From Xanthomonas hydrangeae (GTDB taxonomy: Bacteria; Pseudomonadota; Gammaproteobacteria; Xanthomonadales; Xanthomonadaceae): DNA of 64,000 nucleotides. Position numbers and translations under genes: made by a program. The DNA lies in the NCBI GenBank assembly GCA_905142475.1, contig LR990730.1, forward strand, positions 2,046,001 through 2,110,000. The letters run 5' to 3'. Shown here in pieces: positions 1 through 64,000 of the stretch. Positions within the stretch are counted from its first letter, which is position 1, and every line of letters begins with the position of its first letter. The notes under the pieces were generated by a model. That model did no database searches. It saw only the letters and a list, made by a program, of their open reading frames with translations, and was not told the DNA's origin.

Positions 1-1748
1 CAGCGATCTTCCAGGTAATACGCTTTTTGCTCCACTGCCATGCTTGTGGTGGTAGTGAAAATGCGCTGTTGGGCGTAGAAGCCGTTCGAGCCCGGTCCGG
101 CCGGACCAACTCCCAGCCCGGGACGTACTGGCGTCTGCTCCGTGGCAGCACGTCCATAGATCCATTGGTAGCCGGGGCCAGTGGTACGCACGCCTTCGTC
201 ATAGGCATTGAAGTACATGTTGTCCACGCCGGCGGTGATGTCGTGGTCGCCCAATCGATAATTGAGCTCCAGACGCAGACTACGCGTCTTGTTGATCGGA
301 TCGTCGGCCTTCGCGCGATTGGTCGTCTGATTGTTGCGGATCGGCGTACCACCGTTAAACGCAGGGTTCTGGCTAGTGACGCTGCCCAGGAATGGAAGGT
401 CAGAAACAGCGGGGTTAAATTGCTGATTATGCTGGGTGCTGCGTCCCCATGTAGCATTTAAGGTCAGATCATCCGTCAAGTAACTCGTGTACTTGAAGAT
501 GTCATAGCTATCTTTGATCTTGAATGTATCCGGAAAAGTTCCAGTGCGCTCACCACTCACTTCGCCGTCATAATCGAAGGATGTGTAGTAGCCGCTGCGG
601 CGATCAGTGTTTTGAACGCGCGTGTATTCCAGAATGTTGCTGTCGTTGATGTTCCAGTCCAGCTTTCCGTAAAACTTCGGAGTGCTGTATTCGTAATTAT
701 TACGAGCTTGAATACTCGCATTGCTTGCATTCGTCCCTACACCATCGACCTTTTCCGTCTCACCGGCCACGAAGATGAAGAGCCGATCTTCGATCAGAGG
801 GCCGCCTGCATATGCGCTGTAGACAGTGCGAGTCTGCTTATTGTCTTTGCCTGCGCGATACAGGGTGCCGGGTTGGTCAGGGGTGTCGTATTCGTATCCA
901 TCAGGGAGTGTTCTGTTTGGATACCATACATCGCCACGCGAGCTCGCCAGCGAATCCGGCTCCCAAACTGTTTGCACGCCAAAGTGCCATTCATTCGTGC
1001 CACGCTTGCCCAGCTGATTGATCACGCCGCCGGTAGAGCGGCCGTACTTGGCGCTATAGCCGCCAGTGTAGGTTTCCTGCTGATCGATGGCGCCGTAGGG
1101 CAGGCTGACACCGCCCAGATTGCTTAACGGATTACTGACGTTAAAGCCGTTGATGTAGTACGCATTTTCAGTGACGCCTGAGCCGCCGAAAGACACGACG
1201 GAGCGCGAGCCGTTGTTGAATGCGCCGGCACCTGAAACAGCACCGGGAGCAAGCAGCGCGATCGCTTCGGCACTACGGCCCAGCGGCAGGGTTGCCAACT
1301 GCTCTGAGGTGATCACCGAGCGCGAGCTGGTGGAACTGACGTCGATCTTCGGTGCGTTGGCGGCCGTCACCGTGATCGCGCCGAGCGTCGTTGCGTCGGT
1401 GCTGCCGCTGGCAGTTGCGCCAGCAAACGACACCTCTGTGCCGGACCCTACGCGCAGCTGCACGTTCTTGCGGGTATCGACGACCTGATCGCCACGCTTG
1501 AGGGTGACGGTGTAGGCGCCCACCGGCAACGAGCCGAGGTTGTAACGGCCATTGGCGTCGATGGTGATCGTGCGGCTGAGGCCGGTATCGCTCTGCACGA
1601 CGATGGTGCTGCCCGCTTCCGAGGGAGCGCTACCGTAGATGCTGCCGGTCGTGCTTTGTGCGTAGACCGCACCGTTGGCGAGACACGCGCCGAGCACAAC
1701 AGCCAGAGCGGTGCGCTTGAGGGCGTGGCGACGAAATTGATTGCTCAT
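1..1748 (-). CDS. TonB-dependent receptor, Oar-like, 3' end outside window
   Basis: N-terminal 582 codons of an outer-membrane TonB-dependent transporter; the rest of the barrel lies beyond base 1. Start ATG at 1748 follows GAAAGGTTAGGA. Residues 1-31 form a signal peptide ending VYAQS. Residues about 33-115 look like a carboxypeptidase-regulatory-like beta-sandwich (repeated GSIYG...YNLGSLPVGAYTVTL pattern), as in Oar-type receptors. A TonB-box-like stretch (GAITVTA) follows, then a plug domain (about 135-260, with SVITSEQL, YYINGFNV, GRSTGGVINQ) and beta-barrel strands. It is a separate gene from the receptor upstream. Substrate cannot be read from sequence; such receptors import chelates, carbohydrates or peptides. 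Confidence 0.9.
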   Translation of the reverse strand, partial: MSNQFRRHALKRTALAVVLGACLANGAVYAQSTTGSIYGSAPSEAGSTIVVQSDTGLSRTITIDANGRYNLGSLPVGAYTVTLKRGDQVVDTRKNVQLRVGSGTEVSFAGATASGSTDATTLGAITVTAANAPKIDVSSTSSRSVITSEQLATLPLGRSAEAIALLAPGAVSGAGAFNNGSRSVVSFGGSGVTENAYYINGFNVSNPLSNLGGVSLPYGAIDQQETYTGGYSAKYGRSTGGVINQLGKRGTNEWHFGVQTVWEPDSLASSRGDVWYPNRTLPDGYEYDTPDQPGTLYRAGKDNKQTRTVYSAYAGGPLIEDRLFIFVAGETEKVDGVGTNASNASIQARNNYEYSTPKFYGKLDWNINDSNILEYTRVQNTDRRSGYYTSFDYDGEVSGERTGTFPDTFKIKDSYDIFKYTSYLTDDLTLNATWGRSTQHNQQFNPAVSDLPFLGSVTSQNPAFNGGTPIRNNQTTNRAKADDPINKTRSLRLELNYRLGDHDITAGVDNMYFNAYDEGVRTTGPGYQWIYGRAATEQTPVRPGLGVGPAGPGSNGFYAQQRIFTTTTSMAVEQKAYYLEDR

Positions 1749-1876
1749 TCCTAACCTTTCAACTGGGTATCGGGAGAAGTGGCGGTCATCGAAGAGTCAG
1801 ATGGCCTTAACCCGAACGTAATGAATCTGTGGGCTGAGTCGCAAGCCTTTTGAATGATTCGTTAATGAAAAGGGCG

Positions 1877-1901
1877 AGATCCGCACCGAATATGCGGATC
1901 T
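1877..1901. promoter_or_regulatory. Operator-like dyad upstream of first receptor
   Basis: AGATCCGCA and TGCGGATCT form a 9-bp perfect inverted repeat with a 7-nt centre, 129 bp upstream of the receptor start. No T-run follows, so an operator is likelier than a terminator. The protein binding it is unknown. Confidence 0.35.
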
Positions 1902-2079
1902 GCGCACAAATTGCCTGGCATGCGAATACCGCCCGGCTTGGGTCACGCTAGTATTCATTTTTGTCAGTGCGCGCGATGCGGCGTGACATCGAGCGGCTCA
2001 ACCGAACGCTACCTTGCCGCCATATCAGTAACTGATTGTCGCGCCTGGTTGACTGGTTTCATCTGAAACATGGATTCAA

Positions 2080-2106
2080 AAAAGACCCCGTCAAATGGGG
2101 TCTTTT
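2080..2106 (-). terminator. Rho-independent terminator of second receptor gene
   Basis: AAAAGACCCC, 7-nt loop, GGGGTCTTTT: a 10-bp perfect stem, followed on the minus strand by further T residues. It lies 20 bp after the stop of the 2127-5117 gene. The A/T ends make it symmetrical, so it could work in both directions. Confidence 0.85.
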
Positions 2107-2126
2107 CGATGCATCGCCAACAGGCC

Positions 2127-5117
2127 TCAGAACCGGACTGTCGTGCCCAGGTAAAAGAACCGCCCGACGTTGTCATACAGCGCAGAATTGAAATCCGAGC
2201 CGAAGTAGTTGCGCGGCGGGTCCTTGTCGAAGGCGTTGTCGATGCCGAGGTAGACGTCGATCTTCGAGCCGGGGAACTGATAGCCGAACTGGAAGTTGTG
2301 GTAGGTGTACGAGCCGTTCTTGATCGGGCTGGCCGAGCCCGGGTTGCTGTTGTAGCTCTCCGGCGTCACGCGCAGGTTGCCGTCCACATAGTTCATGTCC
2401 CACGAGGCACGCCATTCGTTCCAGTTGTACTTGGTCTGGAACTGCGCGCGCCAGCGCGGGTCGGTCACGTAGGTGACGTACTCGTCGTACTCGGCCGGGA
2501 AGTCCTGGAACACCCATTCGCGCGACTGGATCAGGCGCGTGCCGACAAAGCGCAGCACGGTGTTGCCTTGGCCGAGCTGGAAGCGGTAGTCCATTTCCAG
2601 ATCCACGCCCACACGCCGCGAGCGTGACAGGTTTTCGTTGAGCGCCTGCCAGCCGATGATGCTGTGCTCGGGATAGATGCGTCCCTGCGGGTCGGTGAAT
2701 CCACCCAGCGGGGCGCGCTGCACGAAGCCGCAGAAGCTGTTGTCGATGCCGCCCGGATTGTCCACGCAGCGCGTTGCGTTGGTCTCTGCAGTCACCGTGC
2801 CGATTGCGTCCTGCAAGTCGATGCGCCAGTAGTCGATCGACATGCCGAAGCCTTCGGAGAACTCCGGCTGCCAGACCAGGCCGTAGGAGAGGCTGCGTGC
2901 ACGTTCCGGCTTCAACTGCGGATTGCCGCCGCTCACGCCCGGGCGGGTCGAGGTAAACGTGTCGATCCAACCGACCGGCACGCCCAGCGCGCTGCAGTTG
3001 GCCTGACGCAATGCCACGTCGCCGGCGGTACCAGGACGATTGGAATTGGTCGGCAGGTAGTTGCAAGGATCGTTGATGGTCGCGAAGTTCTCGCTCTGCG
3101 AGTCGTACAACTCGCCGATGCTGGGTGCACGCACTGCCTGCGCCACGGTGCCGCGCAGACGCAGCGACGGGATGATGGTCCAGTCCAGGCCCACGTTCCA
3201 GGTCTTGGTCGAGCCGATGCTGTCGTAGTCCGAATAGCGTCCTGCCACGTCCAGCGCCAACCGGTCCACGCCCGGCAGGCCGGCGAGCAACGGAATGGTG
3301 CTCTCGACGAAGACTTCCTTGACGGTGTATTCGCCACCGCTATTGGGGATGGCGTTGAGGAACGTCGCGCCCGAGGCTGCGAGCGGATCGGTGATCTCCT
3401 CGCTCTGCTCCTTGCGGTATTCCACGCCACCGGCAAACCCGATGTCGCCGGCCGGCAGCGACAACAGGTTGCTGTTGGCTACCGATGCACTGAATACGGT
3501 CTGCTGGATCTTGGCCTGCGCGCGCGCGGTGGTGTTGAACCACGCCGCTGCTTCCGGGGTCACCGCGCCGTTGCCGAATACACTGAACGGCACGCAGCCT
3601 TCGCGCGCCAGGGCTGAATAGACGCGGTTGGTGTGGGGATTGATCGCGTTCGGATCCAGCGTGGTGCGGCAGACGATGTTGCCGCTGGCATCACGTGCGG
3701 CGTCGATACCGGCCTGCCAGCGCTCGTTGATACGGTTGTTGAGGTTCAGGCGATCGACCGTGGTCTTGCCGTAGTTGGCAGACACGTCGTAGCTCCAGTT
3801 GTCGGTGAAATTGCCTTCGGCGCCGAGCACGGCGCGGTAGGTCTTGCGCTCGATGTTCTCGCCGCGACGGCCGGCATCGACGTTGAAGCGGTTCATCAGG
3901 ATCTGCGTGGCACCGCGCGCATCCATCAGCGCACCGAGTTCGGGGCTGACATACGGATTCTGGCGACGCACGCGCAGCGAACTGTCGAAGGCCGGCTGGC
4001 CGAAGAATTCCGAATCGGTCTCGCTGTACTTGCCTTCGAAGAACAGGCGATGGTTCTCGCTGATCTCGAAGTTGATCATGGTGTTGACGCTCTTGCGATC
4101 GAAGCCCGGCTGCAGGTCGGCAACCGCATTCAGATCGACGAAATCGCAATCCACGCAGGAGGTATTGCTGACCACCGTGCCGTTGTAGCGATTGCGGCGG
4201 AAGCTGCCGTCTTCGTTGAACAGGTAGCGGTTGCCATAGCTGGCCGGGTTGCGGAAATCGAAGGTACCCAGGTTGAAGGTGCCGCCATAGGAGGTCGAAT
4301 GATTGCCGCCCGGGCCGCTGAGCACGTTCTGCGGATTGCGCTCGCTCGGCGGTTGGCTCGGGTCGAACGAGGGATTGGGAACCGACACCAGATACTCGCG
4401 ACCGATGGCGCGGTTGCCGCGGCCGAAGCGGTCCTGCTTGCTGTATTCGCCGGACACCGCGATGTTGCCGCGGCCGTCCGCAAAGTCGGTGCCTGCCGAG
4501 AAGCTGGCAAAGGAGCGGTTATAGTTGCCCTCATCGGCCAGGCCGGTCTGCGCGCGCGTCTCGAAGCCGGTGAAGTTCTTCTTGAGGATGAAGTTGACCA
4601 CACCGGCCACTGCGTCGGCGCCGTACACGGCCGAGGCGCCACCGGTGATGACTTCGACGCGTTCGACCCATTCCACCGGGATCGTGTTGACGTCCACGGC
4701 GGTCGAACCCGGGCTGGAACCCACGTGGCGACGCCCGTTGACCAGCACCAGGGTGCGATCCACGCCCATGCCGCGCAGGTCGAGCAGGCCCAGACCGGCG
4801 GTCCCGATGAAGCGGGTGGAATTGCCCAGCGTGTAGCTCGGCGCCAGCGCAGGCATGCGTGCCATCAGGTCGCTGATGGTGGTCGCGCCGGTGGCACGGA
4901 TTTCTTCGGCGCTGATCGCCGTGACCGGCGAGGGCGTCACAAAGCCGGTACGCGCGATGCGCGAGCCGGTGACGGTGACCTTGTCCAGATCGGTGGTGCC
5001 GGGCGCGACACCGTTTTCTGATTGCGCCGCAGCTTGTCCGGCAGAAGCGGCCAGTACGGCAAATAATGCGGAGCTCAAACGATGACGGTGTGCGTGTTGC
5101 GAAAGACGACTCGACAT
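2127..5117 (-). CDS. TonB-dependent receptor
   Basis: A complete 996-aa outer-membrane receptor. Signal peptide about 1-31 (ends GQAAA), TonB box at about 43-51 (DLDKVTVTG), plug domain about 60-175 with the typical LVLVNGRRH, SAVYGADAVAGVVNF signatures, then a 22-strand-type barrel ending in the aromatic C-terminus FFYLGTTVRF needed for outer-membrane insertion. Length and 'N-P-Q-L-K-P-E' near residue 720 match large Xanthomonas/Caulobacter receptors. It is monocistronic: a terminator follows, and an operator-like dyad and a leader motif shared with the neighbouring receptor precede it. The substrate is unknown. Confidence 0.95.
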   Translation of the reverse strand: MSSRLSQHAHRHRLSSALFAVLAASAGQAAAQSENGVAPGTTDLDKVTVTGSRIARTGFVTPSPVTAISAEEIRATGATTISDLMARMPALAPSYTLGNSTRFIGTAGLGLLDLRGMGVDRTLVLVNGRRHVGSSPGSTAVDVNTIPVEWVERVEVITGGASAVYGADAVAGVVNFILKKNFTGFETRAQTGLADEGNYNRSFASFSAGTDFADGRGNIAVSGEYSKQDRFGRGNRAIGREYLVSVPNPSFDPSQPPSERNPQNVLSGPGGNHSTSYGGTFNLGTFDFRNPASYGNRYLFNEDGSFRRNRYNGTVVSNTSCVDCDFVDLNAVADLQPGFDRKSVNTMINFEISENHRLFFEGKYSETDSEFFGQPAFDSSLRVRRQNPYVSPELGALMDARGATQILMNRFNVDAGRRGENIERKTYRAVLGAEGNFTDNWSYDVSANYGKTTVDRLNLNNRINERWQAGIDAARDASGNIVCRTTLDPNAINPHTNRVYSALAREGCVPFSVFGNGAVTPEAAAWFNTTARAQAKIQQTVFSASVANSNLLSLPAGDIGFAGGVEYRKEQSEEITDPLAASGATFLNAIPNSGGEYTVKEVFVESTIPLLAGLPGVDRLALDVAGRYSDYDSIGSTKTWNVGLDWTIIPSLRLRGTVAQAVRAPSIGELYDSQSENFATINDPCNYLPTNSNRPGTAGDVALRQANCSALGVPVGWIDTFTSTRPGVSGGNPQLKPERARSLSYGLVWQPEFSEGFGMSIDYWRIDLQDAIGTVTAETNATRCVDNPGGIDNSFCGFVQRAPLGGFTDPQGRIYPEHSIIGWQALNENLSRSRRVGVDLEMDYRFQLGQGNTVLRFVGTRLIQSREWVFQDFPAEYDEYVTYVTDPRWRAQFQTKYNWNEWRASWDMNYVDGNLRVTPESYNSNPGSASPIKNGSYTYHNFQFGYQFPGSKIDVYLGIDNAFDKDPPRNYFGSDFNSALYDNVGRFFYLGTTVRF

Positions 5118-5185
5118 GACCTGACAGATTCCTCGCTGGGAGTTGGCGAAACAGCTGTGCTCGCTGAGCGCTGGCTGAACTGGAC

Positions 5186-5196
5186 CCCGAACGTAA
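5186..5196 (-). promoter_or_regulatory. Leader motif shared by both receptor genes
   Basis: TTACGTTCGGG on the minus strand, 69-79 bp upstream of the receptor start. The same 11 bases sit 63-73 bp upstream of the other receptor (1811-1821). Identity and spacing suggest a common promoter or 5'-UTR element. Confidence 0.4.
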
Positions 5197-5227
5197 CAAT
5201 TCCTTAATCATGTGTCTATATTTGTGA

Positions 5228-5250
5228 AATATGTCTCTGCTTGACATATT
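5228..5250. promoter_or_regulatory. Operator-like dyad upstream of second receptor
   Basis: AATATGTC and GACATATT form an 8-bp perfect inverted repeat with a 7-nt centre, about 110-133 bp before the receptor start. The symmetry and the 23-bp span suit a dimeric repressor. The plus strand also reads TTGACA at 5241-5246, a possible -35 box toward mrp. Confidence 0.4.
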
Positions 5251-5454
5251 CGTAGCTGCTTGTGGATTTCTTCAGCGAAGTCGCCAGGCGGATGTGTCTG
5301 GACGAGCCGGTACACTGACCACTTCCATGGCGCAGTACCCGGCGGCGTTCTTGCGTCGCTGCCGCTGCGCCCACGACGAATTCAGGTAGGCAATGACGAC
5401 GATGTTGGAAGGTGTTGTGAGCGCGACGATCGCCCCCGCGCAGGTGTGCCGCGC

Positions 5455-6306
5455 ATGAGTGGCGCGCGCAGGATTGCCGCGCATGCGGTGCAGGGTGCGC
5501 TGGCGCCGCATCCGCGGATCCGCAATGTGATTGCGGTCGGTTCCGGCAAGGGTGGGGTGGGCAAGTCGACCACGGCGGTGAATCTGGCGCTGGCCTTGCG
5601 TCAGCAGGGGGCGCGCGTGGGCGTGCTGGATGCGGACATCTACGGGCCGAGCGTGCCGGCGATGCTGGGCCTGAGCGGGCGGCCGGACAGCCCGGACAAC
5701 AAGTCGATCGAGCCGCTGCGCGCGTTCGGCATCGAGGCGATGTCGATCGGCCTGCTGGTCGATCAGGACACGCCGATGATCTGGCGCGGGCCGATGGCGA
5801 CCTCGGCGTTGACCCAACTGTTCAACGACACGCTGTGGGACGACCTGGACTATCTGTTGATCGACCTGCCGCCAGGCACCGGCGACATCCAGCTGACCCT
5901 GTCGCAGAAGATTCCGGTGGCCGGCGCGGTGATCGTCACCACGCCGCAGGACATCGCCACGCTGGATGCGCGCAAGGCCTTGAAGATGTTCGAAAAGGTG
6001 GAGGTGCCGGTACTTGGCATCGTGGAGAACATGGCGGTGCACACCTGTTCCAGTTGCGGCCACCGTGAGCATCTGTTCGGCGAAGGCGGCGGTGAGCGCA
6101 TGGCGGCGCAGTACGGCGTGCCCTTGCTGGGGTCGTTGCCGCTGGAGATTGCGATCCGCGAGCAGGGCGATGCCGGCCAGCCGATTGTCGTTGCCGCGCC
6201 CGAGTCGGCAGCAGCCAAGGCTTACTTGGCCGCCGCTGCGCGCCTGACCGAGGAGCTGGGCAAGCGGCCGCGCGCCAGCATTCCGATTTCGGCCTCGTTG
6301 CTGTAG
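5455..6306 (+). CDS. mrp: Mrp/ApbC Fe-S cluster carrier ATPase
   Basis: P-loop ATPase that carries and inserts Fe-S clusters in the cytoplasm. The ATG at 5455 gives 283 aa. The deviant Walker A motif GKGGVGKST is at residues 31-39; DADIYGPSVP, DLPPGTGD and the cluster-binding pair in CSSCG are all present. The reading frame stays open upstream to a TTG at 5260, but that extension has no family features and no convincing ribosome-binding site. The N-terminal MIP18 (DUF59) domain found in E. coli Mrp is absent, so this is the short form. It is followed by dcd in the same direction, 96 bp on. Confidence 0.92.
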   Translation: MSGARRIAAHAVQGALAPHPRIRNVIAVGSGKGGVGKSTTAVNLALALRQQGARVGVLDADIYGPSVPAMLGLSGRPDSPDNKSIEPLRAFGIEAMSIGLLVDQDTPMIWRGPMATSALTQLFNDTLWDDLDYLLIDLPPGTGDIQLTLSQKIPVAGAVIVTTPQDIATLDARKALKMFEKVEVPVLGIVENMAVHTCSSCGHREHLFGEGGGERMAAQYGVPLLGSLPLEIAIREQGDAGQPIVVAAPESAAAKAYLAAAARLTEELGKRPRASIPISASLL

Positions 6307-6402
6307 CGCGCGGCTCGGCCAGCAGTGCCGGCCGCTTGTTAGAATTCTCCGTCTTCGCGCGGGCCGCTTGGCCCGTCGCCTTCCGTCTTCAAGGAACATC
6401 AC

Positions 6403-6972
6403 ATGAGCATCAAGAGCGACCGCTGGATCAGGCGCATGGCCGAGCAGCAGGCGATGATCGAGCCGTTCGAACCCGGCCAGATCAAGCACGACGCCGCCGG
6501 CCAGCGCATCGTCAGCTTCGGCACCTCCAGCTACGGCTACGACGTGCGCTGCTCGCGCGAGTTCAAGATCTTCACCAATATCAACTCGACGATCGTCGAC
6601 CCGAAGCACTTCGATCCGGGCAGCTTTGTCGATATCGAATCGGATGTCTGCATCATCCCGCCGAACAGCTTCGCGCTGGCACGCACGGTGGAATACTTCC
6701 GCATCCCGCGCGACACCCTGGTGGTGTGCCTGGGCAAGAGTACGTACGCGCGCTGCGGCATCATCGTCAACGTGACCCCGCTGGAGCCGGAGTGGGAAGG
6801 TCACGTGACCCTGGAATTCAGCAACACCACGCCGCTGCCGGCGCGCATCTACGCCAACGAAGGCGTGGCGCAGATGCTGTTCTTCCAGTCCGACGAAGTC
6901 TGCGAGACCTCGTACAAGGACCGCGGCGGCAAGTATCAGGGCCAGACCGGCGTGACCCTGCCGCGCACCTGA
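6403..6972 (+). CDS. dcd: dCTP deaminase
   Basis: Deaminates dCTP to dUTP, the main source of dUMP for thymidylate in Gammaproteobacteria. 189 aa, full length. The ATG follows AAGGAACATCAC. Signatures: [12 protein letters not shown] near residue 30, and the active-site region [14 protein letters not shown] followed by [15 protein letters not shown], in which the conserved Glu of the E-W-E-G-H stretch acts in catalysis. The C-terminus ([12 protein letters not shown]) matches trimeric Dcd. The usual order mrp-dcd is kept. Confidence 0.96.
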
Positions 6973-6998
6973 TGCGGTGGTGCGGCCGTGACCTTGCC

Positions 6999-7184
6999 TC
7001 AGCAGGTCGCGGTCGTGCGCTCCCAGTAGCGCAGCAGTTGGCGCACGCCAGCGGCGATCAGTAACGCCGGCCACCAGGTCGACACAAGGTTGCCAAGATC
7101 GAAACGGGCCAGCCCGAGGTTGTCCAGCAGGAATAAGCTGCCCAACGTGATCAGAAACAGTGCAGGAATCCGGCGATAGCGCAT
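6999..7184 (-). CDS. Small DUF5668-type membrane protein
   Basis: 61 aa with two hydrophobic stretches (about 6-21 and 36-49) joined by a short loop, LGLARFDLGNLVSTWWPA. The pattern LDNLG...WWPALLIAAG is that of the DUF5668 / LiaF-LiaI transmembrane family, whose role is unclear. A 55-aa relative lies at 7529-7696 on the same strand. The convergent neighbour dcd ends 27 bp away. Confidence 0.65.
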   Translation of the reverse strand: MRYRRIPALFLITLGSLFLLDNLGLARFDLGNLVSTWWPALLIAAGVRQLLRYWERTTATC

Positions 7185-7528
7185 GGCGGTGTCCTCGGTA
7201 GGTGTGAGGCCATGCTGCGCGCGATGCGCGCGCCGATCAGGTGCCGGAAGTCAACAGTTGCGGATGACAAAGGTCATGTCGAAGGCAGTAAGGTCATGAC
7301 TGCATTGGTGGCCATGTCGCCTGCGGTTGATCGCCAGCCATCAGGTCGTCGACGTCTTCAGGAATGCGGAACCTCTGGTTTTTCTACGGTGCAGTCGAAA
7401 AGCGCATGCGGCTTCGCGCGTACCCTCATCCGCCCCTTCGGGGCACCTTCTCCCGATGGGAGAAGGGGTCTCGGCGCTCTGATTACGCGCGGGGCTGATC
7501 GACTGCTCGCTCCATTCCCAATTCCCGG
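7185..7528. repeat. Intergenic stretch with a truncated repeat element
   Basis: 344 bp between two small membrane-protein genes. From about 7421 it carries GCTTCGCGCGTACCC, then TCATCCGCCCCTTCGGGG and CTTCTCCC...GGGAGAAGG hairpins. This matches the left half of the inverted-repeat element at 34708-34906; the right terminal repeat is missing, so it is a decayed or partial copy. No gene is visible. Confidence 0.6.
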
Positions 7529-7696
7529 CTACTTGCCCCGCCCAAACAGCATGCCAACGCCGCAAGCGACCAATGCCGCCGGCCACCACGTGGCGATCAG
7601 CCGACCAAGGCTGACATTGGTCCAGCCCAGGTTATTGGCCAGAAACAGCAGGCCGACGAGGATCAGGATCAGCGCGGCGACGACATTGGATTTCAT
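7529..7696 (-). CDS. Small DUF5668-type membrane protein, paralogue
   Basis: 55 aa. It starts MKSNVVAALILILVGLLF and continues LANNLGWTNVSLGRLIATWW to a basic GRGK end. Two hydrophobic segments match the 6999-7184 protein in the pattern NNLG/DNLG...WWPAaLvA-GV. The start at 7696 is the only ATG. Its conservation of pattern with the neighbour argues for a real, duplicated gene. Function unknown. Confidence 0.65.
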   Translation of the reverse strand: MKSNVVAALILILVGLLFLANNLGWTNVSLGRLIATWWPAALVACGVGMLFGRGK

Positions 7697-7723
7697 GCGG
7701 AAGGGTGGTTGGAAGACGGGCGC

Positions 7724-8176
7724 CTATCGTAGCCGTTGCGCCCACGCAGCGACACGGTGTTGCAACGCATCGGGCGCGAAACGTTGCGCGCTGCCGCTAC
7801 CCCACACCGGGCCGGGCCAGGCGGCATCGCCTGGGTGCCGGCCGACCAGATGTACGTGCAGCTGCCGCACGATGTTGCCCAGCGCGCCGATATTGAGCTT
7901 GGTCACTTCGGGCTCGACGCGCAGCAACTGCGAGAGCTGATTGATCTCGGCTAGCAACAGGCGCTGCTGGCCGCCATCCAGATCGATCCATTCGCTGACC
8001 TCGGCCACCCGCGGCACCAGCACGATCCACGGGAAGCGGCTGTCGTCCATCAGCCGCACCTGCGACAGCGGTCCGTCGGCGACGAATACGCTATCGGCCG
8101 CAAGGCGCGGATCTAGCTGGAAGCCGCTCGCTCCGGACCTGCTTGGGGCAGATTCGCTTGCCGCAGTCCCGCTCAT
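7724..8176 (-). CDS. HIT-family (histidine triad) protein
   Basis: 150 aa. The ATG at 8176 overlaps the stop of the upstream hydrolase gene (ATGA), so the two are co-translated. HIT proteins are cytoplasmic nucleotidyl hydrolases or transferases acting on nucleotides. LVPRVAEVSEWIDL and KLNIGALGNIVRQLHVHLVG are typical of the bacterial HIT subgroup. The triad reads Q-L-H-V-H-L-V: the first His is Gln, but the middle, nucleophilic His is kept. The substrate is not predictable. Confidence 0.85.
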   Translation of the reverse strand: MSGTAASESAPSRSGASGFQLDPRLAADSVFVADGPLSQVRLMDDSRFPWIVLVPRVAEVSEWIDLDGGQQRLLLAEINQLSQLLRVEPEVTKLNIGALGNIVRQLHVHLVGRHPGDAAWPGPVWGSGSAQRFAPDALQHRVAAWAQRLR

Positions 8177-8835
8177 CCCAGATGCGCTTCGAAGAAGCCC
8201 AGGGTGCGCTCCAACGCGCGCTCGGCGCTGTCGGCGTCGTAGTGGGTGGGGTCGATGCTGCGGTTGAAGGCGTGGCCGGTCGGATACACGAAGGTTTCCA
8301 TCTGCGGCAGCTTCTCGCGGTGGGCCTGGATCGCCTCGGGTGGAATGCTGGTGTCGCGCTCGCCGAAGTGGAACATCACCGGCGCCTTGGGGGTTTCGTC
8401 CAGCAACTGGGTGTTGCGGCCGCCGTAGTAGCTCACCGAGGGCAGGCCCAGGCGGATCGCCGACAGCAGCGCCACCGAGCCCCCCCAGCAATAGCCCACG
8501 GTGCCGACCTTGCCGGCGCGGCTGAGCAGGGTGGCGGCGGATTTGACCACCTCCACCGCGCGCTCCAGGCCGACTGCATTGGCCAGGGCCAGGCCGCGTT
8601 GCAGGCTTTCCTGGTCATAGGGCAGCTGCACGTCCTTTTCTTCCAGGTCGAAGAAGGCCGGTGCCAGCACTTCGTAGCCGCGTGCGGCGTAATCATCGGC
8701 CACTGCGCGGATATGTTCGTTGACGCCGAAGATCTCCTGGATCACCACCAGGCCGCCGCGCGGGCTGGTGGTCGGAGTGGCGTGCCAGGCGGCGACCTGG
8801 CCGTCGGGGGTGTCGAGCGTGGTCCAGTGACCCAT
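8173..8835 (-). CDS. Dienelactone hydrolase family protein
   Basis: 220-aa cytoplasmic alpha/beta hydrolase of the DLH family. The start is set at MGHWTTL (8835), preceded by CAGGAATTCCC; the frame is open further upstream without support. The nucleophile Cys is in GYCWGG (about residue 122), the acid in FGERDTSIP and the His in TGHAF, giving the Cys-Asp-His triad of dienelactone hydrolases. GVNEHIRAVADDYAARGYEV is a family hallmark. There is no aromatic-degradation gene nearby, so the true substrate is open. Confidence 0.9.
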   Translation of the reverse strand: MGHWTTLDTPDGQVAAWHATPTTSPRGGLVVIQEIFGVNEHIRAVADDYAARGYEVLAPAFFDLEEKDVQLPYDQESLQRGLALANAVGLERAVEVVKSAATLLSRAGKVGTVGYCWGGSVALLSAIRLGLPSVSYYGGRNTQLLDETPKAPVMFHFGERDTSIPPEAIQAHREKLPQMETFVYPTGHAFNRSIDPTHYDADSAERALERTLGFFEAHLG

Positions 8836-8939
8836 GGGAATTCCTGATGTGCAGCGAGGGAGGCGCGCATTATCGACCGGACCGGCATCGTGAAAAGTGA
8901 GGGTTTCGCAAAGCCGGCCGGGCTGGCGAGGCACGGCGG

Positions 8940-8969
8940 TTCAGAGCGTTGCCCGCACGCCGCTATAAT
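8940..8969 (+). promoter_or_regulatory. Likely rimO promoter
   Basis: TTCAGA (8940-8945), an 18-bp spacer and a perfect TATAAT (8964-8969), 49 bp ahead of the chosen rimO start. The -35 is only a fair match. Confidence 0.45.
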
Positions 8970-9017
8970 TGCCGCACTCAGGCCCCAGGCCGCTCCGTTC
9001 CCCAGGCTCCTGCTTCC

Positions 9018-10391
9018 ATGTCCCAGCTGAACCCCAAAGTCGGCTTCGTCAGCCTTGGCTGCCCGAAGGCGCTCGTCGACTCCGAACGCATCCTCACCCA
9101 GCTGCGCGTGGAGGGCTACGACATCGTGCCCAGCTACGATGCTGCCGACGTGGTGGTGGTCAATACCTGCGGTTTCATCGATTCGGCGGTGACCGAATCG
9201 CTGGACGCGATCGGCGAGGCGATGAACGCCAACGGCAAGGTGATCGTCACCGGCTGCCTGGGCAAGCGCCCGGAGCAGATCCGCGAGGCCTACCCGCAGG
9301 TGCTGGCGGTGTCCGGTCCGCAGGACTACCAGAGCGTGATGGAGGCGGTGCACGCCGCGTTGCCGCCGCGCCACGACCCGTTCGTGGATCTGGTGCCCGA
9401 CTACGGCATCAAGCTGACCCCGCGCCATTACGCGTATCTGAAGATTTCCGAAGGCTGCAACCACCGCTGCAGTTTCTGCATCATTCCGTCGATGCGCGGC
9501 GATCTGGCCTCGCGCCCGGTGGATGAAGTACTGCGCGAAGCCGAACGGCTGGTGCGCGGCGGGGTCAAGGAATTGCTGGTGGTCTCGCAGGACACCTCGG
9601 CTTACGGCGTGGATCTGAAATACGCCGAGCGCCCGTGGCGCGACCGCATGTACCAAACCCGCATGAAGGCGCTGTGCGAAGGTTTGTCGGAGCTGGGCGT
9701 GTGGACGCGCCTGCATTACGTGTATCCGTACCCGCACGTGGACGATGTGATTCCGCTGATGGCCGAAGGCAAGCTGCTGCCGTACCTGGACATCCCGTTT
9801 CAGCACGCCAGCCCGCGCATCCTCAAGCTGATGAAGCGTCCGGGCGCGGTGGAGAAGACGCTGGAGCGCGTGCAGCGCTGGAAGGCGATGTGCCCGGAGA
9901 TCACGGTGCGCTCCACCTTCATCGTCGGTTTCCCCGGCGAGACCGATGCCGAATTCGAATCCCTGCTCGACTTCCTGGATCAGGCCCAGCTCGATCGCGT
10001 CGGTGCGTTCGCGTATTCGCCGGTGGAAGGCGCCAGCGCCAACGCATTGCCGGACCCAGTGCCGGAAGAGCTCAAGCAGGAGCGGCTGGCGCGTTTCATG
10101 GCCAAGCAGGCGGAGATTTCCGCCGCGCGGCTGGAAGCCAAGATCGGCAGCGTGCAGCAATGCCTGGTCGACCTGATCGAAGACGATATCGCGGTGGCCC
10201 GTTCGCGCGCGGACGCACCGGAAATCGACGGGCTGGTGCATATCCAGAACGGCGGCGAGCTTGGATTGAAGATCGGCGATCTGGTCGATGTGGAGATCAC
10301 TGACAGCGATGAGCACGATCTGTTCGGCGATGCATTGCCGGCCAATGCCCCGATCCAGCAAGGACGGTCGTTGAATCTGCAGATGGTGTAA
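9018..10391 (+). CDS. rimO: Ribosomal protein S12 methylthiotransferase RimO
   Basis: Radical-SAM enzyme that adds a methylthio group to an Asp of ribosomal protein S12. The ATG at 9018 gives 457 aa and the N-terminus [20 protein letters not shown], matching the family; in-frame codons back to 8949 overlap the promoter. Order: N-terminal UPF0004 domain with Cys in [17 protein letters not shown] and [10 protein letters not shown] (second 4Fe-4S cluster); radical [11 protein letters not shown] near residue 147; C-terminal TRAM domain ending HDLFGDAL. RimO rather than MiaB is indicated by the [10 protein letters not shown] signature. Confidence 0.96.
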
Positions 10392-10419
10392 CCGGTCAGG
10401 TGTCGGGACACCGCGGTCC

Positions 10420-10487
10420 GTAGGAGCGCGCTTGCGCGCGAAGAGGCGTTATCGATAACGCCCTGTCGCGCACAAGTGCGCCCCTAC
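10420..10487. repeat. GTAG-type REP hairpin element
   Basis: Begins GTAGGAGCGCGCTTGCGCGC and ends GTGCGCCCCTAC, so the arms are imperfect inverted repeats. The centre is an 18-bp perfect palindrome, GGCGTTATCGATAACGCC (10445-10462). It lies between convergent rimO and greB, where it may also end transcription. Closely related elements are at 26825-26892 and 20218-20464. Confidence 0.75.
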
Positions 10488-10507
10488 AGGTCAGCAGATT
10501 CGCGCGG

Positions 10508-11014
10508 CTACTGGCTCGCGTAATCCACCGACACCACCACGAAGGTGTGCTTGCCCGACGGCAGCTGCGCTTCGAACTCATCGTCCACGCGTTTTTTCAG
10601 CAATGCGCGCGCCAGCGGCGAGTCGATGCTGATCCAGCCGCGGCCCGCGTCGGTTTCGTCCGGGCCGACGATGCGGTAGTGCAGCAGCTCGCCGCTGTCG
10701 GCGTCTTCCAGTTCGACCTGTGCGCCGAAGAACACCGCGCGCAGATCGGTCGGTGCGGTATCCACCACGCGCAGCGCTTCCAGCCGTTTGCTCAGATAAC
10801 GCACGCGGCGGTCGATCTCGCCCAGCTGCTTCTTGCGATAGGTGTACTCGGCGTTCTCCGAGCGGTCGCCTTCTGCAGCGGCTGCAGCCAGCGCACGCAC
10901 CACCTCCGGCCGACGCACGCGCCACAGCTCTTCCAGCTCGGCCTTGAGCCGGGCGTGGCCGTCGGGCGTGATCAGTGCGGTGCTTTTTTCGGCGGGCGGG
11001 CGCCAGCGGCTCAT
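10508..11014 (-). CDS. greB: Transcription elongation factor GreB
   Basis: 168 aa. Rescues backtracked RNA polymerase by stimulating transcript cleavage. The start at MSRWRPP (11014) fits the family length; an upstream in-frame ATG would add 15 residues. The N-terminal coiled coil runs about 15-90 and carries the tip acidic pair in [21 protein letters not shown]. The C-terminal FKBP-like domain holds [10 protein letters not shown] and [14 protein letters not shown]. Features such as [10 protein letters not shown] and the LEALRVV linker favour GreB over GreA. Confidence 0.93.
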
Positions 11015-11120
11015 GGGCGGTGTATCCGACAGCGGGGCCGCGATGCTAGCGCGCATGGCCGGCTTGCGCATCTGCCGTCGCACGGCGAAGCTTTACGCTT
11101 TCTGGGACACGGACGTTGTC

Positions 11121-12587
11121 ATGTTGCTGATGCCGCTGCACAAGCCCTGGTCGCGCCAGAACATTCCCTGGGTGACGCTGCTGCTGGTGCTGATCAATGT
11201 GGTGGTCTACCTGGGCTATCAGCGCAAGGACGACGCTTTGGTCGAAAACGCGGTGCGCTATTACGTCGACTCCGGGCTGGGCGCGTTGGAGGCGCAAGTC
11301 CACGCGCGCTATCTGGAGCAGACCGGCGAGGCCAAGCTGCGCGCCGCGCGCCAGGCCAGGCTGGGTAGCGTGCCGGCGCGTCAGCGCATCGCGTATCTGG
11401 CGCATCTGACGATGAACGATGTGGCGTTCGCGCAGGCATTGCGCAGCGGCACGCTGTTCGAGGACGAGGAACGTTTGCGCGAATGGCGCGCATTGCGTGC
11501 GCCCTACGACGCGCGCCTGTCCAAGGTGTTTACGCTGCGCCATCTGCAGCGCAGTTCGGAGTGGTCGCCGGCACGGATGCTGACGGCGACATTTCTGCAT
11601 GGCAGTTTCGATCATCTGCTGGGCAACATGCTGTTCCTGCTGGCGCTGGGCACCCTATTGGAAGGGGCGATCGGCAGTGGATGGTTTCTGCTGCTGTATC
11701 TGCTCGGCGGGTTCGGCGCCAGCGTGGCCAGCCTGTGGTGGCGCTGGGGCGAGCCGGGCGGCGGGTTGGGCGCATCCGGTGCGATCGCTGCATTGATGGG
11801 CGCGTTCTGCGTGGTCTGGGGGCGGCGCAAAGTACGGTTTTTCTACTGGTTTTTCGTGGTATTCAACTATGTGCGCGGCCCGGCGATTCTGCTGTTGCCG
11901 CTATGGTTGGGCTGGGAGCTTTACAGCCTGTTGTCGAGCGACAATGCTGCGGTCGCCTTCGAGGCGCATGCCGGCGGGTTGGTCAGTGGCGCGCTGCTCG
12001 GTGCCTTGCTGGTGCTGTTGCGGCGCACCCGACCTGCCTTCATGGAAGAGAGCGATGCAGTGCTGGTGGACGATCGCTGGGAGCGCGCGCAGCGGCATCT
12101 GGGGCGCATGGAAAACGTGGAGGCCGAGCGCCTGTTGGCCGAGTTGGCCGGCGAGCAGCCGCACAATCTGGAGGTGGCACTGGCGCGTTATCGCACCGCG
12201 CGCAACGCTGGCCATCGCCAGGACAGCTTGCGGCATGCGCAGACGCTGTTGCAGCTGCAGACGCACCACGCCGAGCAGACGCGCATCCAGCTGGCGGTCG
12301 CTGCCGAGTTGAGCAAGGCCAAGATTGATTGCGCGCTGCCGGCACGGCTAGCCTTGATCGGTGCGTGCATGCGCAATGGGCTGCTGGCCGACGCCGAGCG
12401 GCTGTTGAAAGAATGCGAACTCAGTGCGTCGCGCGCGGAGTTGGCGCAGCACTGGTTCGTACTGGCCTTGCGCCATGGCGAGCTGCAGGACGGCGCGCAG
12501 CGTACGCGCTTGTTGCGGCTGGTGCTGGAGCAGTTTCCGGAGCAAGGCCAAGCCAACAAGGCGCGCTTTCTGCTCGACAATGGGTGA
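11121..12587 (+). CDS. Rhomboid-family intramembrane serine protease
   Basis: 488 aa inner-membrane protease. After the first membrane segment (VTLLLVLINVVVYLG) comes a roughly 140-residue soluble insert. The rhomboid core follows: HGSFDHLLGNMLFLLALG, the Ser of GASGAIAALMGA and the His of AHAGGLVSGALLG, which form the Ser-His dyad. The C-terminal 160 residues are soluble, helical and TPR-like (NLEVALARYRTARNAGH...). ATG at 11130 is an alternative start. The gene is divergent from greB and is followed by a gene-free repeat block. Substrates are unknown. Confidence 0.9.
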   Translation: MLLMPLHKPWSRQNIPWVTLLLVLINVVVYLGYQRKDDALVENAVRYYVDSGLGALEAQVHARYLEQTGEAKLRAARQARLGSVPARQRIAYLAHLTMNDVAFAQALRSGTLFEDEERLREWRALRAPYDARLSKVFTLRHLQRSSEWSPARMLTATFLHGSFDHLLGNMLFLLALGTLLEGAIGSGWFLLLYLLGGFGASVASLWWRWGEPGGGLGASGAIAALMGAFCVVWGRRKVRFFYWFFVVFNYVRGPAILLLPLWLGWELYSLLSSDNAAVAFEAHAGGLVSGALLGALLVLLRRTRPAFMEESDAVLVDDRWERAQRHLGRMENVEAERLLAELAGEQPHNLEVALARYRTARNAGHRQDSLRHAQTLLQLQTHHAEQTRIQLAVAAELSKAKIDCALPARLALIGACMRNGLLADAERLLKECELSASRAELAQHWFVLALRHGELQDGAQRTRLLRLVLEQFPEQGQANKARFLLDNG

Positions 12588-13496
12588 GTTGGTTCGGCTT
12601 GCTGGCTTGCTGCGACAAACCGACCATTAGCGCCTATCGATTGCAGTGCAGGTGATCTGCGGTTTGGCTGCAGGGCCCTTGCCCGCCCACCCTCGCGGGA
12701 CACGCCGCAAGTACGTCCGTGTAGGCTCTTACGCGGCATCCATGCCGCGTAAGGTCCCGCGACGGTGGGCGGGCAAGGACCAGTGGAGATGGTCGGTGTG
12801 CATGGTTTTAAACAAAGCAACCTATCAACTCTCTGGAGCGGTGAGGGCATCGCGCCCTCGGTGATGCGGGTTTGCTGCAGGGCCCTTGCCCGCCCACCAT
12901 CGCGGGACACGCTGCAAGTACGTCCCTGTAGGCTCTTACGCGGCATCCATGCCGCGTAAGGTCCCGCGATGGTGGGCGGGCAAGGACCCGTCGAGATGGT
13001 CGGTGTGCATGGTTTTAAACAAAGCAACCGATCAACTCTCTGGTGAGGGCACCGCGCCCTCGGTGATGCGTGTTTGCTGCAGGGCCCTTGCCCGCCCACC
13101 ATCGCGGGACACGCTGCAAGTACGTCCCTGTAAGCTCTTACGCGGCATCCATGCCGCGTAAGGTCCCGCGACGGTGGGTGGGCAAGGACCAGTGGAGATG
13201 GTCGGTGTGCAGGTTTTCAACAAAACAGCCGACTCACTTTCTGGTGCGGTGAGGGCACCGCGCCCTCGGTGATGCGGGCTTGCTGCAGGGCCCTTGCCCG
13301 CCCACCATCGCAGGACACGCTGCAAGTACGTCCCTGTAGGCTCTTACGCGGCATCCATGCCGCGTAAGGTTCCACGACGGTGAGCGGACAAGGACCAATC
13401 AAGATGCTCGGCGTGCATGGTCGCGAGCAGTACACGCCGCGGGACTGTCCGATGACGGAAGATCCGATTAGCTACCTCAAAAATTTTGCCAGCCAC
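12588..13496. other. Gene-free interval filled by the repeat array
   Basis: About 900 bp between convergent genes (rhomboid and the membrane/TPR-like gene). Apart from the tandem palindromes, only about 100 bp of unremarkable sequence remains at the right end. The short ORFs here merely read through repeat copies and share the same repeated peptides. Confidence 0.75.
12677..13393. repeat. Four-copy tandem array of 102-bp palindromes
   Basis: Hairpin units at 12677-12778, 12884-12985, 13086-13187 and 13292-13393, each exactly 102 bp, at intervals of 207, 202 and 206 bp. In unit 2 the outer arms (from CCTTGCCCGCCCACCATCGC, and its complement) pair perfectly over 25 bp. An inner palindrome, CTTACGCGGCAT-CC-ATGCCGCGTAAG, is kept in all four. 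The linkers are also repeated and carry a short GAGGGC...GCCCTC hairpin. Unit 4 has the most mismatches in its outer arms. No ORF in the block codes convincingly. Confidence 0.9.
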
Positions 13497-14771
13497 TCAA
13501 GCCGGTTGAATCGCCACCGCTTTCAGCGCCGCTTCCAGCTTCGCGCGTAGTGCATCGTTGTCGCACTGATCCAGCGCGTTCTGCAGCACGGCACGCGCCT
13601 GGTCGTCGCGGCCGAAACGTTCGGCCAGCAGTAAGCCCGCGTCGAGCGACCACGCCGGTAGCATCACGTCGCGCGGCCATGTGCCGATGGCAGCTAGCAG
13701 GCCGTCGGTCGTCAGCTGGAATTGCCCGGCCATCTTGGCGCGCTCGGCCAGCAGCGTGGCTTGCTCAGGCGTCAGCGGTGTAAATGCGGGATTGCTGTCC
13801 AATGCTTCGCGCTGCAAGGCGAGTGCGCGGCGCTCCTGTTTTTCCTGCAGCAAGCGATTGATGTAGTGGCGGGTATGGTCGTGCAGTTCGTCGTTGCGAT
13901 GATGTTGGCGCAGCAGACGCCGATACAGCTCATGCACGGCAAGGCTCACTGCGCGTGATCGCACCGCGCCGCGTAACGCTTGAAAGGCTTCGTCGGCATG
14001 TCCGTCGCGCAGGTACTGCTCTGCTTCGTCTAGCAGGCGTTGATCCGGGTCTTCGCGCTCGACTGCCGCGCCATTGCTGGGCAGATAGCCGAGTTCTTCG
14101 TGGTACTGGTACACCAGATAGCCCATCAGATGAAAGCTGGCGAACAGGCTCCAGATGGAGGCAATCACAACGGTCGCTTCGCGCACGACCGGCGGCAGAT
14201 ATTTCACCGAAATGAACACCGCTGCCGTGCCGCTGCCCTGGATCACATACAGCAGGCCGTAGGCGGCCAGGTACGGCCAGCCGATGCGCAGCGCCATGTC
14301 GATCGACACTGCCGGGTTGAGTGCGCGGCGCAGGCTGCCGTCGATGGCCAGCGCAATCATCATGCCGGGCAGCAATAGCTGCACCACCAGATACGCGATG
14401 GTCAAGCCGGGTTTGCCTGCCAGTACGCCGGCCGCACCGATGACGATGCCCAGCGCAAACGCCAGCAGAATCAGCCTGAGTACCGCGCTATCGAACGTGT
14501 TGTAGCCGAGTCGCGGTGCGTCGGCTTGCCCATCTGCGCTGTGGCGCAGGATGTCGAAGGCATAGGTGTAGGTCGCCATGCCCAGCACGCCGGCGATCAG
14601 CAGTTTCAGGATGCCTGGCAACACCAGCAGCGCGCTGCACAGGGTCAGCGCAATCAGCGCGTACAGCGCCGAGCCGCGCAGCGGGTAGGTGGCGATGGCG
14701 GGAATGCGGGTCCAGAACGGTGCCGGTGCGGCCTGCACTGCAACCTTGCGTGCGCGAAAACGGTCTTCCAT
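13497..14771 (-). CDS. Polytopic membrane protein with helical C-terminal domain
   Basis: 424 aa, start at MEDRFRARK (14771). The first 250 residues hold about six membrane helices (for example ALYALIALTLCSALLVLPG, LILLAFALGIVIGAAGVLAG, WPYLAAYGLLYVIQG), reminiscent of DUF4013-type proteins. The C-terminal 170 residues are soluble and helical with TPR-like character (DEAEQYLRDGHADEAFQALRG). No catalytic motif is seen. The neighbours give no functional hint, so the function is unknown. Confidence 0.75.
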   Translation of the reverse strand: MEDRFRARKVAVQAAPAPFWTRIPAIATYPLRGSALYALIALTLCSALLVLPGILKLLIAGVLGMATYTYAFDILRHSADGQADAPRLGYNTFDSAVLRLILLAFALGIVIGAAGVLAGKPGLTIAYLVVQLLLPGMMIALAIDGSLRRALNPAVSIDMALRIGWPYLAAYGLLYVIQGSGTAAVFISVKYLPPVVREATVVIASIWSLFASFHLMGYLVYQYHEELGYLPSNGAAVEREDPDQRLLDEAEQYLRDGHADEAFQALRGAVRSRAVSLAVHELYRRLLRQHHRNDELHDHTRHYINRLLQEKQERRALALQREALDSNPAFTPLTPEQATLLAERAKMAGQFQLTTDGLLAAIGTWPRDVMLPAWSLDAGLLLAERFGRDDQARAVLQNALDQCDNDALRAKLEAALKAVAIQPA

Positions 14772-15389
14772 GACGCTCCCCAAGCGTGTGATGTGAAGGG
14801 ATTGTGCGGTGGTGCGCGTCGCCGTGCAATTGGGATCTAACGGCGCCTGCCTGTTGAGCCCGGTGATGCACGGCAGCGGGTGGGGGCTTGGCCCGTAGCC
14901 GCATGTGGAATGACACGAACTGCCCAAGGTCGGACGTCGGTATCGACGGTTCAGTGGGCCGTGCGCTATCGAAGAAAGCGTCTTGCTCAAGGAGCACGTG
15001 ATGGCAATTGGAGATTTTGCGAAGCGGTGCCGGCGTTGCGTATGGAGGCGTGATCGCGACGCATTGCCGGTCGCGCGAGCATTGCCCACGTCGCGGTCGT
15101 GCGTTTCTTCATCCTAGTGACGTACGCACTTCCGTGCTTCAGTCGACCGTGCAGCGTCGCGGTCTGAATGACCGGCAGCGTGGAAGTCATTGGCCTAGTA
15201 CGTACTGATCGCAATGCAGGCCTTTACATGTCGATATGCGATACGTGCAGTGCTTCAGTAGATGACGTAATGCTCCGGATCCTGGTGATCGGTAGACTGT
15301 CGACCCGCCGCAGTCATTGCGGATCTTTCGAGCGACCAGACGCGCCACGTGCGTGGCACTACCGTCGCTCGCATCACAAGGAGTGTCGC
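14772..15389. other. 618-bp divergent intergenic region
   Basis: Lies between the membrane-protein gene (minus) and nudK (plus). It presumably holds both promoters, but no clear -35/-10 pair stands out. The only small ORF with a good ribosome-binding site is at 15001-15117. The section 15040-15180 has several short inverted repeats around GTCGCG, of unknown meaning. Confidence 0.4.
15001..15117 (+). CDS. Possible 38-aa basic, Cys-containing peptide
   Basis: ATG at 15001 is preceded by AAGGAG with a 6-base spacer, an excellent ribosome-binding site. The peptide starts MAIGDFAKRCRRCVWRRDRD and is strongly basic, with three Cys. No family is recognised. Chance cannot be excluded, since short ORFs are common in high-GC DNA. 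Confidence 0.2.
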   Translation: MAIGDFAKRCRRCVWRRDRDALPVARALPTSRSCVSSS

Positions 15390-15989
15390 TTGAGTCCATC
15401 CGCCACCGGCAACCCGCAGGTTCGTATTCGCAGCATCGATGTGCTGTCGGACAATTGGTATGTGCTGCGCAAGGTCACCTTTGATTTTCAGCGCAAGGAC
15501 GGCCGCTGGCAGACCTTGTCGCGCGAGGCCTACGACCGCGGCAATGGCGCCACGATCCTGCTCTACAGTCGCGCCAAGCAGACGGTGATGCTGACCCGCC
15601 AGTTCCGCCTGCCGACACTGCTCAACGGCAACGCCGACGGCATGCTGATCGAAGCTTGTGCCGGCTTGCTTGACCAGGACGATGCGCTGACCTGCATCCG
15701 CAAGGAAACCGAAGAGGAAACCGGCTACCGCATCGACAACGTGCGCAAGGTGTTCGAGGCGTTCATGAGCCCGGGTTCGGTGACCGAACGTCTGTATTTC
15801 TTTGTCGGCGAATACTTCGATGGCGACAAGGTCAGTGATGGCGGCGGACTCGAAGAAGACGGCGAAGAGATCCAGGTGCTGGAACTGCCACTGGATACAG
15901 CGCTGGCGATGATCGGCTCAGGCGAGATCGCCGATGCCAAGACCATCATGTTGCTGCAGTACGCCAGGTTGCATGGCGTGTTGGCGTAG
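15390..15989 (+). CDS. nudK: GDP-mannose pyrophosphatase, Nudix family
   Basis: 199-aa Nudix hydrolase very similar in pattern to E. coli NudK, which splits GDP-mannose into GMP and mannose-1-phosphate. The start is TTG at 15390, six bases after AAGGAG; no nearby ATG fits. Shared signatures: LSDNWYVL, EAYDRGNGATILLY, RQFRLPTLLNGNADG, the Nudix box GLLDQDDALTCIRKETEEET (where the first conserved Glu is Asp) and FEAFMSPGSVTE. A role in nucleotide-sugar turnover, relevant to an exopolysaccharide producer, is inference. Confidence 0.88.
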   Translation: MSPSATGNPQVRIRSIDVLSDNWYVLRKVTFDFQRKDGRWQTLSREAYDRGNGATILLYSRAKQTVMLTRQFRLPTLLNGNADGMLIEACAGLLDQDDALTCIRKETEEETGYRIDNVRKVFEAFMSPGSVTERLYFFVGEYFDGDKVSDGGGLEEDGEEIQVLELPLDTALAMIGSGEIADAKTIMLLQYARLHGVLA

Positions 15990-16224
15990 CCGATCTCGTG
16001 CGCCGCGCGAACGTTTGTCGTTGTGGTGTCGCCGCGTGTCGCTATCTGCATGCAACGCGCTTGCGCACAAAGACGACGCTGCCGCAGACCTGAATTCTGC
16101 GGCCGTCGACGCAAGCGATTCTTGTTGCTCGCGTGGCAAAAAATGCCGAGTGCAGGTTCCGCTCTTGAGTAGTGCTGGGTGCAAAGGTGCGCAACTCACA
16201 GCATCATGAATCCATGCTCAAAGA

Positions 16225-16752
16225 TCAGCGCACACGTCGCAGCACTTTGTCCTGATCCTCTGGCGGATTGCCGCTGTGGCAATTGTGGCCATCCTGGGCC
16301 AGGGCGTAGTCGGTGCGATGCGCATGGCGCTCGGAGATGGTGTCCTGTTCGATGCGAAACCCGTAGATATTGGGTCCGATCATCGGATCATTGGGGTCTT
16401 CGAAGCTGAGCATTAGGCAGCTTCCGCCTATCTGGTCAATCCACCAGGATCCGACCATGGTTTTGGGGGCGGTATGTCGCGCGGCGCCAGCGATGCAGGT
16501 CGTCTTCAATGTGTAGCGTCGGCTGTTGTCGCTTGGTTTTCCTGTCTTGTGGAGAACAAGATCGGCGCGGACGGCTTGGCAGTCTTGCGTGTAGGGCTGC
16601 AGTTTGCCGGTGTAGCGGCCGGCAAGCAGGTGCTGCTGTTGTAGCGGCCACGCTTCAATTGGAGCTGGTTGCCGGGCAGTGGCCGTTGCCGCCCCAATGA
16701 TCGTGCTTGCAGTCAGACAGCGGAACAGCAGTATTGTTGCGTCCTTGCTCAT
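16225..16752 (-). CDS. Hypothetical exported protein
   Basis: 175 aa with an N-terminal hydrophobic stretch (about 6-26, ending ATATA) that fits a signal peptide, so probably periplasmic. The middle has LAGRYTGKLQPYTQDCQAVR and RYTLKTTCIAG, a beta-rich look faintly like NlpE-type lipoprotein folds, but no lipobox is present. There are four Cys in the mature part. It lies 34 bp upstream of the HerA-like gene on the same strand. No function can be assigned. Confidence 0.6.
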   Translation of the reverse strand: MSKDATILLFRCLTASTIIGAATATARQPAPIEAWPLQQQHLLAGRYTGKLQPYTQDCQAVRADLVLHKTGKPSDNSRRYTLKTTCIAGAARHTAPKTMVGSWWIDQIGGSCLMLSFEDPNDPMIGPNIYGFRIEQDTISERHAHRTDYALAQDGHNCHSGNPPEDQDKVLRRVR

Positions 16753-16786
16753 TGGTTTTGTCTTGTCGTTTTGTGTGCGTGGCTAC

Positions 16787-18292
16787 TCAGCGCTTCCCAC
16801 CAAAAATACTGCCGAAAATACCGCGCACGATCTGCTGGCCGATCTTGTTGCCCACCGTGCGCGAGGTCTGCTTGGCCATCGCTTCGAGCATGCCCTGGCG
16901 GCGGCTGGTGCCGAACACCGCGTCCTTGACCGCCTTACCGAAGCCGCTGTCGTGCGCATCGTCATCTTCGCGCGTGCGTGCCGGCGGTGCGGCGTTGTGT
17001 TCGGCGATCTGTTCGACGCGGCGCGCCAGCAGTTCGGCAGCTGATTCGCGGTTGATCGCGGTGTCGTAGCGGGTGCCGACCGGGCTGGCCGCGCGCACCT
17101 GCGCGCGTCTGGTCTCGCTGATGGCGCCCATGCGGCAGCGTGGCGGGGCGATGAGCGTTTGCTGCACCGGTGCCGGCACGCCCTTGCCTTGCAGCGGCGA
17201 CACCAGCGCCTCGCCGGTACCCAGGCTGGAGATCGCGGTTGCCACGTCGAGCTTGGGATTGGCGACGAAGGTCTGCGCTGCGGTCTTGACCGCCTTCTGG
17301 TCGCGCGGGGTGTAGGCGCGCAGCGCGTGCTGCACGCGATTGCCGAGCTGGCCGAGGATGTTGTCCGGAATATCGTCGGGAAACTGCGAGCAAAAGTACA
17401 CGCCCACACCTTTGGAACGGATCAGCCGCACCACCTGTTCGATACGCTGCACCAGCGCGGCGGGCGCGTCGTCGAACAGTAGATGCGCTTCGTCGAACAC
17501 GAACACCAGCTTGGGCTGTTCCAGGTCGCCCACCTCGGGCAAACGCTCGAACAGTTCCGACAGCAGCCACAGCAAAAAGGTGGAATACAGCTTCGGCTTG
17601 AGCACCAATTGGTTGGCCGCCAGGATGCCGATCACACCACGGCCATCGGGCGCCACGCGCATCAGCTCGGCAAGTTCCAATGCGGGCTCGCCAAAGAATT
17701 GCTCGCCGCCGTCCTGCGCCAGACGCAGCAAGGAGCGCTGGATCGCGGCCACCGATTGGCTGGAGACCAGCCCGTAACTGGTGGACAGCTCCTTGCGTTC
17801 TTCCACTACCAACGCCAGCAGCGCGCGTAGGTCGTCCAGATCCAGCAACAGCAGTCCACGGTCGTCGGCCAGCTTGAACACGATGTCCAGCACACCGGAC
17901 TGGGTGTCGTTGAGTTCCAGAATGCGCGCGAGCAGGGTGGGGCCCATCTCGCTGACGGTGGTGCGCACCGGGTGGCCGAGCTTGCCGTACAGATCCCAGA
18001 ACACCACCGGGTTGGCGGCCGGCGCGTAATCGGTGATGCCCACTTCCGTGGCGCGCTGCAACACGCCGGCTGCGCCGTCGCCGGCAACCGCCAGACCGGC
18101 CACGTCGCCTTTCACGTCGGCCAGGAACACCGGCACGCCCAGCCGCGAGAAGCCTTCGGCCAGGGTCATCAAGGTGACGGTCTTGCCGGTACCGGTGGCG
18201 CCGGCGACCAGGCCGTGGCGGTTGCCGAGGCGTCCTTCCAGCATCACCGCGATGTCGTCGGTGACGCCTTTGCCGAGCAGGAACGAGGCCAT
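16787..18292 (-). CDS. HerA-like (DUF853) AAA ATPase
   Basis: 501 aa, start at MASFLLGKG (18292). Walker A is GATGTGKTV (about 32-40); Walker B is KLVFVFDEAHLLF (about 270). The central region DRGLLLLDLDDLRALLALV, the SKGVGVYFCSQFPDDIPDN segment and the C-terminal FGSIFGGK end mark the DUF853 / helicase HerA-like family. Members resemble DNA-translocating ATPases (HerA, FtsK) but most are unstudied. No NurA-like nuclease lies nearby. The last 100 residues are low-complexity and charged. Confidence 0.88.
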   Translation of the reverse strand: MASFLLGKGVTDDIAVMLEGRLGNRHGLVAGATGTGKTVTLMTLAEGFSRLGVPVFLADVKGDVAGLAVAGDGAAGVLQRATEVGITDYAPAANPVVFWDLYGKLGHPVRTTVSEMGPTLLARILELNDTQSGVLDIVFKLADDRGLLLLDLDDLRALLALVVEERKELSTSYGLVSSQSVAAIQRSLLRLAQDGGEQFFGEPALELAELMRVAPDGRGVIGILAANQLVLKPKLYSTFLLWLLSELFERLPEVGDLEQPKLVFVFDEAHLLFDDAPAALVQRIEQVVRLIRSKGVGVYFCSQFPDDIPDNILGQLGNRVQHALRAYTPRDQKAVKTAAQTFVANPKLDVATAISSLGTGEALVSPLQGKGVPAPVQQTLIAPPRCRMGAISETRRAQVRAASPVGTRYDTAINRESAAELLARRVEQIAEHNAAPPARTREDDDAHDSGFGKAVKDAVFGTSRRQGMLEAMAKQTSRTVGNKIGQQIVRGIFGSIFGGKR

Positions 18293-18583
18293 TGCGCAGA
18301 TCCGGTGGGAAAACGTGATTCTATCCGGCAATGCTCGCTGGCAATCCCGGTGGGGCATCGTGGTGGCACAGTGAGTCCGCACGCTGGCGCGAGACGTCAA
18401 AGAGCCATGCCGCCGGGCAACTCGCAGGAGCAACGGGCGCGACTCACGGAACCAGCCAGCAGCCATTCCAACCACCTAATCCATCGATCAATCTAACGGC
18501 CCACTGACCCTGCCGGCGGTGCCGCCTTGCCCCGGTGTCGCCCCGGCGGCTACCCTGCCTGCCTTTCCGCTGTACTGCCTACG

Positions 18584-20167
18584 ATGCCGCTCGCTCATTT
18601 TGCTTTGCGCCCATGGCCGGTTCTGGCACTGGTGGCGCTGATGTCTGTCGTCCCCGCTGCCCACGCCATTTCCAAACGCGACACGGAGAAGGCGGCCGTG
18701 CTCGATGCCCGCATGGCCGCCGCCGAAAAGCGTTATCGCGATGCGTTGGTGCTGGTGAACAACTCCGACCCCAAGGGCACTACCGAAGGCGATGCCGCGC
18801 TGGAGGACATGGAAGACGTCATCGATGCCTGCATCAAGCAGCGCGGCTGCCTGGTCGCCAATCAGCTGGCCACCTACAAGCGCCTGCTGAAGGCGCGCGC
18901 CGACGCCGAGGCCCCGGCCGCCGAAGACCCGGAAGACGACGACAGCTTGCTGCAGGCCGACCCGGATCATCTCGGCCCGGCGAACAACGGCGTGCCAGAA
19001 GCCGCACGTGCGGCCACGATGCTCAATGACCAGCGCCACGATTTCGACAAGATGGTGCAGTACAACCCGGCGGTGCAGGCCGGTATCCGCCGCTGGCTGA
19101 CCGACATGCGCCCGGCGCTGCTGACCAGCTACGAGAACTACAGCAACCTGCGCGGGGTGATGTGGCCGGAATGGCAGAAACGCGGCCTGCCCGAAGCGCT
19201 GCTGTTCGGCATCATGGCCAAGGAATCCAACGGCAAGGTGCACGCTAGCTCGCGCGCCGGTGCGGCGGGATTGATGCAGTTCATGCCGGCCACCGGGCGT
19301 CGTTTCGGGCTGGGCCCGGACGGCACCGGCTTCGACACGCGCTTCGATGCACGCAGTGCCGCCGAAGCCAGCGCCGCATACCTCAACGAGCGCATGGCCG
19401 GGCTCAACCGCAACATCGAACTGGCGCTGGCCGCCTACAACGGTGGCGAGGGCCGCGCAGCGCGCGTGTTCTCGCAGAGCGGCGGACGCGGGTTCTGGGA
19501 GCAGGACGTGTACAACCAGTTCCCGGCCGAAACCAAGGACTACGTGCCGATGGTGATCGCCGCAGCTTGGATCTTCCTGCATCCGCGCCAGTACGGCGTG
19601 GATTTCGCCAAGCTCGACGCGCAGCCGGCCACGCTCAAGCTCGCCAAGTCGACGACCATCTACGAGCTCACCATTTGTCTGGGCAGCATGGGCACGCGCG
19701 ACGGCTATATGCGTGCATTGCGCAATCTCAATCCGCGCTATGAATCCGATGGCTGGATTCCGGCCGGCACCGTCATCAATGCCACCAACCGCATCGCCAG
19801 CCTGTACACGCGCTACTGCGTCAACGGCCCGCGTGCGGATCTGGCGCGCACGCTGATCACTGCCGACCTCAACAGTGCGATCGTGCGCAGCAGCGGCGCC
19901 CCCGAGTACGTGCCCAGCGTGGCAGTAGGCGATGTCAGCCCGATGGCCGGCGTGCCGACCACCGTGGCGACCGGCCAGCCGGTCGTCGCCAAGCCCAAGG
20001 CCAAGCAGGCGCGCAGCTACACCGTCGCCAAGGGCGACACGCTCGGCCGCGTCGCGCAGAAGTATCAGTGCGAGATCAAGGAGCTGGCCAAGGCCAATCG
20101 CCTGAAGGCGCCGGGCTATGCGCTCAAGCCGGGGCAGAACATCAAGCTGGCGGGCTGTGACCGCTGA
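18584..20167 (+). CDS. MltD-like membrane-bound lytic murein transglycosylase
   Basis: 527 aa. Cleaves peptidoglycan glycan strands, forming 1,6-anhydro ends. The start at MPLAHFALRP (18584) gives a clean signal peptide ending AHA (about residue 27). The lytic transglycosylase (SLT, GH23) domain has the catalytic Glu in IMAKESNGK (about residue 213), then AGAAGLMQFMPATGRRFGL and LALAAYNGGEG. A C-terminal LysM (SYTVAKGDTLGRVAQKYQ, about 478-522) binds the wall. The region 30-125 is helical and acidic. There is no lipobox, unlike E. coli MltD. Confidence 0.92.
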   Translation: MPLAHFALRPWPVLALVALMSVVPAAHAISKRDTEKAAVLDARMAAAEKRYRDALVLVNNSDPKGTTEGDAALEDMEDVIDACIKQRGCLVANQLATYKRLLKARADAEAPAAEDPEDDDSLLQADPDHLGPANNGVPEAARAATMLNDQRHDFDKMVQYNPAVQAGIRRWLTDMRPALLTSYENYSNLRGVMWPEWQKRGLPEALLFGIMAKESNGKVHASSRAGAAGLMQFMPATGRRFGLGPDGTGFDTRFDARSAAEASAAYLNERMAGLNRNIELALAAYNGGEGRAARVFSQSGGRGFWEQDVYNQFPAETKDYVPMVIAAAWIFLHPRQYGVDFAKLDAQPATLKLAKSTTIYELTICLGSMGTRDGYMRALRNLNPRYESDGWIPAGTVINATNRIASLYTRYCVNGPRADLARTLITADLNSAIVRSSGAPEYVPSVAVGDVSPMAGVPTTVATGQPVVAKPKAKQARSYTVAKGDTLGRVAQKYQCEIKELAKANRLKAPGYALKPGQNIKLAGCDR

Positions 20168-20539
20168 CTTGCGGAAGCGGTATCGCGTCGGCGAGCTGCG
20201 GGCTGGACCCAGCTCCTGTAGGAGCGGGCCTGCCCGCGATGAAGCCGTCCCGGTAGCTCTAGGGTGGGCGGGCACGCTCTAAATTGGAGGCTGGGAGTGC
20301 GAAACGCGCCTGCGCCCGAACGTCATCGAGAATGCCTCATCGCGGCCAGGCCCGCTCCTACAACGGCATCGCTAGCCACATTTGCCGATCGCCGCATTCG
20401 GAGTGAATCTCGCTGGTGCACGAACGTCATCGAGAATGCCCGTCGCGGTCAGGCCCGCTCCTACAGCGGCGGAGTCGCTCGCCGCATTCGCCGATTGCCG
20501 CGTTGGGTGTGAAGCCGGAGGTGTCACGCGCCGCTGTAA
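20168..20539. repeat. Intergenic cluster of REP-like repeats
   Basis: 372 bp between convergent genes. One REP half (GTAGGAGCGGGCCTGCCCGC) lies at 20218-20239, with two reverse-orientation copies ending GGCCCGCTCCTAC at 20340-20361 and 20443-20464. The last two sit in a tandem duplication: CGAACGTCATCGAGAATGCC recurs at 20317 and 20421, 104 bp apart. No gene is visible. Confidence 0.75.
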
Positions 20540-21388
20540 TCAGCTTGTCTGGCGACGTGCGAGCGATTGTCCTAAGCGAACCGATGTCTCTGCAGCAAGT
20601 CCAGCTTCGAGCTTCGCGACACCTGGCGGCAGCAACACGATCACAGTAGACCCATAGTTGAAGCGCGCCATTTCCGCAAACCGCTCCAGCACGATGCCCT
20701 TGCCGCGATAATCCTTGCGCGTGATGCGATCGCCATAGCGCGGAATCTCCACGCCGCTCCACACCGTCTCCACGCCCGACACCAGCAGCGCGCCCACCAT
20801 CACCGAGGCCATCGGGCCGAAGTCGGTGTCGAAGTGACACACCAGACGCTCGTTGCGCGCGAACAAGCGCGGCACATTGCGCACCGCATCCGGGCCCACG
20901 CTGAACAAGCGGCCGGGCACATGCACGGTCTCGCGCAAGGTGCCGGTCCACGGCATGTGCACGCGGTGGTAGTCCTTGGGCGAGAGATAGACGGTGGCGA
21001 ACAGGCCATCGTTGAACGGCAGCGCCGCCTCGGCATCGCCAAGCAGTTCGGCGGCGGTGAACGACTGCCCCTTGGCCTGGAAGATGCGGCCGTTCTCGAT
21101 CGGGCCGAGCTGGCTGATGCGGCCGTCGGCAGGCATCAGCAGCGCCGCAGGATCGGCATCGGGCACGCGTGCGCCCGGCTTCAAGGCGCGGGTGAAGAAC
21201 GCATTGAAGGTGGGATAGGCGCGCGGGTCCGGTTCCAGTGCTTCGCTCAGGTCCACGCCGAACTTGCGCGTCACCGTGTCGATCAACCATTGCTTGGTGG
21301 ATGGTGTCTCGGAATAGGCCAGCGCACGCGCCATTGAGGACAGCAACCGGTGCGGCAGCACGTAGGTCAGGGAAGTGACGAGACTCAC
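20540..21388 (-). CDS. psd: Phosphatidylserine decarboxylase proenzyme
   Basis: 282-aa inner-membrane enzyme making phosphatidylethanolamine from phosphatidylserine. It starts with GTG at 21388, overlapping the stop of the SCO1 gene (GTGA). Signatures: [33 protein letters not shown] and the self-cleavage site FNYGST, where Ser becomes the pyruvoyl group. The usual LGST reads YGST here. The long upstream frame in the same phase is a shadow of the SCO1 gene. Length matches the short proteobacterial Psd type. Confidence 0.94.
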
Positions 21389-22035
21389 GGAGCGGTTACC
21401 TTGGTCAGCTGTTGGAGGTCGGCGGCAATCGCCTTGGGGTCGAGCGGGGGGCGGATCAGGCCGGCCAGGCGGCCTTGCGGGTCGAGCACGGCGATGCCGG
21501 CCGAGTGATCCATGCTGTAGTCGTTGGGATTGTCCGCAAAACCCTTGCCCGGCACCTTCTGAAACACGAAGCCAAGTGCGGTGGCGAAGCGCTCCAGCGC
21601 CGGCACGTCGGCAGTGGCGGCCAAAGTGTCCTTGTGGAACGCATGCGCGTATTCGCCCAGGCGTGCCGGCGGGTCGCGCTGCGGGTCCACCGACACGAAC
21701 AGCACGCGCGGTCGTAGCCCATCCGGAATGCTTGCCCACTGCTGCTGTGCCACCGCCAGATCGGTCAAGGTGGTGGGGCAGACGTCCGGGCAAAAGGTAA
21801 AGCCGAGGAATACCAGCGTCCAATGCCCCTTCAGCTCACCGGGCACCAGCTGGGTACCATCGGACTGGCGCAGGCTGAACTGCGGCAGGGTGCGTGCTTG
21901 CGGATAAAAGGTGATGGTGCGGGTAGGCGGCCAGGGCGAGCTGGGCGCGGCGCCGAGAAACTTCTGGCCCAGCAACAGCCCCAGGCCGGCGGCCAGCGCC
22001 ACCAGCAGCACGATGCCGGTATTGCGATTGAACAT
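21385..22035 (-). CDS. SCO1/SenC-family copper chaperone
   Basis: 216 aa with one N-terminal membrane anchor ([19 protein letters not shown]) and a periplasmic thioredoxin-like domain. The copper site is CPDVC within [19 protein letters not shown] plus a distal His in [10 protein letters not shown]. Sco proteins deliver copper to cytochrome c oxidase or act in redox maintenance. It is the first gene of a two-gene unit with psd; no oxidase gene is in the window. Confidence 0.92.
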
Positions 22036-22080
22036 GGCGGTTTCCAGTGCAACGGACGCTCATGATACCGATCCGACCTC

Positions 22081-22086
22081 TATAAT
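22081..22086 (+). promoter_or_regulatory. -10 box ahead of prmB
   Basis: Perfect TATAAT 30 bp before the prmB ATG, in the short interval divergent from the SCO1 gene. No good -35 box is seen at the normal spacing. Confidence 0.35.
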
Positions 22087-22115
22087 CGGGGGCCGATTCC
22101 TCTTTAGTTGTTGCC

Positions 22116-23042
22116 ATGACTGCCGCCGCGGCCGACGAACTGCACACCATCATCGACCTGATCCGCTACGGCACCAGCCGTTTCAATGCAGCCGGTCTGA
22201 CCTTCGGTCATAGCTACGACAATGCGCTGGACGAGGCCACCCAGCTGGTCCTGCACAGCCTGCATCTGCCGCACGATCTGGGCCCGGCCTATGGCCAGGC
22301 GCGCCTGCTGCGCTCGGAAAAGGAGCAGGTGCTGGGCCTGTTCGAGCGCCGCATCAACGAGCGCGTGCCGGCGGCGTATCTGACCGGCGAGGCCTGGTTT
22401 GCCGGCCTGAGTTTCAAGAGCGATGCGCGCGCATTGGTGCCGCGCTCGCCGATCGCCGAGCTGATCGAAGCCGGCTTCGAGCCCTGGCTGGGCGGCCGCG
22501 AAGTCACCCGTGCGCTGGACCTGTGCACCGGCTCGGGCTGCATCGCCATCGCCATGGGCCACTACAACCCGCAGTGGGACGTGGACGGCGTGGACATCAG
22601 CGACGACGCGCTCGCACTGGCCGCCGAAAACAAGGCGCGCCTGCATGCCGACAACGTCACCCTGCTCAAGTCCGACCTGTTCGCCGGGCTGGGTGGCCGC
22701 CAGTACGACCTGATCGTCACCAATCCGCCGTATGTCACCAACGACGAAACCGACGCACTGCCGCAGGAATATTCCTATGAGCCGGAGCTGGGGCTGCGCG
22801 CAGGCGACGATGGCCTGGATCTGGTGCTGAAGATCCTGCGCGATGCGCCGCTGCACCTCAGCGAAGATGGCCTGCTGATCTGCGAAGTGGGCGAGTCCGA
22901 GCAGCACCTGATCAAGCTGCTGCCGGAAGTGGATCTGGCCTGGGTCGAGTTCAAGGTCGGGCAGATGGGCATCTTCGCGGTCGAATGCCGCGAGCTGATC
23001 GCGCACGGCGCGCGCATCGCCGAGCTGGCAAGTGCGCGCTGA
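22116..23042 (+). CDS. prmB: Ribosomal protein uL3 glutamine N5-methyltransferase
   Basis: 308-aa SAM-dependent methyltransferase that modifies a Gln of ribosomal protein L3. The catalytic NPPY (IVTNPPYVTND, near residue 202) and SAM loop LDLCTGSGCIAIAMG are present. N-terminal TIIDLIRYGTSRFNAAGLTFGH and the EYSYEPELGLRAGDDGLD segment point to PrmB rather than PrmC (HemK). The next gene overlaps its last 11 bases; aroC follows, as in many Gammaproteobacteria. Confidence 0.94.
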   Translation: MTAAAADELHTIIDLIRYGTSRFNAAGLTFGHSYDNALDEATQLVLHSLHLPHDLGPAYGQARLLRSEKEQVLGLFERRINERVPAAYLTGEAWFAGLSFKSDARALVPRSPIAELIEAGFEPWLGGREVTRALDLCTGSGCIAIAMGHYNPQWDVDGVDISDDALALAAENKARLHADNVTLLKSDLFAGLGGRQYDLIVTNPPYVTNDETDALPQEYSYEPELGLRAGDDGLDLVLKILRDAPLHLSEDGLLICEVGESEQHLIKLLPEVDLAWVEFKVGQMGIFAVECRELIAHGARIAELASAR

Positions 23043-23523
23043 ATCGTCGTCCACGCCGCGGCCGCAGTTGAGCGATCTGCTGTTGCTGGTGCCGGTGTCC
23101 ATCTTCGGTGTCGGCATTCCGCTCGGCCTGCTCGACGTGGTGTACCGCCTGTTCGACCCGATGTACGGCGGTCCCTGGCAACAGCGCTGGTTGAGCGCGG
23201 CGGCGGAGATCGGTTTTGGCCTGATGGCGTTTTTCGGCCTGGTCTCGGCCTGGATCGTGGTGGTCAGTTCGGATGCGACATTGCACGCGCATCGGCGCCG
23301 TACGCTGGTCGTGGCACTGGGCCTGCTGGTCGGCGTCGGCGCTGCGCTGTATCTGCTTGCCGATTGGCTGCTCAGCGGGCGTCACCGGCTGGATGTGTTT
23401 TTGCTGGTGTTCAGCGGCTTGTTCGCGGTGGCGCCGATGCTGGTGGCGGCACGTCATCTGCCGCGCCTGCTGCGCGCCATGCCACCTGCTGCAATGTTGA
23501 GAGGATGCCGTCATGGGCAGTAA
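23032..23523 (+). CDS. Small four-helix membrane protein
   Basis: 163 aa from GTG at 23032, overlapping both prmB (11 bp) and aroC (11 bp), which indicates translational coupling. It has about four membrane helices ([78 protein letters not shown]). No known motif is seen. Its place between prmB and aroC does not suggest a role. Confidence 0.7.
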
Positions 23524-24616
23524 CAGTTTCGGCCGCCTGTTGACGGTCACCACCTTCGGCGAGTCGCATGGGCCGGCGATCGGCTGCGTGGTCGACGGTT
23601 GCCCGCCGGGCCTGGAGATCGCGCCGGAAGACTTCACCCACGATCTGCAGCGGCGTGCCTCCGGCAAGAGCCGGCATACCTCGGCACGCCGCGAAGCCGA
23701 CGACATCGAGATCCTGTCCGGCGTCTACGAAGGCCGCACCACCGGCACGCCGATCGGCCTGCTGATCCGCAACACCGATCAGCGCAGCAGGGACTACAGC
23801 AACATCGCCCAGCAGTTCCGCCCCGGGCACGCGGACTATACCTATTGGCAGAAGTACGGCATCCGCGATCCGCGTGGCGGTGGGCGTTCGTCCGCGCGCG
23901 AGACCACCATGCGTGTGGCTGCCGGCGTGATCGCCAAGAAGTGGCTCAAGCAGCGCCACGGCGTGCTGGTGCGTGGGTTCCTATCGCAACTGGGCGAGAT
24001 CCGTCCGACCGGGTTCGACTGGACTGCGGTCGAGGACAATCCGTTCTTCTGGCCGCATGCCGAGCAGGTGCCGGAGCTGGAAACCTATATGGATGCGCTG
24101 CGCAAGTCCGGCGATTCGGTCGGCGCGCGCGTGGACGTGGTGGCCGGAGGCGTGCCGCCGGGCTGGGGCGAGCCGATCTACGGCAAGCTCGATGCCGAAC
24201 TGGCTGCCGCGCTGATGAGCATCAATGCGGTCAAGGGCGTGGAGATCGGTGACGGTTTTGCCAGCGCTGCGCAGAAGGGTACCGAACACCGCGATCTGAT
24301 CACCCCGGAAGGCTTTCTCAGCAACCATGCCGGCGGCATCCTGGGCGGCATTTCCACCGGCCAGGCGATCACTGCCTCGATGGTGCTCAAGCCGACCTCG
24401 AGTCTGCGCCTGCCCGGCGCAACGGTGGATGCCGAGGGCGCCGTGGTAGATGTGATCACCACCGGTCGCCATGACCCCTGTGTGGGCATTCGCGCCACGC
24501 CGATCGCCGAGGCGATGATGGCCTTGGTATTGATGGATCAGGCCTTGCGTCATCGCGCCCAATGCGGCGATGTGGGTGAGGTGTCGCCACGTATTCCCGG
24601 TCAGCTCGATGTCTGA
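23513..24616 (+). CDS. aroC: Chorismate synthase
   Basis: 367 aa. Converts EPSP to chorismate with reduced FMN, the last step of the shikimate pathway, feeding trp genes elsewhere in the window. All three family signatures are present: [20 protein letters not shown] near the N-terminus, the [18 protein letters not shown] segment, and a C-terminal [19 protein letters not shown]. The ATG at 23513 follows GAGAGGATG. The next gene starts inside its end (8-bp overlap). Confidence 0.97.
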
Positions 24617-25697
24617 GTCGCGGCGCGCCAAGGTGTGGGTCAGTCAGCCGCTGTTCGACGATGTCGTCGCGCAGCTGGGCGAACATTTCGAGCTGACCAC
24701 CACCGAGCGCGTCACCGCGTATTCGCCGGCTGACCTGGTCGCGCGACTGGCATCGCTGGACGGTGCCTTGATCACCCTCAACGAGCGTATCGGTGCGGCG
24801 GAAATCGCGTCCGCACCGCAGTTGCGCGCCATCGCCAACGTCGGTGTGGGCTACAACAATCTCGCTCTCGACGCGCTGAGTGCGGCCGGCATCCTGGCCA
24901 GCAACACGCCGGACGTGCTGACCGAAACCACCGCCGATCTCGGCTTCGCGTTGCTGATGGCCACCGCGCGCCGCATCACCGAGTCCGAGCGCTGGTTGCG
25001 CGATGGGCAGTGGGGGCAGTGGTCGTTCAAGACCATGCTCGGCGCCGATATCCACGGCAGCACGCTCGGTATTCTGGGCATGGGCCGGATCGGGCAGGGC
25101 ATCGCCCGCCGCGGTGCGCACGGTTTCGGCATGCGCGTGCTGTATCACAACCGTAGCCAGTTGCCGGCCGAGACCGAACAAACGCTCGGCGCGCAGTACG
25201 TGGATTTCGACACCTTGCTGGCGCAGTCCGATCACCTGGTCCTGGTGCTGCCGTACACCAAGCAGTCGCACCACATCATCGATGCTGCAGCGCTGTGCAA
25301 GATGCGCGCCACCGCCACGCTGGTGAACATCGCGCGTGGCGGCCTGGTCGATGAAATCGCGCTGGCCGATGCGCTCGCCAATGGACGCCTGGCCGGTGCC
25401 GGGCTGGACGTCTACGAGGGCGAACCGGTGGTTCGCCCCGAGTTGCTCGCCCTGCGCAATGTGGTGCTGACCCCGCATATCGGCAGTGCCAGCCTGGCAA
25501 CGCGCCGCGCCATGGTGCAGCTGGCGGTGGACAACCTGATCGCTGCGCTCGGCCAAGGCCCTAATGCCGGCCGTCCGCCCAGCGCACTCAATGCCGATGC
25601 AGTGGCCGCTGCCAAACAGGGCGGCGTGCACATGGATGCGAGCGCTGGCGAAGCGATCAAAACCGGCGCGATCAAAACCACCACGACCAAACGATAG
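24609..25697 (+). CDS. D-2-hydroxyacid dehydrogenase, glyoxylate/hydroxypyruvate reductase-like
   Basis: 362-aa NAD(P)-dependent cytoplasmic enzyme, start at [11 protein letters not shown] (24609). The dinucleotide-binding loop is [13 protein letters not shown]; the catalytic Arg is in [10 protein letters not shown], Glu in DVYEGEP and His in LTPHIGSAS. The pattern best fits GhrB/GyaR, which reduces glyoxylate or hydroxypyruvate. The C-terminal 40 residues beyond the family end are low-complexity ([16 protein letters not shown]). Overlap with aroC suggests co-translation. Confidence 0.9.
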
Positions 25698-25728
25698 GGA
25701 ACCTCCGCGGCCAGCTTTGGAGGTTCCC
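25697..25728 (+). terminator. Hairpin between dehydrogenase gene and asd
   Basis: GGGAACCTCC and GGAGGTTCCC pair perfectly over 10 bp with a 12-nt loop, starting at the stop codon of the dehydrogenase. There is no T-run, so it may stabilise RNA ends or act as an attenuating hairpin rather than a full terminator. Confidence 0.45.
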
Positions 25729-25783
25729 CGAACCCACTGCGCAAGCGCGTTCCCCTCTTTCCTCTTTCGATAAAGACAATCTC

Positions 25784-26809
<1,026 letters not shown>

Positions 26810-26824
26810 GCACGCTGCTCGTCA

Positions 26825-26892
26825 GTAGGAGCGCGCTGGCGCGCGACGGGGCTTTCCCAGCGATGCCTCGTCGCGCGCAAGCGCGCTCCTAC
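26825..26892. repeat. GTAG-type REP hairpin element
   Basis: GTAGGAGCGCGCTGGCGCGCGA at the left and TCGCGCGCAAGCGCGCTCCTAC at the right form near-perfect inverted arms around a 24-bp centre. This is the same family as 10420-10487. Placed just after asd, it could act as a 3' RNA hairpin. Confidence 0.8.
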
Positions 26893-27002
26893 CCAATACG
26901 CTGCCGATGGCCTGCTGCATGGATGCCGCATCGCGACGGCATGTGCACCCCCCGCGCGAGGTGGCCGACTTTTTCGCTCATTCAGCGGCTATATTGATGC
27001 CC

Positions 27003-28952
27003 ATGAAACATAGGGGCGGGGGCGCGATGCGTCCGATACAAGCGATAGGTGCGTTGCTGCTGATGGTCTGCAGTGGCACCGCCATGGCGTTAGGGTTGGG
27101 CGATATCCGGGTGCTGTCCAGGCCTGGGCAACCGCTGGTGGCCGAGATTCCGGTCATCTCCAACGAGCCGGGCGAACTCGACAACGCCCGTGTGGCGCTG
27201 GCATCGGCGACAACCTTCGCGCGGGTTGGCCTGGAGCGCCCGCAGGGATTGGTCAGCAGCCTGCAGTTCCAGTTCGCGCAGGATGCGCGCGGGCGTGCGG
27301 TGATCCGCGTGACCAGCAGCCAGGTGGTCGACCAGCCGGCGATCAACTTCCTGATCGAAGTGGAGTGGGGCCAGGGGCGTCTGGTGCGCGAGTATTCCGC
27401 GCTGGTCGATGCGCCCAACACCGCTGCTGCGATCGCCGGGCCGGCCATCGAGGCGCCGCGCGCCGGTGCCAACAATACGATCACCCGCCAGTCCCCGGTG
27501 TCGACGCCGGCTGCCGCAGGCGCCGATCAAAACACTGCCGCTACCGCACCAACTGCACGCCGCGGTGCAAGCCCCGCCGCTGCCGCGCAGGCCGGCGATG
27601 CATTGCCGGCGGTGCGCTCCGGCCAGACCTTGTCGGAAATCGCCGCCGCAGTGGCGCGCTCCAGCGGGCATTCGCTGGATCAGACCATGCTGGCGCTGTT
27701 GCGGACCAACCCCGAGGCCTTCATCGGCGGAAATATCAATCGCTTGAAGCAGGGCGCGGTGCTGCGGACGCCGCAGGAAGAGGCGCTGGCCCAGGTCGGT
27801 GCGGCCGAAGCGGCAGTGATGGTGCGCGAGCAGGCTGCCCAGTGGCGGCAGGCGCGTTCGGCGATTCCGCAGCCGGCCGACGCCGGCGCGGCTGCCGCGA
27901 CACCGCCTACAGCCGCAGCACCTGCTGCGCCCACCACTGCGGGGGCCGGCGCGCGGCTCGAGATCGCCCCGGCAGTGGCGAGTCAGACCAACACCGCCGG
28001 CGCCACGTCCGGCACCAGTGCCGAAGGCGAGGGCGAGATGGCGGCCAACCAACAGTTGCAACAGGCCAGGGAAGACATCGCCACCCGCGATGCGGAATTG
28101 CAGGATCTACGCACGCGCGTGGCCGATCTGGAAAAACTCAAGCAGCAACAGCAAGCCTTGATCGCAATGAAGAACACCGATCTGGCCGCCGCGCAGAAGC
28201 GCCTGTCGGAGACGCCGGCTGCGGCGGAGCAGGGCGGCGGTTTCCCGCTGTGGTTGATCGGCGGGCTGGTGTTGATCGTTGCGGCCGTGGTCGCATGGCT
28301 GGCTGCGCGTCGCCGCAAACCCTCGCCGCTGCCGCCGTTGCCGCGTCGTCAGTTCGACTTCGTGCCGGTGGGTGCTGCAGCCGAGACGGAAGAGCCGCAG
28401 GATGCCGAGCTCGCCACCCAGCCCAGCGAATATGACGTGGTGCACGAGACCGAATTCGAGCAGGCCAATCTGCGCGAAGACGAGCGCGCTTACGATGCGC
28501 AGCAGCCGCTGTCGGAAGTGTTGCGCCGCGAGCCGCTGCTGTCTGAGCCAGCGCCTGCGCCGGTCGTGGTCACCAGCGAGGATTGGCGGTCGTTGCGTGC
28601 AACGCCGCCGGTTCCGGTGGCTGTGCCGGAGTACGTCGAGCCAGCGCCTGCGCCGGAACTGGAGCCGGAGCCGGAGCACGCAATCAGCGATCTTCCGCCA
28701 GTCGCGCCGTCTGCAGCGGTTGCCACCCAGGACAGCCTGGATTTCGCGCAATCTCCCATTGCTCCCGCCGTGCCTGGCGCACAGACGTACAGGGAATTCA
28801 CGTCCGCAGGCCGCGATCGGCTGGAGCTGGCAGTGGCCTATATGGATCTGGGCGACAAGGACACCGCACGCGGTCTGTTGCTGGAAGTCGCCGCCACCGG
28901 CGATGAGGCTACTCGTGCCGAAGCGGCCGAATTGCTGGAGCAGCTGACATGA
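27003..28952 (+). CDS. fimV: FimV/HubP-family polar protein
   Basis: About 649 aa inner-membrane protein. FimV/HubP proteins bind peptidoglycan and organise the cell pole, including type IV pili. ATG at 27003 or 27027 gives a signal sequence ending TAMA; the longer frame to 26907 has no support. Order: N-terminal FimV domain (LGLGDIRVLSRPGQPL), LysM-like segment about 200-258, low-complexity Ala/Pro region, coiled coil about 345-400, membrane helix about 413-435 (WLIGGLVLIVAAVVAWLAA), acidic cytoplasmic tail and C-terminal FimV motif ELAVAYMDLGDKDTARGLL. No tpl or pil genes are adjacent. Confidence 0.9.
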   Translation: MKHRGGGAMRPIQAIGALLLMVCSGTAMALGLGDIRVLSRPGQPLVAEIPVISNEPGELDNARVALASATTFARVGLERPQGLVSSLQFQFAQDARGRAVIRVTSSQVVDQPAINFLIEVEWGQGRLVREYSALVDAPNTAAAIAGPAIEAPRAGANNTITRQSPVSTPAAAGADQNTAATAPTARRGASPAAAAQAGDALPAVRSGQTLSEIAAAVARSSGHSLDQTMLALLRTNPEAFIGGNINRLKQGAVLRTPQEEALAQVGAAEAAVMVREQAAQWRQARSAIPQPADAGAAAATPPTAAAPAAPTTAGAGARLEIAPAVASQTNTAGATSGTSAEGEGEMAANQQLQQAREDIATRDAELQDLRTRVADLEKLKQQQQALIAMKNTDLAAAQKRLSETPAAAEQGGGFPLWLIGGLVLIVAAVVAWLAARRRKPSPLPPLPRRQFDFVPVGAAAETEEPQDAELATQPSEYDVVHETEFEQANLREDERAYDAQQPLSEVLRREPLLSEPAPAPVVVTSEDWRSLRATPPVPVAVPEYVEPAPAPELEPEPEHAISDLPPVAPSAAVATQDSLDFAQSPIAPAVPGAQTYREFTSAGRDRLELAVAYMDLGDKDTARGLLLEVAATGDEATRAEAAELLEQLT

Positions 28953-29356
28953 GCCCGGCCATGGACAGCCTTGCCGCAGACAAGCGTGCCGCACGCGAGC
29001 GTCGCATCGATTACGTGGAGTTCGCCTCGATCGATCCGGACGCCAGCCGCGCGTTTTTCGAACAGGTTTTCGGCTGGCAGTTTCAGGCCTATGGCCCGGA
29101 TTACCTGGCCTTCAACGACGGGCGCCTGGACGGTGGTTTCTACCGTGCCATTGCGCCGGCAGCGGCCGAAGCGGGTCCGCTGGTAGTGCTGTATGCCGAC
29201 GACCTGGCGCCAGTGATCGAGCGTATACGTGCCGCAGGTGGCGAGATCGTCAAGCCGGTGTTCGGCTTCCCGGGCGGCAGCAGATTTCATTTCCGGGAGC
29301 CCGGTGGCACAACGCTGGCGGTGTGGTCCGAGCGCGCCGCCGCGCACGGCGACTGA
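28949..29356 (+). CDS. VOC (glyoxalase-like) family protein
   Basis: 135 aa. The ATG overlaps the fimV stop (ATGA). A single vicinal-oxygen-chelate fold: RIDYVEFASIDPDASRAFFE at the start of the first beta-alpha module, YLAFNDGRLDGGFYR, then SRFHFREPGGTTLAVWSE in the second. Such small members are often putative dioxygenase or resistance-like proteins without known substrate. The metal ligands are not obvious. Confidence 0.82.
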   Translation: MSPAMDSLAADKRAARERRIDYVEFASIDPDASRAFFEQVFGWQFQAYGPDYLAFNDGRLDGGFYRAIAPAAAEAGPLVVLYADDLAPVIERIRAAGGEIVKPVFGFPGGSRFHFREPGGTTLAVWSERAAAHGD

Positions 29357-29527
29357 CAAACCACTGCGCTCAGCGTCAGGCGCGCGCGGTCGGTGCCCGG
29401 TGCGGTATCGCCACTCCTCACACTGGTGCTTGCGCGCGGTTTGCGCCCTCATTGAAGATCGCTCGCGACGCTTTGCCGGCCGCGCTTGGTCCGCACACTC
29501 AATCGATTCGACAACAGGCAGGTTCCG

Positions 29528-30301
29528 ATGCGTTACGCGCTGGGCGTGGAGTACGACGGCAGCGAGTTTCAAGGCTGGCAGCAATTGGGAGAACACGGCG
29601 GGCCGACGGTGCAGGCCAGGTTGCAGGCGGCCCTGTCGTCGGTCGCCGATGCTCCGGTACAGGTGATCTGCGCAGGCCGCACCGATGCCGGCGTCCACGG
29701 CGAATGCCAGGTAGTGCATTTCGACAGCGACGCGCACCGCGACCCGCGCAGCTGGACGTTGGGTACCACCGCGCGGCTGCCGCCCTCGATCGCGGTGCGC
29801 TGGTGCGTGCCGGCGGCGGCCGACTTCCATGCGCGGTTTTCCGCACGTGCCCGCCGTTATCGTTATCGTCTGCTCAATCGGCAGATACGCCCCGCGCTGT
29901 ATCGGCAGACCCTGAGCTGGGAGCGGCGCCCGCTGGATGCAGATGCCATGCACACAGCGGCGCAGGCCTTGTTGGGCGAGAACGACTTCAACGCATTTCG
30001 CAGCGTGCAATGCCAGGCGCCACATGCACGCCGCAACCTGCAGGCCATCAGCGTGCAGCGGATTGGCGAAGTGGTGGAGATGCAGGTCCAGGCCAATGCA
30101 TTCCTTCATCACATGGTGCGGAATATTGTTGGCTCGCTGATCCTGGTCGGAACCGGAGAACAACCGGTCGACTGGATCGCGACGTTGCTGGCCGGACGCG
30201 ACCGCTCTGTGGCCGGGCCGACGGCGCCGCCACAAGGCCTGGTGTTCGTCGGGCCGTTGTATCCCGCAGAGTGGCATCTGCCTGCTGAGGTCACCCAATG
30301 A
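29528..30301 (+). CDS. truA: tRNA pseudouridine(38-40) synthase
   Basis: 257 aa. Makes pseudouridine at positions 38-40 in the anticodon arm of many tRNAs. Start at [11 protein letters not shown] (29528). The catalytic Asp is in [34 protein letters not shown] and [16 protein letters not shown] are family signatures. It overlaps trpF by four bases, a common pairing in Gammaproteobacteria. Confidence 0.96.
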
Positions 30302-30966
30302 ATCGATCGCTGTACCGCACCCGTATCAAGTTCTGTGGCATGACCCGCGCCGGTGATATTCGACTGGCAGGCGAGTTGGGTGTGGACGCGGTAGGTTTCA
30401 TTTTTGCGCACGGCAGCCCGCGCCGCGTGGCACCGGCCGAGGCGCGCGCGATGCGGCAGGCCACCGCGCCGATGGTCGATGTGGTGGCGCTGTTCCGCAA
30501 CAATTCCAAGGAAGAAGTGCGCGAGGTGGTCCGCACCGTACGCCCGACCTTGCTGCAGTTCCATGGCGAAGAAGACGACGCGTTCTGCCGTAGTTTCAAT
30601 CTTCCCTATCTCAAGGCCGTGCCGATGGGCAGCACCGGCGTCAATGGTGAAGACGCCAACGCGCGCACCTTGCAGCTGGCCTATCCCAATACAGCCGGCT
30701 TCCTGTTCGACAGCCATGCGCCCGGCGCAGGCGGCGGCACCGGCAAGACCTTCGACTGGTCGCGGTTGCCGACCGGCCTGCATCGCCCGTTCCTGCTGGC
30801 CGGCGGCATCACGGCCGACAACGTGTTCGACGCCATCGTGGCGACGCTGCCATGGGGCGTGGACGTGTCCAGCGGCGTGGAGCTGGCGCCCGGCATCAAG
30901 GACGGCCATATGATGCGCAAGTTCGTCGAAGAAGTGCGCCGGGCCGATTGCCACGAGATGTCGTGA
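30298..30966 (+). CDS. trpF: Phosphoribosylanthranilate isomerase
   Basis: 222 aa TIM-barrel enzyme of tryptophan synthesis (Amadori rearrangement of PRA). The catalytic Cys is in RIKFCGMTR near the N-terminus and the acid in [28 protein letters not shown] forms the phosphate site. It stands alone rather than fused to trpC. Its start overlaps truA (ATGA). Confidence 0.96.
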
Positions 30967-31131
30967 GTTTCGGGATTGGGGACTCGTAAATTCGGGATTC
31001 GGGATTCGGAGCTTGGGATTTGTGCCGCAGCGTTTGACTACCTTCGTCGCTCGCTTTGGCGGTGATTGCTTGGTCGCCCGTTTTCCCAATGACGCGGTTG
31101 CTTGATGCCTGCGCTTGGGTGCGCATGCTGT

Positions 31132-32043
31132 TTAAGCGCGTGCCTGCAGTTGATCTTCGCTCAATGCACCGCGTAGCCAACCAGCAAGCCGCTCGATCCG
31201 CGGATCCGGATTGCGTTTTGCGGCGCACAGCACCCAGCGCCCGCGTGTCGGCGTGAATCCCCAGGGCGCCAGCAGGCGTCCGGCAGCCAGATCTGCTGTG
31301 ACCAACGGTTGCGGTGCGATTGCCACCCCCAGACCGGCGGCAGCGGCTTCCAATAAATAGACCAGATGTTCGAATTCGGTCCCGAAGCGCAGCGCCTCGG
31401 GTACCACACCATGTGCCTGTGCCCATTCCGGCCAGGCCTGCGGGCGCGAGCGCGTGTGCAGCAAGGCATGATCGAGCAGGGCGGTAGGGTCGTTTCCGTC
31501 GAGCTGCGTCGTGGATGCAAGCTGCGGGCTCAGCACCGGGCCGATCCATTCCACGCCCAGCTCGTGCACCTGCCATTCGCCGGGCCAAGGCGGGGTGTCC
31601 AGCAGCAGCGCCGCATCCAGGCCATCCAGGTCCGGGCCTGGCGCTTGTTCGCTGGCCGACAGATGCAGCCGCACATCCGGCAGGTCCTGCTGCAGCCGGC
31701 CCAGGTGCGGAATGACCCAGCGCGCCAGCAGACTGCCCGAACAGCCCAGCACCAGCGGCGTCTCGCTGCCAGGGCGTCGCAACAGCCCAGCCCAGGTCTC
31801 GCCGATCAAGGCGAAGCCTTCACCGGTCGCATCGCGCAGACGCGTGCCCGCTGCCGTCAACACAAGGCCACGCCCCTGGCGGGTGAACAGGGCGGTTCCG
31901 AGCAATTGCTCCAGGGTGCGCACATGCCGGCTGATGGCGCCATGGGTAACGTGTAGTTCCTGCGCAGCCCGGCTGACGCTCTGCAGGCGCGCGGCAGATT
32001 CGAAGGCGCGCAAGGCAGCCAGCGGCGGAAGCGGGTAACTCAT
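31132..32043 (-). CDS. LysR-family regulator, probable trp regulator
   Basis: 303 aa. Start at MSYPLPPLAALRAF (32043); a longer frame over trpB is a shadow. N-terminal winged helix-turn-helix: SVSRAAQELHVTHGAISRHV; C-terminal effector-binding domain of the GcvA/TrpI subgroup. It is divergent from trpB with 108 bp between them, the same layout as trpI-trpBA in pseudomonads, where TrpI with indoleglycerol phosphate activates trpBA. The role here is inference from position. Confidence 0.88.
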   Translation of the reverse strand: MSYPLPPLAALRAFESAARLQSVSRAAQELHVTHGAISRHVRTLEQLLGTALFTRQGRGLVLTAAGTRLRDATGEGFALIGETWAGLLRRPGSETPLVLGCSGSLLARWVIPHLGRLQQDLPDVRLHLSASEQAPGPDLDGLDAALLLDTPPWPGEWQVHELGVEWIGPVLSPQLASTTQLDGNDPTALLDHALLHTRSRPQAWPEWAQAHGVVPEALRFGTEFEHLVYLLEAAAAGLGVAIAPQPLVTADLAAGRLLAPWGFTPTRGRWVLCAAKRNPDPRIERLAGWLRGALSEDQLQARA

Positions 32044-32045
32044 TG

Positions 32046-32062
32046 TGTGAGTCCAGATCACA
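32046..32062. promoter_or_regulatory. LysR-box-like dyad between regulator and trpB
   Basis: TGTGA-N7-TCACA, a 5-bp perfect dyad, begins 3 bp from the regulator start codon and ends 90 bp before trpB. It contains T-N11-A spacing. It also resembles the TGTGA-N6-TCACA Clp/CRP box, but the centre is one base too long. Autoregulation plus trpB control is plausible. Confidence 0.4.
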
Positions 32063-32151
32063 GGTTGCGGCAATCTTATCGATTTAACGCACCGGCTGGC
32101 TGAGCTAAAGTGCGTGCTTCTCGTATGACCGCATTGCTGCAGAGGATTTCC

Positions 32152-33369
32152 ATGTCGGCCCAGCCCATCAGTGACTTTTACGCCTATCCGGACGCTGCCG
32201 GCCACTTCGGCAAATTCGGTGGCCGGTTCGTCGCCGAGACCTTGATCGGCCCCTTGCAGGAGCTGTCTGCCGCCTACGACCAGGCGCGCCAGGATCCGGC
32301 CTTCATTGCCGAGTACGACAAGGATCTCAAGCACTACGTCGGCCGGCCCAGTCCGATCTATCACGCCGAGCGCCTGAGCCGCGAAGTGGGCGGGGCGCAG
32401 ATCCTGCTCAAGCGCGAAGACCTCAACCACACCGGCGCGCACAAGATCAACAACACCATCGGCCAGGCCCTGCTGGCCAGCCGCATGGGCAAGACCCGCA
32501 TCATTGCCGAGACCGGCGCCGGCCAGCATGGCGTGGCCAGCGCCACGGTCGCCGCGCGGCTGGGCCTGGAGTGCGTGGTCTACATGGGCGCCACCGACAT
32601 CGAACGGCAGAAGATCAATGTCTACCGCATGAAGCTGCTCGGCGCGACGGTGATCCCGGTGACCTCCGGCTCGGCCACGCTCAAGGACGCGCTCAACGAG
32701 GCGATGCGCGACTGGGTCACCAATGTGCAGGACACCTTCTACATCATCGGCACCGTGGCCGGCCCGGATCCGTATCCGCGCATGGTGCGCGACTTCAACG
32801 CGATAGTCGGCCGCGAGGCGCGCGCGCAGATGCTGGAAGACTACGGCCGCCTGCCGGATGCGCTCAGCGCCTGCGTCGGCGGCGGCAGCAATGCGATCGG
32901 CCTGTTCCATGCCTTCCTCAACGACCCGGGCGTCAAGATCTACGGCGCCGAAGCGGCCGGCGACGGTATCGCCACCGGTCGCCATGCCGCCTCGATCGCA
33001 GCCGGTCGCCCCGGTGTGCTGCACGGCAACCGCACCTATGTGATCTGCGACGACGACGGCCAGATCACCGAAACCCATTCGATCTCCGCCGGCCTGGATT
33101 ACCCGGGCGTGGGCCCCGAGCATTCGTTCCTGTCCGACAGCGGTCGCGCGGTCTATCAGGGCATCACCGACGACGAAGCGATGGCCGCGTTCCACCTACT
33201 GGCGCATACCGAAGGCATCCTGGCCGCGCTCGAGTCCAGCCATGCGGTGGCGCAGTCGATCAAGCTCGCGCGCGAGATGCCCAAGGACGCGTTGATCCTG
33301 TGCAACCTGTCCGGCCGGGGCGACAAGGACGTGCACACCATCGCCGCGCGCGAGGGTCTGGTGCTGTGA
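32152..33369 (+). CDS. trpB: Tryptophan synthase beta chain
   Basis: 405 aa PLP enzyme joining indole with serine. ATG at 32152 follows AGAGGA. The PLP Lys is in [37 protein letters not shown] and the glycine-rich phosphate loop [14 protein letters not shown] are present, with [10 protein letters not shown] at the end. Full length. It forms the alpha2-beta2 complex with TrpA, whose gene lies one small gene downstream. Confidence 0.97.
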
Positions 33370-33881
33370 TCGAACGGCGCATGCGCAGCCTCGTCGGCGG
33401 CGTCGCGCTGCTGTCTGCGTCTGCGCTGGCCGTCGCTGCGGCGGCGCCGGCGCTGGACCGCAGTGGCCCGGTACGAGTAGGCCAGCGTTTTGCCGAGCTT
33501 GCGCCGCAAGCGGCCTGGAAGCGTTTCAACGTCGGCCCGGTCGAAAGCTGCGACTACGTGGAGGCGGGGCTGCTTCCCGCCGGCGTGTCGATGATGCTGC
33601 AGGACGGGCGTGTCGTGCGCTTCGACGTCACCGATGCTGCGACGGTTGGTCCGTTCGGCATTTCCATCGGCGATAGCGAAACCGCTGCGCGTGCGCGCCT
33701 GCCGGCAGGCTATCGCGTCGCACCGCAGCATGATGGCGACGGTGACGGCAACGATCTTTATTTGACTTGGCGCGATCCGCACAGCGGGTTCGCGGTTCGC
33801 TATGAAACCGGAGAAGGCAGCGTGAGATTGATGTATTGGGGAACCTGGGACGCCGTGCAGTTGGTGGAGGGGTGCGCATGA
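33366..33881 (+). CDS. Hypothetical exported protein inside trpBA
   Basis: 171 aa from GTG at 33366, overlapping the trpB stop (GTGA); an ATG at 33381 gives [20 protein letters not shown], a clear signal peptide. Its own stop overlaps the trpA start (ATGA). The mature part is small, with [17 protein letters not shown] followed by an acidic D-rich stretch ([15 protein letters not shown]) and two Cys. No family is recognised. Location outside the cytoplasm makes a direct role in tryptophan synthesis unlikely. Confidence 0.7.
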
Positions 33882-34696
33882 GTCGTCTGCCCGACCGCAT
33901 CGCCACGCGTTTCGACGCGCTGCGCCATTCCGGCCGCAAGGCCCTGATCCCCTTCGTCACTGCCGGCGATCCGTCGCTGGAGGCCACCGTGCCGGTGATG
34001 CATGCGCTGGTGCGTGCCGGTGCCGACGTGATCGAACTCGGCGTGCCGTTTTCCGACCCGATGGCCGACGGCCCCACCATCCAGCGCAGCTCCGAGCGCG
34101 CGCTGAGCCGTGGCGCCGGCCTGGCCTATGTGCTGGAAGCGGTGCACGAATTCCGCCGCGAAGACCCCACCACCCCGGTGGTGCTGATGGGCTACCTCAA
34201 CCCGATCGAGATCCACGGCACCCGGCGCTTTGCCGAGGCCGCCGTCGCCGCCGGAGTGGATGGCTTGCTATTGGTGGATCTGCCGCCCGAAGAGGCGGCC
34301 GAGACCCGTGCCATCTTCACCGAGGTCGGCCTGGCGTTGATCGCGCTGGCCTCGCCGACCACCAGCGAGCAGCGTCTGGACATGCTGTGCAGCAGCGCCC
34401 AGGGGTATCTGTACTACGTCAGCTTCGCCGGCGTCACTGGCGCTTCGAATCTGCTCGACACCACCGCAGCGGGCGATCGCCTGCGCCAGCTGCGCCTGCG
34501 TGCCGGCGCCCCGGTGGTGGCCGGTTTTGGCATCAAGGACGCGGCCAGCGCCGCCGCAATGGCCGTGGATGCCGACGGCGTAGTCGTCGGTAGCGCCCTG
34601 GTCGCCGCCCTGGCCGAAGCCCCCGATGTCCGCACCGCCCGCGAATACGCCGAAGCGTTCCTGACCCCGCTCCGCCAGGCACTGGATCACCCCTGA
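33878..34696 (+). CDS. trpA: Tryptophan synthase alpha chain
   Basis: 272 aa TIM barrel that releases indole from indole-3-glycerol phosphate. Start ATG overlaps the stop of the preceding gene. Catalytic Glu is in DVIELGVPFSDPMADGPTIQ together with the Asp of FSDPMADGP; LMGYLNPI, YYVSFAGVTGA and VVAGFGIKDA follow. Complete and typical. Confidence 0.97.
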   Translation: MSRLPDRIATRFDALRHSGRKALIPFVTAGDPSLEATVPVMHALVRAGADVIELGVPFSDPMADGPTIQRSSERALSRGAGLAYVLEAVHEFRREDPTTPVVLMGYLNPIEIHGTRRFAEAAVAAGVDGLLLVDLPPEEAAETRAIFTEVGLALIALASPTTSEQRLDMLCSSAQGYLYYVSFAGVTGASNLLDTTAAGDRLRQLRLRAGAPVVAGFGIKDAASAAAMAVDADGVVVGSALVAALAEAPDVRTAREYAEAFLTPLRQALDHP

Positions 34697-35152
34697 TCGC
34701 GTCCGTGCACGTGGCTTCGCCCGTACCCTTATCCGCCCCTGCGGGGCACCTTCTCCCGACGGGAGAAGGGATCAAGCCCCTCTCCTGCGGGGCGAGAAGG
34801 CACGGCTTGCGCGCCACTGGCGCGCGTGCCTTGGAGCGCTCGCGCCGCAAGCGCGGGCCGGGGCGCGGAGCGGGGATTGGGGTGAGGGTACGGGCGAAGC
34901 CACGTGTCTCCCAACCACAAGTGCACGTAAGCAAACACAAGTGCATGTAAACCAGAGGAAGGCGCAGCACAACCAACCGACCTTCACTCCAAACACCCGC
35001 GCAACCACCTAGAACCAAGTTCGCAGCAAGCCCTCCGAGCTGCCACCAAGTCCCACATTCATCCCCCGCGCTACCTCGCTTTTCCCGCAGCGCGTTAGAC
35101 TTACGCCCCTCTGCGGCCCGTAAGGCCGCCCTGCATGGATTGTCATACACGC
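34697..35152. other. Intergenic region with fold-back element
   Basis: 456 bp between trpA and accD. The first half is the 199-bp inverted-repeat element. The second half, 34907-35152, presumably holds the accD promoter; it contains the near-repeats CAAGTGCACGTAA and CAAGTGCATGTAA (34918 and 34937). No gene is visible. Confidence 0.55.
34708..34906. mobile_element. 199-bp fold-back element with 22-bp terminal repeats
   Basis: The left end CACGTGGCTTCGCCCGTACC(CT) at 34708-34729 is the exact reverse complement of the right end at 34885-34906. Inside are TCCGCCCCTGCGGGGC and CTTCTCCCGACGGGAGAAGG hairpins and GC-rich sequence; no transposase. The partial copy near 7421-7480 shows that it is dispersed. 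It looks like a MITE or a large repetitive palindrome; no target-site duplication is evident. Confidence 0.65.
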
Positions 35153-36037
<885 letters not shown>

Positions 36038-36149
36038 GGTTGGTATTCGTGCTGGCTGTCCCCGGGAAAAGCGTGGTCTGCCGCCTGCCGCTTTCCGGCG
36101 ACGGCTGCTCCTTCCAGGTTCCTGGGCCCTGGTTTTCGGTCCCGGCTCC

Positions 36150-37499
36150 ATGAGCGCCCGCAAGTATTTCGGCACCGACGGCATCCGCGGTCGGGTCGGG
36201 CAGGGCGTGATCTCTGCCGATTTCGTGCTGCGGTTGGGCAATGCGCTCGGCCGTGTGCTCACCCAGGGCCGCAGCAAGCGCCCGCTGGTGCTGATCGGCA
36301 AGGACACCCGGATTTCCGGTTATATGTTCGAAGCCGCGTTGGAGGCCGGCCTGGTCGCCGCAGGTGCCGACGTACAGCTGATCGGCCCGATGCCGACTCC
36401 GGCCATCGCGTTCCTGACCAACACCCTGCGCGCCGATGCCGGCGTGGTGATCAGCGCCTCGCACAATCCGCATTACGACAACGGCATCAAGTTCTTTTCC
36501 GCCGAAGGCGAAAAGCTCGACGACGCTACCGAAGCGGCGATCGAAGCCGCGCTCGACGAGCCGTTCCACACCGTGGAATCGGAGCGTCTGGGCAAGGCGA
36601 TCCGCACGCGCGATGCGATCGGTCGTTACATCGAATTCTGCAAGGCCAGCGTGGCGCGCGGCTTCACCCTGCATGGCTTGCGGATGGTGCTGGATTGCGC
36701 GCACGGGGCGACGTATCACATCGCGCCGATGCTGTTTCGCGAGCTGGGTGCGGACGTGGTGGTCATCGGCGCCGCACCGGACGGGCTCAATATCAATGAC
36801 GGCGTCGGCTCCACGCATATCGATAATCTTGCCGCCAAGGTGCGCGAGAGTGGCGCGCAGCTCGGCATCGCCTTCGATGGCGACGGTGATCGCGTGCTGA
36901 TGGCCGACGACCAGGGCAACCCGGTCGATGGCGACGATCTGCTCTATGTGCTTGCCCGCTCCTGGCAGGCCAGCGGCCGGCTCACCGGCACCGTGGTCGG
37001 CACGCTGATGACCAACTACGGCCTGGAACAAGCGCTGGCTGGATTGAACATCCCGTTCCAGCGCGCCAAGGTCGGCGACCGTTACGTGCACCAGGCGTTG
37101 GTGGAAGGTGGCGGCACCCTGGGTGGCGAAACCTCCGGCCATCTGCTGTGCCTGGACCGCGCCACCACCGGCGATGGCATCGTCAGTGCGCTGCAGGTCC
37201 TCGAGGCCCTGGGACGCGATGGACAGAGCCTGCGCCAGGCCTTGAGCAGCCTGAGCAAGGTGCCGCAGAAGACAATCAACGTGCGTCTGGATGGCGGCGC
37301 TGCCAGGGCGATTGTGGAAGCCGCTGGCGTGCAGCAGGCGCTGCAGCATGCGCAAGCCGCCGTGCAGGGCCGTGGCCGCGCGTTTCTGCGTCCTTCCGGC
37401 ACCGAGCCGGTGGTGCGCGTGACGGTGGAAGCCGACGACGCCGGCCTGATGCAGGACACGCTGGACCGACTCTCTGGTGCCGTGCGTGACGCGGCGTGA
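36150..37499 (+). CDS. glmM: Phosphoglucosamine mutase
   Basis: 449 aa. Interconverts glucosamine-6-P and glucosamine-1-P on the route to UDP-GlcNAc for peptidoglycan and LPS. N-terminal [13 protein letters not shown], the phospho-Ser loop [17 protein letters not shown], the metal-binding loop [13 protein letters not shown] and sugar loop GGETSGHLL are all present, with a C-terminal [11 protein letters not shown] phosphate loop. FGTDGIRG and overall length favour GlmM over phosphomannomutase. Confidence 0.95.
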
Positions 37500-37575
37500 G
37501 TCGCTGATCATTGGCGTGTGCGTGGTCTTTGCCAAGGCCGCGACGTTCTACCTGTTGTATCGCCTGCTGTCCTGA
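37486..37575 (+). CDS. Possible 29-aa single-span membrane peptide
   Basis: GTG at 37486, inside the last codons of glmM in another frame. The peptide starts with a basic cluster (TRRES) and continues as one hydrophobic helix, [20 protein letters not shown]. The sequence type is that of a small membrane protein and the overlap would couple it to glmM. There is no independent ribosome-binding site, so this is weak. Confidence 0.3.
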
Positions 37576-37624
37576 GCGGCAGGCCCTCCTTTTTGACTCC
37601 TCGACTTCGACTGCAGATATCCGT

Positions 37625-38563
37625 ATGAGCGCCCGCATCCCGACCCTGGACATCACCCGTTTCGACAGCGACCGCGACGCCTTCGTCGCCGAGCTCGGTG
37701 CGGCCTATCGGCAGTGGGGCTTTGCCGGCATCCGCAATCACGGCATTGCGCAGGCCGATATCGATGGCGCCTACGAGGTGTTCAAGGCGTTCTTCGCGCT
37801 GCCGGAAGAGGTCAAGCAGCGCTACCACGTCAAAGGCAGTGGCGGCGCGCGTGGCTACACCGCGTTCGGTGTGGAAACGGCCAAGGATTCCAGGCATTTC
37901 GATCTGAAGGAGTTCTGGCATATCGGCCGCGAGATTCCGGACGACTCGCCGTATCGCGAGGTGATGACGCCGAACCTGTGGCCCGAAGAGGTGCCCGGTT
38001 TCCGCGAACGCGGTTACCGCCTGTACCAGCAGCTCGATCAGCTGGGCTCGCGCGTGCTGTCGGCGCTGGCGCTGCATATCGGCCTGCCGCAGGACTATTT
38101 CGTCGACAAGACCAACAACGGTAATTCGATCCTGCGGCCGATCCACTACCCACCGATCACCAGCGACGACATTCCCAACGTGCGTGCCGGTGCGCATGGC
38201 GACATCAACTTCATCACCTTGCTGGTCGGTGCCAGCGCGGCCGGTCTGGAAGTGCGTTCCAACGATGGCGAGTGGGTGCCATTCACTGCGGATGCCGACA
38301 CCATCGTGGTCAATATCGGCGACATGCTGCAGCGCCTGACCAACCATGTGTACCCGTCCACCATCCATCGCGTGGTCAATCCGCCGGGCGAAGCAGCGCG
38401 CAAGCCGCGTTATTCGGTGCCGTTCTTCCTGCACCCGAATCCGGACTTCCTGATCGACGTGCTGCCTTCGTGCATCACTGCCGAAAACCCGAGTCGCTAT
38501 CCCGAGCCGATCACCGCACACGGCTTCCTGGAAGAGCGTCTGCGCGAGATCAAGCTGAAGTAA
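37625..38563 (+). CDS. 2-oxoglutarate/Fe(II) oxygenase, isopenicillin N synthase-like
   Basis: 312-aa cytoplasmic oxygenase. Start at MSARIPTLDITRFD (37625). The iron ligands are His and Asp in GAHGDINFITLLVG and a distal His in YPSTIHRVVNP; the co-substrate Arg and Ser are in RYSVPFFLHPN. N-terminal WGFAGIRNHGI is the DIOX_N domain. This matches bacterial members of the IPNS / ethylene-forming-like family, mostly of unknown substrate. It stands alone, 49 bp after glmM's tail peptide. Confidence 0.9.
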   Translation: MSARIPTLDITRFDSDRDAFVAELGAAYRQWGFAGIRNHGIAQADIDGAYEVFKAFFALPEEVKQRYHVKGSGGARGYTAFGVETAKDSRHFDLKEFWHIGREIPDDSPYREVMTPNLWPEEVPGFRERGYRLYQQLDQLGSRVLSALALHIGLPQDYFVDKTNNGNSILRPIHYPPITSDDIPNVRAGAHGDINFITLLVGASAAGLEVRSNDGEWVPFTADADTIVVNIGDMLQRLTNHVYPSTIHRVVNPPGEAARKPRYSVPFFLHPNPDFLIDVLPSCITAENPSRYPEPITAHGFLEERLREIKLK

Positions 38564-38771
38564 TCCAGCACGCGGTCCCTATCAGCGCGCGCAGCGAATA
38601 GCCGCGCTCGCAACACGGGTAATGACCGACACCACAGTTCTGTTCAAAAAATTCCGCTCGCGTCTGGTTAAAGCTTGCGTTCACCTCGGCCGATAACCCA
38701 GTCTGATCGCTAGCGCGACGTCGGATTCGCCTGGCGCCCGCTGCCGATTGCACTAGGTTTGGGGGGGGCGC

Positions 38772-39461
38772 ATGCGGACGCAATGGTTCAAACGGATAGG
38801 TGTGGGTTCGGTGTTGCTGGCGTACTGCACCGCAAGCGCCGTGGTGGCAACGCCGGTCAGCGTGACCGTGGCCGATGCCAACGGCATGTTGGTCGATGCG
38901 GTGGTCAGTCTGGAGCCGGCGCGTCCGGCGCCACCCAGTGCTTCCAAGACCGCGGAAATGGATCAGGTCAATTCGCAGTTCGTGCCCGCCGTCCTGGCGG
39001 TGCGCACCGGCACCTTGGTGCGCTTTCCGAATAACGATCAGATCCGCCATCAGGTCTATTCCTTTTCGCCTGCCAAGCGTTTCGAATTGCCGCTGTTTCA
39101 GGGTACCAAGGCCACACCGATCCGCTTCGATCAGGCAGGCCTGGTGACGATTGGCTGCAATATCCACGACTGGATGCTTGGCTATATCGTGGTGCTGGAG
39201 ACGCCGTATTTCGGCAAGACCGGCAGCGACGGCCGCGTGCAACTGGATGCACCGGCAGGCACCTACACGCTGCGGGTCTGGCATCCGCGCATCAAGGGCG
39301 CCGTGGTCACCGAGCCGTTGCTGCTTGCGCGCGATGCAGTGCAGCGCCGCGTGACCCTGCAGACCACCGGCGCCGCGCCGATGGCGGCACCACCGGATGA
39401 ACGCGTGCGCGCGCTGCAGGACAAATTCCGTCATGCCGACCCGAAGAAGCCGCATCCATGA
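38772..39461 (+). CDS. Cupredoxin-like 'methylamine utilization' family protein
   Basis: 229 aa with a signal peptide ending VVATP. The 40-140 region looks like a cupredoxin: FPNNDQIRHQVYSFS gives one His ligand and GCNIHDWMLGY gives Cys, His and Met, the set expected for a mononuclear type 1 copper site, though spacing is tighter than in plastocyanin. A carboxypeptidase-regulatory-like sandwich follows (GRVQLDAPAGTYTLRVWHP). The family name comes from annotation habit; no methylamine dehydrogenase is present. First gene of a four-gene operon. Eight consecutive G's (38761-38768) lie just before the ATG. Confidence 0.82.
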   Translation: MRTQWFKRIGVGSVLLAYCTASAVVATPVSVTVADANGMLVDAVVSLEPARPAPPSASKTAEMDQVNSQFVPAVLAVRTGTLVRFPNNDQIRHQVYSFSPAKRFELPLFQGTKATPIRFDQAGLVTIGCNIHDWMLGYIVVLETPYFGKTGSDGRVQLDAPAGTYTLRVWHPRIKGAVVTEPLLLARDAVQRRVTLQTTGAAPMAAPPDERVRALQDKFRHADPKKPHP

Positions 39462-41842
39462 AGGCGATGCGTCTGCATACCCGTATCGCGGCCTTGGTGG
39501 TCCTGGTCGTGCTCGCCACGCAAGTGCTGACCTTCATCGCAGTGCAGGTCGCCACCGAGCGCAGCGTCAAGGCGCAACTCGGCGAAGAGCTGCAGATCGG
39601 CGAACGCGTCTGGGAGCGCATCAATGTGCGCCGCGACGAGCAGCTGATGCAGTCGGCCTCGGTGCTGGCCGACGATTTCGGGTTCCGTGCGGCGGTGGCC
39701 AGTGGCGATGTGCCGACCATGCAATCGGCATTGCGCAACCACGCCGCACGCATGTCGGCGCAGACCGCAGTGCTGTTGTCGCCGGATGGCGAATTTCTGA
39801 CCGGGCTGGCTGATCTGCCGCAAGCCGAACAATTGCGCGCCGTGCAGACCTTGCTGCAACAAGCGCAGCGCGACGGGCGCGCGGTCGGTGTGGTGGCATT
39901 GGATCAGCGCATCGTGCGGCTGGCGGTGGTGCAGGTACTGGCGCCGAGCCGGGTGGGCTGGATCGCGATCGGCAACGAATCCGGCGATGGGCTTGCGCAG
40001 GACTTCCGTACCACCACCGGGCTGGATGCGACCTTCTTCACCGATGGCCCGCCGGTGCGCGTACTGGCCTCCACGTTGGAGCCGGCTGCGCGCGCCGAGT
40101 TCCCGCAGCAGCTGCCCGCCGCCGAAGCGGGGCAGGGTGAAGCGATCCCGCTGACGCTGGCCGACGCGCGTTACCTGGTCAAACTGCAATCGATTCAGGG
40201 CGACAGTCATGTGCGGGTCGCCTTGCAGGCCTCGTTGGATCGCGCAGTCGCACCGTATCGCATCCTTAAATTGCGCATCCTGGCGCTCGCCGGCCTGGCG
40301 ACGGCTGCTGCGCTCGGCGTGGCGATCTTCCTGGCGCGCAGCGTCAGCAAGCCGGTCGCGCAATTGGTGCAGGCGGCACGGCGCATCCAGCGCGGCGATT
40401 ACCACACCGCGGTGCAGGTGCCGCCCGGACGCGAACTGGCCGAGCTGGCCGACAGCTTCGGGCGCATGCAGCAGCAGATCGCCAGCCGCGAGCAGCACAT
40501 CCTGCATCAGGCGCGCCACGATGCCTTGACCGGCCTGCCCAATCGCATCTGGCTGCTGGAGCGGCTGCAACAGGTGGTCGACCAGACCGTGGCCTCGGGT
40601 GGCACGGCCGCCGTGCTGATCCTGGATCTTGAGCGCTTCAAGGAACTCAACGACAGCCTGGGGCACGACTTCGCCGATCAGGTGCTGGTCGAAGCAGGGC
40701 GCCGCCTGGCCGAGGTCGTGCAGGAGCCTAATATGGTCGGGCGGTTGGGCAGCGACGAATTCATGGTGGTGGTGGCGCAGGCCGATATGACCAGCGTGCA
40801 GCAGGATGCGCAGCGATTGCTGCTGCAGCTGCGTCGCCCACTGGCGTTGCCGCAGGCGCGCATCCAGCTGGAAGCCAGTATCGGCATCGCCTTGATCCCC
40901 GAACACGGCGCCGATCCGGATACCTTGCTGCGGCGCGCCGATATCGCACGTCGCCAGGGCGGCAATGTCATCACCATCGGTGCCAGCAGCGTGTACCGCC
41001 TGGGCCAGGACGAGCAGCATCTGCGTCGTCTAAGGCTCACTGGCGATCTGCGCCAGGCGATTGCCAGCAACGAATTGACCTTGCGCTTCCAGCCCAAGAT
41101 CTGTTTGCGTAGCGATCGCGTCGAACAGGTCGAGGTGCTGGTGCGCTGGCATCACCCGGTGCTCGGGCCGATCGGCCCGGACGAGTTCATTCCGCTCGCC
41201 GAGCATTCCGGGGTGATCCACCCGCTGACCCGCTATGTGCTGGACGAAGCGCTGCGGTGCCAGGCGCAGTGGCGCAGCCAGGGCCTGGAGCTGGGCATGG
41301 CGATCAATCTCTCTGCGCTCGATCTGTCCGACCCCGGCCTGCCGGATTATGTGCGCGGTCGTCTGGAGCATCACGCGGTGGCGGCCGAGCGGGTCACGCT
41401 GGAATTGACAGAAAGCGCGTTGATGCGCGATGTCGAATTCGCGCTGCACATGCTGCATCAGCTGCGCAGCGTCGGCGTGCGCCTGTCCATCGACGACTTC
41501 GGCACCGGCTATTCCTCGCTGGCGCAGCTCAAACGCATGCCGGTCAACGAATTGAAGATCGACAAGAGTTTCGTCATGCAATTGGCCGAAGGCACCGACG
41601 ATGCGTTCATCGTGCGCAGCACGATCGATCTGGGGCATAACCTTGGATTGAGCGTGATCGCCGAAGGCGTGGAAAACGCCACGGCGCTCGGGCTGCTGCG
41701 CAGTTATGGCTGCGACATGGTGCAGGGCTATCTATACGCGCCGCCGCTGGAAGAAGTGCCGTTTGTGGCCTGGTGCATGCGTCAACTCGATCTGGGTCAA
41801 CTCGATCTGGTGCCGGCCGCGCAAGCAGGAGCGCAACGATGA
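39458..41842 (+). CDS. Membrane GGDEF/EAL cyclic-di-GMP protein
   Basis: 794 aa. Two membrane helices (about 9-30 and 270-292) flank a periplasmic sensor of the dCACHE type. A HAMP linker (SKPVAQLVQAARRIQRGDY) leads to GGDEF and EAL domains. The cyclase motif reads GSDEF (about 431) instead of GGDEF. The phosphodiesterase motif reads EVL (about 557) in VEVLVRWHHP, but the other key residues remain: NLS, LELTES, DDFGTGYSSL, LKIDKSF, AEGVE and VQGYL. Hydrolysis of cyclic-di-GMP thus seems likelier than synthesis. ATGA overlap with the cupredoxin gene. Confidence 0.93.
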   Translation: MKAMRLHTRIAALVVLVVLATQVLTFIAVQVATERSVKAQLGEELQIGERVWERINVRRDEQLMQSASVLADDFGFRAAVASGDVPTMQSALRNHAARMSAQTAVLLSPDGEFLTGLADLPQAEQLRAVQTLLQQAQRDGRAVGVVALDQRIVRLAVVQVLAPSRVGWIAIGNESGDGLAQDFRTTTGLDATFFTDGPPVRVLASTLEPAARAEFPQQLPAAEAGQGEAIPLTLADARYLVKLQSIQGDSHVRVALQASLDRAVAPYRILKLRILALAGLATAAALGVAIFLARSVSKPVAQLVQAARRIQRGDYHTAVQVPPGRELAELADSFGRMQQQIASREQHILHQARHDALTGLPNRIWLLERLQQVVDQTVASGGTAAVLILDLERFKELNDSLGHDFADQVLVEAGRRLAEVVQEPNMVGRLGSDEFMVVVAQADMTSVQQDAQRLLLQLRRPLALPQARIQLEASIGIALIPEHGADPDTLLRRADIARRQGGNVITIGASSVYRLGQDEQHLRRLRLTGDLRQAIASNELTLRFQPKICLRSDRVEQVEVLVRWHHPVLGPIGPDEFIPLAEHSGVIHPLTRYVLDEALRCQAQWRSQGLELGMAINLSALDLSDPGLPDYVRGRLEHHAVAAERVTLELTESALMRDVEFALHMLHQLRSVGVRLSIDDFGTGYSSLAQLKRMPVNELKIDKSFVMQLAEGTDDAFIVRSTIDLGHNLGLSVIAEGVENATALGLLRSYGCDMVQGYLYAPPLEEVPFVAWCMRQLDLGQLDLVPAAQAGAQR

Positions 41843-42714
41843 GCAAGTGGGTGCGTGCTGCGTGGTCTGCTGCAGTGTTGGGTTGTTTGGCGCTCATGCC
41901 GACACTGGCGATCGCTGCAGAAGGACGTCTGCTCGCCACCGGCGGCGTGTCGATGATCGAAGGCAGTAGTGGCGGCGGCATCGTGCCGTGGGCCACGCTG
42001 TCGGGCTACGGCACGCGCGATGAACTTGCCACCGTCGTGTTCGCCACCCACGTGGACAGCGGCGATTACCGATTGGATGTGCAGGGCGCCGCGCTCACTG
42101 TCGGCAACCGGTTGGAGTTGTCGCTCGCGCGGCAACGCCTGGATCTGGGCACATTGCAGGACCGATTGGGCTTGCCGTGGAATGCGCTGGGTCAGGACGT
42201 GTTCGGCGCAAAGCTGCGCCTGCATGGCGACCTCGTGTACGGGCGCGCGCCGCAAGTCAGTCTGGGCGTGCAATACAAGCGTTTGCGCAATGGCACGCTG
42301 CCCCTGGCAATCGGTGCGCGCGACGACCACGGCACCGATGTGTACGTCAGCGCCAGCCGGCTGTTTCTGCAAGGCGTTGGCGGTTATCAGCTGTTGCTCA
42401 ACGGTACCCTGCGCGCCACCCGCGCCAATCAGACCGGCTTGCTCGGCTTCGGCGGCGATCGTGGCAACAGCTACCGGTTGGTGGGTGAGGCCAGCGCTGC
42501 GGTGATGCTGTCGCCCTCCCTGGCAGTGGGCGTGGAATATCGAGACAAACCGAATAACCTGGGCTTCGCCCGCGAACAGGCCTGGGCAGACGCATTCGTC
42601 GCCTGGTTTCCCAGCAAGCAGGTGTCGTTCACTGCGGCCTGGGCAGAGCTTGGCGACATCGCCACGCTTACCGATCAACGCGGTCCCTATCTTTCCTTGC
42701 AGGTGGCGTTCTGA
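41839..42714 (+). CDS. DUF3034 outer-membrane-like protein
   Basis: 291 aa. Start at MSKWVRAAWS (41839), after GGAGCGCAACG, overlapping the stop of the GGDEF/EAL gene. Signal peptide ends AIAAEG. The mature chain alternates polar and hydrophobic residues and ends in Phe (LSLQVAF), as in small beta-barrels. VSMIEGSSGGGIVPWATLSG is the DUF3034 signature. Function is unknown. As part of this operon it may give a pore or surface link for the sensor. Confidence 0.8.
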   Translation: MSKWVRAAWSAAVLGCLALMPTLAIAAEGRLLATGGVSMIEGSSGGGIVPWATLSGYGTRDELATVVFATHVDSGDYRLDVQGAALTVGNRLELSLARQRLDLGTLQDRLGLPWNALGQDVFGAKLRLHGDLVYGRAPQVSLGVQYKRLRNGTLPLAIGARDDHGTDVYVSASRLFLQGVGGYQLLLNGTLRATRANQTGLLGFGGDRGNSYRLVGEASAAVMLSPSLAVGVEYRDKPNNLGFAREQAWADAFVAWFPSKQVSFTAAWAELGDIATLTDQRGPYLSLQVAF

Positions 42715-43142
42715 TGAACCGATGGCTGCGCTGCTGCCTGCTTTGCGTGCTGGGCCTGGTGAGCGCCTGCGCCACCACGCAACCGCGCCAGACGCTCTAC
42801 GACGAACTCGGCGGGCAAGCCGGGATCGAAGCGCTGGTGGAAACCATGCTCTCGCGCATTGCCGACGATCAACGCATCGTCGATCAGTTCGCGCGGGTCA
42901 ACATCGTCATGCTCAACGAGCGTCTGGTGCAGAAGTTCTGCCACGTCAGCGATGGGCCATGCCCGGATACCGCCAAGTCGATGAAGCAGGCGCATGCGCA
43001 TCTGGCCATCCGCGAAGGCGATTTCAATGCCTTGGTCGAGGATCTGAACTGGGCGATGGATCAGCGCAAGATTCCGCGCCGCACGCAGAATCGCTTGCTC
43101 GCACGACTGGCGGCAATGCACGGCGACATCGTCAATCACTGA
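42714..43142 (+). CDS. Group 1 truncated haemoglobin-like lipoprotein
   Basis: 142 aa. TGATG overlap with the DUF3034 gene. The lipobox LVSAC places Cys near residue 20, so the protein is anchored to a membrane on the periplasmic side. The globin part begins LYDELGGQAGIEALVETMLS, typical of truncated haemoglobins; the helix with AHAHLAIREGDFNALVEDL holds the likely proximal heme His. Lipidation is unusual for a globin. Binding of oxygen or nitric oxide is expected from the family but not shown. Confidence 0.85.
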   Translation: MNRWLRCCLLCVLGLVSACATTQPRQTLYDELGGQAGIEALVETMLSRIADDQRIVDQFARVNIVMLNERLVQKFCHVSDGPCPDTAKSMKQAHAHLAIREGDFNALVEDLNWAMDQRKIPRRTQNRLLARLAAMHGDIVNH

Positions 43143-43213
43143 CATCCCGTGGGGCATGGTCATGCAGTCGTGCAGAGCCGTACGCACCTACGCTGATCCA
43201 CCGCCCAACCGCC

Positions 43214-44014
43214 TCAATCCAGCGGGCGCACCCGGTGCGATCCGCGCGCCATCAGGCGCAACGCAAGCGCATGCGGCAGCAATCGTAACCCGATATTGAC
43301 CAGGCGATAGCGCCAGCCCGGCACTGCCAGCACCTGTCCGCGCTCCAGTGCCTCGATGCCGTATTCGGCCACGGCATCGGCCTGCAGCCACGCCCAGCGG
43401 GGCAGGGTGGACATCTGCTCGCGTGTGCCGGTGATGTCGTGAAATTCCGACCACGCAAAGCCCGGGCACAGCGCGCAGGCCCTCACTGCACAATCGGCGT
43501 TTTCCAGCGCCAGCGATTCGCTGAAGCGCAGCAGGAAGCTCTTGCTTGCCGCATACAGCGTTTGCCCGTCGGCGCTCGGCGTCAGCGCCGCAAACGAGGC
43601 CACGTTCAGAATGCGGCCCTGGCCACTGGCGCGGATCATCGGCAACAGCCGCCAGGTCAGCTCGCACACCGCGCCCACCATCACCTGCAGAAAGCGCGCA
43701 TGCGTGGCCCAGTCGTTGTGCAGATAGCGGCCCGGCACGCCGTAGCCGGCGTTGTTGACCAAGGTGCCTACCGTCCAGCCATTGCGCTGGATTTGCGCAA
43801 CCAGCATTTCTACCGCCGCAGGGTTAGCCAGATCGGCAGGCAACACTTCGACCCGCACCGACGTCCTTAACTCGTCGGCCAGTGCCTCCAGCCTGTCCAC
43901 CCGGCGCGCAGTCAGGATCAACGGCACGCCACGCCTGGCGTAAGCGCGCGCAATCTCGCGGCCGATGCCGCTGGAGGCGCCGGTGACCAAGGCGAAGACA
44001 GGCGAAACGGACAT
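43214..44014 (-). CDS. Short-chain dehydrogenase/reductase
   Basis: 266-aa NAD(P)-dependent oxidoreductase. Start at MSVSPVFALVTG (44014) after CAGGAACCCGCC. TGASSGIGREIA binds the cofactor, NNAGYG structures the core, and the Ser/Tyr/Lys set lies in LNVASFAAL and YAASKSF. PGFAWSEFHDITGTR marks the classical YqjQ/DltE-type subgroup. The C-terminus is basic and hydrophobic. The gene is divergent from tpiA. Substrate unknown. Confidence 0.88.
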   Translation of the reverse strand: MSVSPVFALVTGASSGIGREIARAYARRGVPLILTARRVDRLEALADELRTSVRVEVLPADLANPAAVEMLVAQIQRNGWTVGTLVNNAGYGVPGRYLHNDWATHARFLQVMVGAVCELTWRLLPMIRASGQGRILNVASFAALTPSADGQTLYAASKSFLLRFSESLALENADCAVRACALCPGFAWSEFHDITGTREQMSTLPRWAWLQADAVAEYGIEALERGQVLAVPGWRYRLVNIGLRLLPHALALRLMARGSHRVRPLD

Positions 44015-44126
44015 GGCGGGTTCCTGGTGGAGAGGGGATGGGACAGGCAATGGACAGAAGTGTGCCGGCTGCCGACAGGGCATGGGCTATTCTGTCGCCT
44101 GTCTTCCACTCAGGAACCTGCGCCTG

Positions 44127-44882
44127 ATGCGTCGAAAACTCGTTGCCGGAAATTGGAAGCTGCATGGCAGCCGCGCCTTCGCCACCGAACTGGTGGCCCA
44201 GATTGCCGCGCACATGCCCCTGGAGGGTGTCGATGTCGTCATCCTGCCACCACTGCCTTACCTCGGCGATCTGATCGAGGATTTCGAGGAGCATCATCTG
44301 TGCTTCGGTGCGCAGGACGTCAGCAGTAACGAAAAGGGCGCCTACACCGGCGAGGTCTCGGCCACGATGCTGGTCGATGTCGGCGCCGAGTACGGGCTGG
44401 TCGGCCACTCCGAACGTCGCCAGTACCATCAGGAAAGCAGCGAGTTGGTGGCGCGTAAATTCGCCGCCGCCATGCACGCCGGGTTGATCCCGGTGCTGTG
44501 CGTGGGCGAATCGTTGGAGCAGCGCGAAGCGGGCCAGACCGAGGCGGTGCTGCGCGCTCAGCTCGCGCCGGTGCTGGCCCTGGTCGGCAGCGAAGGCTTT
44601 GCGCGTGCCGTGCTCGCCTATGAACCGATCTGGGCCATTGGTACCGGCCGTACTGCCAGCCCTGAGCAGGCCCAGGCTGTGCACGCCTTCCTGCGTGGCG
44701 AAGTCGCGAAGGCGGATGCTAGAATTGCCGATTCGCTGCCCATCGTGTACGGGGGCAGTGTCAAGCCCGACAACGCCAAAGAGCTGTTCGCACAGCCCGA
44801 TGTCGACGGCGGGCTGGTCGGAGGCGCATCACTGGTCGCCGAAGATTTCCTGGCCATCGCACGCGCGGCGGCCGCTTGTTAA
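44127..44882 (+). CDS. tpiA: Triosephosphate isomerase
   Basis: 251 aa glycolytic TIM barrel. Start at MRRKLVAGNWKLHG (44127) after CAGGAACC. Asn and Lys of AGNWKLHG, the electrophile His in GLVGHSERRQYH, the base Glu in AYEPIWAIGTGRTAS and the C-terminal YGGSVKPDNAKEL are present. secG follows 33 bp later in the same unit. Confidence 0.97.
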   Translation: MRRKLVAGNWKLHGSRAFATELVAQIAAHMPLEGVDVVILPPLPYLGDLIEDFEEHHLCFGAQDVSSNEKGAYTGEVSATMLVDVGAEYGLVGHSERRQYHQESSELVARKFAAAMHAGLIPVLCVGESLEQREAGQTEAVLRAQLAPVLALVGSEGFARAVLAYEPIWAIGTGRTASPEQAQAVHAFLRGEVAKADARIADSLPIVYGGSVKPDNAKELFAQPDVDGGLVGGASLVAEDFLAIARAAAAC

Positions 44883-44915
44883 CCCATTAAGTTTTGTCCG
44901 GGGACGGATTTCGAA

Positions 44916-45389
44916 ATGCTGATGTTGATCCTCAATGTGGTCTACGTGCTGGTCGCGCTGGCGATGATTGCGCTGATCCTGATGCAGCGTGGCGCTGGTG
45001 CGGCAGCGGGCTCCGGTTTCGGTGCCGGTGCGTCGGGCACCGTGTTCGGTTCGCAGGGTGCGTCCAACTTCCTGTCCAAGTCGACCAAGTGGCTGGCGGT
45101 GGTGTTTTTCAGCATCAGCCTGTTCATGGCGTGGTACGCCACCCATGGCGCGCGTCCCACCGATCAGAATCTTGGCGTGATGTCACAGTCGGCCACCCCG
45201 GCACCGGCCGCCGCCGGCGAGCTGACTCAGCCGTTGCCGCAGGCACCAGCCGCGGGCGCAGTGCCGACCGCTCCGTCGCAGCCATCGCCTGCCGCTGTTC
45301 CGGCCGCAGCGCCAGCGCAGTCCGCACCGGCGCAACAAGCGCCTGCGGCACGCGAAGAAAACGCTTCAGAACCAGCACAAAAACGCTGA
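44916..45389 (+). CDS. secG: Preprotein translocase subunit SecG
   Basis: 157 aa inner-membrane partner of SecYE. Two membrane helices: about 2-22 (LILNVVYVLVALAMIALILM) and 52-72, joined by a Gly-rich loop (QRGAGAAAGSGFGAGASGTV ending GSQGASNFLSK), the SecG hallmark. The tail is longer than in E. coli (110 aa), an Ala/Pro-rich stretch likely unstructured. It is followed at once by tRNA-Leu, as in E. coli (secG-leuU). Confidence 0.94.
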   Translation: MLMLILNVVYVLVALAMIALILMQRGAGAAAGSGFGAGASGTVFGSQGASNFLSKSTKWLAVVFFSISLFMAWYATHGARPTDQNLGVMSQSATPAPAAAGELTQPLPQAPAAGAVPTAPSQPSPAAVPAAAPAQSAPAQQAPAAREENASEPAQKR

Positions 45390-45438
45390 AGCCGGTTACA
45401 ATACGCTGCGCACTGGGATGCCCAGCGGCGCAACGTAT

Positions 45439-45523
45439 GCCCAGGTGGCGGAATTGGTAGACGCACTACCTTGAGGTGGTAGCGATTTAGGTCGTAGGGG
45501 TTCGAGTCCCCTCTTGGGCACCA
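45439..45523 (+). tRNA. tRNA-Leu (GAG)
   Basis: 85 nt with a leucine-type long variable arm. Acceptor GCCCAGG pairs with CTTGGGC; the anticodon stem CTACC/GGTAG encloses loop TTGAGGT, so the anticodon is GAG. GGGTTCGAGTCCC forms the T arm and CCA is encoded (45521-45523). TACAAT at 45397-45402 may be its -10 box. Confidence 0.96.
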
Positions 45524-45629
45524 TTGTTTGGCTGCAGTTCCTGCGCACCGTGGCGATGCCACGCGCGGGTCCTGCTTATACCCCATGCCGGCACGCGGCG
45601 CGTGCGGGCAAAGGCAAGAGAGAATCGCT

Positions 45630-45986
45630 GTGCTGGCCGAATATTTGCCGAGTCTGCTGTTTCTGATCGTCGCCACCGGTATCGGCATCACATTGATGTT
45701 GATCGGCCGGTTCCTCGGTCCGCGTAGCCCCGATGCACGCAAGCTCTCGCCGTACGAGTGTGGCTTCGAGGCATTCGAAGACGCGCGCATGAAGTTCGAC
45801 GTGCGCTACTACCTGATCGCGATCCAGTTCATCGTGTTCGATCTGGAAATCATCTTCATCGTGCCGTGGACGCAGGTGTTCATGGAGATCGGCGCACGTT
45901 CGCTGGTCACCATGGGGCTGTTCGTCGGCATGTTGTTCCTCGGTTTTATCTACGTCTGGAAGAAGGGAGCGTTGGAATGGGAGTGA
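45630..45986 (+). CDS. nuoA: NADH-quinone oxidoreductase subunit A
   Basis: 118-aa membrane subunit near the quinone site. GTG at 45630, after AAGAGAGAATC; upstream in-frame codons overlap the tRNA region. Three helices; the quinone-site loop carries [20 protein letters not shown] with its conserved Cys. [20 protein letters not shown] closes the protein. First of 14 genes that together encode Complex I. nuoB starts inside it. Confidence 0.95.
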
Positions 45987-46531
45987 TTCAGACCCTCGAT
46001 CGTCTGATGACCAATCCGATGCCGGAAGGTCGGTTGGACGACATCCTGCGCCCGGAAGGCGAGAATCCGCTGCTCGAAAAGGGCTACGTGACCACCAGCG
46101 TCGATGCGCTGTTGAATTGGGCGCGTACCGGTTCGATGTGGCCGATGACCTTCGGTCTGGCCTGCTGCGCAGTCGAGATGATGCATGCCGGCGCGGCGCG
46201 CCTGGACCTGGACCGTTACGGCGTGGTGTTTCGCCCGTCGCCCCGCCAGTCCGACGTGATGATCGTGGCCGGCACGCTGGTCAACAAGATGGCGCCGGCG
46301 CTGCGCAAGGTCTATGACCAGATGCCGGATCCCAAGTGGGTCATCTCGATGGGCAGCTGCGCCAACGGCGGCGGCTATTACCATTATTCGTATTCGGTGG
46401 TGCGCGGTTGCGACCGCATCGTGCCGGTGGACATCTATGTCCCGGGCTGCCCGCCGACCGCCGAGGCGCTGGTCTACGGCATCTTGCAGCTGCAGAAGAA
46501 GATCTGGCGTACCCAGACGATCGCGCGCTGA
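45977..46531 (+). CDS. nuoB: NADH-quinone oxidoreductase subunit B
   Basis: 184 aa, overlapping nuoA by 10 bp; AGGGAG lies just before ATG 45977. Peripheral-arm subunit carrying the terminal 4Fe-4S cluster N2 next to quinone: [20 protein letters not shown] provides the tandem Cys pair, with further Cys in [20 protein letters not shown] and [11 protein letters not shown]. Confidence 0.97.
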
Positions 46532-46567
46532 TACCCGTCTTCTTCTACCGAGAGCAGCCAAGCCCCC

Positions 46568-47320
46568 ATGGCAGAGCAAGCATCCTCCTTCACTGACCGA
46601 CTTGCGGCACGTTTTGCCGGTGCGCAGATTGCCGTGGCCTTGCCGCGCGGCGAAGTGACGCTGGAAGTCGCGGCTGCCGATTGGCATGCCACCTGTCTGG
46701 CCTTGCGCGACGAGCTCGGTTTCGAGCAGTTGAGCGACCTGTGCGGCGTCGATCACCTGGGCTATGGCAGCGACGAGTGGGATACCGCGGACGTGTCGTC
46801 GCAGGGTTTCAGTCGTGGTGTCGAAGGCAAGGCGGTCGGGCGTTTCGCCTGGGGTGAATTTCCCAGCCAGGAAAGCTCCGATGGCGCCCACCCGCAGCAC
46901 ATGCCCAAGCAGCGTTTTGCGGTCGTCGCCCAGCTGATTTCCTACCAGCACAACCAGCGTCTGCGTGTGCGTTGCTACGCCCCTGACGAGCAGGTGCCGG
47001 TGGTGGCCTCGTTGACCGATATCTGGCCGGGCGTGAACTGGTTCGAGCGCGAAGCCTTCGATCTGTTCGGCATTGTGTTCGACGGTCACCCGGATCTGCG
47101 TCGCATCCTGACCGACTACGGATTCGTCGGCCATCCGTTCCGCAAGGATTTCCCGCTGATCGGCAACGTCGAAGTGCGTTACGACGAAGAGAAAAAGCGC
47201 GTGGTGTACGAGCCGGTGACCTCGGTCGAGCCACGCGTCGGTGTGCCGCGCGTGATTCGCGACGATGCCCGTTATGAGACTGCCGCTGGTGAAGTGGGCA
47301 AGTCGGAGACTGCCAAGTGA
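46568..47320 (+). CDS. nuoC: NADH-quinone oxidoreductase subunit C
   Basis: 250-aa peripheral-arm subunit, a separate gene here (fused to nuoD in E. coli). The signature [20 protein letters not shown] and [18 protein letters not shown] identify it. A loop around 75-110 ([16 protein letters not shown]) is an insertion relative to shorter versions. Ends in a GTGA overlap with nuoD. Confidence 0.96.
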
Positions 47321-48624
47321 GTGAGTTCCACCAGGCGAGCGCCGCCTTCGCTAGCAATCCTGTCGAAAGCAAGCAGGAAATCCGCAATTACACGATGAAC
47401 TTCGGCCCGCAGCATCCTGCGGCGCACGGCGTGCTGCGCTTGATCCTGGAAATGGACGGCGAAACCGTGGTGCGTGCCGATCCGCATATCGGCCTGCTGC
47501 ACCGTGGCACCGAGAAGCTGGCCGAGTCCAAGCCGTTCAACCAGTCGGTTCCGTACATGGACCGCCTGGATTACGTGTCGATGATGTGCAACGAGCACGC
47601 TTACGTGCGCGCGATCGAGTCCCTGATGGGCATCGAGGCGCCCGAGCGTGCGCAGTACATCCGCACGATGTTCGACGAGATCACCCGCATCAAGAACCAC
47701 CTGATGTGGCTGGGCTCCAACGCGCTCGACCTGGGTGCGATGGCGGTGATGCTGTATGCGTTCCGCGAGCGCGAAGAGTTGATGGACGTCTACGAGGCGG
47801 TCAGTGGCGCGCGCATGCACGCTGCCTACTATCGCCCCGGTGGCGTGTATCGCGATCTGCCCGATCGCATGCCCAAGTACAAGGAATCGCGTTGGCACAA
47901 GGGCGGGGCGTTGAAGAAGCTCAATGCCGCGCGCGAAGGCTCGATGCTGGATTTCCTCGAGGACTTCACCAATACCTTCCCGTCGCGCGTTGACGAGTAC
48001 GAAACGCTGCTAACCGATAACCGTATCTGGAAGCAGCGCACCGTCGATGTCGGCATCATCAGCCCGGATCTGGCCCGTGCCTGGGGCATGACCGGCCCGA
48101 TGCTGCGTGGCTCCGGTATCGAGTGGGATCTGCGCAAGAAGCAGCCGTATGCCAAGTACGACGCGGTGGAGTTCGATATCCCGGTCGGCACCAACGGCGA
48201 CTGCTACGACCGCTATCTGGTCCGTGTTGCCGAGATGCGTGAATCCAACCGCATCATCAAGCAGTGCGTGACCTGGCTGAAGGCCAATCCTGGCCCGGTC
48301 ATGGTCACCAATTTCAAGGTCGCTCCGCCAAGCCGCGAAGGCATGAAGGACGACATGGAAGCGCTGATCCATCACTTCAAGCTGTTCAGTGAAGGCTATT
48401 GCGTGCCGGCCGGCGAGACCTATTGCGCCGTCGAAGCACCCAAGGGCGAGTTCGGCTGCTACCTGATGTCCGATGGCGCCAACAAGCCGTTCCGCCTGCA
48501 TCTGCGCGCGCCGGGCTTTGCGCATCTGTCCTCGATGGACGCAGTGGTGCGTGGCTATTTGCTGGCCGACGTCGTGGCGATGATCGGTACTTACGATTTG
48601 GTTTTCGGTGAGGTTGACCGATGA
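47317..48624 (+). CDS. nuoD: NADH-quinone oxidoreductase subunit D
   Basis: 435 aa 49-kDa-type subunit forming the quinone pocket with NuoB. GTG at 47317 overlaps nuo[21 protein letters not shown] holds the quinone-binding His; [20 protein letters not shown] and the C-terminal [18 protein letters not shown] follow. Overlaps nuoE (ATGA). Confidence 0.97.
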
Positions 48625-49148
48625 AGGCGACGGGTAATTTCGAAGCGGCGCGCGACGTCGATCCGCAGGTAGTGCTGAGCGAGAAGACGCGCGCGCACAT
48701 CGATCATTGGCTGAGCAAGTTTCCGCCCGACCGCAAGCGTTCGGCGGTGCTGCAGGGTCTGCATGCTGCGCAAGAGCAGAACCAGGGCTGGCTCACCGAT
48801 GAGTTGATCGTCGGCGTGGCCAAGTATCTGGAACTGCCGCCGGTGTGGGCCTACGAGGTCGCCAGCTTCTACTCCATGTTCGAGACCGAAAAGGTCGGCC
48901 GCCACAACGTGGCGTTCTGCACCAACATCAGCTGCTGGCTCAACGGCGCCGAGGATCTGCTGGCGCACGCCGAGAAGAAACTGGGGTGCAAGCTGGGGCA
49001 GTCGACCGCCGATGGCCGGGTCTACCTCAAGCGCGAAGAAGAGTGCCTGGCGGCCTGCTCTGCAGCGCCGATGATGGTCATCAACGGCCATTACCACGAG
49101 CACCTGACGAAAGAGAAGGTCGACGCGCTGCTGGACGGGCTGGAGTAA
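48621..49148 (+). CDS. nuoE: NADH-quinone oxidoreductase subunit E
   Basis: 175-aa thioredoxin-like subunit that carries the 2Fe-2S cluster N1a. Cys ligands: the pair in [11 protein letters not shown] and the pair in [20 protein letters not shown]. Works with NuoF in the NADH-oxidising module. Confidence 0.96.
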
Positions 49149-49151
49149 GAC

Positions 49152-50486
49152 ATGGCACATCATCACGCACCCTCAGGCCCGGTCGGTCCGGCGCCGTTGC
49201 CGCATCAGGTCGTCTACACGACGCTGCACTACGACACCCCGTGGTCCTACGAGAGCTATCTGAAAACCGGTGGCTACGCCGCACTGCGCAAGATCCTCGA
49301 AGAGAAGATCGCGCCGGCCGATGTCATCGAGATGGTCAAGGCATCCAACCTGCGCGGCCGTGGCGGCGCGGGCTTCCCGACTGGCCTGAAGTGGTCGTTC
49401 ATGCCCAAGGGCACGATGCAGAAGTACATCCTGTGCAACTCGGACGAATCCGAGCCGGGCACCTGCAAGGACCGCGACATCCTGCGCTACAACCCGCACT
49501 CGGTGGTGGAGGGCATGGCGATCGCCTGCTACGCCACCGGTTCGACCGTGGGCTACAACTACCTGCGTGGCGAGTTCCATCACGAGCCGTTCGAAAACTT
49601 CGAGCTGGCGCTGGCCGATGCATATGCCAACGGCTGGCTGGGCAAGAACATTCTCGGTAGCGGCGTCGATATCGATATCTACGGTGCGTTGGGTGCCGGC
49701 GCCTACATCTGCGGCGAAGAAACCGCGCTGATGGAATCGCTGGAAGGCAAGAAGGGCCAGCCGCGTTACAAGCCGCCGTTCCCGGCGAACTTCGGCCTGT
49801 ACGGCAAGCCGACCACCATCAACAACACCGAGACCTATGCGTCAGTGCCGGCGATCATTCGCAACGGCCCGGAATGGTTCCTCGGTTTGAGCAAGACCAA
49901 GAACGGCGGCCCGAAGATCTTCTCGGTGTCCGGCTGCGTGCAGAAGGGCGGCAATTTCGAAGTGCCGCTCGGCACCACCTTCGACGAACTGCTGGAGATG
50001 GCCGGCGGCCTGCGTCCGGGCCGCACCCTTAAGGGCGTGGTGCCTGGCGGCGTGTCGATGCCGGTGCTGAAGGCCGACCAGGTCGCCGGCCTGCAGATGG
50101 ATTACGACACCTTGCGTGCATTGGGGACCGGTCTGGGTTCGGGCGCGATCGTGGTGTTGGACGACAGCGTCTGCTGCGTGCGTTTTGCCTGCCGCATCTC
50201 GCAGTTCTTCCACAAGGAATCCTGCGGTCAGTGCACCCCGTGCCGCGAAGGCACCGGCTGGATGCACCGCGTGCTGGAGCGCATCGTCGCCGGCAAGGCC
50301 ACGATGGACGACCTGCACCAGTTGCGCACCGTTGCCGGCCAGATCGAAGGGCACACCATCTGTGCGTTCGGCGAAGCGGCGGCGTGGCCGATTCAAGGCT
50401 TCCTGCGCCAGTTCTGGGACGAGTTCGAGTACTACATCGTCAACGGTCGTTCGATCGTCGACACGCACGTCGGAGTGGCCGCATGA
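49152..50486 (+). CDS. nuoF: NADH-quinone oxidoreductase subunit F
   Basis: 444-aa flavoprotein where NADH reduces FMN. NADH site: [23 protein letters not shown] site: [20 protein letters not shown]. The C-terminal 4Fe-4S cluster N3 uses [12 protein letters not shown] and a later Cys in GHTICAFGE. Overlaps nuoG (ATGA). Confidence 0.97.
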
Positions 50487-52717
50487 GCGCCCAACCAGTG
50501 AACCCGAACGTGCCACCGGACCATGTCACCGTCGAAATCGACGGGCAGTCCCTGGTGGTGCCGAAGGGTTCGATGATCATCCAGGCGGCCGACAAGGCCG
50601 GCATCCCGATCCCGCGCTTCTGCTACCACGAGAAGCTGCCGATTGCGGCCAACTGCCGCATGTGCCTGGTGGACGTCGAAAAGTCCCCGAAGCCGTCGCC
50701 TGCCTGCGCCACGCCGGTGATGGACGGCATGAAGGTCACCACGCGTAGCGAAAAGGCGCTGAAGTACCAGCGCAGCGTGATGGAATTCCTGCTGATCAAC
50801 CACCCGCTGGACTGCCCGATCTGCGATCAGGGCGGCGAGTGCGAGCTGCAGGACGTCTCGCTCGGCTACGGCCGTTCGGTCAGCCGCTTCAACGAACGCA
50901 AGCGCGTGGTGCCGGACGAAGACATCGGTCCGCTGGTCGCCACCGAAATGACCCGCTGCATCCAGTGCACCCGTTGCGTGCGCTTCACTGCAGACATCGC
51001 CGGTACCTACGAGCTGGGTGGCATGTATCGCGGTGAAAACCTGCAGATCGGCACCTACGACGGCAAGCCGCTGACCACCGAGATTTCCGGCAACGTCATC
51101 GACGTCTGCCCGGTCGGCGCGCTGACCAACAAGGTGTTCCAGTTCCGTGCCCGCCCGTGGGAGCTGATGGCGCGCGAATCGCTCGGCTATCACGATGCGA
51201 TGGGCTCGAACCTGTTCCTGCACGTGCGTCGCGGCGAAGTGCTGCGTACCGTGCCGCGCGAGAACGAGGCGGTCAACGAGTGCTGGCTGTCCGACCGTGA
51301 TCGTTATTCGCATCAGGGCCTGTATGCCGACGACCGCGCGGTCAAGCCGCTCAAGAAGGTCAATGGCGAGTGGACCGAGGTGAGCTGGGCCGAAGGGCTG
51401 GCTGCCGCCACGCAAATCCTGCGTGACAACGCCGGCGATCAGCTCGGTGTGCTGGTGCATCCGTCCACCTCCAACGAGGAAGGCGCGTTGCTCGCACGTC
51501 TTGCCGAAGGCTTGAACAGCGGCAATCTGGATCACCGTCTGCTCAACCGCGATTTCTCCGATGCTGCGGTGGCCGAAGCGTTTGCCACGCCGCTGGCCGA
51601 GATCGAGCACGCCGATGTGGTGGTGCTGGTCGGCACCAACGTGCGTCACGAACTGCCGCTGCTGCATGCGCGCCTGCGCAAGGCCAGCATCCAGAACGGG
51701 ACCAGGATCCATTCGGTCAATCCGGTCGATTTCGATTTCGCCTTCACCCAGGCAAGCCGTGCGGTCGTTGCGCCGTCGCAGCTGGCTGGCGCGCTGGACG
51801 ATGCGGCATTGCGTGATGCGGTCAAGGGCGCCACACGCGCCGTGATCGTGGTCGGCGCACTGGCTGAAAATCATCCGCAGGCTGCCGCTTTGCGTGCTGC
51901 CGCACGCGATTTCGCCGCTGCAACCGGTGCCTCGCTGTGCCGGATCCCGCAGGGTGCGAACGCTGTCGGTCTGGTGGCGCAAGGTGTGTTGCCGAGCGCA
52001 CGCGATGTCACCGGCATGCTGACGCAGCCGCGTCAGGCGTATGTGCTGTATGGCATTGAGCCAGGTCTGGATTTCGCCGATGCCGCCGCTGCCCGCAGCG
52101 CGCTGGCGGGTGCCAAAGTGGTCGCCTTCAGCCAGTTCGCCTGTGCTTCCACGCGCGATGTGGCCGATGTGATTCTGCCGATCGGCGCATTGCCGGAAAT
52201 CGATGCCTCGCTGACCAATCTCGATGGTCGCGTACAGACTGCACGCGCCGCCGGCCGCTTGCCGGTGGAAGCGCGCGAAGGTTGGCGCGTGTTGCGCGCA
52301 CTTGGCGGAGAGCTGGGTCTGGCCGGTTTCGAATTCATCGATCTGGTCGGCCTGCGTGCCGGTATGCAGAACCGCAACGTGACGCCTGCAACCTCCGCAC
52401 AGCCGGTGGCTGCGAGCGAGGGGCTGGAAGTGGCCGCGACCGCTGCGATCTATCGCACCGACGCAGTGGTACGCCGCGCCGCTGCACTGCAGTCGCATCC
52501 GCTCAACATCGCGCCGTGTGTGGCCATGCATCCGGAGCAGGCAGCGCAGTTGCAGATTGGCGCAGGTCAGATGGTCAAGGTCGGCACCGATGCCGGTAAG
52601 GCAACGCTGCCGGTGGTGCTGGACAAGCGCGTCGCGCCGGGCACGGTGTGGATCGAATCCGGCCATGGCGCAACCGCGCCGCTTGGTGCCGGTCGGGTAA
52701 CGGTGGTGGCTGCATGA
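50483..52717 (+). CDS. nuoG: NADH-quinone oxidoreductase subunit G
   Basis: 744-aa iron-sulfur subunit. N-terminal 2Fe-2S ferredoxin (CYHEKL...[10 protein letters not shown]), the His/Cys cluster loop [19 protein letters not shown], then the 4Fe-4S motif [10 protein letters not shown]. The rest is a degenerate molybdopterin-oxidoreductase domain ([20 protein letters not shown]) without a catalytic cofactor site. The start at [10 protein letters not shown] (50483) overlaps nuoF. Confidence 0.96.
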
Positions 52718-53808
52718 ACGAATTGCTGTTGAATCTGGTCAATCCTTTGCACCAGTGGTTCGTCGGGCTGGGCGATGGCGGCGTGGTGTTGTGGACCGTG
52801 CTGAAGATCCTGCTGATCGCGGTGCCGGTGATCGTGGCGGTGGCGTTCTTTGTGGTCTGGGAGCGCAAGCTGATCGGCTGGATGCACGTACGCCACGGGC
52901 CGATGTATGTGGGCATGGGCATCTTTCAGGCCTTTGCCGACGTGTTCAAGCTTCTGTTCAAGGAGATCGTGCAGCCGAGCAGTGCGCACAAGGCGATGTT
53001 CATCATCGCGCCGCTGCTGACGCTGGCGCCGGCCTTCGCAGCCTGGTCGGTGGTGCCGTTCGATGCGCAGCTGGTGTTGTCCAACGCCAACGTCGGCTTG
53101 CTCTATCTGCTGGCGATGACCTCGCTGGGCGTGTACGGCATCATCCTGGCCGGTTGGGCCTCCAACTCCAAATATGCGTTTCTGGGTGCGATGCGCTCGG
53201 CAGCGCAGGTGGTCAGCTACGAAATCGCGATGGGCTTTGCGCTGGTCGGCGTGATGATCGCGTCGGGCAGCGTCAACCTGAGTCAGATCGTGTTTGCGCA
53301 GGGCGGCAGCTCGGGCGTAGGCGATTGGTTCCTGATCCCGCTGTTCCCGTTGTTCATCGTGTACTGGGTGTCCGGCGTCGCCGAAACCAATCGCGCGCCG
53401 TTCGACGTGGTGGAGGGCGAATCGGAAATCGTTGCCGGCCACATGGTGGAGTACTCGGGCGGCGCGTTCGCGCTGTTCTTCCTGGCCGAATACGCCAACA
53501 TGATCCTGGTCAGCTTCCTGATCTCGATCTTCTTCCTTGGCGGTTGGTTGAGCCCATGGCCGCAGGCCTGGGGCAATCCGGATATCTCGCCGTGGATCGA
53601 TTGGCTGTGGAAGGGCGGTTGGCCGTGGCTGCTGATGAAGGTGTTCTTCTTCGCCAGCGCCTACATCTGGTTCCGTGCCAGCTTCCCGCGCTACCGCTAT
53701 GACCAGATCATGCGTCTTGGCTGGAAGGTGTTCATTCCGCTGACGATCGTGTGGATCGCAGTGACGGCGTTGATGGTGTTTTACGGCGTGATCCAGAAGG
53801 GCGTGTAA
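52714..53808 (+). CDS. nuoH: NADH-quinone oxidoreductase subunit H
   Basis: 364-aa, eight-helix membrane subunit linking the quinone pocket to the proton channel. ATG 52714 overlaps nuo[21 protein letters not shown] and the acidic loop [20 protein letters not shown] are diagnostic. Confidence 0.97.
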
Positions 53809-53811
53809 TCG

Positions 53812-54300
53812 ATGAACAAGATCACCCATTACTTCAAAAGCTTGCTGCTGCTCGAACTGCTCGGAGGCTTGTGGCTGACGTTGAAGTACACGTTCAAGCC
53901 CAAGTACACCGTGCTGTATCCGATGGAGAAGTTCCCGCAGTCGCCGCGCTTCCGTGGCGTGCATGCGCTGCGCCGTTATCCCAACGGCGAAGAGCGTTGC
54001 ATCGCCTGCAAGCTGTGCGAAGCGGTGTGCCCGGCGCTGGCGATCACCATCGACTCGGCCAAGCGCGAGGACGGCTCGCGTCGTACTACCCGCTACGACA
54101 TCGATCTGTTCAAGTGCATCTTCTGCGGCTTCTGCGAAGAAAGCTGCCCGGTGGATTCGATCGTCGAGACGCACCTCCTCGAGTATCACTTCGAGAAGCG
54201 CGGCGAAAATATTCTTAACAAGCCGCAGCTGCTGGCGATCGGAGACCGGTTCGAAACCGAGATCGCCGAGCGTCGCGCTGCCGATGCCGCCTTCCGTTGA
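53812..54300 (+). CDS. nuoI: NADH-quinone oxidoreductase subunit I
   Basis: 162 aa with two 4Fe-4S clusters (N6a, N6b): [16 protein letters not shown] and [20 protein letters not shown]-terminal amphipathic segment ([20 protein letters not shown]) anchors it to the membrane arm. It starts 3 bp after nuoH. Confidence 0.97.
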
Positions 54301-54304
54301 GGTC

Positions 54305-54967
54305 ATGATGGACTGGGTCAAAATTGCTTTCTACGCGTTCTCCGCCGTCGCGGTTGTTTCTGCGGGTGCGGTGATCAGCGTGCGCAATCCGGTGTACGCC
54401 GTGTTGTGCCTGATCCTCACCTTCTTCTCGATGGCGTGCATCTGGTTGCTGGTCGGCGCCGAGTTCCTTGGCGTGACGCTGGTGCTGGTCTACGTCGGCG
54501 CGGTGATGGTGCTGTTCCTGTTCGTGGTGATGATGCTGGACATCGACACCAGCCGCCTGCGCGAGGGTTGGGTCAAGTACATGCCGGTCGGCGTCATCGT
54601 GGCGGTCGCCATGTTTGCGCAGATGGTCACCCTGATCGGCGTCAAGGCACGTAGCGCCACGCCGTTCCCGGCCGACAACGCTGCCGCGCAGGCTGCCGAC
54701 GTGTCGAACCTGACCTGGTTGGCCAAGAGCCTGTACACCGAGTTCCTGCTGCCGTTCGAGTTCGCTGCGGTGATCCTGACCGTGGCAGTGGTGGCTGCGG
54801 TGATGCTGACCTTGCGCAAGCGCACCGGCATCAAGCATCAGAACGCTGGCGAGCAATCGCGCGTCAAGGCGGGCGATCGTCTGCGCATGGTCAAAATGGC
54901 GGTTGAAAAGCCGGTGCAGGTCGCGCCGAAACTGGATGCGGCCGACGGACAGGAGGCGAAGTCTTGA
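54305..54967 (+). CDS. nuoJ: NADH-quinone oxidoreductase subunit J
   Basis: 220-aa, five-helix membrane subunit. Start at ATG 54305 or 54308 (MMDWVK). The third helix, [20 protein letters not shown], is the conserved segment with the pi-bulge linked to proton pumping. The C-terminal 45 residues are a long hydrophilic tail ([20 protein letters not shown]). nuoK overlaps its end. Confidence 0.95.
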
Positions 54968-55269
54968 TTACCTTGGGCCACCTGCTTGGACTGGGCGCGG
55001 TGCTGTTCTGCATCTCGCTGGCCGGCATCTTCCTCAACCGCAAGAACGTCATCGTGTTGCTGATGTCGATCGAGTTGATGCTGCTGTCGGTCAACGTCAA
55101 CTTCATTGCGTTTTCGCGCGAGCTCGGCGATCCCGCAGGCCAGTTGTTCGTGTTCTTCATCCTGACCGTTGCCGCTGCGGAGGCTGCGATCGGCCTTGCG
55201 ATCCTGGTGACTCTGTTCCGCACGCGCCGCACGATCAATGTGGCCGAAGTCGATACGTTGAAGGGCTGA
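54964..55269 (+). CDS. nuoK: NADH-quinone oxidoreductase subunit K
   Basis: 101-aa, three-helix, MrpC-like subunit. TTG start at 54964 overlaps the nuoJ stop, preceded by a strong GGAGG. The buried Glu residues lie in [14 protein letters not shown] and [14 protein letters not shown]. Confidence 0.96.
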
Positions 55270-55276
55270 CCTGTAG

Positions 55277-57451
55277 ATGGAAATCACTCTCTCCAAGAGT
55301 CTGTTGATCGCGGTGGTGCTTGCACCGCTGATCGGCAGCATCATCGCCGGCCTGTTCGGTCGCCAGGTAGGGCGCAAGGGCGCGCAATACGTCACCATCC
55401 TGGGCGTTGCGGTCAGCTGCGTACTGTCTTGCCTGACGCTGTACCAACTGGTGGAGCAGGGCGCCAGCCCGTTCAACCAGAACCTGTACACCTTCTTCGA
55501 CGTCGGTAACTACTCGGCACATGTCGGCTTCATGGTCGACCGCCTGACCGCGATGATGATGGTGGTGGTGACCTTCGTGTCGCTGCTGGTACACATCTAC
55601 ACCATCGGCTACATGGAAGAAGACCCGGGTTACCAGCGCTTCTTCAGCTACATCTCGTTGTTCACCTTCTCCATGCTGACGCTGGTGATGAGCAACAACT
55701 TCCTGCAGCTGTTCTTCGGCTGGGAAGCGGTGGGCCTGGTGTCCTACCTGCTGATCGGTTTCTGGTTCAAGCGCCCGACTGCGGTGTTTGCCAACATGAA
55801 GGCGTTCCTGGTCAATCGCGTCGGCGACTTCGGTTTCATCCTCGGCATCGCCGGCGTGTTGTTGTGGTTCGGCTCGCTGGACTACTCCACCGTGTTCGCC
55901 AACGCGACCACCATGGCCAACGCCAAGGTGCAGCTGTTCGCCGGCCACGAATGGAGCGTGATGACGCTGATCTGCATCTGCCTGTTCATCGGTGCGATGG
56001 GCAAGTCGGCGCAGGTGCCGCTGCACGTGTGGCTGCCGGACTCGATGGAAGGCCCGACCCCGATCTCGGCGTTGATCCATGCCGCGACGATGGTAACCGC
56101 CGGCATCTTCATGGTTGCGCGCATGTCGCCGCTGTTCGAACTGTCGGAAACCGCGCTGAACTTCATCCTGTTCATCGGTGCGACCACGGCGTTCTTCACC
56201 GGCCTGATCGGCATCGTGCAGAACGACATCAAGCGCGTGGTCGCGTATTCGACGCTGTCCCAGCTTGGCTACATGACCGTGGCGCTGGGTGTGTCGGCCT
56301 ATTCGGCGGCCGTGTTCCACCTGATGACGCATGCCTTCTTCAAGGCGCTGCTGTTCCTGGCAGCCGGCTCGGTCATCATTGGCATGCACCATGAGCAGGA
56401 CATGCGCAAGATGGGCGGCCTGCGCAAGTACATGAAGGTGACCTACTGGACCAGCGTGATCGGTACCCTGGCCCTGGTCGGTACGCCGTTCTTCTCCGGC
56501 TTCTACTCCAAAGACACCATCATCGAGGCAGCTGCGCATCACGCCCACGAGTCGCATAGCTGGATCGCGACCTATGGTTACTGGGCAGTGCTCGGCGGCG
56601 TGCTAGTCACCAGCTTCTACAGCTTCCGCCTGCTGTTCCTGACCTTCCACGGCAAGGAGCGCTTCCGCGACGCCCATGCGCACGATGCCCATGGACACCA
56701 TGACAGCGCGCATACCGATGCCGAGGCGCAGGTCCACGCGCACGACAGTCATGCGCACGACGCGCATGCAAACGCTACGCATGGCCACGACGACCATGGT
56801 CATGGTCACCACGGTGCCCACGAGCCACATGAGTCGAAGTGGGTGGTGACGCTGCCGTTGGTCCTGCTGGCGATTCCTTCGGTGGCGATCGGCTTCTTCA
56901 CCATCGGCCCGATGCTGTTCGGCACCGATTGGCAAGGTCACCACGCGGCGCATGCCATCAAGGGGCAGGCGGTCTCGTTCTTCACCGGTATCGTCGACTT
57001 CTACGATCCGGCACGCGACACCGTTGGTGCACTGGCCGAAGAGTTCCACGGTCCGGTGGCGTTCGCACTGCACGGCATGATGGCGGCGCCGTTCTTCCTG
57101 ACTGTCGCTGGCCTGTTGCTGGCCGCGCTGTTCTACCTGTGGAAGCCGGAACTGGCCACCAAATCGCGCAAGGCGTTCGCGCCGATCGTATCGCTGCTGG
57201 AAAACAAGTACGGTTTCGACAAGCTCTGGATCAATGGCTTCGCCGGTGGCGGCGTGGTCCTTGGCAAGGCGTCACGTGCCATCGATACCCATGTGGTCGA
57301 CGGTGTCGTCGTCAATGGTTCTGCCCGACTGATCGACCTGGCTGCAAATCTGCTGCGTCGCACGCAATCCGGTTTCCTCTATCACTACGCCTTCGCAATG
57401 ATCATCGGTTTGATCGCCTTGTTGGCGGTACTGATGCATTTCTGGCGTTGA
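55277..57451 (+). CDS. nuoL: NADH-quinone oxidoreductase subunit L
   Basis: 724-aa antiporter-like proton pump with the long lateral helix at its C-terminus. LFFGWEAVGLVSYLLIGFWF and LIHAATMVTAGIFMVARMSP are family signatures, with pump Lys/Glu residues in discontinuous helices. About 110 residues longer than E. coli NuoL (613); part is a very His-rich loop at about 465-520 (DAHAHDAHGHHDSAH and on), with some twenty His. Sequence on either side is normal. Confidence 0.96.
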   Translation: MEITLSKSLLIAVVLAPLIGSIIAGLFGRQVGRKGAQYVTILGVAVSCVLSCLTLYQLVEQGASPFNQNLYTFFDVGNYSAHVGFMVDRLTAMMMVVVTFVSLLVHIYTIGYMEEDPGYQRFFSYISLFTFSMLTLVMSNNFLQLFFGWEAVGLVSYLLIGFWFKRPTAVFANMKAFLVNRVGDFGFILGIAGVLLWFGSLDYSTVFANATTMANAKVQLFAGHEWSVMTLICICLFIGAMGKSAQVPLHVWLPDSMEGPTPISALIHAATMVTAGIFMVARMSPLFELSETALNFILFIGATTAFFTGLIGIVQNDIKRVVAYSTLSQLGYMTVALGVSAYSAAVFHLMTHAFFKALLFLAAGSVIIGMHHEQDMRKMGGLRKYMKVTYWTSVIGTLALVGTPFFSGFYSKDTIIEAAAHHAHESHSWIATYGYWAVLGGVLVTSFYSFRLLFLTFHGKERFRDAHAHDAHGHHDSAHTDAEAQVHAHDSHAHDAHANATHGHDDHGHGHHGAHEPHESKWVVTLPLVLLAIPSVAIGFFTIGPMLFGTDWQGHHAAHAIKGQAVSFFTGIVDFYDPARDTVGALAEEFHGPVAFALHGMMAAPFFLTVAGLLLAALFYLWKPELATKSRKAFAPIVSLLENKYGFDKLWINGFAGGGVVLGKASRAIDTHVVDGVVVNGSARLIDLAANLLRRTQSGFLYHYAFAMIIGLIALLAVLMHFWR

Positions 57452-57471
57452 CCTGTACGGAATAAGAAAAC

Positions 57472-58974
57472 GTGTCGAACTGGCCTTTACTGTCTATCTT
57501 GATCTGGCTGCCGATTATCGGTGGCGCCCTGATCCTTGCGTTGCGCAACGCCGAGACTGCCCGCTGGGCATCGCTGGCGGTGGCGGTGGCGACCTTTGCG
57601 CTGAGTCTGCCGCTGTTGGGCTACGACACGGCCAATGACGCCCTGCAATTCGTTGAACTGCACGCCTGGATCCCGGCTTACAACATTGGTTACAACCTGG
57701 GCGTGGACGGCATCGCGGTCGCATTGATCGTGCTGACTACGCTGGTGACGGTGCTGGCCCTGATCGGCGCCTGGCGCTCGATCGATAAACGCGTCAATCA
57801 GTACGTTGCTGCTTTCCTGATCCTGGAAGGTGTCACGCTGGGCATCTTCGCTGCCACCGATGCGATGCTGTTCTACGTTTTCTTCGAAGCCATGCTGATT
57901 CCGATGTTCCTGATCATCGGTGTCTGGGGCGGCCCGCGGCGTATCTACGCGGCGATGAAGTTCTTCCTGTACACCTTCCTCGGCTCGGTGCTGATGCTGG
58001 TGGGCCTGGTGTATCTGTACCTGAAGGGCGGCAGCTTCCAGCTGGCCGACCTGTACGCGCTGCAACTGACCGCCAAGGAGCAGACCTGGATCTTCTTCGC
58101 GTTCCTGATCGCCTTCGCGGTCAAGGTGCCGATGTTCCCGGTGCATACCTGGCTGCCCGACGCGCACGTTGAGGCACCGACCGCCGGTTCGGTGATCCTG
58201 GCCGCGATCGCGCTGAAGATCGGTGGCTACGGCTTCCTGCGCTTCAACCTGCCGATCGTGCCGGACGCCAGCCATGAGTTCGCCTGGTTGGTGATCACGC
58301 TGTCGCTGATCGCGGTGATCTACGTCGGCCTGGTGGCGTTGGTGCAGGACGACATGAAGAAGCTGGTGGCGTATTCGTCCATCGCGCACATGGGCTTCGT
58401 CACTCTCGGCACCTTTATCGCCTTCACTCTGGTGCGCGACTACGGCAGCACCGATGCCGCACGCCTGGGCCTGCAGGGGGCGATGGTGCAGATGATTTCG
58501 CACGGCTTCGTGTCCGGTGCGATGTTCTCCTGCATCGGCGTGCTGTACGACCGCATGCATACCCGCCGCATCGCCGATTACGGCGGTGTGGTCAACGTGA
58601 TGCCGTGGTTTGCCACCTTCGCCATGCTGTTCTTCATGGCCAATGCCGGTCTGCCGGGCACCAGCGGTTTCGTGGGCGAGTTCATGGTGATCCTGGCCAG
58701 CTTCCAGAAGCATCCGTTGGTTGCCTTCGCCGCTGCCACGACGCTGGTGATCACCGCTGCCTACACGCTGTGGCTCTACAAGCGCGTGTTCTTCGGTGAA
58801 GTTGCCAACGCACACGTGGCCGAGTTGAAGGACATCAATGGCCGTGAGGCATTCGTGCTGGGGGTGTTCGCCGCTGGCGTGCTGGCCCTGGGCCTGTATC
58901 CGAAGCCGCTGACCGATCTGATGGAACCATCGATCGCCAAGCTGGCTACCCAGATTGCCGCGACCAAGCTGTAA
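57472..58974 (+). CDS. nuoM: NADH-quinone oxidoreductase subunit M
   Basis: 500-aa antiporter-like subunit. GTG start at 57472. Conserved YVFFEAMLIPMFLIIGVWGG, FPVHTWLPDAHVEAPTAGSV and KKLVAYSSIAHMGFV include the key Glu and Lys of the proton path. Confidence 0.97.
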   Translation: MSNWPLLSILIWLPIIGGALILALRNAETARWASLAVAVATFALSLPLLGYDTANDALQFVELHAWIPAYNIGYNLGVDGIAVALIVLTTLVTVLALIGAWRSIDKRVNQYVAAFLILEGVTLGIFAATDAMLFYVFFEAMLIPMFLIIGVWGGPRRIYAAMKFFLYTFLGSVLMLVGLVYLYLKGGSFQLADLYALQLTAKEQTWIFFAFLIAFAVKVPMFPVHTWLPDAHVEAPTAGSVILAAIALKIGGYGFLRFNLPIVPDASHEFAWLVITLSLIAVIYVGLVALVQDDMKKLVAYSSIAHMGFVTLGTFIAFTLVRDYGSTDAARLGLQGAMVQMISHGFVSGAMFSCIGVLYDRMHTRRIADYGGVVNVMPWFATFAMLFFMANAGLPGTSGFVGEFMVILASFQKHPLVAFAAATTLVITAAYTLWLYKRVFFGEVANAHVAELKDINGREAFVLGVFAAGVLALGLYPKPLTDLMEPSIAKLATQIAATKL

Positions 58975-59010
58975 CTGCTTGCCGTACGTACCGATTTTCA
59001 GGATTTGATG

Positions 59011-60471
59011 ATGACCACGCCAACGCTCGCGCCGTTGACCACCGCTGACCTGGCTCCGCTCGCACCGGAGCTGGTGCTGATCGGCGGCGCCTTTGCTCTG
59101 TTGATGCTCGATCTATTTATGAGCCAGCGGCACAAGGTCTGGACCCACCTGTTCTCCGTGGCCGTGCTGGCCGTGGTGTTCGCGTTGCTGGCGACCGGAA
59201 CGGGCGGGCAGGGCGAAGCCTTCCACGGCATGTTCGTCCGAGACACCGCAGCCGACGTCATGAAGACGGTGATTGTGCTGGTCAGCGGCCTGAGCCTGGT
59301 TTATGGCTGGACCTACCTGCGCGAGCGCAATCTCTATCAGGGCGAAATCCCAGTGCTGGTGCTGTTCGCCACCGCCGGCATGATGCTGCTGGCCTCGGCA
59401 GGCAGCCTGCTGATGGTGTATCTGGGCCTGGAACTGCTGGCCCTGTGCTCGTACGCACTGGTCGCGTCCAATCGCGATAACGGCCTGGCCACCGAAGCGG
59501 CGATGAAGTATTTCGTGCTCGGTTCGCTGGCGTCGGGGCTATTGCTGTACGGCATGTCGCTGGTGTACGGCGCTACCGGCACCTTGAGCCTGGCGGGCAT
59601 CCATGACGCGATCGAAGGCTCCAACGAGCGCACCCTGCTGCTGACCGGCACCATCTTCATGATCGCCGGCGTGGCCTTCAAACTTGGCGCTGCCCCGTTC
59701 CACATGTGGCTGCCCGACGTGTATCAGGGTGCGCCCGCACCGATCGCGTTGTTCATCAGTTCCGCGCCCAAGCTGGCTGCCTTTGGTATGGCCTATCGTC
59801 TACTCGAAGTCGGCATGGGTCCGTTGTCGCCGCAGTGGCATCTGTTGATCGGCGGTCTGTCGGCACTGTCGCTGGTGATCGGCAACCTGATGGCGATTGC
59901 GCAGACCAATCTCAAGCGCATGCTCGCGTATTCGACCGTCTCGCATATCGGCTTCCTGCTGATGGGCGTGGCCGGTGGCGGCGAAGAAGGCTATGCCGCG
60001 GCGATGTTCTACGCAGTGAGCTACACCATCATGTCGACCGCTGCGTTTGGCGCCATCATTGCGTTGTCGCGGAATGGGTTTGAAGCCGAGAACATCGACG
60101 ACTTCAAGGGTCTCAATGCACGCAATCCATGGATGGCCGGCCTGGTGCTGTGCATCATGGCTTCGCTTGCAGGTATTCCGCCGTTCCTCGGCTTCTGGAC
60201 CAAGCTGGCCGTGTTGGGCGCCGCGGTGAAGGGCGATATGTTGTGGCTGGCGTTGGTGGGCGTGCTCTGCGCGGTGATCGGTGCGTACTACTATCTGCGC
60301 GTCATCAAGGTCATGTACTTCGATGAGCCGGTGGGTGAGCCGTTGCCGGCCAACAACGACCGTGTGCTTGGTACTGTCCTCGGCGTCAACGCACTCGCAC
60401 TGCTGGCACTCGGTCTGGCCTGGAGCCCGATCATGGTGTGGTGCCAGCGCGCATTTGCGGGCCTTGCGTAA
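59011..60471 (+). CDS. nuoN: NADH-quinone oxidoreductase subunit N
   Basis: 486-aa antiporter-like subunit. Three adjacent possible starts (TTG 59005, ATG 59008, ATG 59011); 59011 has the best distance from AGGA. YLGLELLALCSYALVASNRD, PFHMWLPDVYQGAPAPIALF and LKRMLAYSTVSHIGFLLMGV identify it. Last gene of the Complex I operon. Confidence 0.96.
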   Translation: MTTPTLAPLTTADLAPLAPELVLIGGAFALLMLDLFMSQRHKVWTHLFSVAVLAVVFALLATGTGGQGEAFHGMFVRDTAADVMKTVIVLVSGLSLVYGWTYLRERNLYQGEIPVLVLFATAGMMLLASAGSLLMVYLGLELLALCSYALVASNRDNGLATEAAMKYFVLGSLASGLLLYGMSLVYGATGTLSLAGIHDAIEGSNERTLLLTGTIFMIAGVAFKLGAAPFHMWLPDVYQGAPAPIALFISSAPKLAAFGMAYRLLEVGMGPLSPQWHLLIGGLSALSLVIGNLMAIAQTNLKRMLAYSTVSHIGFLLMGVAGGGEEGYAAAMFYAVSYTIMSTAAFGAIIALSRNGFEAENIDDFKGLNARNPWMAGLVLCIMASLAGIPPFLGFWTKLAVLGAAVKGDMLWLALVGVLCAVIGAYYYLRVIKVMYFDEPVGEPLPANNDRVLGTVLGVNALALLALGLAWSPIMVWCQRAFAGLA

Positions 60472-60634
60472 CACCTACATGCCTGCATACCGTTGTGGGC
60501 ACGTGCGTCAGGCGTGCCTTTGACGCGTTACTGAAATAAAGTCGTGATTGCTGTTTCGTTTTTGTTGCAATGCGGTTATCATTTGCCGCGACGTTGAAGA
60601 CCCGCAGGGTTTTCAATCGATGAAAAACTAGGGC

Positions 60635-60663
60635 TTGCAATTGCCGCTCAAGTTCTTCATAAT
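60635..60663 (+). promoter_or_regulatory. Promoter of initiator tRNA
   Basis: TTGCAA (60635-60640), a 17-bp spacer and CATAAT (60658-60663). Transcription would start about 60670, just before the tRNA at 60675. Confidence 0.65.
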
Positions 60664-60674
60664 TCCGCTTCTGC

Positions 60675-60751
60675 TGCGGGGTGGAGCAGTCTGGCAGCTC
60701 GTCGGGCTCATAACCCGAAGGTCGCAGGTTCAAATCCTGCCCCCGCTACCA
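60675..60751 (+). tRNA. tRNA-fMet (initiator, CAT)
   Basis: 77 nt. The anticodon loop CTCATAA sits on a stem with three consecutive G:C pairs (GGG/CCC), the initiator mark. The acceptor leaves positions 1 and 72 unpaired as T and T (E. coli has C and A). CCA is encoded. Position upstream of rimP-nusA-infB matches metY of E. coli. Confidence 0.95.
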
Positions 60752-60810
60752 AGTTTGAATTGCTGCTTTAATGCAGTTTGCTTTAGGGCAGCAGTTCATG
60801 TTCTTGGATC

Positions 60811-60836
60811 GCAAAGACGCATGTTCCCGTCTTTGC
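60811..60836 (+). promoter_or_regulatory. Leader hairpin after initiator tRNA
   Basis: GCAAAGACG and CGTCTTTGC pair over 9 bp with an 8-nt loop. No T-run follows. It may mark an RNase III or other processing site between tRNA and mRNA. Confidence 0.4.
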
Positions 60837-60867
60837 GCCGGCCCTGAGAGGTCGGGCTTTTTTCACG

Positions 60868-60896
60868 CAAGGGGCCCATCGGGCCCCTTGTTTTTT
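60868..60896 (+). terminator. Strong intrinsic terminator/attenuator before rimP
   Basis: CAAGGGGCCC-ATC-GGGCCCCTTG followed by TTTTTT: a 10-bp perfect stem, 3-nt loop and T6. It lies 66 bp ahead of the rimP start, so it either ends the tRNA transcript or partly attenuates the rimP-nusA-infB operon. Confidence 0.85.
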
Positions 60897-60962
60897 CCGG
60901 AACCGGAAAGTTTGCTGCCGGTTGCCGGGGTTCTACTGGCAATCATTTGATCAGGGCAGTCT

Positions 60963-61553
60963 GTGAGCGAAAAAGCGACCGAAATCGCGAATCTGCTGAG
61001 TCCAACGGTTGAGTCCTTGGGCTTGGAACTGCTGGGTGTGGAATATCTTCCCGCTCCAGGTGGCGCCACGTTGCGCCTGTATATCGATGTGCCGCTGGCC
61101 GAACAGCCCGAGCGTGTGATCAACGTCGATGACTGCGAGCGCGTTAGCCGCGAAGTCTCCGCCCAGCTCGACGTCGAAGATCCCATCACCGGCAACTACA
61201 CGCTTGAAGTGTCTTCGCCGGGTGTGGACCGCCCCTTGTTTACGCTTGAACAGTTCGCACGTCATGTCGGCGAGTCCGCAAAGATCGTGCTGAAGCTGGC
61301 GCAGGATGGTCGGCGCCGCTTTCAGGGCAAGATCCTGCGGATCGAGGCGGAGGCCGACGCCGTGGTGTTTGCCATCGACGGCAAGGATGTGCAGATCGGC
61401 TTCGACAACATCGACAAGGCGCGCATCCTGCCGGACTGGGTCGCTTTGGGCCTGGCGCCGCAAAAACCGAATAAGCCCGGCCCGAAAAAACCCGGGCACG
61501 AGAAGAAAAAACCATCCAACGAGTCGGCGGCTGGCAAGCCGCGCGCGGAGTGA
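60963..61553 (+). CDS. rimP: Ribosome maturation factor RimP
   Basis: 196 aa, GTG start at 60963. Helps 30S assembly. [40 protein letters not shown] and [16 protein letters not shown] are the family core, followed by the SH3-like domain. The C-terminal tail [14 protein letters not shown] is basic and longer than in E. coli. nusA follows in 4 bp. Confidence 0.95.
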
Positions 61554-61557
61554 CTAA

Positions 61558-63069
61558 ATGAGCAAGGAACTTTTGCTGGTAGTGGATGCGGTGGCCAACG
61601 AAAAGGGCGTGCCGCGCGAAGTGATCTTCGATGCGATCGAGGCCGCGTTGGCTTCCGCAGCGAAGAAGCGCTATCCCGACCAGGACGTGCTGGCGCGCGT
61701 GACCATCGACCATAAGGACGGTAACTACGAAACCTACCGTCGTTGGGAAGTGGTCGCCGACGATGTAGTGATGGAATCCCCGGATCGCCAGGTGCGTCTG
61801 ATGGATGCCATCGACGAAGCCGACGGTGTGGATGTGGGCGACTACATCGAAGAACAGATCGAAAACCCGGATTTCGGCCGTATCGCCGCGCAGGCTGCCA
61901 AGCAGGTGATCGTGCAGCGTGTGCGCGAAGCCGAGCGTCAGCAGGTTGTGGACGCATGGAAGGACCGTGTCGGCGAGTTGATCACCGGTGTGGTCAAGCG
62001 TGCCGAGCGCGGCAATATCTTTGTCGATCTGGGCGGCAATGCCGAAGCCTTCATTCCGAAGGACAAGGGCATCCCGCGCGATGTGCTGCGTCCGGGCGAC
62101 CGCGTGCGCGGCTACCTGGCCGAAGTGCGTTCCGAACCACGTGGCCCGCAGCTGTTCATCAGCCGCGCCGCGCCGGAATTCATGATCGAGCTGTTCAAGC
62201 TCGAGGTGCCGGAAGTGGGCCAGGGCCTGGTCGAGATCAAGGCCTGTGCCCGCGATCCGGGCGACCGCGCCAAGATCGCGGTGATTGCGCACGACACCCG
62301 CACCGATCCGATCGGCGCTTGCATCGGTATGCGCGGTTCGCGCGTGCAGGCGGTGTCCAACGAGCTCAATGGCGAGCGCGTAGACATCGTGTTGTGGAAC
62401 GAGAACCCGGCCAACTTCGTCATCAATGCGATGGCGCCGGCCGAAGTGCAGTCGATCATCGTCGATGAAGACAAGCATTCGATGGACCTGGCTGTGGCAG
62501 AAGATCGCCTGGCCCAGGCGATCGGCAAGGGCGGCCAGAACGTGCGTCTGGCCAGCCGCCTGACCGGTTGGCAGCTCAACGTGATGACCGCCGACCAGGT
62601 GGCCGCCAAGTCCGAAGCCGAACAGACCTCCGCGCGCCAGTTGTTCATGGATCGCCTGGAAGTGGACGAAGAAATCGCAGCGATTCTGGTGACCGAAGGT
62701 TTCAATACGGTCGAAGAAATCGCCTACGTGCCGGTCGGCGAGTTGCTGGCGGTGGAAGGCTTCGACGAAGACATCGTCGAAGAGTTGCGTGCCCGTGCCC
62801 GCGATGCGCTGCTCAACGCCGCGCTGGCCGAGGAAGAAGGCCTGGAAGGAACTCAGCCCACCGAGGACCTGCTGGCGCTGGAGGGGATGGACGAGGAAAC
62901 GGCCTTTGCTCTGGCCGAGCACGGCGTGCGCACCAGCGAGGACTTGTCCGACCTGGCAGCGGACGAGATCGTCGACTTCGGCATTGAGGGCTTGACCCAG
63001 GAGCGCGCCGCGGCGCTGATCCTGGCGGCCCGCGCCGAGGAGATCGCCCGTTTGGAGCGCGGCGAATGA
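61558..63069 (+). CDS. nusA: Transcription termination/antitermination factor NusA
   Basis: 503 aa. N-terminal polymerase-binding domain (MSKELLLVVDAVANEKGV), S1 domain (ITGVVKRAERGNIFVDLGGN), two KH domains (GACIGMRGSRVQAVSNELNG and QAIGKGGQNVRLASRLTGW), then two acidic C-terminal repeats as in E. coli. Complete. Confidence 0.97.
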   Translation: MSKELLLVVDAVANEKGVPREVIFDAIEAALASAAKKRYPDQDVLARVTIDHKDGNYETYRRWEVVADDVVMESPDRQVRLMDAIDEADGVDVGDYIEEQIENPDFGRIAAQAAKQVIVQRVREAERQQVVDAWKDRVGELITGVVKRAERGNIFVDLGGNAEAFIPKDKGIPRDVLRPGDRVRGYLAEVRSEPRGPQLFISRAAPEFMIELFKLEVPEVGQGLVEIKACARDPGDRAKIAVIAHDTRTDPIGACIGMRGSRVQAVSNELNGERVDIVLWNENPANFVINAMAPAEVQSIIVDEDKHSMDLAVAEDRLAQAIGKGGQNVRLASRLTGWQLNVMTADQVAAKSEAEQTSARQLFMDRLEVDEEIAAILVTEGFNTVEEIAYVPVGELLAVEGFDEDIVEELRARARDALLNAALAEEEGLEGTQPTEDLLALEGMDEETAFALAEHGVRTSEDLSDLAADEIVDFGIEGLTQERAAALILAARAEEIARLERGE

Positions 63070-63164
63070 GCCGGCAATGAACCGCGCCCTGACCCCATCA
63101 GGGCTTAGAATCAGCGCTTCCCTTGCTCTGGGCGAGGGGGCGCCAACCAGATCATAGGATCCGA

Positions 63165-64000
63165 ATGTCGCAGCAAACCACCATCCGCAAGCTTGCCGAA
63201 CTGGTCAATACGCCGGTCGATAAACTGCTGGTTCAACTGGCCGAGGCCGGAATGAAGTTCAGCGGCCCCGACCAGGTCGTGACCAGCACCGAGAAGATGA
63301 AACTGCTTGGCTTCCTGCGTCGCACGCATGGCAAGGCCGAGACGCCTGCCGAAGCGGCAATCGAAGCAGCTAAGAAGATCACGCTCAATCGGCGCAAGCT
63401 GCAGGAAGTCACGGTCAGCGCCGGCCGCACCAAGACCACCGTCAACGTGGAAGTGCGGCAGAAGCGCACCTACGTGAAGTCAGAGAACGAAGGCAGCGGC
63501 CGTGCCGCGCCGATGACGCCGGACGAAGAGCGCGCCGACATCCTGGCCAAGCTCGCCGCATCGCGTCAGCGCAACCTCGACGAGCAGCAGGCGCTGGCCG
63601 AAAGCGACCGTGTGCGCGACGAAGCGATTCAGCGCAAGCGCGATGAAGAGCAGGCCGCGAAGGACCGTATCGAAGCCGAGCGCAAGGCTGCCGAGGAAGC
63701 CGCTGCGGCTGCCAGTGCGCCGGCGCCGGTTGCCGCCGCGCCTACGCCGTCTTCCGCTCCCGCAGCGCGTGCGCCGTCGTCGCCGTCTTCTGCACCGCGT
63801 CCGGCCCGTCCGGCTGGCGCATCGCCCGCCTCGCGTCCGGCCACGCCGGCACGTCCGGACGATCGCAATAATGCGGCCAAGCACAAGACGCGCGGTTCGC
63901 ACGTCATGGTGGCCGGCGTCGAGGACGACGATGCGACCAAGCGCTTTGCCGGGCAGTTGCATCTGTCCGCTGCCGATCGCGCGCGTCGTTCCAATGTGCG
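63165..64000 (+). CDS. infB: Translation initiation factor IF-2, 3' end outside window
   Basis: N-terminal part only. ATG at 63165 follows [31 protein letters not shown] is the IF2_N domain; next is the IF2-associated region, then a charged helix ([20 protein letters not shown]) and an Ala/Pro-rich linker. The GTPase domain lies beyond the window. It completes the rimP-nusA-infB order. Confidence 0.95.

Follow-up and report, generated by a model that had tools for sequence, protein, structure and literature searches.

We know of no input for most bacterial GGDEF-EAL receptors. Among the described systems, NspS-MbaA of Vibrio cholerae, a polyamine receptor, is organized in a similar way to the locus studied here: The gene of the periplasmic partner lies just upstream of that of the inner-membrane receptor, and the latter combines a periplasmic domain with a GGDEF-EAL output, its motifs being SGDEF and EVL in MbaA (PMC8079147) and GSDEF and EVL in the sensor of the window (i.e., the whole stretch of 64,000 nucleotides from Xanthomonas hydrangeae that was analysed). 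Binding of NspS switches the phosphodiesterase activity of MbaA (PMC8079147), and a comparable contact is proposed for the window pair by analogy. The two systems differ in that NspS is a polyamine-binding periplasmic protein, whereas the partner in the window is a cupredoxin; furthermore, the available part of that report assigns neither a barrel nor a globin to the pair (PMC8079147). An envelope-spanning organization is also described for YfiBNR of Pseudomonas aeruginosa, which comprises an outer-membrane lipoprotein, a small periplasmic protein, and an inner-membrane c-di-GMP enzyme; however, YfiN makes c-di-GMP, whereas the window enzyme is predicted to destroy it, and YfiB is OmpA/Pal-like, whereas the lipobox protein of the window is a globin (PMC2837407).

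Full-text literature searches yielded no description of the four-gene module, in agreement with the original prediction, whose author did not recognise it as described; among the matches were a mycobacterial screening paper and reviews of unrelated topics. Blue-copper proteins are electron carriers, and truncated globins are mostly cytoplasmic; to our knowledge, neither is known in c-di-GMP control.

Organization of the locus

The four genes are all situated on the plus strand (38772-43142) in the order cupredoxin, sensor, DUF3034, globin, with overlaps of 4, 4, and 1 bases, which confirms the cluster of overlapping genes that had been predicted. The features are the following:

38669..38696, plus strand: sigma-28 (FliA)-like promoter element, TAAAGCTT...GCCGATAA (pattern match; tentative)
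38772..39461, plus strand: cupredoxin-like gene (open reading frame call); product cupredoxin-like, exported, with two domains; H93, C129, H132, M135 as type-1 Cu ligands (alignment)
39458..41842, plus strand: sensor gene (Pfam); product an inner-membrane dCache_3-HAMP-GGDEF-EAL protein, predicted c-di-GMP phosphodiesterase
41839..42714, plus strand: DUF3034 gene (PF11231); product predicted to be a beta-barrel of the outer membrane that starts with a signal peptide and ends in Phe
42714..43142, plus strand: globin gene (Pfam); product a truncated globin, group-1-like, that carries a lipobox; H94 as F8 His and F59 as CD1 Phe; C76 and C83 as conserved Cys pair; apolar residues L46, L67, L71 in the distal pocket

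Scans of the locus returned no sigma-70-like site and a single terminator-like site, situated inside the DUF3034 gene; neither result stood above shuffled sequences.

Cupredoxin-like protein and sensor

The first protein is a type-1 cupredoxin by its ligands and its modelled fold, with copper binding and redox activity predicted. The ligand set (His, Cys, His, Met) is invariant in 37 of 37 aligned rows and also in all 16 rows of A5. A cupredoxin domain is followed by a second beta-sandwich and a C-terminal helix, the latter being found with a loose pattern in 18 of 36 DUF3034-linked cupredoxins, which is not decisive. With the AlphaFold model (mean pLDDT 81.5), Foldseek gave amicyanin and pseudoazurin as top matches in the PDB, such that the cupredoxin-like identity originally assigned can be retained. 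The score with Pfam Cupredoxin_1 is below the cut-off (16.1 bits; cut-off 27), and RefSeq names the homologues either 'methylamine utilization protein' or 'carboxypeptidase regulatory-like'. Amicyanin and pseudoazurin share with the window protein the ligand set H...C-x2-H-x2-M and the fold, whereas the latter adds a beta-sandwich domain and a class-specific tail, and its gene is paired with that of a signalling enzyme instead of a dehydrogenase; it also differs from amicyanin in scoring far under the cut-off of the amicyanin equivalog TIGR02657 (19 bits; cut-off 110.2).

Concerning the sensor, Pfam matches to EAL (240 bits), GGDEF (128), HAMP (50.6), and dCache_3 (43; cut-off 25.7) are all above cut-off, and the dCache domain is placed between membrane segments, i.e., in the periplasm as judged from the sequence, just as a membrane GGDEF/EAL protein with a periplasmic CACHE-type sensor had been predicted. 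The conservation counts comprise 47 globins and 35 phosphodiesterases, including the window and one or a few Xanthomonadaceae; the many further Xanthomonas loci, being redundant, were omitted. Eight sites, which we take to be the catalytic and metal-binding ones of EAL domains, carry the expected residue in 35 of 35 phosphodiesterases each. An intact GGDEF motif exists in 11 of 35, and the GSDEF of the window sensor departs from the GG(D/E)EF of active diguanylate cyclases. Because the EAL residues are invariant and GGDEF is mostly degenerate, c-di-GMP breakdown is predicted as the likely output. In the periplasmic domain, the motif D73-F-G-F76...A79...T87..S90...R98 is conserved in 33-35 of 35 sensors. 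No His, Cys, or Met is invariant there among the 35 (the best being His95, 23/35), so that the model set out below depends wholly on an unproven protein contact.

An inactive EAL domain, named beforehand as a finding that would speak against the prediction, was considered and rejected, the catalytic residues being intact in all 35.

DUF3034 protein and truncated globin

The third protein matches PF11231 (DUF3034) with 371.5 bits (cut-off 25), and its AlphaFold model (mean pLDDT 68.6, pTM 0.72) contains around 12 strands, consistent with the barrel-like protein noted earlier; from this model, an outer-membrane barrel is predicted. The fold search of the PDB returned FapF and the COG4313 channel as best matches, with OmpG and NanC lower. 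A barrel fold is thus predicted to be common to DUF3034 and these two outer-membrane channels (TM by query length 0.41-0.50), whereas identity in the fold alignments amounts to only 8-14%. The PDB sequence search with DUF3034 gave a chance match only, and no NCBIfam model names the DUF3034 protein or the globin of the window. Among the literature matches, one paper on retrons and one on Streptomyces mention DUF3034 once each.

The fourth protein matches Pfam Bac_globin with 47.3 bits (cut-off 21). In the PDB sequence search, HbN entries came out best, with 44.5 bits for 2gl3 (a distal-pocket variant) and 42.6 bits for 1idr. In common with the group 1 truncated hemoglobin HbN of M. tuberculosis, the window globin keeps the F8 His (46 of 46 globins, one further row being cut by the contig end) and the CD1 Phe (47/47), i.e., a heme site, the lack of which had been named as a second possible refutation, is retained in the sequence. 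In contrast to HbN, the family is exported, often lipid-anchored, and equipped with a Cys pair, and the positions that we take to correspond to B10, E7, and E11 are apolar (46/47, 47/47, and 46/46). In HbN, B10 Tyr and E11 Gln stabilise O2 for NO dioxygenation; the window globin has neither of these hydrogen-bonding residues. By analogy, the apolar pocket would favour NO/CO over O2, and NO would be a likelier ligand than O2 because the distal pocket is devoid of a hydrogen-bond donor. The lipobox of the window globin reads VSAC and agrees with the lipid anchor predicted for it; however, the anchor is not general, since only 23 of 39 sample globins (around 26 by eye) exhibit a lipobox by pattern; in most of the others, the start is unclear or resembles a normal signal peptide.

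Loss of heme in the globin was likewise rejected, as the F8 His is invariant.

Co-occurrence across genomes

The sample consisted of 398 genomes of the phylum, 39 of them DUF3034-positive and 359 DUF3034-negative. Presence was scored at no less than 150 bits for sensor and cupredoxin and no less than 100 bits for the globin, thresholds that were set after seeing the score gaps, and the profiles derive in large part from the very DUF3034 loci that were counted, which makes the counts partly circular. The 39 genomes hold 40 loci, a second, broken copy in G078 (L040) being left out; L059 was counted as possessing the phosphodiesterase on its full-length score, though below the sensor threshold. 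The sets A1, A2, and A3 consist of 38, 37, and 29 chosen rows and represent a selection of loci.

With a profile derived mostly from DUF3034-adjoining globins, the globin clade was found in 39/39 DUF3034-positive versus 2/359 DUF3034-negative genomes; the four-gene arrangement is therefore beyond chance. The globin adjoins DUF3034 in all 39, and genomic evidence supports it as the cognate partner of DUF3034. Cupredoxin is present in 38 and the sensor in 37 of these genomes, and in 30 of them (L059 included) the four genes lie together, in three gene orders; plasmids of Caballeronia and Novosphingobium also hold all four. The conservation beyond Xanthomonas that was to be looked for thus exists, and co-occurrence is wide instead of rare, as it would have had to be to contradict the prediction. 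A cluster confined to Xanthomonas was rejected, the four genes being found in very different bacteria.

Cupredoxin and sensor occur together in 48 of the 398 genomes, cupredoxin only in 2, and the sensor only in 1. Within the DUF3034-negative genomes, which contributed no rows to the profiles, 11 possess both (with adjacent genes in 8), one only cupredoxin, and one only the sensor. The pair is situated apart from DUF3034-globin in G389, G225, G261, G213, and G246, and for both pairs of G372 as well as the second pair of G216, the tree of the cupredoxins and that of the sensors show grouping with the same loci. Genomics thereby supports the cupredoxin as the partner that belongs to the sensor in the periplasm. 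DUF3034-globin only is found at 5/39 loci, and the sensor gene is missing in three more; as G078 contains neither cupredoxin nor sensor above threshold genome-wide and G019 contains no sensor, DUF3034-globin can exist without the switch. From gene content, two sub-modules emerge, DUF3034-globin and cupredoxin-sensor, which replace the single block of the original prediction.

Partial distance correlations were 0.41 for globin-sensor, 0.40 for globin-DUF3034, 0.32 each for cupredoxin-sensor and DUF3034-sensor, and 0.09 for globin-cupredoxin. They do not set the cupredoxin-sensor pair apart, and the lowest value argues against direct contact of globin and cupredoxin. In G021, belonging to another class, three successive genes encode a cupredoxin, a di-heme peroxidase of the CCP_MauG type, and a histidine kinase of the hybrid kind, which matches the same sensor region more weakly (101-105 bits); this is again a predicted copper protein, heme protein, and sensor.

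Possible function

There is good support for a predicted c-di-GMP phosphodiesterase that faces the envelope and has a copper and a heme protein as partners; cupredoxin and globin both carry export signals, and the metal sites are kept in both. Whether the four genes constitute one envelope-spanning signalling module, with c-di-GMP breakdown as output and the full mechanism proposed here, we consider evenly balanced. We infer, as did the original prediction, that the sensor may receive a gas or redox signal by way of heme and copper. The DUF3034 barrel would admit or anchor, and the globin heme would take a diatomic ligand, NO rather than O2; the globin would then exchange electrons with the cupredoxin or shift its redox state. 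The copper state would decide on docking of the cupredoxin on the dCache domain and thereby switch the phosphodiesterase, in the manner of NspS acting on MbaA, and lowered c-di-GMP would favour motility, which would fit the sigma-28-like promoter in Xanthomonas. Such a heme-to-copper relay, in which the exported globin, with its NO-favouring apolar pocket and its place at the barrel, controls whether the blue copper is oxidised or reduced, the cupredoxin is the protein ligand of the dCache phosphodiesterase, and outside gas or redox conditions set c-di-GMP in the cytoplasm, is put forward tentatively, with our doubts exceeding our confidence. Cupredoxin-sensor would then be an interchangeable core, whereas heme partners and barrels would vary.

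The invariant copper ligands, the cupredoxin-sensor pairs without DUF3034 in 11 genomes, the second pairs elsewhere, and the low globin-cupredoxin correlation (0.09) would also suit a plain copper-status switch, in which the cupredoxin reports periplasmic copper loading to the phosphodiesterase and DUF3034-globin is a separate unit that merely shares the operon. This appears unlikely, since cupredoxin and sensor accompany DUF3034-globin in 37 of 39 genomes, and the four genes together in 30/39, in several orders, are hard to explain if the functions are unrelated. Adjacency through shared housekeeping regulation only, without any functional unit, would agree with the 5/39 loci of DUF3034-globin alone, but conservation across classes in rearranged orders, and on plasmids too, leaves it scarcely credible.

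Periplasmic handling of NO or oxidants, with the chemistry at the globin, the cupredoxin as electron donor or acceptor, the barrel as pore, and the phosphodiesterase reading the cupredoxin as a by-product, is regarded as distinctly unlikely: The recurrence of heme with copper proteins, of which CCP_MauG next to cupredoxin in G021 is a further case, and the conserved F8 His speak for it, whereas the distal pocket is without the Tyr at B10 and the Gln at E11 that M. tuberculosis HbN possesses, and there is no reductase among the four genes. As FapF is the top fold match, DUF3034 might instead export a surface polymer or amyloid-like protein, with the phosphodiesterase setting the timing and globin and cupredoxin as accessory maturation proteins. 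Of the three annotated records, one (L153) has a gene of the filamentous-hemagglutinin type that starts around 2.4 kb downstream, with two genes for response regulators in between; however, no export-substrate gene is recognised in the other two, and the fold matches, obtained with a model of pLDDT 68.6, are generic for barrels of such size, such that surface export seems very improbable.

The gene partnership provides candidate inputs for GGDEF-EAL proteins, namely a truncated globin located in the envelope and, as signalling partner of the dCache receptor, a blue-copper protein, and DUF3034 gains a likely place (the outer membrane) and likely partners. Control of c-di-GMP by copper or NO, and thereby perhaps of biofilm dispersal, is predicted for several proteobacterial classes. 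A cluster kept in very different bacteria points to an undescribed route from outside conditions to a lifestyle decision.

Upstream region

The sigma-28-like element sits 77 bases ahead of the cupredoxin start and is the single match to its pattern in the window (0/100 shuffles); its spacer measures 16 bases, one more than the 15 of the element on the fliD side in this genome. Genome-wide, the exact pattern has 2 matches, and its reversed control has 2 as well; when two mismatches are allowed, the counts are at control level (87+74 vs 91+87; 109+75 vs 95+111). As the pattern is no commoner than the control, it is position and conservation that speak for a sigma-28-like promoter before the module in Xanthomonas, which is tentatively proposed. 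Before modules outside Xanthomonas, the element was not found, save poor matches at L054, L105, and L110. TAAAGC-N14-GCCGATA, with both boxes required by the pattern, is present at 29 of 32 Xanthomonas loci. The distance from its end to the cupredoxin start is 53-77 bases in 26 of the 29, the start call being unclear at L072, L095, and L102. One of the three Xanthomonas loci missing the element, L090, starts within the cupredoxin gene.

Organization and distribution of the four-gene module

The four genes lie on the forward strand of the window and overlap, in order, by 4, 4, and 1 bases:

38772–39461, +, cupredoxin-like gene (exported protein, cupredoxin signature weak)
39458–41842, +, dCache_3-HAMP-GGDEF-EAL gene (membrane protein; the sensor phosphodiesterase)
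41839–42714, +, DUF3034 gene (PF11231; signal peptide)
42714–43142, +, truncated globin gene (signal peptide and lipobox)

In the phylum sample, 39 of 398 genomes (28 of 213 genera) contain PF11231, against none of 14 control genomes; within the family it occurs in 46 of 198 genomes and 16 of 54 genera, and the nine listed genomes of the same genus are among the positives. The surroundings of DUF3034 were examined in all 39 genomes, the window itself being used for its own genome. All four genes stand together at 30 of these 39 loci, 23 times in the Xanthomonas order, six times with cupredoxin and phosphodiesterase on the opposite strand, and once as DUF3034-globin-cupredoxin-phosphodiesterase. 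Of the remaining nine loci, five contain DUF3034 and globin alone, three have cupredoxin in addition, and one the phosphodiesterase.

Among named relatives, of which X. hortorum possesses a DUF3034 97% identical to that of the window, 34 of 39 loci contain the complete set, counting one whose cupredoxin ends at the contig end (L090) and one with the phosphodiesterase in two ORFs (L097). DUF3034 and globin are found at L101, L104, L105, and L106, together with a cupredoxin fragment at the contig end in L105, and L108 breaks off inside globin. DUF3034 further matched 13 plasmid records (Caballeronia 9, Novosphingobium 3, Paraburkholderia 1), and the complete set is present in all three examined (two Caballeronia, one Novosphingobium). 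There the cupredoxin is annotated as 'methylamine utilization protein' or 'carboxypeptidase regulatory-like domain-containing protein', the phosphodiesterase as 'EAL domain-containing protein', and the other two as 'DUF3034 family protein' and 'group 1 truncated hemoglobin'. The module is thus present across alpha-, beta-, and gammaproteobacteria; the arrangement originally noted extends beyond Xanthomonas and is confirmed, more strongly than had been stated. A full-text search of the open-licence literature found no description of the module, and the well-conserved combination is apparently undescribed, its component domains being known and its signal putative.

A second GGDEF-EAL gene precedes cupredoxin in at least two loci with the Xanthomonas order; such an extra gene lies before the cupredoxin in L041, L042, and L048, with the same sensor type in L041 and L042. 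One genome (G078) has a broken second copy of DUF3034 and globin (L040) in addition to an intact pair. Downstream of the module on a Caballeronia plasmid, two response regulators are followed, at about 2.4 kb, by the start of a filamentous-hemagglutinin-type gene (L153:12637–12876).

Upstream of the module, the following element was matched once in the window and in 0 of 100 shuffles:

38669–38696, sigma-28-like element TAAAGCTT...GCCGATAA, 77 bases before the start of the cupredoxin gene

The element is similar to the E. coli sigma-28 consensus. TAAAGC-N14-GCCGATA is found in 29 of 32 Xanthomonas loci, in 26 of them 53–77 bases ahead of the start, and a similar element, with a spacer one base shorter, lies between flagellin and fliD in the same genome. 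As a promoter, which would link the phosphodiesterase to the flagellar regulon, the element is suggestive only, because genome-wide matches to the pattern, exact and loose, equal those of controls.

Metal sites, active sites, and predicted folds

All 37 cupredoxins compared share the same four type-1 copper ligands, and the AlphaFold model of the cupredoxin (mean pLDDT 81.5) matches amicyanin and pseudoazurin. The heme site of the globin is kept, as the prediction presumed: the proximal His in 46/46 (one further row ends at the contig end) and the CD1 Phe in 47/47. One cysteine of a pair is kept in 46/46 and the other in 44/46, which would fit a periplasmic disulfide. The top-scoring sequence of a solved structure is an HbN distal-pocket variant, and by alignment to M. 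tuberculosis HbN, positions B10 (46/47), E7 (47/47), and E11 (46/46) are apolar. NO-selective heme sensors offer an analogue for such a pocket; by this analogy, the apolar residues disfavour stable O2 binding, so that NO or CO would remain as ligands.

The EAL site is likewise intact, with all eight catalytic residues in 35/35 phosphodiesterase relatives; the GGDEF motif is intact in 11 of these 35. DUF3034 was modelled as a barrel of about 12 strands (mean pLDDT 68.6, pTM 0.72), for which FapF and a COG4313 channel were the best PDB matches, OmpG and NanC scoring lower. Because of this model and these barrel matches, DUF3034 is likely placed in the outer membrane; the matches do not settle the channel type.

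Co-occurrence and partnership

Profiles of the globin, the cupredoxin, and the sensor region, to which DUF3034-negative genomes contributed no rows, were searched across the same 398 genomes. At a threshold of 100 bits (next score 88.9), the globin clade occurs in 39/39 DUF3034 genomes and in two others (G154 and G328, at L130 and L131). Cupredoxin (over 150 bits) was found in 38/39 DUF3034-positive versus 12/359 DUF3034-negative genomes, and the sensor in 37/39 versus 12/359. Both occur in 48 genomes and only one of the two in 3; among the DUF3034-negative genomes, 11 possess both (adjacent in 8), and each is found alone once. In five genomes (G389, G225, G261, G213, G246), a cupredoxin-sensor pair lies apart from DUF3034-globin.

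In maximum-likelihood trees of 46 cupredoxin-sensor pairs, cupredoxin and sensor have the same locus companions for both pairs of genome G372 and for the second one of G216; the first G216 pair is poorly placed in the cupredoxin tree. Mainly because of this agreement, the cupredoxin appears to be the cognate partner of the sensor. Pairwise distance correlations of the four proteins over 32 loci ranged from 0.60 to 0.77 (reached by 0 of 2000 permutations); partial correlations over these loci, lowest for globin-cupredoxin (0.09), did not single out the cupredoxin-sensor pair.

Proposed mechanism

The original prediction, that exported copper and heme proteins signal gas or redox state to a periplasmic c-di-GMP sensor, is plausible and partly supported. 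There is support for the location of the proteins, for their intact active sites, and for the partnership; beyond these, we infer that the globin heme would take up a ligand, that heme and copper might exchange electrons, and that the cupredoxin could dock onto the dCache domain, the direction of the phosphodiesterase switch being equally conjectural. The module offers a testable mechanism. The closest known mechanism is that of NspS-MbaA, in which the gene just upstream encodes a periplasmic protein that, by binding the receptor, alters its phosphodiesterase activity (PMC8079147). The YfiBNR system demonstrates that one switch can be built from a lipoprotein of the outer membrane, a protein of the periplasm, and a c-di-GMP enzyme of the inner membrane (PMC2837407). 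In the present module, a blue-copper protein has the partner's place, and barrel and globin form the front end.

Other partners of cupredoxin and sensor

At loci without DUF3034, the third gene often encodes a protein of 403–447 residues with outer-membrane-like sequence (12 homologues and one weaker); Pfam searches of two members gave at best a sub-threshold barrel match and no family name. With cupredoxin and a sensor phosphodiesterase of the same type, this barrel-like protein forms a second system at L110, L118, L123, and L125–L128, and it lies beside cupredoxin without the sensor at, e.g., L109, L115, L116, L119, and L122. In genome G021 (L141:1721–6329), cupredoxin, a di-heme peroxidase of the CCP_MauG type, and a hybrid histidine kinase are encoded side by side, and the periplasmic part of the kinase scores 101–105 bits to the sensor profile.

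When cupredoxin C-termini (e.g., of L123 and L125–L128) were compared with window positions 39400–39458, Tyr was found in the last four residues of 18/23 unlinked versus 0/36 DUF3034-linked cupredoxins, hypothesis and test resting on the same data; such class-specific tails might direct docking to different barrels. Lone sensor phosphodiesterases lie beside glmM-, tpiA-, and secG-like genes (identified by eye) at L143 and L144 (genomes G375 and G015), a neighbourhood that is also found in the Xanthomonas window.
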